A program made the position numbers and the translations under genes. Shown in pieces: positions 1 to 22,647 of a DNA stretch of 22,647 nucleotides. The DNA is from a bacterium (GTDB taxonomy: Bacteria; JAMCPX01). The notes beneath the pieces were generated by a model. That model was not told where the DNA came from, made no database searches, and saw only the letters and a program-made list of their open reading frames with translations. Numbering within the stretch: the first letter of the stretch is position 1; every line of letters starts with the position of its first letter. The stretch is from contig JAJYUJ010000038.1 of NCBI GenBank assembly GCA_021792615.1, forward strand, positions 1 through 22,647. The letters are read 5' to 3'.

Positions 1-6
1 GAGATA

Positions 7-72
7 TAAGCGTGACGATCCACGCTAAAAGACGGGCTTTCTGCCCATAGGGGAAACGGTCTGTCACGCTTA
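7..72. repeat. 10-bp inverted repeat with alternative internal pairing
   Basis: TAAGCGTGAC at 7-16 is the exact reverse complement of GTCACGCTTA at 63-72. The inner bases 9-14 can instead form a 6-bp hairpin with 21-26 across a 6-nt loop. A separate GGGC-TTTCT-GCCC hairpin sits between the arms at 34-46. Mutually exclusive pairings are typical of attenuators or switches. The window begins 6 bases upstream, so the full context is cut off. Confidence 0.45.
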
Positions 73-167
73 ATTACCTTACCTTTTTGTACTGAATAAT
101 ACCATATTTTGAACATACAAGGGGAAGGAAGGATGAGGTCTCATGAAGAAACCCATAGACCTCCCAC

Positions 168-194
168 GACCCATGCCCCGGATGGGTACCCCGT
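168..194. repeat. Short repeat, copy 1 (GACCC...TGGGTACCCCGT)
   Basis: This copy begins GACCC at 168 and ends TGGGTACCCCGT at 183-194. A second copy in the same orientation is at 4041-4069, also in a gene-less stretch. The terminal 12 bases and the initial GACCC are identical, while the middle differs by length and substitutions. In both, the GACCC side can pair with the GGGT side as a hairpin. Confidence 0.4.
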
Positions 195-359
195 TCAGGG
201 GAGGTTTATGACGCACCCCTTAGCCCATTTTTATAGAGGGGGAAACAATAGACGGTCAGCACGTTGGATCCACCCCGGTTGTATGAACCTGAAAACAATG
301 TTATGTTGCATCTTAACGCTGTTGATGAACCAATGGCTAACAAAAGGGGGTAATGGAGT

Positions 360-1271
360 ATGAGCTTTACCAGAACGGATGTTGAGTTTATCAGTCATGG
401 CGAAAGATGCGGAGCATGGCTTTACCGGCCCGATAACGTGGAAAGACCTCCTCTGGTTATTATGGCCCACGGCTTTGGTGCGCTGAGGACATTCCGCATG
501 GAGCCTTATGCCGAGAAATTCGTCAATCAGGGTATGTCGGTTTTGATGTTCGATTACCGTGGTTTTGGCGACAGCGAGGGCTACCCCCGCAATCTGATAT
601 CCCCCAAAAAGCATATCCAGGACTGGCGTTCCGCCATAGCCTACGCCCGGAGAATCAGGTGGATCGATCAGAGCAAGATCGGCTTGTGGGGAACATCGTA
701 CAGCGGCGGCCATGTGCTCTGTGTAGCAGCCAAAGAACCCGATATCGCCGCTATCGTCATACAGGTCCCCTTTGTCAACGGACTTTCATCAAGCTTGAAT
801 ATGGGGAAGGCCCTTGGCTGGGGTTTTATAGGCATGGCCACTGCGGCAATCCTCCGGGATCTGTGGCACATGATTACTTTCAGGTCGCCCTACTACATAC
901 CCGGCTTCGGTAAACCCGGCGAAGCAGCAATACTCTCGACCCCGGATTGCTATGACGGTATTATGTCTTTTGTCCCACCGGCCAATGTGGATTGGGATAT
1001 GACCACTCCTGCCAGGGCCATGCTCTCTCTGATTTTGTATTATCCAAGTACAAGGGCACGCAAGGTTACATGCCCTGCCCTGGTCATTGCCGGTGAGCGG
1101 GATTCTTTGATCCCGTTTGAATTCGTCAAAAAAACAGCCGCCAGGATGCCGGATGCCAAATTGATCGGCCTTCCGTGCGGTCATTTCGAACCATACGTGG
1201 GCGACACCTTTGAGGTGGTTTCAGATCACGAGACCCGTTTTTTCAGAGAACATCTTTCAGCCCCGGCATGA
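360..1271 (+). CDS. Alpha/beta-hydrolase fold protein
   Basis: A 303-residue cytosolic alpha/beta hydrolase with no signal peptide. The oxyanion region HGFGA lies near residue 37. The nucleophile elbow GTSYSGG starts at residue 111, making Ser113 the likely nucleophile, by analogy with GxSYxG enzymes, and Ser115 a possible alternative. The acid is probably Asp248 in GERDSLIP and the base His275 in CGHFEPY. A cap insertion of about 70 residues separates elbow and acid. The family includes dienelactone-hydrolase-like and YcjY-like proteins acting on esters or acyl groups; the substrate cannot be read from sequence. The ATG at 360 follows a GGGGGT tract and a GGAG directly against the start. The gene stands alone on the plus strand, with a likely terminator just downstream. 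Its base composition appears more GC-rich than the genes at the other end of the window. Confidence 0.85.
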   Translation: MSFTRTDVEFISHGERCGAWLYRPDNVERPPLVIMAHGFGALRTFRMEPYAEKFVNQGMSVLMFDYRGFGDSEGYPRNLISPKKHIQDWRSAIAYARRIRWIDQSKIGLWGTSYSGGHVLCVAAKEPDIAAIVIQVPFVNGLSSSLNMGKALGWGFIGMATAAILRDLWHMITFRSPYYIPGFGKPGEAAILSTPDCYDGIMSFVPPANVDWDMTTPARAMLSLILYYPSTRARKVTCPALVIAGERDSLIPFEFVKKTAARMPDAKLIGLPCGHFEPYVGDTFEVVSDHETRFFREHLSAPA

Positions 1272-1277
1272 ATTATA

Positions 1278-1302
1278 GGGAGCGAAAATGCCCCCGTTTT
1301 TT
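1278..1302 (+). terminator. Probable rho-independent terminator of the hydrolase gene
   Basis: GGGAGC at 1278-1283 pairs with GCCCCC at 1290-1295, with one A-C mismatch, around a GAAAAT loop. After one G comes a run of six T at 1297-1302. It starts 6 bases after the hydrolase stop codon. Confidence 0.5.
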
Positions 1303-1431
1303 GACTATTGGTGTCTTACATGGTTAGCACGCGATTCAAAAATCGACTGGTACTATCCATACTGCCGGATTATTGTTACCCAAGGTGCATATGCATGCTC
1401 CGGGGGCATCAAGCAGTGATGTGTTCAGCAG

Positions 1432-2022
1432 TTAATATCGTCTTCTTCCCGGGAACTCTCTTCGGGTGACTGCAGAATGAGGGGCAAGGATATGATAATT
1501 GAACGACGCCAAAAACAACACATGGTCGGCATCCCACCAGCTCGGACGGACGACATTGAGCCTCATCTCCCCGCCGATTCCCATTTCCGGTGTGAAAAGA
1601 TATTCAATCCCTACGCCGGACGCAAACCCGAGATCGGCCTCGCTGGCGCCAGGGGCACTCCAGAAATTCAGGCTGAATCCCGCATCTCCATACGCCCTCA
1701 AATTCGGAGCTACGGTATAGAAATACCGGCCGAGGAAAAACAGGGGGATATTACTGACTGACCCTCCGTTACCCGACCAGCTGAAGTAACCGATCTCCCC
1801 TACACCTTCGAGGCCGTCGTCCCCCCTCGCAGGTATATGATCGAGGAATTGATATGCAAACGACCCAAAGATTGCACCGATGCCCACTCCAACACCAGGT
1901 GCTGGAGATGTCGCAAAACCCAACTTTCCACCAATCGTCATATCCCCCGTTGCCGCCCTGGAGGTTCCGGGTAACAGGAACGGTATAAGGGTACATGCTA
2001 AAACTAAAGCATACTTTTTCAC
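1432..2022 (-). CDS. Secreted, putative outer-membrane beta-barrel protein
   Basis: The protein opens with a classic signal peptide when started at the GTG at 2022: Lys-Lys, a hydrophobic run (YALVLACTLIPFLLPG) and a TSRA-A cleavage site. The mature part of about 170 residues is rich in Gly, Phe, Tyr and Trp with alternating hydrophobic stretches (GKLGFATSP, VGVGIGAIFGSF, GRYFYTVAPNLRAYGDAGFSL, VGIEYLFTPEMGIGGEM, FLASFNYHIL). These resemble the outer-membrane beta-barrel (OmpA/OprF-type porin-fold) superfamily. The GTG has GGAG 4 bases upstream. A longer start, ATG at 2151, has a stronger ribosome-binding site (GAGAGGTG), but would put 43 Pro/Ser-rich residues before the signal peptide, which is unusual. 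I prefer 2022 on protein grounds. Function within the family is unknown. No linked partner gene is evident. Confidence 0.7.
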   Translation of the reverse strand: MKKYALVLACTLIPFLLPGTSRAATGDMTIGGKLGFATSPAPGVGVGIGAIFGSFAYQFLDHIPARGDDGLEGVGEIGYFSWSGNGGSVSNIPLFFLGRYFYTVAPNLRAYGDAGFSLNFWSAPGASEADLGFASGVGIEYLFTPEMGIGGEMRLNVVRPSWWDADHVLFLASFNYHILAPHSAVTRREFPGRRRY

Positions 2023-2244
2023 GGCACTCCGCAAATTAGATGTGCTGCGGGATGGTTCCGGTCCTTGGCTGCCCGTCTCCCGACATACCGGGGGAACTCC
2101 GGATGGGTCAAACGGTGATTTCACTTTACCAAACGGAATAACTGTTTCCATTTTTCACCTCTCAAGAGTTTTAAAGTACTCAGCAATTGTTAAAAAAACT
2201 TAAAGTCCTGCTTGCCGTTGTGACTGGCAGACCCCGTATTTTCC

Positions 2245-3675
2245 TTACCGCTTTTCTTTCATCGCCTTCTTCATTCTCCGGGTACTCGCTTTCGTCTTCA
2301 GGAGAATATAGGGCACATAGTACAGGAGCCTCAAGAGACGCCTGGGCGTCAGGATGCCCAGCTTGAACGCCTTTCCCGTGATCTGCATGACCTGCCCGGG
2401 GGTGTAGAAATCACGGTCGATCCTCTTGAGGATCGTCGTCAGCTCCTTCCTGCCATACTTCTCGGAATATATCCCGTTGTCCTTGCCGATGTAATATCCC
2501 TTGTTCGCTTTAACGATGTCTTCCAATGCGGAAAATTTCTCCCACCTGAGCCTGCTCAGAGAAATGAAGTCGATGCCTATTTCACGTGCATACGAAGAGA
2601 TCTCCAGCATTTCCTCTTCAACCTCGCCGATAATCCCGATAATAAAATACCCGTTAATGAGCATACCCGAATCTGCAAGGACATGGAACACCTCTTTCAC
2701 CCTGGCCGTTTTAAAGCCTTTCTGAAGTGCATCCAGCGACTTGTCCTGGGCAGACTCCAGTCCCACCATCAGGATCTTAAACCCAGCCTTCTTCATCTTC
2801 TCGACCAAAGCAGGTTTTCGCGCGATGTCGATCCGTACGTTGCACAGGAACATCTTTTTTATCCCTTTCTCAATGATGAGGTCGCAGATCTTCTCGACCC
2901 TCTTCATGTCCGCGGTAAAGTTGTCGTCTACAAACGCCACAAAATCGGCATCTATAGACTCTATTTCTTCGACTGTGGATTCGGGGCTCCTCGCCTCCCA
3001 TTTCCGCAGCTGTCCCAGCGGGTTAAGCTTGAAGCTGCAAAATTTACAGCTGTAAGGGCATCCCCGCGAACTCATAATGGCATCGAATCCAAATCCCAGG
3101 TCAATCCCTTTAATTGTAGCACGGTAGTTTGTCGTCCTGAGACTCCTGTTCGGTCTTCTAACTTCTTGAAGAGAAAACAACTGTCTGGATTCATTATGAA
3201 TGACTTTGCCCTTGTCCAGATACGATATGCCCTTCACCTCTTCCATGGGTCTGCCGCTAAAGAGGTCCCTCAGCGTCAATTCACCCTCCCCCCTTACAAT
3301 TACGGATATGTTCGGACACCGGGTAAACAGGTCCTCGACGAAATCCGTGGCCTGCCGGCCTCCCACGATGACCCTTACCTGGGGAGGAATCTGCCGTATC
3401 ACGGCACACACTTCATCGTAGGTGTAATTCCAGTTCACACTTACCAGAGCAGTATCGATAGAAGGCGTAAAATAACCCATAGGGTCTTTCACGTACCTGA
3501 AATCAACGATACGAATACTTTCGACCATATCGCTGACAGCGGTTGCGACATACTCGAGACCGATGGGCGGGAAAAACTCGTAAACAGGTACTTCCTTTAC
3601 GTAAGGGTACAGGCAGAGCACATTATTCGGCTTTATCCCCTCACGCATTTTTAAATCAACAGTTCCGGTTATCAT
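2245..3675 (-). CDS. B12-binding-type radical SAM protein
   Basis: A 476-residue radical SAM enzyme. The N-terminal part (about residues 17-150) resembles the Rossmann-like cobalamin-binding domain of the BchE/HpnJ-type class, with YPYVKEVPVYEFFPPIGLEYVA, IVDFRY and VIVGGRQAT, but I see no DxHxxG cobalamin ligand motif. The radical SAM core follows, with SRGCPYSCKFCSF placing cluster cysteines at 206, 210 and 213. FVDDNF and the later VGLESAQDKSLDALQKG and FIIGIIGE segments are typical of this class. The tail is very basic (RRMKKAMKEKR) after a hydrophobic YYVPYILL, suggesting peripheral membrane contact. Such proteins do methylations or rearrangements in lipid, cofactor and natural-product pathways; the substrate cannot be named here. 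The ATG at 3675 lacks a good ribosome-binding site and the ATG at 3648 is an alternative. It is not in an evident operon. Confidence 0.85.
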   Translation of the reverse strand: MITGTVDLKMREGIKPNNVLCLYPYVKEVPVYEFFPPIGLEYVATAVSDMVESIRIVDFRYVKDPMGYFTPSIDTALVSVNWNYTYDEVCAVIRQIPPQVRVIVGGRQATDFVEDLFTRCPNISVIVRGEGELTLRDLFSGRPMEEVKGISYLDKGKVIHNESRQLFSLQEVRRPNRSLRTTNYRATIKGIDLGFGFDAIMSSRGCPYSCKFCSFKLNPLGQLRKWEARSPESTVEEIESIDADFVAFVDDNFTADMKRVEKICDLIIEKGIKKMFLCNVRIDIARKPALVEKMKKAGFKILMVGLESAQDKSLDALQKGFKTARVKEVFHVLADSGMLINGYFIIGIIGEVEEEMLEISSYAREIGIDFISLSRLRWEKFSALEDIVKANKGYYIGKDNGIYSEKYGRKELTTILKRIDRDFYTPGQVMQITGKAFKLGILTPRRLLRLLYYVPYILLKTKASTRRMKKAMKEKR

Positions 3676-3879
3676 ATTTTTTGACTATTATCCCCTCAAT
3701 TATTTGTAGCAGATAAAATCCAATTAATTTTTTACCATATTCGGAGGAAATTGCAACTACTTATTTTTCATTAACCCGAAAAATGCAATAAGGAAGTTTA
3801 CTTATTCGCTCAATCCCGCGATCCTCCTGATATCTATACGTTTCCTTATAGAAACGAGCTTTTAGTCCTCTGTATGTTC

Positions 3880-3975
3880 ACCCCGTTAGAAACTCAGCAG
3901 ATGATAATTTGTACGACGATAGATTGAAAATTTATTATAAAAAAATCTGTATTATTCCGACATTTCTAACGGGGT
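3880..3975. repeat. 96-bp palindromic element with 13-bp terminal inverted repeats
   Basis: ACCCCGTTAGAAA at 3880-3892 is the exact reverse complement of TTTCTAACGGGGT at 3963-3975. The 70-bp interior is AT-rich and encodes nothing. This architecture fits a small non-autonomous (MITE-like) element or an intergenic structured repeat. A related arm, differing at one base in the core (CTCCGTTAGAAA at 8208-8219), lies just upstream of prfB. No target-site duplication was evident. Confidence 0.6.
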
Positions 3976-4040
3976 TTATATGCTATTACCCGGTATGGTT
4001 TCCTCATCGGACTTTCGAAGAATACCTTTGTTTGACGCGC

Positions 4041-4069
4041 GACCCTTCCCTGCCGGGTGGGTACCCCGT
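4041..4069. repeat. Short repeat, copy 2 (GACCC...TGGGTACCCCGT)
   Basis: Second copy of the motif at 168-194, in the same orientation, with 12 identical terminal bases and the same GACCC start. Here the flanks add a GCGAC/GTCGC stem (4040-4044/4068-4072). Confidence 0.4.
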
Positions 4070-4154
4070 CGCTCATTACATAAACTTCCTCATTTTCAAA
4101 CGCATTTTTTGGGTTAAGGAGAACATGCCCAAGAAAATGAAACAAAACAGCGCT

Positions 4155-5579
4155 CTATTCGTACCGCAGAGTTTCCGCGGGAGGTAGTTTTGAGGCCTTA
4201 TAGGAAGGATAGATGGTAGCGAGAAAACTGACAATGATCGCTGCTATGGCAACAATGATAAAGATCTCCGGACGCATGGTAACCGGCAGTGTGTCTATAT
4301 AGTAAACATCCTTCGGCAGGCTGATAAAATGGTACTGTTTCAGCAACAGGCAGAGAATATAACCGAACAACAGTCCAAGTCCTGTCCCGATGACCCCTAT
4401 GAACAGTCCCTGATAGACGAATATCTTCATAATACTTCTGTCTGTCGCACCGAGTGCCTTCAGTATGGCTATGTCCTTGGTCTTTTCGACAACAACCATA
4501 ATGAGACTGCTCACTATACCGAGAGCGCCGACCATGATTATCAGAATAAGAATGATAAACATGACGGTCTTTTCAAGCTTCAATGCGGTGAACAGGTTAC
4601 GGTTCGTGGCCTCCCAGCTCCGTGCGTAGTAGGGAAATCCGAGTTCCTTTTGGATCAGATGTGCAACCTGGCGTGCCTTGAATATGTCTTTTATCTTGAT
4701 CTCCAGACCCGTAACATCGCTGTCCATGTTCAGGAACTGCTGTGCATTGGACAGAGACAGGTATGCGAGGCCTGAATCATACTCATACATCCCGGTCGAG
4801 AAAATTCCTACCACCTTGAACTTTTTCATCCTCGGGATCATCCCGAGAGGCGTCATAACACCGAGCGGCGATATGATATTCACCGTATCTCCGTAGACAA
4901 CACCCAGGCTGCGTGCAAGTTCCTTTCCGATGATAATGCCGCCTATCCGCGCATTGCTCTCGGGGTCCTTGTACGTACCTGCAAGCTGTGAGATACCTCC
5001 CTGCAGCATGGTCTTTGAAAGGTCCGTTACCTGAGTAACCGTCGTCGGATCAACGCCCCTAAGCACCACACCCGTAACATTATCATGTGACGAAAGCATT
5101 GCCTGACTATAAATAAACGGTGTTACACCTACGATCTGATGTGCAAGGCTTAGTTTGTCATCGTATGCTATCTCCTGCGTCAATCCGGAAAACAAAGACC
5201 GTGTTTTTGACCATGTCTTTTGAATAAGGTTTTGTTTTTCCGAAGGTACGGAATTGTCGGCAATAACTTTAGAATTATTATCTATTATTTTTGTTTCTTG
5301 CTTGTTTATATCGGTTTTTATGGTATGCCGGAGAAATTGCTCTATCTTATTGTAATGATTAATCCCGCCTGAGAATTTCAAAACAACGATATGCGCATTG
5401 GTTCCAAGTATCTTGCCCCGCAGATCATCCTCAAAGCCAGTCATGACCGACAGCACAATGATCAACGCCATGACCCCGACCATGATTCCGATAATGGAAA
5501 GCAATGTTATGATGGATATGAATTTTTGTCTTTTTTTCGATTGTATGTATCTGAGGCTCACGCCGAATTCATAGCCCAT
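4155..5579 (-). CDS. lolC: Lipoprotein-releasing ABC transporter permease (LolC/LolE family)
   Basis: Inner-membrane permease of the Lol system, which extracts outer-membrane lipoproteins and hands them to LolA. The N-terminus matches the family: LRYIQSKKRQKFIS, a first TM segment (about 20-46, IITLLSIIGIMVGVMALIIVLSVM) and the signature MTGFEDDL. A large periplasmic domain follows, then three C-terminal TM segments after the FtsX-like AILKALGATDRSIMKIFVYQG. At 474 residues it is longer than the usual 400-415. The excess is a polar insertion at about residues 89-147, coded by AT-rich DNA at 5139-5315. The ATG at 5579 has GGAG 5 bases ahead, embedded in the end of lysS, and starts 2 bases after the lysS stop, so it is translationally coupled. 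A GTG at 5585 is a possible longer start. The partner ATPase gene lolD is not adjacent. Confidence 0.9.
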   Translation of the reverse strand: MGYEFGVSLRYIQSKKRQKFISIITLLSIIGIMVGVMALIIVLSVMTGFEDDLRGKILGTNAHIVVLKFSGGINHYNKIEQFLRHTIKTDINKQETKIIDNNSKVIADNSVPSEKQNLIQKTWSKTRSLFSGLTQEIAYDDKLSLAHQIVGVTPFIYSQAMLSSHDNVTGVVLRGVDPTTVTQVTDLSKTMLQGGISQLAGTYKDPESNARIGGIIIGKELARSLGVVYGDTVNIISPLGVMTPLGMIPRMKKFKVVGIFSTGMYEYDSGLAYLSLSNAQQFLNMDSDVTGLEIKIKDIFKARQVAHLIQKELGFPYYARSWEATNRNLFTALKLEKTVMFIILILIIMVGALGIVSSLIMVVVEKTKDIAILKALGATDRSIMKIFVYQGLFIGVIGTGLGLLFGYILCLLLKQYHFISLPKDVYYIDTLPVTMRPEIFIIVAIAAIIVSFLATIYPSYKASKLPPAETLRYE

Positions 5580-5581
5580 GT

Positions 5582-7054
5582 TCACTCCTGTTTCTTAAGC
5601 AGCGGGAACAATATCACTTCCCGTATGGAAGGTGAGCCGGTGAAAAGCATGACAAGCCTGTCGATGCCTATGCCCTCGCCTGCTGTCGGAGGGAGCCCTG
5701 TTTCGAGGGCATTGATATAGTCCTCGTCCATTTCTTTCAACCCTTCCTCCGCAGTCCGGATCTGCTTTTGAAACCTTTGTTCCTGATCTATGGGGTCATT
5801 GAGTTCCGAGAACGCATTGGCAATCTCAATACCTGCAATATAAAGCTCGAAGCGATCGACCTTGTCCGGCTGTTTGTCGCTGCGGCGTGCGAGCGGAGAA
5901 ACATCCACGGGAAAATCGGTTATGAAGGTCGGCTGGATCAGTTTTTCTTCAACCACCCTGTCAAAAAGCTCGATCTGCAGGTCGGCTAAACCTGCATTCC
6001 TGTCGGTCTTCAGCTTATGCGCATCAGCGTACTGAAGGAGCTGTTCTTTATTGCCGATGTCCTCTGTTTTTATCCCGGTGTGCACGGACAGCGCTTCAGA
6101 GAACCCCAGCCGTTTGAAAGGTGGCACAAGCGATATGGATTCGCCGTTGAATGTTATCGTCCGGTCAGTGCCGGACTGTTTTATGAGGAAAGAAAACAGA
6201 TCCTGGGTCAGCTTGATCAGGTCTTCGTAATCAGCGTAGGCATAGTAGAATTCGAGCATGGTGAATTCCGGATTATGTTTCGTAGACACACCTTCGTTGC
6301 GGAAATTGCGGTTTATTTCAAATACGCGATCCATTCCGCCGACGACAAGTCTCTTCAGATAAAGCTCGGGTGCGATCCTCAGATAGAGAGGCATATTGAG
6401 AGCATTATGGTATGTCTTGAACGGCTTGGCGGCAGCTCCGCCGGCAATCGGATGCATCATAGGAGTTTCGACCTCGATAAATTCAAGAGATTTGAAAAAT
6501 GTGCGTATCGCATCGATGATCGCAGCCCTCTTTATAAAGACCTGCTTGACGGGCTCGTTGACGATCAAATCGACATACCTCCGCCGGTACCGTATCTCGA
6601 CGTCTTTTAAACCATGCCACTTTTCGGGCAGATCGTTCAACGTCTTGTTCAGTATCCTGAATCTGGATGCACGGAGCGTCAGCTCGCCTGTTTTTGTTTT
6701 GAACGGCGTCCCTTCAACCCAGACAATATCTCCCGAGTCAAGCAATTGGAAGGCAGCGAATTCCTTTTCGTCTATCTTGCCCTTCTGAAGGTACGCCTGC
6801 ATCCTGCCCCCCCGGTCCTGGATAACGATGAATGCCGATTTCCCGAAACTCCGTACAATCATGACCCTGCCGGCTATGGATACCATATCCGTTAAGCCTT
6901 CGAGCGACTCATGCGTACGGTCTCCGTAGAGCGACAATACCTGTGCCGACGTATGCGATGGCTTTACATCATTGGGATACAGGGGGAATCCAAGCTCTTT
7001 GAGCTGCTTCAGCTTATTGTATCTTGTTTGAAATATTTCATTATTTTCTTTCAT
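5582..7054 (-). CDS. lysS: Lysyl-tRNA synthetase, class II
   Basis: Charges tRNA-Lys with lysine in the cytosol. An N-terminal OB-fold anticodon-binding domain (VSIAGRVMIVRSFGKSAFIVIQDRGG, about residues 46-70) is followed by the class II catalytic core. Motif 2 is FRNEGVSTKHNPEF, followed by TMLEFYYAYADY. The family segment ELYIAGIEIANAFSELNDP is present, and motif 3 is GEGIGIDRLVMLF near the C-terminus. At 490 residues it has normal length. The ATG at 7054 has AAGGA 7 bases upstream; the GTG at 7072 would add six residues with no better signal. It starts 22 bases after the prfB stop and runs directly into lolC, giving a prfB-lysS-lolC transcription unit like those of other Deltaproteobacteria. 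Confidence 0.95.
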   Translation of the reverse strand: MKENNEIFQTRYNKLKQLKELGFPLYPNDVKPSHTSAQVLSLYGDRTHESLEGLTDMVSIAGRVMIVRSFGKSAFIVIQDRGGRMQAYLQKGKIDEKEFAAFQLLDSGDIVWVEGTPFKTKTGELTLRASRFRILNKTLNDLPEKWHGLKDVEIRYRRRYVDLIVNEPVKQVFIKRAAIIDAIRTFFKSLEFIEVETPMMHPIAGGAAAKPFKTYHNALNMPLYLRIAPELYLKRLVVGGMDRVFEINRNFRNEGVSTKHNPEFTMLEFYYAYADYEDLIKLTQDLFSFLIKQSGTDRTITFNGESISLVPPFKRLGFSEALSVHTGIKTEDIGNKEQLLQYADAHKLKTDRNAGLADLQIELFDRVVEEKLIQPTFITDFPVDVSPLARRSDKQPDKVDRFELYIAGIEIANAFSELNDPIDQEQRFQKQIRTAEEGLKEMDEDYINALETGLPPTAGEGIGIDRLVMLFTGSPSIREVILFPLLKKQE

Positions 7055-7076
7055 GCTTCCATCCTTCCACACGGAT

Positions 7077-8196
7077 TTACTTTTTTTCCTCTGGTTTAAA
7101 CTTCTTTAAAAGGTATGCCTCAATAAAATCATCCAGCTTGCCGTCGAGCACACCAAACGGATCGTTCGACTGATAATCGGTCCTGTGGTCTTTTACCATT
7201 TTATACGGATGCAGCACATACGAACGAATCTGGCTGCCCCATGATATGTCTTTCTTTGTGGACTCGACTTTATCTTTCTCCTCCTGCCGTTTACTCAGCT
7301 CGAGTTCATAGAGCCTGCTCTTTAAAAGCCTCATTGCGATTTCCTTGTTTTTGAACTGGGACCGCTCGTTCTGGCACTGAGCAACTATCCCGGTCGGGAT
7401 ATGGGTAATGCGCACTGCCGTTTCGAGCTTGTTGACATTCTGCCCGCCGTGACCGCCGGCCCGGTACGTATCGATACGCAGGTCTTTTTCTTCCACCTGA
7501 ATGTTTATATCATCCTTTATCTCCGGGTAAACGAACACGGAAGCAAAGGATGTATGCCTTCTTTTGTTGGAATCGAACGGCGAGATCCTCACAAGCCTGT
7601 GAACCCCCGCTTCGGCTTTTATATAGCCATAGGCATAATTCCCGTCTATCTGCAGGGTGGCGTTCTTTATGCCTGCCTCTTCTCCCTCCAGGTAATCAAG
7701 CACGGACACCTTAAACCCTTTTGATTCTCCCCACATTGTATACATCCGCATGAGCATCTGCGCCCAGTCCTGAGCCTCGGTTCCGCCCGCGCCTGAGTTT
7801 ATGACGAGTATGGCATTGTTCGGGTCCTGCTCTCCCTTGAATACCTCTCTTAATTCGAGCGACTTGATATCTTTGAGCAGGGCTGTCATCTCTTTCGAGA
7901 GCTGTTCGCCGTATTCCTGCGAGGAATCGTCTTTGAGCAGTTCCAGCATGTCTTTTACGTCTCCGGTTTCCTTCTCAAGGTAATCCATCATGCGTACCAG
8001 ATCTTCAAGCCTGCTTTTTTCTTTCAGCAGAGAGGAAGCGGTCATCCTGTCTTTCCAGAAATCCGGCGTGGATACGATGCCGTTCAGCTCGTTGATTCGC
8101 GAGCGCAGTGATTCGACATCAAAGATGCCCCCGAATGAGGGACAGCTTCGTTTCGGCCTTATCGAGCTCTATTCTCAATGATTCATAGTTCAGCAT
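7077..8196 (-). CDS. prfB: Peptide chain release factor 2, expressed by programmed +1 frameshift
   Basis: Release factor 2 reads UGA and UAA and triggers peptide release. The tripeptide anticodon SPF is visible ([15 protein letters not shown]) and the catalytic GGQ lies in [17 protein letters not shown]. The gene is split over two frames. A 25-codon first frame from the ATG at 8196 (GGAG 10 bases upstream) ends in RGHL and an in-frame TGA at 8119-8121. Shifting +1 at CTT-T continues [14 protein letters not shown] into the main frame, giving about 372 residues, the normal length. A pure ORF call would start falsely at 8045 and lose about 50 residues. RF2 scarcity favours the shift, so the protein autoregulates. 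It heads the prfB-lysS-lolC unit. Confidence 0.95.
8119..8133 (-). promoter_or_regulatory. prfB: prfB programmed +1 ribosomal frameshift site
   Basis: Reading the minus strand, the site is CGG GGG CAT CTT TGA. It has an internal Shine-Dalgarno-like CGGGGG at 8133-8128, a 3-base spacer, the slippery CTT and the in-frame TGA at 8121-8119. The E. coli site is AGG GGG TAT CTT TGA with the same spacing. The TGA is followed by T rather than the C of E. coli. Confidence 0.93.
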
Positions 8197-8372
8197 ACTA
8201 TTTTCACTCCGTTAGAAATGGTGTAACTTCGGTCAGGATTTATCTCCGCTTCAGCTGGGCGGTAAAGCCCGTTTAAATCTCTGTACAGACGGCGGATTTT
8301 CCTGCCGGAATAGATGTAATCAGAAGTGCTGGATGAAATCAAGGGATTAACCCGAAAACGCGGCAACGGTTT
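8197..8372 (-). other. Structured prfB leader / marC-prfB intergenic region
   Basis: No gene is seen in these 176 bases. On the minus strand there are two neat hairpins. CGGC-AGGA-AAA-TCC-GCCG has an outer 4-bp stem and an inner 3-bp stem. GGGC-TTTACC-GCCC follows it. The last 25 bases contain ATTTCTAACGGAGTG, whose GGAG serves as the prfB ribosome-binding site and which closely matches an arm of the inverted-repeat element at 3880-3975. No U-tract marks a terminator for marC. No tRNA or recognised riboswitch was found. Confidence 0.4.
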
Positions 8373-8966
8373 TTATTTTCCCGCAGCATGGATGATCACG
8401 GATTGTATCCCCATCCTGACCAGCATGACTCCGATGGATGCCAGCAGAATGCTCGCCACTTTGCCGATTGCCATGGTCCCGCCCTGGCCTATAACCCGTA
8501 CAACGACCGATGCTTTTTTCAATACAAAATAAACGATGACCATGTTCAGCGTTAACGAGACAAGGGTTGGGCCTATGCCGTAAAGATCCAGGATCAGTAT
8601 CGAGGTCGTCAGCACTGCAGGACCTGTTATCAGCGGTATGCCTATGGGTACGATACCCATGGAGCTTGACGGCGTACGGGTAGGCTTATTCGGATATATG
8701 ATGTCATTTATAGACAGTATGAGGAGCAGGATGCCGCCCGCTATCTGGAAATCCGCTATGGTTATACCAAGGACGCTGAAAACGAGTTTGCCGATAGCGA
8801 TAAACGATACGCTCACAAAAAAAGCAGTCAGCGTCGATTGTTTTACGACCGACGTGTTTTGCTCCGAAGTATAATCGGACGTCAGGGATATAAAAATGGG
8901 CAGCAATCCAAAAATATCTATTGCGACGAATATCGGTATGAATGCGAGCAGGTAATTTTTCAGCAT
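8373..8966 (-). CDS. MarC family integral membrane protein
   Basis: A 197-residue inner-membrane protein with about six TM segments, beginning FIPIFVAIDIFGLLPIFISL, where a charged Asp sits within the first helix as is common in MarC (UPF0056). The family hallmark GIVPIGIPLITGPAVLTTSI is present at about residues 104-123. It lacks a large soluble domain. MarC was once thought to give multiple antibiotic resistance; that role was withdrawn and the substrate remains unknown, with some archaeal relatives reported as neutral amino-acid transporters. The ATG at 8966 has no Shine-Dalgarno, and a promoter-like pair ends 6 bases before it, so transcription could begin at or near the start codon. It lies between mqnC and prfB on the same strand. 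Confidence 0.88.
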   Translation of the reverse strand: MLKNYLLAFIPIFVAIDIFGLLPIFISLTSDYTSEQNTSVVKQSTLTAFFVSVSFIAIGKLVFSVLGITIADFQIAGGILLLILSINDIIYPNKPTRTPSSSMGIVPIGIPLITGPAVLTTSILILDLYGIGPTLVSLTLNMVIVYFVLKKASVVVRVIGQGGTMAIGKVASILLASIGVMLVRMGIQSVIIHAAGK

Positions 8967-8972
8967 AGACTG

Positions 8973-9001
8973 TTTATAACGTCATACAGCATACAAGTAA
9001 A
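8973..9001 (-). promoter_or_regulatory. Candidate sigma-70-type promoter for marC
   Basis: On the minus strand, TTTACT (9001-8996) is followed by a 17-bp spacer and TATAAA (8978-8973). The -10 matches the consensus at five of six positions. It ends 6 bases before the marC ATG, so transcripts would start about at the start codon. Confidence 0.4.
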
Positions 9002-9029
9002 GAAAATTCGCCTGAGAAGAAACAAAAAA

Positions 9030-10070
9030 TCAAAATACCTTCAGCGTATCGTAGAACGTGTTGCGCTGAACAGGAGTAAATCCCGCATCCTTTATCAGTG
9101 CGACTATTTCGTCCCGCTGCGCAACAAGCCGGTGTCCGGCAAGCCTCATCACATTCTCTTCAAAAAGAAGACTCCCGAGATCGTTTGCGCCGAAGTACAG
9201 GGACAACTGGCCTATATCTTTGCCCTGCGATGACCACGATGCCTGAATATTGGGGAAATTATCGAGATACAATCGTGCAATCGCAACGATCCTTAAATAC
9301 TTTTCTGCACTGTACCTTGTTTGTATCTTTCTGCCGAGCGTGGTGTTCTCCGACTTAAAATCCCATGCAATAAATGCCGTGAACCCTTTTGTTCTGTCCT
9401 GAAGACTGCGCAGCCTGTCGAGATGTTCTATGATTTCTTCCGGCGTTTCGACATGACCGTACATCATGGTTGCCGTCGTCGGTATACCCATGGAGTGTGC
9501 GGCCTCCATGACCGAAAGCCACTCGTCGACATGCGGCTTTGCAGGGCTGATGACCTTTCGTACCCTCTCCACGAGAATCTCCGCACCTCCGCCGGGAATG
9601 GACATCAAACCTGCCGATTTTAATGCTGATATGATGTCACGTATGTTCAAACCGGAAATCTCTGCCATCCGAATGACCTCGGGCGGTGAAAATGCATGAA
9701 TATGCATCCCGGGATAGTTCTGTTTTATATACGATATGAGCCCGACATAATAATCGAGCTGAAGATCCGGATGCATGCCTCCCTGCAGCAGCACGGTCGT
9801 AACTCCGTTCACGGATGCTGTGTCCAGTTTGTCCTTGAGTTCTTCGTTCGTCATTACGTACGCGTCCGCATGGTTCCTGGACCTGTAGAAAGCACAGAAA
9901 AGACATCCGACATCACAGATGTTTGTATAGTTTATGTTTGTATCCATGACAAAACTGACGACGGGCTCGGGATGGAGCTTCATCCTGAACTCATGGGCGC
10001 TTTTCCCCAGTGCGAGGAGGTCCCCGGATTTGAACAGTTTCACTGCTTCCGTTTTACCGAGTCTCTTCAT
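9030..10070 (-). CDS. mqnC: Cyclic dehypoxanthine futalosine synthase (radical SAM)
   Basis: MqnC closes dehypoxanthine futalosine into its cyclic form, a step in the futalosine route to menaquinone. The radical SAM cluster motif is C52-DVG-C56-LF-C59 followed by AFYR. Family-typical stretches follow: TTVLLQGGMHPDLQLDYY, FSPPEVIRMAE, SIPGGGAEILVERVRKVISPAK, WLSVMEAAHSMGIPTTATMMYG and GFTAFIAWDFKSENT. Length (346) is usual. MqnE is related but differs in these segments, so MqnC is the better call. The ATG at 10070 has GGGGAAG 6 bases upstream. It lies 49 bases after the response-regulator gene, apparently the last gene of the grpE-dnaK-dnaJ unit. The other mqn genes are not in the window. Confidence 0.9.
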   Translation of the reverse strand: MKRLGKTEAVKLFKSGDLLALGKSAHEFRMKLHPEPVVSFVMDTNINYTNICDVGCLFCAFYRSRNHADAYVMTNEELKDKLDTASVNGVTTVLLQGGMHPDLQLDYYVGLISYIKQNYPGMHIHAFSPPEVIRMAEISGLNIRDIISALKSAGLMSIPGGGAEILVERVRKVISPAKPHVDEWLSVMEAAHSMGIPTTATMMYGHVETPEEIIEHLDRLRSLQDRTKGFTAFIAWDFKSENTTLGRKIQTRYSAEKYLRIVAIARLYLDNFPNIQASWSSQGKDIGQLSLYFGANDLGSLLFEENVMRLAGHRLVAQRDEIVALIKDAGFTPVQRNTFYDTLKVF

Positions 10071-10119
10071 CGTTCACTTCCCCGGAGAAATGGCGGGATG
10101 TGCACAAGCAGTGCAGCGG

Positions 10120-10686
10120 TTATGCGATGTCCCGGATCCTGCCGATGACATCGAGCAGCCTCCTGCTGAATTCCTCTTTATCGGCGCTGTTTCCCTTGTT
10201 CAGGTATGCGGACGGCTTCGTAAGATTCATCACCTTTTTGAAATTTTCATCGCACTTAACAACGGAAAAAAACAAGATAGGTATTTTACGGGACAACTTG
10301 AGGCCGGTTTCGAGTGCCCTCACTGTCCTCGCCGCATCAATGCCGTTTATAACCGGCATATTGACGTCGAGTATAATCAAATCTACGGTGGCATTCGCTT
10401 TCATGAGATCGCTCAACTGTGAAAGAAATATCCTGCCGTTTTCACTGTCTATGATATCCTTTGAAATACCCTTGCTTCCCACCAATTCCGAGACTTGCTT
10501 TCTCATGATAGCAGAATCGTCGGCTATAAGGATTCTGTCCATGACTTTCTTTTTGAATTCTTTCTTGGAAAGATCGAGACCGCATTCGGTACAGTGTATA
10601 CGTTCCTCTCCGCCGGTTATCATGATAAAGGGATCAACCATTTCACCGCAACTCGGGCAAAATACTTTAGGAATTTTATCTGCCAT
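10120..10686 (-). CDS. Response regulator receiver protein with N-terminal zinc ribbon
   Basis: A 188-residue protein with two parts. Residues 10-35 form a four-cysteine zinc ribbon (CPSCG at 10-14, CTECG at 32-36). Residues 50-185 are a CheY-like receiver: acidic pair Asp56-Asp57 in ILIADDSAIMRK, phosphoacceptor Asp107 in LIILDVNMPVING, switch Ser141 in ILFFSVVK and Lys164 in AYLNKG. All phosphorylation residues are present, so it should be functional. There is no DNA-binding helix-turn-helix or enzyme output domain, so the zinc ribbon may be the output or a partner-docking site. The ATG at 10686 is 4 bases after the dnaJ stop and has no clear ribosome-binding site, suggesting coupling to dnaJ; a TTG at 10722 inside dnaJ would lengthen it by 12 residues. 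No histidine kinase is nearby. Confidence 0.85.
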   Translation of the reverse strand: MADKIPKVFCPSCGEMVDPFIMITGGEERIHCTECGLDLSKKEFKKKVMDRILIADDSAIMRKQVSELVGSKGISKDIIDSENGRIFLSQLSDLMKANATVDLIILDVNMPVINGIDAARTVRALETGLKLSRKIPILFFSVVKCDENFKKVMNLTKPSAYLNKGNSADKEEFSRRLLDVIGRIRDIA

Positions 10687-10690
10687 GGAA

Positions 10691-11803
10691 TTATTGCTGG
10701 AAAAGGTCCTTAACCTTGTCAAATAAACCTTTTGACCCCGTCCTGATGTAGGCTTTCGTAATCTCGTCGAACTCTTTCAATATCTCTTTTTGTCTGTCTG
10801 ATATGTGTTTGGGCACTTCTATATGTACTCTCACAATCTGGTCTCCTTTCCGTGAGTCGTAAGGGTTGCCGATCCCCTTATGTTTGAGAACGAATGTTTC
10901 GCCGGAATTCGTTCCGACCGGTATCTTTAATTCTTCATCGCCGTACAATGTCGGGACTTTTATCGTATCACCGAGTACAGCCTGTGCATACGAAATAAAC
11001 ATATCCAGGATGATGTTCTGTTCTTCTCTCTTGAAGAGTGCATGCTCTTTTACTTTGGTAACGACGTGAAGATCCCCAGCAGGTCCACCGTTGTATCCTT
11101 CGCTTCCTTTGCCCTGGATCCTCAGGACACTGTCTGTATCAACGCCGGACGGAACGTGAAGTTTTATCTTTTCGTCTTTTAATACCCTGCCCGTACCATT
11201 GCACTCTTTGCACTTATCGATTATCTCATAACCGCTGCCATTGCAGACATGACAGGTTTTGGAAACCGTGAGGAACCCCTGCCGGTAATTCATCTGACCC
11301 GATCCATGACAAGCCCTGCATACCGATGGTTTTGTTCCCGGTCTGGCCCCGGTTCCGGAACACTGGGTACAAGCAACCGTACGCTTTATGGTGAATTCCT
11401 TGTCAGCACCCATAACGGCCTCTTCAAACGTAAGGTCGAGTTCAGCTTCAATATCCTTCCCTCTGAATTTCCTGCTTCTGGAAGACCTCCTGCCGCCGAA
11501 GAAATCGCTGAAAACGTCGCCTATGAGGTCCTCGAATACCGTTGACCCGAAAATATCTTCGTGTCCCATCCCTCCCATCCGCTCGAAATTGTGTCCATAC
11601 GTGTCATACTGGGATCGTTTTTCCTGGTTGCTCAATACGCTGTACGCTTCATTTATTTCCTTGAATTTTTCCTCCGAGCCTTTATCGCCGTTCGTTCTAT
11701 CGGGGTGGTGCTGTAAAGCGAGCCTCCGGTATGCCTTCTTGATATCAGCATCGGTTGCGTCCCTCGGCACTCCGAGAATCTCATAATAATCTCTTTTATT
11801 CAT
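10691..11803 (-). CDS. dnaJ: Chaperone protein DnaJ (type I Hsp40)
   Basis: Co-chaperone that delivers clients to DnaK and stimulates its ATPase. The J domain (residues 1-70) contains HPD at 33-35. A Gly/Phe-rich linker (about 76-106) follows, then a zinc-binding domain with four CxxCxGxG-type repeats from Cys145 to about residue 205. The C-terminal client-binding domains end in KDLFQQ. Length 370 is typical for full type I DnaJ. The start ATG overlaps the dnaK stop by 4 bases (ATGA at 11800-11803), so it is translationally coupled to dnaK. It is the third gene of the grpE-dnaK-dnaJ series. Confidence 0.96.
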
Positions 11804-13629
11804 TCGGTCTTCTTCTCCTCATTTTCAGCTTTTTGATACAGCAGCTCGGCGATCTTGTGAGAGAACGAACTGAGCGTGCTTACCGCACCTTCAAGGATTC
11901 CGGTATCATCGGTTTCTCTTTTTTTCTTGAGGTCATCCATAGCTGTTAAAATATTGTTATAGTCTTCGGTGGATAGCAAATCCTTATACTCGTTGAGAGA
12001 ACGGGTTGTCGCGTAGAGCAAGCCGTCTGCCTTGTTTCGCAGGTCCACAAGTTCCTTTCTTTTCTTATCGTCTATCTCATGCTGCTGTGCATCTCCGATG
12101 ATCTTATTGATCTGCTCTTCAGACAGCCCGCTTCCTGCGGTAATTTTCACCTTCTGCTCTTTTCCAGTGCCAAGGTCCTTGGCTTTGACGTGGAGTATGC
12201 CGTTGGCGTCTATATCAAAGGTCACTTCTATCTGCGGCAACCCCCTCGGAGCAGGCGGTATACCGATTAATTGGAACTTGGCAAGACTCTGATCGTCCTT
12301 TGCAAGCTCCCGCTCGCCCTGTAAAATGTGAATATTGACAAAATCCTGATCGTCTTCCGTCGTCGAGAACACCATCGTTTTCTTTGTCGGAACCGTGGTA
12401 TTCCTCGGTATAACCTTCGTAAAAATACCGCCCTGTGTCTCTACACCGAGGGAGAGCGGTGTCACATCAAGTAATATGACATCCTTGACCGTACCCTTCA
12501 GCACTGCACCCTGGATTGCCGCACCCATGGCCACAACCTCATCAGGATTAACCTCTTTTACCGGAGGCTTGCCGAAGATCTCCTCGGCCTTTTTTACCAC
12601 AGCAGGCATCCTCGTCATACCGCCGACGAGAATGATATTGTCGACGTTCTCCTTTTTTAGGTTGGCATCTTTCAGCGCGAGCTCACAAGGTTCCCCGAGT
12701 TTATCGACGAGATTTTGTACAATAGATTCAAAATGGGTCCTCGTTATGGACTTTGTAAGGTGTTTAGGTCCCGAGGCATCGGATGCAATAAACGGAAGAT
12801 TTATTTCAGTCTCTTTCAACGTCGAGAGTTCCATCTTCGCTTTTTCCGCAGCATCCTTTACCCTCTGCATTGCCATTTTGTCCCCCGCGATACCGATGCC
12901 CGTCTGCTGCTTGAAATCCTCAACGAGCCAGCTGGACAAAACCCGGTCGAAATCCTCGCCTCCAAGGAATGTATTGCCGTTTGTTGCCAAAACCTCGAAC
13001 ACGCCTTCATTCAATTCGAGTATCGATATATCAAACGTACCGCCGCCGAGATCGAAGACCGCTATTTTCATGGTCTGGTCTTTGTTCAGACCGTACGTGA
13101 GCGAAGCTGCCGTCGGCTCATTAATAATTCTTAAAACATTTAAACCCGCTATTCTTCCCGCATCCTTCGTTGCCTGCCGCTGACTATCATTGAAATAAGC
13201 AGGAACGGTTATAACGGCATCCTCTATCTTTTCTCCGAGGAAGTCCTCTGCATACTCCTTCATCCTGGAAAGGATATACGAGGATACTTCCGACGGACTC
13301 ATTTTTTTACCGCCGATCTCAACCCATGCGTCATCATTATCCGCCTGAATAATCTTATATGATACTATCCTTTTCGTTTGCTCGACTTCCTGAGCATTAT
13401 ATTTTCTGCCGATGAGTCTTTTGACGGCAAAAATAGTATTTTCGGCATTCGTCACTGCCTGCCTTTTTGCAAGGTTGCCGATAAGGAGCGTTCCCTTATC
13501 ATTGATTGCTACCATAGACGGAGTTGTTCTTCCGCCTTCTGCGTTCGGAATAACCACAGGCGTATCACCCTCCATATATGCAACGCAGGAATATGAAGTG
13601 CCAAGATCAATACCTATTGTCCTTCCCAT
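11800..13629 (-). CDS. dnaK: Chaperone protein DnaK (Hsp70)
   Basis: Cytosolic ATP-dependent chaperone. The nucleotide-binding domain starts [16 protein letters not shown] and contains [45 protein letters not shown] and [11 protein letters not shown]. The linker [15 protein letters not shown] leads to the substrate-binding domain (about 390-500) and an alpha-helical lid. At 609 residues it is a little shorter than E. coli DnaK (638), mainly at the disordered tail, which here ends AENEEKKTE. The ATG at 13629 has AGGGGG 5 bases upstream. It starts 22 bases after the grpE stop. Confidence 0.97.
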
Positions 13630-13651
13630 GCAATCCCCCTAAAAAGAAGTC

Positions 13652-14431
13652 TTATACATTCCGTTCTTTCTCCAGTTCCGTTTGTTCATTGACCTTGAGC
13701 GGTGCTGCCTTTTTACCGACGATAACCTTTGCAGGTCTTATCAAGCGATCATTGTAAAGATAACCTTTCTCGACTTCCTTCACAATGACATTATCCTCAT
13801 AATCCTTACCTTCTTCCACCCCGAGTCCTTCATGGAAATTAGGATCGAATAGTTGACCAACGGTATTCATCGTATTTACTCCAAAGCCCTCTATCACCTT
13901 TTTCAAGAGTTTCAAGGTCAGTTCTACACCTTCGTAGAGACTGTCCTTCTGAGCATGCTTCTTAGAATATTCTATGGCACGCTCAAGGTTATCTATAACG
14001 GGCAGTATTTCGCGTATAAAAGTTTCATATCCGAATTTCAACTGATCGAGCTTCTCTTTATGAACCCTCTTTTTATAATTTTCCATATCTGCTTCAGCCC
14101 TTAACCACTTATCTTTATAGCTGGCTGATTCTTTGATCAGACTCTGTACTTGATTCTTTAAATCGTTCAGTTCGGCTGATGCCGGTTCTTCCTGTCCCGT
14201 GACGGCAATAGCTCCCTCCTCCCCCTGTAAACCTTCCTGCCCTTCCTTGCCTGCTTCTCCTTCGCTTGCAGACCTTTCAGGCACTGTCTTTTGCTCAGCA
14301 TCTGAAACGACATTTCCCGGAACTTTCCTTTCTCCGTCAGCGTCCTGAATTACTTGTTCTTTGTCCTTTTGTTCATCGTTATTATTTGTCATTTTTTTAT
14401 CCTTGCTTCTTTTTTTCTTTTTATAGGGCAT
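13652..14431 (-). CDS. grpE: Nucleotide exchange factor GrpE
   Basis: Exchange factor that releases ADP from DnaK. The family core is clear: a long coiled coil (LNDLKNQVQSLIKESASYKDKWLRAEADMENYKKR, about residues 88-122), then FIREILPVIDNLERAIE and the C-terminal beta domain (VEKGYLYNDRLIRPAKVIVGKK). At 259 residues it exceeds the usual 180-210 because of a long N-terminal tail that is first basic (KKKKRSKDKK) and then Glu/Gln-rich and probably disordered. The ATG at 14431 has GGAG 5 bases upstream, supporting this start; the ATG at 14392 is less well placed. It is the first gene of the chaperone unit, divergent from the GGDEF gene. No hrcA precedes it here. Confidence 0.95.
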   Translation of the reverse strand: MPYKKKKRSKDKKMTNNNDEQKDKEQVIQDADGERKVPGNVVSDAEQKTVPERSASEGEAGKEGQEGLQGEEGAIAVTGQEEPASAELNDLKNQVQSLIKESASYKDKWLRAEADMENYKKRVHKEKLDQLKFGYETFIREILPVIDNLERAIEYSKKHAQKDSLYEGVELTLKLLKKVIEGFGVNTMNTVGQLFDPNFHEGLGVEEGKDYEDNVIVKEVEKGYLYNDRLIRPAKVIVGKKAAPLKVNEQTELEKERNV

Positions 14432-14455
14432 TTTAACTCCATATTAAATAACATT

Positions 14456-14484
14456 TTCTTATCAATCTGTTCATGTAATGTCAA
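14456..14484 (-). promoter_or_regulatory. Candidate promoter for grpE-dnaK-dnaJ
   Basis: On the minus strand, a perfect TTGACA (14484-14479) is followed by 17 bases and TAAGAA (14461-14456), a poor -10. The predicted start would leave a leader of about 18 bases holding the GGAG of grpE. No CIRCE element and no clear sigma-32 motif were found. Confidence 0.35.
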
Positions 14485-14612
14485 GACAACACAGCTTTCA
14501 TTGTTATTCTTCTCTACCGCGTTAGGATACCATGACCAATTTCATCACCGTCATATCATGTTAGCATGTCTACTCTATAAATTAATAGTATGATCTCTAT
14601 AGTCAATAGTGA

Positions 14613-14650
14613 CAAAATAACACAAAAAACAATACATTACTGTTATTTTG
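14613..14650. promoter_or_regulatory. Inverted repeat, putative operator in the grpE/GGDEF divergent region
   Basis: CAAAATAACA at 14613-14622 is the exact reverse complement of TGTTATTTTG at 14641-14650, with 18 bases between. The right arm overlaps the -35-like TTGACA at 14648-14653 that faces the GGDEF gene, as expected for a repressor site. The DNA is AT-rich, so chance symmetry is possible. Confidence 0.4.
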
Positions 14651-14676
14651 ACAAGAATCAAAGGTTTTGTTATTTG
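14648..14676 (+). promoter_or_regulatory. Candidate promoter for the GGDEF-lipoprotein-PHP operon
   Basis: A perfect TTGACA at 14648-14653 is followed by 17 bases and TATTTG at 14671-14676, a weak -10. It ends 6 bases before the first ATG at 14683. Either the mRNA starts almost at that ATG or translation begins at a later one (14719 or 14749). Confidence 0.35.
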
Positions 14677-14682
14677 GAATAA

Positions 14683-16113
14683 ATGTTACTGCAATCTTTA
14701 CTGAAATATGTACACCGTATGTATTCATGGGCAAAAAATGCCTCCCCTATGAATATATTCATGCGGCTCAACTTAACGCAGAAGATGCTTATCGGTTATG
14801 CTATTCTGATTATAACCTCCATATTCCTTTTCATTTATGCCGAGGTCAGTTTCCGGCAGTTCAGAAAACTCAATAATAGTATCGTGACAATAGATATAAC
14901 CATACAGAAGGCAACAAACAGGATGCATGATGCTCTTATGGACCAAAATAATTATGAAAAAAGGTACCTCATTCTGAGGAGCAATGACATGATGGATCTC
15001 TTCTGGGAGCGGGGAAAAGAATTCCATGAATGGCTGAATGTCCTGAAAGATTTAAGGAAGAGCAAAGGATTGATGATAGAAGAGGTTCAGGAACTCCAGG
15101 AAGTGAGCACGATAGACAGGCTCTATAAAGAATATGAAGAAACAGTTGCACGGGAGACAGATCTGGTAAAAACAGGCAACATGAAGAAGGCGTACACGAT
15201 TTCGAATGTCGAGTTAAAAAGACTGGTTGACAAAATCGCATCCTCGCTCGGAAAAATGTCTGCAAATGCCAAAAATTATGAGGAACTGAAAATGGGCCTC
15301 ATCAGCGTCATTGGACCGAGTGTCCTCTTACGTACTATTGTTCTCTGGATTATCAGTATAACGGCAGGTGTACTCGTTGGTTCATTGGTGACATACCACA
15401 TCACATCATCCATCCATAAGCTCATCGTTGTTACCGAGCATATAGCAGAAGGAGATTTCGACTATGAACCGAAAATAAAGACCTCCGATGAGATAGGAAG
15501 TCTTTCAAAGGCGTTTATTTCCATGGGCAAAAGGCTGAAAGTGCTTGAAAGCATGTATCTTGATGCAAGTCCCTTAACACATCTCGCAGGCGGGATCGCC
15601 ATTGAAAACATTCTGAAAAAACATCTTGATTCCGGGGAGAAATTCGCATTTTTTTTGCTGGACATCGATAATTTCAAGGCATTTAACGATCAATACGGTT
15701 ATGCACGCGGAAATCTGGTCTTAAAAGAGACGGCAAAGATAATAGAGCAAGCGGTCAAAGAGAAAGGGGGACAAGGAGATTTCGTTGGACATATTGGCGG
15801 CGATGATTTTGTGGTAATCTCGATACCCGAAAGAATACATGAGATCGGCAATGAAATTATTAAACGATTTGATGCACGCATGCCCGATTATTACGATAAA
15901 AAAGACCGCGAGAACGGTTATATTATCGGCAAAAACAGGCAGGGGGTTGAAATAAAGTTTCCGATTATTACATTCTCGATAGCCGTAGTAACGAATGAGC
16001 GGCGAAGGCTGACCGATCCTATGGAAGTTTCAGAAATTGCGGCAGAGCTGAAAGATTATGCCAAAACGTTTCAGAAAAGTAATTATGTGATAGATAAAAG
16101 GGTGAAGGTATGA
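14683..16113 (+). CDS. Two-TM HAMP-GGDEF protein, putative diguanylate cyclase
   Basis: Inner-membrane sensor of up to 476 residues. TM1 is at about 35-52 (MLIGYAILIITSIFLFIY). A mostly helical periplasmic region follows, resembling the four-helix-bundle sensors of chemoreceptors. TM2 is near 208-232, then a HAMP domain (ITSSIHKLIVVTEHIAEGDFDYEP) and a GGDEF domain. The domain opens with SPLTHLAGGIAIE (296-308), and its metal-binding LDIDNFKAFND lies at 326-336. The active-site loop is GGDDF at 372-376, not GGDEF. Asp at the fourth position is acidic and may still bind metal, but activity is not assured. An insertion after the loop (about residues 395-420) separates it from the final SIAVVTN strand. 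No RxxD inhibitory site stands out. The start is uncertain: 14683 has a weak GGA, and 14749 would fit the usual distance to TM1. The stop overlaps the lipoprotein start by ATGA. Confidence 0.85.
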   Translation: MLLQSLLKYVHRMYSWAKNASPMNIFMRLNLTQKMLIGYAILIITSIFLFIYAEVSFRQFRKLNNSIVTIDITIQKATNRMHDALMDQNNYEKRYLILRSNDMMDLFWERGKEFHEWLNVLKDLRKSKGLMIEEVQELQEVSTIDRLYKEYEETVARETDLVKTGNMKKAYTISNVELKRLVDKIASSLGKMSANAKNYEELKMGLISVIGPSVLLRTIVLWIISITAGVLVGSLVTYHITSSIHKLIVVTEHIAEGDFDYEPKIKTSDEIGSLSKAFISMGKRLKVLESMYLDASPLTHLAGGIAIENILKKHLDSGEKFAFFLLDIDNFKAFNDQYGYARGNLVLKETAKIIEQAVKEKGGQGDFVGHIGGDDFVVISIPERIHEIGNEIIKRFDARMPDYYDKKDRENGYIIGKNRQGVEIKFPIITFSIAVVTNERRRLTDPMEVSEIAAELKDYAKTFQKSNYVIDKRVKV

Positions 16114-16550
16114 AAAGAAAATTCAGCGTTATTGCGGTTCTCCTGTTCGTAGTGCTGCTTCAGGCATGTGCTACTGCCATGACGCCCCACGAGGCGGAGC
16201 TTTACAATGCGGATCATCTTTTTAAAGCCGGGGAATATGATCATGCTATCGCCGCTTATAAAACGCTCCTGCAAAAAAATCCCGGTTCCGATATAGCTGC
16301 TGATGCACAATTTGCAATAGCTTATACCCATGTTTACTATGACAACCCGAATATCAATTATACCCTGGCAATGGGAGAATTCAAAAGGTTTTTGACCTTA
16401 TATCCGAATGACAGCAGACATGAAGAAGCCCAAAACTGGTATAAGGTATTAAAGACACTGTACGATACCAAGGGCGAAAATAATGCATTGTACAAGAAAA
16501 TACAACTGTTAAAACAGCTCGATATACAACGGGAACGCTCGAAACATTAA
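16110..16550 (+). CDS. TPR-repeat lipoprotein
   Basis: A 146-residue lipoprotein. The N-terminus is a lipoprotein signal peptide, KRKFSVIAVLLFVVLLQAC, with lipobox LLQ-AC, so Cys20 would be lipidated. The residue after it is Ala, not Asp, which by the E. coli rule favours outer-membrane sorting. The mature part holds TPR-like helices (AELYNADHLFKAGEYDHAIAAY..., then FKRFLTLYPNDSRHEEAQNWYKVL), similar in layout to short BamD/YbgF-like TPR lipoproteins. It probably mediates protein contacts at the outer-membrane inner leaflet. It overlaps the GGDEF gene by ATGA and has AAGG just before its ATG. It lies 7 bases before the PHP gene, so the three are one operon. Confidence 0.8.
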   Translation: MKRKFSVIAVLLFVVLLQACATAMTPHEAELYNADHLFKAGEYDHAIAAYKTLLQKNPGSDIAADAQFAIAYTHVYYDNPNINYTLAMGEFKRFLTLYPNDSRHEEAQNWYKVLKTLYDTKGENNALYKKIQLLKQLDIQRERSKH

Positions 16551-16557
16551 TCCAAAT

Positions 16558-18588
16558 ATGCGTAAAATAGTAAAATATCTTATTGTTGCAGTTGTTTTGG
16601 TGTACGTCGTAATCCAGGCATGGTTCATCTGGCCTGAATACGGCCATAAATTATTATACAAGTTTACGATATCTCCTCAAAAAGTCCTCAGCCGCGATAT
16701 TGTACTGCACAGGGATAAGCTTTATGCCGGCATAAATAAACAGGGAAACATAAACTATCTATCCAATGGTGCATGGATAAACACAATATCAGGTATAGCA
16801 GCACCATATATAGCATTAAAAAACCCCATGGCTGAAATGAAGCCTCATTTTGAACAAATACTGTACACTAAGTATCAGACATTTAAGTACGGGAATGACA
16901 TAACTGCGGTAAGTTTCTCGGGATATTCGCGTAAGCATCCTTTCATTCATATAGACACCGTATACCGGGTGTTTGGTGCCGGCACCATCATGATACATTC
17001 TCAGATAACGTCTTCCAAAAATGGCCTGCGTGCATGGGTTGGCGACAGGATTAAGACAAACACCCGTTCAATATTGTTTTATGTGCCTGGCGTCGGTAAT
17101 ATTACGACAGGTCCGCGGGATGCAATTTCTCCGCAAAAGCCTTATGTGGCAATGCTCGGCAGGGCAAATCAGGTTATAGGATTTTATTACACCGGCAATT
17201 TTGATCCGTCATATTTCTTTTATCAATGGAATTGGATAGCAAGTATGATGGAGGTTAAACTGACGGATGAGCCGTTAAACGTTACAAGAGTACTGTCAAC
17301 AAGATCCGTGACAGGCATGGATTATCAAAAGGTTGCGGACAGTCAGTATAAAAATTTCCTTGCGGTACAAAGCGGATTACAAATAACTGCATCATCGTAT
17401 ACGGTGATCTCGGATTATAATAAGTCTGTACTGTATACCGTCTATGTTAAAAATGTATCCGGAAAGCTAAAACACGTTACCGGATTGGTTTTGTTTGCGC
17501 CGAAGGATATAATGACAAGTAAGCCCTACACATCGATATCTGATTCACTCTATCCTGGCAGTACTTCCACGTTTGCCTTCAAAATAAAGGCTATCAGGGG
17601 CGGCGATTTCTATATCTATCCTGCTATCCTCGTCAACGGCAATTATATAGAAGGTCCATGGACACACGTTTTTTGCAACGGACCAGGCTGGTATAGTGCG
17701 GACATGCACAATCACTCTGTTTACAGCTTTAATCCCGAGGACTATCCCGTACGGGACATGACAGAGGCAGCCCATGCCAAGGGACTGGATATACTCAGCC
17801 TGACAGACTACAATACATTTTCACAGGCAGGCGCATGCAGGGCACAGTCGAGCGCCGATTTTCTGTGTATCCCCGGAGAAGAGATAGCAAATCCATTATG
17901 GGGGCATGCCAATGCACAGTTTATTCATAAAAAGGTATATGAGTTTTTGTCACCCCAGCATTGGATAGATGACGTCCATGCACAGGGCGGCATGTTCTTT
18001 GTAAATCATCCCTATCTTGAAATGCGGCAATGGAGGGATTGGAACTTTAAAGGGTATAACGGCATCGAGATCCTGAATGGAAACAAGATACCCATGGACC
18101 CGGTCAATGTTAAAGCATTCGATAAGTGGGATGAGCTGAACAGAACAGGATTGCATCTCTACGGTATAGCCGATTCTGACGCTCACACGCCGTATGCAGT
18201 AGGCAGATATAGAAATTATGTTTATGCAACATCATTTACTCTATCCGCAATAGAAAACGGTTTCAAAAAGGGTATGTTTTATGTGACAAATGGACCCATG
18301 CTATCGTTTACTATTAATGATAAACCCATGGGCTCTGTAATAACAGTGCACAGAGGCGATAACCTGCATATCCGAGCTGCTTATGAACCCTATGCCCAGT
18401 CACCTGAAAATGCGCCCGACATTCAGAAAATACTATTGTTTAAAGACGGCTATATTTTCGCATCATCCGACAATTCTTCTCTGGATTATGACTATCGAGC
18501 TGATAAATCAGGCTTTTATAGAGTAGAAATCTTTACAAACGACGGTGGATTTGCAGCATCAAACCCTGTATGGGTGAATGTGAAATAA
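16558..18588 (+). CDS. Membrane-anchored PHP-domain metallohydrolase (CehA/McbA-like)
   Basis: A 676-residue protein with an N-terminal TM anchor or uncleaved signal (YLIVAVVLVYVVIQAWFIW, about 7-25). About 350 residues of beta-rich sequence without a recognised domain come next, then a PHP-type metal-dependent domain at about 378-600. Probable metal ligands are Asp382, His384 and His386 (SADMHNHS), Asp417 (LTDYNT), Glu442 (PGEEI), His450 (GHANAQF), His484 (NHPYLE), and Asp541 and His543 (DSDAHTPY). The layout matches CehA/McbA-family hydrolases, which cleave esters or phosphoesters; the substrate is unknown. The C-terminal 80 residues form a beta-sandwich-like module. Since the anchor is N-terminal, the catalytic part is probably periplasmic. 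There is no clear ribosome-binding site, and the start is 7 bases after the lipoprotein stop. Base composition appears AT-richer than the first 4 kb. Confidence 0.85.
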   Translation: MRKIVKYLIVAVVLVYVVIQAWFIWPEYGHKLLYKFTISPQKVLSRDIVLHRDKLYAGINKQGNINYLSNGAWINTISGIAAPYIALKNPMAEMKPHFEQILYTKYQTFKYGNDITAVSFSGYSRKHPFIHIDTVYRVFGAGTIMIHSQITSSKNGLRAWVGDRIKTNTRSILFYVPGVGNITTGPRDAISPQKPYVAMLGRANQVIGFYYTGNFDPSYFFYQWNWIASMMEVKLTDEPLNVTRVLSTRSVTGMDYQKVADSQYKNFLAVQSGLQITASSYTVISDYNKSVLYTVYVKNVSGKLKHVTGLVLFAPKDIMTSKPYTSISDSLYPGSTSTFAFKIKAIRGGDFYIYPAILVNGNYIEGPWTHVFCNGPGWYSADMHNHSVYSFNPEDYPVRDMTEAAHAKGLDILSLTDYNTFSQAGACRAQSSADFLCIPGEEIANPLWGHANAQFIHKKVYEFLSPQHWIDDVHAQGGMFFVNHPYLEMRQWRDWNFKGYNGIEILNGNKIPMDPVNVKAFDKWDELNRTGLHLYGIADSDAHTPYAVGRYRNYVYATSFTLSAIENGFKKGMFYVTNGPMLSFTINDKPMGSVITVHRGDNLHIRAAYEPYAQSPENAPDIQKILLFKDGYIFASSDNSSLDYDYRADKSGFYRVEIFTNDGGFAASNPVWVNVK

Positions 18589-18608
18589 CACAGAATATAA
18601 AAGAGACA

Positions 18609-18647
18609 AGTTTGCCTGATTCAAGGGAAAAATGGTGCGGGTAAACT
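18609..18647. terminator. Possible two-way hairpin between convergent genes
   Basis: AGTTTGCC at 18609-18616 pairs with GGTAAACT at 18640-18647 through 8 base pairs, one of them G-T, with a 23-base loop. It sits between the converging PHP and waaA genes. There is no T-tract, so terminator function is weakly supported. Confidence 0.3.
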
Positions 18648-18650
18648 AAA

Positions 18651-19904
18651 TCACAGAGCATCTGCTTTCTTCATTATGGTGATAATGTTATTCAGTATAT
18701 CAACTTTCTGTGCAATAAGCTCAAAGGCCTTTTTACCCAGTTCTTCTACCTTTTCGGTATGCTCGAGCAGATCCTTGATTGCCTCACATAATTCATGTTC
18801 ATCATGGACCATAATCCCGCCATTGCCGTTGAGTAAAGAGACGAAATCTTTTATCGTATCAATATACTGTCCATAGATTACCGGTTTTTTATGTATCGTA
18901 ACTTCCAGCAGATTATGCCCGCCTACCGGAACCATGCTGCCGCCGACAAATATTGCATCCCCTATGCTGTAAATATCCGCAAGTTCGCCTATCGTATCAA
19001 GGAGCAGAATATCGGTACTATCCGCGGTTGCCTCCCCGTCCATGGATGATCTTTTCATATAATCGAGGCCGGATTTCTTGATTAAAACTTCTATCTCGCC
19101 TACTCTGCTGAGGTGCCTGGGTGCAAGTATCAGCAGCGGCCTGCCGGCGGTTTGCTTCAGCGATAAAAAACAATTAAGAACGATCTGCTCTTCTCCCTGG
19201 TGCGTACTACCGGCAATAATAATATGCCTGCCGGGAAACATCTTCTTAAGATTCAGTACAGAAGCCGGCCTTCCTGCAGCTCCGATTGCATATTTAATAT
19301 TACCGGTAATTTGTATTGTCTTCGGTTCTGCCCCAAGCTTAGAAAACCTGTTTCCATCATCTGCAGTCTGTACACAGATAAGCTTGAAACGCTTCAATAA
19401 AAACTGCATTACAGGACGTATATACAGGTAGGCATTGAAGGCCTTTTGCGTGAGCCTGGCATTGACACTCACGATATTCACACCGTATACAGCGGCAGCG
19501 AGGATCATATTTGGCCAGAGTTCAGTTTCTATGATGATAAGCGTTTTGGGGTTGAGCCTGCGGACCGCATACAATGTCGATAAGATATTATCAACGGGGG
19601 CATAAGAAATACTCAGGCCTTGTATTGTAAGTGAGGATGCGTATCGTCTGCCTGCGGGTGTCACGGTCGTAAGAAGGACTTCGTGCCCCAATGATGCGAT
19701 ATGTTTTATAAGGGGTATGGACGCCTTGACCTCTCCCACAGAAGCGGCATGAACCCATATCGCAGCTTTCCTGCGCGGTAATTTCCCCATCCGTTCAGAA
19801 ACGTATTTCAGGTATGAAGGTTTAACCAACAGGAGAAACGGTATCGAGATAAGAATGCCTGCTATAATCAGAATATTATAGATAATAAAAAATAGTATAG
19901 TCAT
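18651..19904 (-). CDS. waaA: 3-deoxy-D-manno-octulosonic acid (Kdo) transferase
   Basis: A GT30 glycosyltransferase that adds Kdo from CMP-Kdo to lipid A precursor at the inner-membrane face, evidence for LPS in this organism. The N-terminal anchor (FFIIYNILIIAGILISIPFLLL) precedes WVHAASVGEVKAS, where Glu58 matches the family catalytic base. Other family landmarks are LLTTVTPAGRR, IIETELWPNMI, NARLTQKA, IIAGSTHQGEEQIVL and GGSMVPVGGHNLLEV. At 417 residues it is of normal length. The number of Kdo residues added cannot be told from sequence. The ATG at 19904 has no good ribosome-binding site. A 13-base palindrome CTTATTCAATAAG lies just upstream (19922-19934). perR is the gene upstream, 68 bases away. 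Confidence 0.95.
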   Translation of the reverse strand: MTILFFIIYNILIIAGILISIPFLLLVKPSYLKYVSERMGKLPRRKAAIWVHAASVGEVKASIPLIKHIASLGHEVLLTTVTPAGRRYASSLTIQGLSISYAPVDNILSTLYAVRRLNPKTLIIIETELWPNMILAAAVYGVNIVSVNARLTQKAFNAYLYIRPVMQFLLKRFKLICVQTADDGNRFSKLGAEPKTIQITGNIKYAIGAAGRPASVLNLKKMFPGRHIIIAGSTHQGEEQIVLNCFLSLKQTAGRPLLILAPRHLSRVGEIEVLIKKSGLDYMKRSSMDGEATADSTDILLLDTIGELADIYSIGDAIFVGGSMVPVGGHNLLEVTIHKKPVIYGQYIDTIKDFVSLLNGNGGIMVHDEHELCEAIKDLLEHTEKVEELGKKAFELIAQKVDILNNIITIMKKADAL

Positions 19905-19972
19905 GCGTCGGCTGAAAGCTTCTTATTCAATAAGGAAATTGTCAAGCTACTCTGTTTGATAGTGGAGAATTA

Positions 19973-20404
19973 TCAGACGTTTTTTACCGTATCCTTACAC
20001 TTGCCGCAATATCCCCAGAAATCGATATGAAAACCCGTTATCTGAGGGAAATCAACAGATGCTACCTTATCCAGGGGAAGGTCCAAAGACTGCTGAATAT
20101 CGAAAATGGTCCCGCATTTCAGGCAAAGAGCATGGTGATGCCGGGACATATCGGGATCGTAGTGTGCACGTTCGAAATCAAGCGTTAGTTTCTTGATTTC
20201 TCCTATATGGGTTAAGAGCTCCAGGGTATTATAAACGGTTGTAAACGATACAGTCGGCTGTTTGATCTTTAACTTTTTGTAAATATCCATTGCCGTAGGA
20301 TGAGATGTGTTGTGCTGAAGTATCTGCACTATGGCCATACGCTGTGTCGTTAATTTCATACCAGAAGCCTTCAATGCTTTTTTTACACCATCCATATCAT
20401 TCAT
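19973..20404 (-). CDS. PerR-like Fur-family metalloregulator
   Basis: A 143-residue Fur-superfamily repressor with a winged helix (LTTQRMAIVQILQ...TVSFTTVYNTLELL). The structural zinc site is two CxxC pairs, Cys94/Cys97 and Cys133/Cys136. The regulatory metal ligands His35, Asp83, His89, His91 and Asp102 line up, at a constant offset of two, with His37, Asp85, His91, His93 and Asp104 of B. subtilis PerR. Asp at the last position, where Fur has Glu, is the PerR hallmark, so a peroxide sensor is the best call. PerR senses peroxide by metal-catalysed oxidation of its His ligands and derepresses oxidative-stress genes. The ATG at 20404 has AGAGG upstream. It is divergent from rfaE2, and an AT-rich palindrome upstream may be its own site. 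Confidence 0.85.
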   Translation of the reverse strand: MNDMDGVKKALKASGMKLTTQRMAIVQILQHNTSHPTAMDIYKKLKIKQPTVSFTTVYNTLELLTHIGEIKKLTLDFERAHYDPDMSRHHHALCLKCGTIFDIQQSLDLPLDKVASVDFPQITGFHIDFWGYCGKCKDTVKNV

Positions 20405-20536
20405 GCTACACCTCTTTTTTTTACGCCATTAGTAAGCCCAGCCCTGTATAACGGGGAAGACACAATAAATTTGAAAGTCCTTTTAAAATAGGTACGCAGT
20501 AAAGTCATGCTCATTCTAACAGGATTCGATTTGTAA

Positions 20537-20568
20537 TTAATATTAAATTGTTTGTTTAATAAAATCAA
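20537..20568 (-). promoter_or_regulatory. Candidate perR promoter with overlapping palindrome
   Basis: On the minus strand, TTGATT (20568-20563) is followed by 17 bases and TAATAT (20545-20540). The palindrome TTAATATTAA at 20537-20546 covers the -10, as an autoregulatory Per/Fur-type site might. The region is very AT-rich, so this is tentative. Confidence 0.28.
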
Positions 20569-20586
20569 GTATCTTCTTAAAAGATG

Positions 20587-20615
20587 TTTACAGAGAATAA
20601 AATATGATGTATATA
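20587..20615 (+). promoter_or_regulatory. Candidate rfaE2 promoter
   Basis: TTTACA at 20587-20592, a 17-base spacer, then TATATA at 20610-20615. The -35 matches five of six consensus bases and the -10 four of six. The leader to the ATG at 20663 would be about 40 bases. Confidence 0.4.
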
Positions 20616-20662
20616 AAGGAATAATAATGTTACACATAAAGGTAAATACATTGCGGTAGTCT

Positions 20663-21148
20663 ATGGACACCTCCCGATATATAACAGACAAAAGAAGATT
20701 ACGTCATCTCGTTACGCGCTTGAAGTATGAAAAGAAAAGGATCGTTTTTACAAACGGGTGTTTTGATATCATGCATACGGGACACACTTCGTATCTCGAA
20801 TCTGCAAAGTCCATGGGGGACACACTTATAGTCGGCCTCAACAGTGATGCCTCGGTCAGGGTGATAAAGGGTAGCAAAAGGCCGATAAACGATGAAATTG
20901 CCCGTGCATCAATCCTGCTATCCCTGAGGGCCGTAGATTATGTTTGTCTTTTCAACGAGTCCACTCCCCTGGAGATCATAAAAATAGTGAAGCCGGATGT
21001 ACTGGTAAAAGGCGGGGACTGGGATACAAAGGATATCGTTGGTGGAGATTTTGTCGAATCATACCACGGCAGTGTTGTGAGTATTCCTATAGTCAACCGT
21101 ATATCGACCACAAAAATCATCGAAAAGATCCTCAAAGCGTACTCCTAA
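20663..21148 (+). CDS. rfaE2: D-glycero-beta-D-manno-heptose 1-phosphate adenylyltransferase
   Basis: Transfers AMP to heptose 1-phosphate, making ADP-heptose for the LPS core. The 161 residues correspond to the C-terminal nucleotidyltransferase domain of E. coli HldE alone, so the kinase domain (HldA/RfaE1) must be separate. The cytidylyltransferase signature GCFDIMHTGH lies at 32-41, with VGLNSDASVRVIKGSKRPI, ERA-like DEIARASILLSLRAVDYV and LVKGGDW further on; the C-terminal ISTTKIIEKI is the usual substrate-binding segment. The start ATG at 20663 has only a weak GCGG upstream. It fits with waaA, nearby, as part of lipopolysaccharide synthesis. The uspA gene downstream has its own promoter. 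Confidence 0.93.
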   Translation: MDTSRYITDKRRLRHLVTRLKYEKKRIVFTNGCFDIMHTGHTSYLESAKSMGDTLIVGLNSDASVRVIKGSKRPINDEIARASILLSLRAVDYVCLFNESTPLEIIKIVKPDVLVKGGDWDTKDIVGGDFVESYHGSVVSIPIVNRISTTKIIEKILKAYS

Positions 21149-21169
21149 AAAACATCCCCGGACAATTTG

Positions 21170-21198
21170 TTTGCATAAATCTTTTTATGTTGTATAAT
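21170..21198 (+). promoter_or_regulatory. Promoter of the universal stress protein gene
   Basis: TTTGCA at 21170-21175, 17 bases, then a perfect TATAAT at 21193-21198. The leader would be short, with AGAAGG at 21206-21211 about 12 bases before the ATG. Confidence 0.55.
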
Positions 21199-21223
21199 TT
21201 CCTCTAGAAGGTAAAATCCTTTT

Positions 21224-21655
21224 ATGTATAAAAAAATACTTGTTGCATCCGACGGTTCAATATATGCAAGAAAAGCGATTGAAGTAAGCGCGGACGTTGC
21301 AAAACGTTACAAAGCAGAGCTCACCCTTATAACCGTTATTCAACATCCCATGAATGCATTCGGCATGTTCGGCATCGAAGAACTCGGATCAGAAGCCTAC
21401 GAGACACTAAAAAAGAAGGGAAACAATATTTTACGTGAAGCGAAAGAACAAGTAAAGGAATACGAACTCAATGCTAATTATGTGCTCGAATACGGCAATC
21501 CCGGAGATACCATCGTACGCTTTGCAAAGAAGAATAGTTTTGACCTTATCGTTATCGGCAGTCATGGTTACGGTGAGGTCATGGCACACATGCTCGGAAG
21601 TGTCAGCGATAGGGTTAACCACCATGCACACTGCAGTGTCATGATTGTTCGATAG
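21224..21655 (+). CDS. Universal stress protein, UspA family
   Basis: A 143-residue single Usp domain. It begins KKILVASDGS, where Asp10 is the usual base-contacting residue. The ATP-binding loop GSHGYGEVMAHMLGSVS fits the Gx2Gx9G(S/T) pattern, so this is the nucleotide-binding subtype. The usual last strand, CSVMIVR, ends the protein. The family helps survive starvation and stress, but the precise role is not predictable. The ATG at 21224 follows AGAAGG at a somewhat long spacing of about 12. rsmE starts on the base after its stop codon, so the two are co-translated. Confidence 0.9.
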   Translation: MYKKILVASDGSIYARKAIEVSADVAKRYKAELTLITVIQHPMNAFGMFGIEELGSEAYETLKKKGNNILREAKEQVKEYELNANYVLEYGNPGDTIVRFAKKNSFDLIVIGSHGYGEVMAHMLGSVSDRVNHHAHCSVMIVR

Positions 21656-22366
21656 ATGCCGCAGTTTATCATTGACTCATCGGACATCGAACAGGAAAAG
21701 ATTGTTTTCAGCGGCAGTGCATTCAAACACGTCAAAAGCCTCCGGATATCATATCATGAGACGGTCACCTTACTCGATGAGCACGCCAATCAATATACGG
21801 CGAGGCTCGCGGAACTCGGAAAGCACCAGGCGGTATTTCAAATCATTCAGCGCATTCCCGTACAGAAAAAACGATCCGGTATTCTGCTCGCACAGGCTTT
21901 CATAAAAAACGATAAAATGAACATGGTCTTGCAAAAGGCTACGGAACTCGGTGTCGACGGTATTATACCCTTTAGCTCGCGCTATACGGTTGTCAAGATA
22001 AAAGACGATAATTTCATCAAGAGATCCAAGAAAATCATACTGGAGGCCGTCGGTCAGTCCATGCGTCAGCATATCCCGGAATTATACAATCCTACGACCT
22101 ACCAAGAACTCATAACATCCATGCCCATGGTCCATAAGATCTTATTCCACTACGGCCCCGGCATCCCTCCCCTGCACGACTTTACGGGCTTATTGAAGCA
22201 GCCGGAACGAATCATGCTCATCATAGGGCCCGAGGGCGGATTCTCCGGGGATGAACTGCAGTATGCAAACGACCACAAGGTCGTTATCGCCGGGCTCGGC
22301 AATAATGTACTGCGCGCTGAGACCGCCGCAATCGCCGCGATAAGCATCGCCTCGTTTATTCGATAG
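21656..22366 (+). CDS. rsmE: 16S rRNA (uracil-1498-N3)-methyltransferase
   Basis: SPOUT-class methyltransferase that makes m3U1498 in 16S rRNA. A PUA-like N-terminal domain (residues 1-70) carries FSGSAFKHVKSLRI. The SPOUT domain follows, with AFIKNDKMNMVLQKATELGVDGIIPF, the SAM-binding GPEGGFSGDEL and the trefoil-knot end LGNNVLRAETAAIAAIS. At 236 residues it is of normal length. The ATG directly abuts the TAG of the stress-protein gene, with no space for its own ribosome-binding site other than inside that gene. Confidence 0.95.
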   Translation: MPQFIIDSSDIEQEKIVFSGSAFKHVKSLRISYHETVTLLDEHANQYTARLAELGKHQAVFQIIQRIPVQKKRSGILLAQAFIKNDKMNMVLQKATELGVDGIIPFSSRYTVVKIKDDNFIKRSKKIILEAVGQSMRQHIPELYNPTTYQELITSMPMVHKILFHYGPGIPPLHDFTGLLKQPERIMLIIGPEGGFSGDELQYANDHKVVIAGLGNNVLRAETAAIAAISIASFIR

Positions 22367-22647
22367 GGGACTGTCCTATGCAACTTTTTTCTCTTGTATA
22401 TTTCGGTTAGATTTGAAAAAATCTCTGGCAGTTTGCAGATTCATCCAGAATCCGGTGTTGTGCCTTATACCATGCTGAGCAATAGAGCCGCCTCTGTTGT
22501 CATGTCTCTTTTGCCGTTTCTCGTTCTTCCGGGTGTCATTCCCGCGAAAGCGGGAATCCATCCTCTCCTTTCTTAACCTTGCAGAACGGGAAACAAATAA
22601 CTGGATTCCTGCTCAAGAATACCTCCGAAGAATCTCACGGGCAGGAA
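22367..22647. other. Gene-less end of window with repeat sequence
   Basis: No gene is seen after rsmE. A perfect 6-bp hairpin with a GAAA loop (AGATTT/AAATCT) lies at 22409-22424; it lacks a T-tract. The rest leads into the dispersed repeat at 22538-22647. A minus-strand frame (22376-22561) begins MDSRFRGND, the usual translation of this kind of repeat, and is not a gene. Confidence 0.5.
22538..22647. repeat. Dispersed palindromic repeat (ATTCCCGC...GCGGGAAT type), cut by window end
   Basis: ATTCCCGC at 22538-22545 pairs with GCGGGAAT at 22550-22557 around a GAAA loop. GGAATCCA at 22554-22561 recurs as its reverse complement TGGATTCC at 22602-22609. The second hairpin, TTCCTGC at 22606-22612 with GCAGGAA at 22641-22647, is degenerate and ends with the window. 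This pattern, two hairpins facing each other, is a known widespread intergenic repeat in many proteobacterial-type genomes. Confidence 0.65.

Follow-up and report, generated by a model that had tools for sequence, protein, structure and literature searches.

The closest described systems couple a lipoprotein to a membrane sensor, or a membrane sensor to a nucleotide cyclase. In the three-component system QseE-QseG-QseF (GlrK-QseG-GlrR), the gene for a HAMP sensor with a four-helix periplasmic domain lies beside the gene for a lipoprotein with a long C-terminal helix, and QseE is bound and activated by QseG via the tip of that helix (PMC12691602). GSU1937 of Geobacter sulfurreducens, the second Hypr cGAMP synthase, has HAMP, GGDDF and Ser348 and makes cGAMP (PMC8835794). 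The Hypr enzyme residues are Ser348 and Asn339 (PMC6456294). In YfiBNR, a lipoprotein hands an envelope signal to a HAMP-GGDEF enzyme. The locus described here shares features with each of these systems, and differs from each.

Layout of the locus and the PHP hydrolase gene

The stretch of DNA analysed (the window) is contig JAJYUJ010000038.1 (GCA_021792615.1), positions 1–22,647; residue numbers are those of each window protein. The genes of interest are as follows.

14683..16113, + strand: gene 1, inner-membrane sensor with a GGDEF-type output (476 aa)
16110..16550, + strand: gene 2, TPR lipoprotein (146 aa)
16558..18588, + strand: gene 3, anchored PHP hydrolase (676 aa)

The three reading frames and their spacing are present as first annotated, all on the + strand, with an ATGA overlap of genes 1 and 2 and a gap of 7 bases between genes 2 and 3; the proposed operon structure, domains and envelope location were likewise upheld. 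The gap between genes 2 and 3 is 4 bases in two further species of the same genus, and gene 3 is probably co-transcribed with genes 1 and 2 in this genus. A promoter and terminator scan of the locus gave promoter-like matches at chance level, and Rfam gave zero matches on the window, hence no riboswitch was seen.

The gene 3 protein was divided as follows.

Residues about 6–25: N-terminal transmembrane helix
Residues about 26–370: N-terminal region, no domain assigned
Residues about 377–580: PHP catalytic domain
To residue 676: C-terminal beta domain

Gene 3 scored 170.5 bits against a cut-off of 80 with the NCBIfam model NF038032 (CehA/McbA metallohydrolase), and was under the cut-off for PHP in Pfam. 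The metal-type residues H384, H386, D417, E442, H450, H484, D541 and H543 were invariant in 12 sequences. The protein is a PHP hydrolase of the CehA/McbA family and is predicted to face the periplasm. In a profile comparison, the PHP and C-terminal domains aligned to CehA-type proteins over residues 372–675, whereas the N-terminal ∼350 residues did not align and the protein has an N-terminal transmembrane anchor. As only 372–675 aligned, a CehA-type N-terminal domain was rejected for this region. The AlphaFold model of the protein had a mean pLDDT of 53, with long N-terminal stretches below 40. A Foldseek search with this low-confidence model returned Ig/Fn3-like beta modules, and nothing further was used from it.

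The first-pass annotation had placed all three genes in one envelope unit. If they formed one functional unit, the sensor and lipoprotein would control, or be fed by, the periplasmic PHP hydrolase. The trio was observed in three species of one genus, where the PHP gene is directly downstream on the same strand with gaps of 7, 4 and 4 bases, as expected of such a unit. However, the order fails in related genomes: the PHP gene lies beside waaA without genes 1 and 2 in two species of a sister genus (G007 and G008), lies elsewhere without the pair in G006, and has no lipoprotein end within the 100 bases before it in G005, which holds its closest relative. At 28 loci from outside the phylum, the pair had no PHP gene next to it. 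The trio was rejected as a conserved system on this distribution, and we consider a single functional unit very improbable. By its distribution, the PHP gene is a local neighbour in a few related species, outside the conserved device. Because its place beside waaA is kept in G007 and G008, it looks like the older neighbour, with the pair gained or lost beside it. The statement that no named system has this gene set holds for the trio, but the pair taken alone closely resembles QseE-QseG and the GSU1937 cGAMP synthase.

Conservation of the sensor-lipoprotein pair

The gene 1 sensor has the following parts, the first three read from the sequence and the last two from Pfam.

Residues about 34–53: first transmembrane helix
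Residues about 54–212: periplasmic four-helix domain, CHASE3-like
Residues about 214–238: second transmembrane helix
Residues 236–286: HAMP domain
Residues 298–473: GGDDF domain

The Pfam scores were 59 bits for GGDEF and 41 bits for HAMP, and the transmembrane-HAMP-GGDDF architecture is without EAL or HD-GYP. This resembles GSU1937, also a transmembrane HAMP protein whose only catalytic domain is GGDDF. Full-length orthologs of gene 1 were found in 4 of 9 genomes of the phylum.

When a lipoprotein profile was searched against 394 genomes, a full-length HAMP-GGDEF gene adjoined 28 of the best 30 loci, mostly with a −4 overlap. In the reverse search, the GGDEF protein was present in 40 of 395 Desulfobacterota genomes, and a profile-supported lipoprotein was next to it in 26 of the 28 Desulfobacterota loci with readable downstream DNA. 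A few lipoprotein loci (L153, L154 and L156) have no sensor beside them. Relatives with the GHxGGDDF signature but with REC or other inputs had no lipoprotein neighbour, and the GGDDF domains of all 62 full-length members of our sensor-GGDDF family alignment grouped in a single clade that excluded 22 of those relatives (support 0.78). Genes 1 and 2 are a real module that extends well beyond the host phylum. Conservation of gene order beyond close relatives is therefore strong for genes 1 and 2 alone, and fails for the trio.

The module appears to include GSU1937. The published flanking primers for the GSU1937 deletion match loci L199 and L200 at the expected places, and on the basis of these matches we take the two loci to be GSU1937 orthologs; the G. 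sulfurreducens C-terminal primer had no match in 48 family genomes. The lipoprotein gene is present at both loci with a −4 overlap, whereas a lipoprotein partner goes unmentioned in the GSU1937 paper (PMC8835794).

The GGDDF active site and its likely product

Two stretches of gene 1 carry the active-site residues discussed here.

15694..15714, + strand: codons 338–344 (YGYARGN), residue 344 being Asn (from the alignment and the 9-residue spacing to N335)
15790..15810, + strand: variant signature HIGGDDF, codons 370–376 (from the alignment of 62 members)

The base-reading residue is Asp in canonical cyclases (PleD D344) and Ser in Hypr enzymes. Across the family, this position is Ser in 48 of the 62 members, Asn in 14 and Asp in none; among the 22 GHxGGDDF relatives with REC or other inputs, 21 have Asp. 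The window protein and its orthologs have Asn344 in common, and so lack the Ser of GSU1937 (equivalent to GacA Ser348 and PleD D344). The window signature is GHIGGDDF, and GHxGGDDF is kept throughout the family, all 62 members having H370, both glycines, D374 and D375. The active site of the family is thus altered at the sequence level. A canonical diguanylate cyclase, defined by RxGG[DE]EF and Asp344, was rejected, as the window has HIGGDDF and Asn344. The first-pass description of the signal as ‘cyclic-di-GMP-type’ is not established, given the GHIGGDDF signature and Asn344.

Variant motifs are often inactive, and we know of no measured activity for Asn at position 344. The GGDDF domain could be catalytically dead and act as a nucleotide- or protein-binding receptor, in which case the lipoprotein would still partner the sensor but no messenger would be made. 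The non-canonical GGDDF and Asn344 of the window are consistent with this, as are the presence of A, S, G or T in place of N335 in roughly half of the 62 members and the typical inactivity of degenerate motifs (PMC8835794). However, the metal and phosphate residues D327, K332 and D374 are invariant in 62 of 62 members, and GSU1937, which also has GGDDF, is active while its GADDF mutant is inactive (PMC8835794). We therefore regard a dead domain as unlikely, though a serious contender. The gene 1 protein probably makes a cyclic-dinucleotide messenger.

The lipoprotein and its proposed contact with the sensor

The gene 2 lipoprotein has the following features.

Cys20: cysteine of the lipobox LQAC of the signal peptide (read from sequence)
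Residues about 26–97: TPR hairpins
Residues 104–145: long C-terminal helix
16509..16544, + strand: conserved C-terminal motif, codons 134–145 (LKQLDIQRERSK), proposed sensor contact (from family comparison)

Like BamD and YbgF (CpoB), the protein has TPR hairpins behind a lipobox or signal peptide, but it is much shorter and has a long conserved C-terminal helix at its end. Its TPR/YfiO similarity in Pfam was at or under the curated cut-offs, and neither TIGR03302 (49.3 bits, cut-off 81.4) nor TIGR02795 (40.3 bits, cut-off 90.1) was reached. In the AlphaFold model (pLDDT 84), a 42-residue C-terminal helix bears the motif, and an LKxLDIxxE-type ending is found in intact lipoproteins of the window family and across phyla. 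Among the matches shown by fold searches with this model, BamD/YbgF-like TPR proteins were present and QseG was absent.

The likeness of the TPR part to BamD/YbgF by sequence (49 bits with TIGR03302) and fold, together with solitary copies at L042 and L156, would suit an independent envelope-assembly TPR protein that merely sits in a cyclase operon. We find this improbable, since the scores are under both the BamD and YbgF cut-offs, the sensor and lipoprotein genes are paired almost without exception whichever of the two is used as query, the C-terminal helix and not the TPR is the best-conserved part across phyla, and a solitary paralog in the same genome is without the C-terminal motif.

Six lower-scoring lipoprotein loci were HAMP-kinase/lipoprotein/sigma54-regulator operons. 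Their regulators scored 384–438 bits against E. coli GlrR, their sensors 39–80 bits against the GGDEF-type periplasmic profile, and their lipoproteins matched at 65–147 bits. By these scores, the sensor and lipoprotein families are common to the GGDDF pairs and to kinase/lipoprotein/GlrR-like operons with the QseE-QseG-QseF layout. A direct sequence match to the E. coli proteins was rejected as weak or absent: GlrK scored 18 bits with the sensor profile, the lipoprotein C-terminal profile gave a non-significant E of 64 against QseG, and PF13942 (the QseG family), which E. coli QseG matches, had no match in the window lipoprotein. The likeness of LKQLDI in the window lipoprotein to LTDIER in QseG was judged by eye. 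The window also differs from QseEGF in having a TPR-type lipoprotein and a GGDDF output, and its operon encodes neither a histidine kinase nor a response regulator. It has none of the YfiN PAS sensor, soluble repressor YfiR and Pal-like YfiB that mark YfiBNR, and Pfam found no YfiR or Pal-like YfiB domains in neighbouring genes. Among the papers covered by our literature search, none connected a QseG-type lipoprotein with a GGDEF enzyme.

The sequences themselves show that genes 1 and 2 are paired and widely conserved as such, that the lipoprotein has a C-terminal motif, that the active site is altered, and that both protein families recur in kinase operons. We think it rather likely that genes 1 and 2 encode a two-part envelope sensor: from the outer membrane, the lipoprotein would contact the four-helix sensor domain in the periplasm and regulate the synthesis of a cyclic dinucleotide. 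The lipoprotein, putatively in the outer membrane, would span the periplasm by its long C-terminal helix, and its conserved tip (LKQLDI) would meet the four-helix domain that the sensor dimer exposes there. The QseG-to-QseE input would thereby be coupled to a nucleotide cyclase in place of a histidine kinase, and by analogy the control would be activation. Through a cyclic-dinucleotide messenger, the pair probably signals the condition of the outer membrane. More tentatively, and with a smaller chance of being right, it may represent a class of envelope sensors present in several phyla, with a cGAMP-type (Hypr-like) cyclase gated directly by a lipoprotein of the outer membrane, through a QseG-QseE-type input in which the kinase is swapped for a cyclase. 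On this tentative reading, the Asn344 branch, to which the window belongs, may yield a different mixture of cyclic dinucleotides.

The conserved adjacent lipoprotein is a concrete candidate input for GGDDF cGAMP synthases such as GSU1937 and, if this is true, its absence would account for the silence of full-length GSU1937 in E. coli. The QseG-QseE lipoprotein-sensor contact would then be a portable input that serves two or more kinds of output, and the outer membrane itself would feed into cyclic-dinucleotide signalling.

Distribution of the three genes within the phylum

The three reading frames described in the first-pass annotation are all present, with the ends and spacing claimed for them; two other reading frames of the window are listed after them.

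14683–16113, + strand: gene 1, sensor with HAMP and GGDEF domains (GGDDF motif) plus a weak CHASE3-like periplasmic domain
16110–16550, + strand: gene 2, lipoprotein of 146 residues with TPR similarity
16558–18588, + strand: gene 3, PHP hydrolase, a weak PHP match in Pfam and a clear CehA/McbA-family metallohydrolase in NCBIfam
10120–10722, − strand: receiver domain whose N-terminus resembles a zinc ribbon; its gene lies between dnaJ and a gene for a CofH/MqnC-like radical SAM protein
1432–2151, − strand: ORF of 239 residues, zero Pfam matches

The phylum of the window is very small, and the nine genomes examined all come from one family. Among these, the full trio was found in three species of one genus (G000, which is the window's own genome, G002 and G003), with 4–7 bases between genes 2 and 3. 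In G001, from another genus, genes 1 and 2 are located at a contig end. The PHP gene is present without genes 1 and 2 in G006, G007 and G008, and in the latter two it adjoins a Kdo transferase gene, as it does in the window. The closest relative of the PHP protein (82%) is that of G005, where no lipoprotein end was found within 100 bases upstream. Across 193 genomes of the domain, the full-length protein is confined to this phylum. The occurrence of PHP with and without genes 1 and 2 therefore indicates that the hydrolase and the pair are distinct units, placed side by side in one genus. The trio is an ordinary adjacency at the lineage level, and the proposal that the three genes form one unit was not borne out.

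The gene 3 protein retains catalytic residues of the PHP type; its profile match to CehA-type proteins covers 372–675 only, and the structure model of its N-terminal region is untrustworthy. A hydrophobic N-terminal helix suggests probable anchoring to the inner membrane, with the protein facing the periplasm. The gene may be co-transcribed with the pair in the window's genus; joint action is unsupported.

Pairing of the sensor and lipoprotein genes

The pair, not the trio, is the real unit. G138, from another phylum, has a full-length gene 1 relative and a lipoprotein gene overlapping by 4 bases, with no PHP gene. When the lipoprotein profile was searched against 394 genomes around G138, a HAMP-GGDEF gene was directly adjacent in 28 of the best 30 loci, mostly at −4. 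In the reverse search, the sensor profile matched in 40 of 395 Desulfobacterota genomes; 30 loci were read, two of them ended by contig ends, and in 26 of the 28 assessable loci a profile-supported lipoprotein gene was directly next to the sensor gene. Of the remaining two, L196 is without a lipoprotein and L201 is doubtful. GGDDF relatives with REC or other input domains had no lipoprotein neighbour in the 21 cases with neighbours inspected. A literature search covering few subscription papers found no description of the pairing.

Two loci (L153 and L154, in G394 and G408) have an intact motif at the lipoprotein's C-terminal helix end (the tip) and lie near pth or an L25-type ribosomal gene, with no sensor gene nearby. 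They look like sensor losses, since their relative L155 has a sensor gene between the lipoprotein gene and pth.

The GGDDF active site and GSU1937

Among 62 full-length aligned gene 1 relatives (the sensor-GGDDF family), the signature is GHxGGDDF in place of RxGGDEF. D327, K332, both glycines, D374 and D375 are kept in all 62 (numbered as in gene 1, which coincides by chance with PleD numbering around 327–344). The base-reading position, 344, is Ser in 48 proteins, Asn in 14 and Asp in none; Asp is kept there in 21 of 22 relatives with REC or other inputs. The 62 domains form a single clade apart from these 22 (support 0.78; midpoint rooting, with the profile made from the sensor-GGDDF family). 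Ser at this position is the signature of Hypr enzymes, which make cGAMP (PMC6456294). The window sensor has Asn344, so its product is not readable from sequence. A widespread GHxGGDDF clade (L098–L117) has receiver domains attached in most members; of the 193 genomes of the domain-wide sample, 38 contain a strong match.

GSU1937, a Geobacter sulfurreducens cGAMP synthase, combines HAMP with a GGDDF domain that carries the Hypr Ser. Strains lacking it give less signal from a cGAMP reporter, a fusion of its GGDDF domain to GacA produces cGAMP and c-di-GMP, and the full-length protein alone is silent in E. coli, the paper making no mention of a lipoprotein (PMC8835794). G. sulfurreducens itself was not found among the genomes searched. 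Primers published for the GSU1937 deletion match at L199 and L200: the upstream one with 2–3 mismatches ∼650 bases 5′ of the gene, the C-terminal one with 4–5 mismatches at the gene end. The VQKLIA peptide from the N-terminal primer resembles VQKLVA of L198 and L200. These primer matches appear to link L199 and L200 to GSU1937, and the matched loci carry a lipoprotein gene at an overlap of −4.

Comparison with QseE–QseG and a proposed mechanism

Six weaker lipoprotein loci around G138 (L158, L162, L167, L168, L171 and L172) are HAMP-kinase/TPR lipoprotein/sigma54-regulator operons with a QseEGF look. Their regulators score 384–438 bits against E. coli GlrR, their kinases are matched by the GGDEF-type periplasmic profile (39–80 bits) and their lipoproteins by the pair lipoprotein profile (65–147 bits). 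In the L158 and L162 lipoproteins the domain is present twice.

QseE is bound and activated by QseG via the tip of the QseG C-terminal helix, with QseE V77/L78 facing QseG L209 (PMC12691602). It is possible to align the consensus tip of the family, L-x-x-L-D-[IVM]-x-x-E-x-[KR]-[KR], with the stretch L-T-D-I-E-R-Q-L-S-T-R-K in E. coli QseG; in the sensor, the segment [KR]RYx[IV]L can likewise be placed against RQYCVL in GlrK. RxYxxL-like segments are common in CHASE3-like sensors and the sensor motif alone is therefore not specific. Because the tip profile did not detect E. coli QseG (E 64) and GlrK was matched weakly in a profile search, the relation of the pair to E. coli QseEG is one of layout and motif, with lipoprotein homology unproven.

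In its structure model, the window lipoprotein consists of TPR hairpins and a helix (104–145) whose end is LKQLDIQRERSK. A second lipoprotein of this family in the window's genome (L042, G000:C15, 1445–1882) is solitary, with no sensor gene beside it; it lacks the C-terminal LKxLDI tip motif, which is what a tip serving the sensor would predict. Asp is absent after Cys20, which under the E. coli rule suggests that the window lipoprotein is in the outer membrane. From there it would most likely reach across the periplasm to contact the sensor dimer, a contact that would set cyclase activity through HAMP, with a sign of control and a product that we infer rather than observe. What the data show directly is the pairing, its conservation, the tip motif, the pattern of active-site residues and the modelled fold. 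Stress that pushed the membranes apart, or mis-sorting of the lipoprotein, would then alter the signal. The pair is a QseG-like lipoprotein input joined to a Hypr-like GGDDF output.
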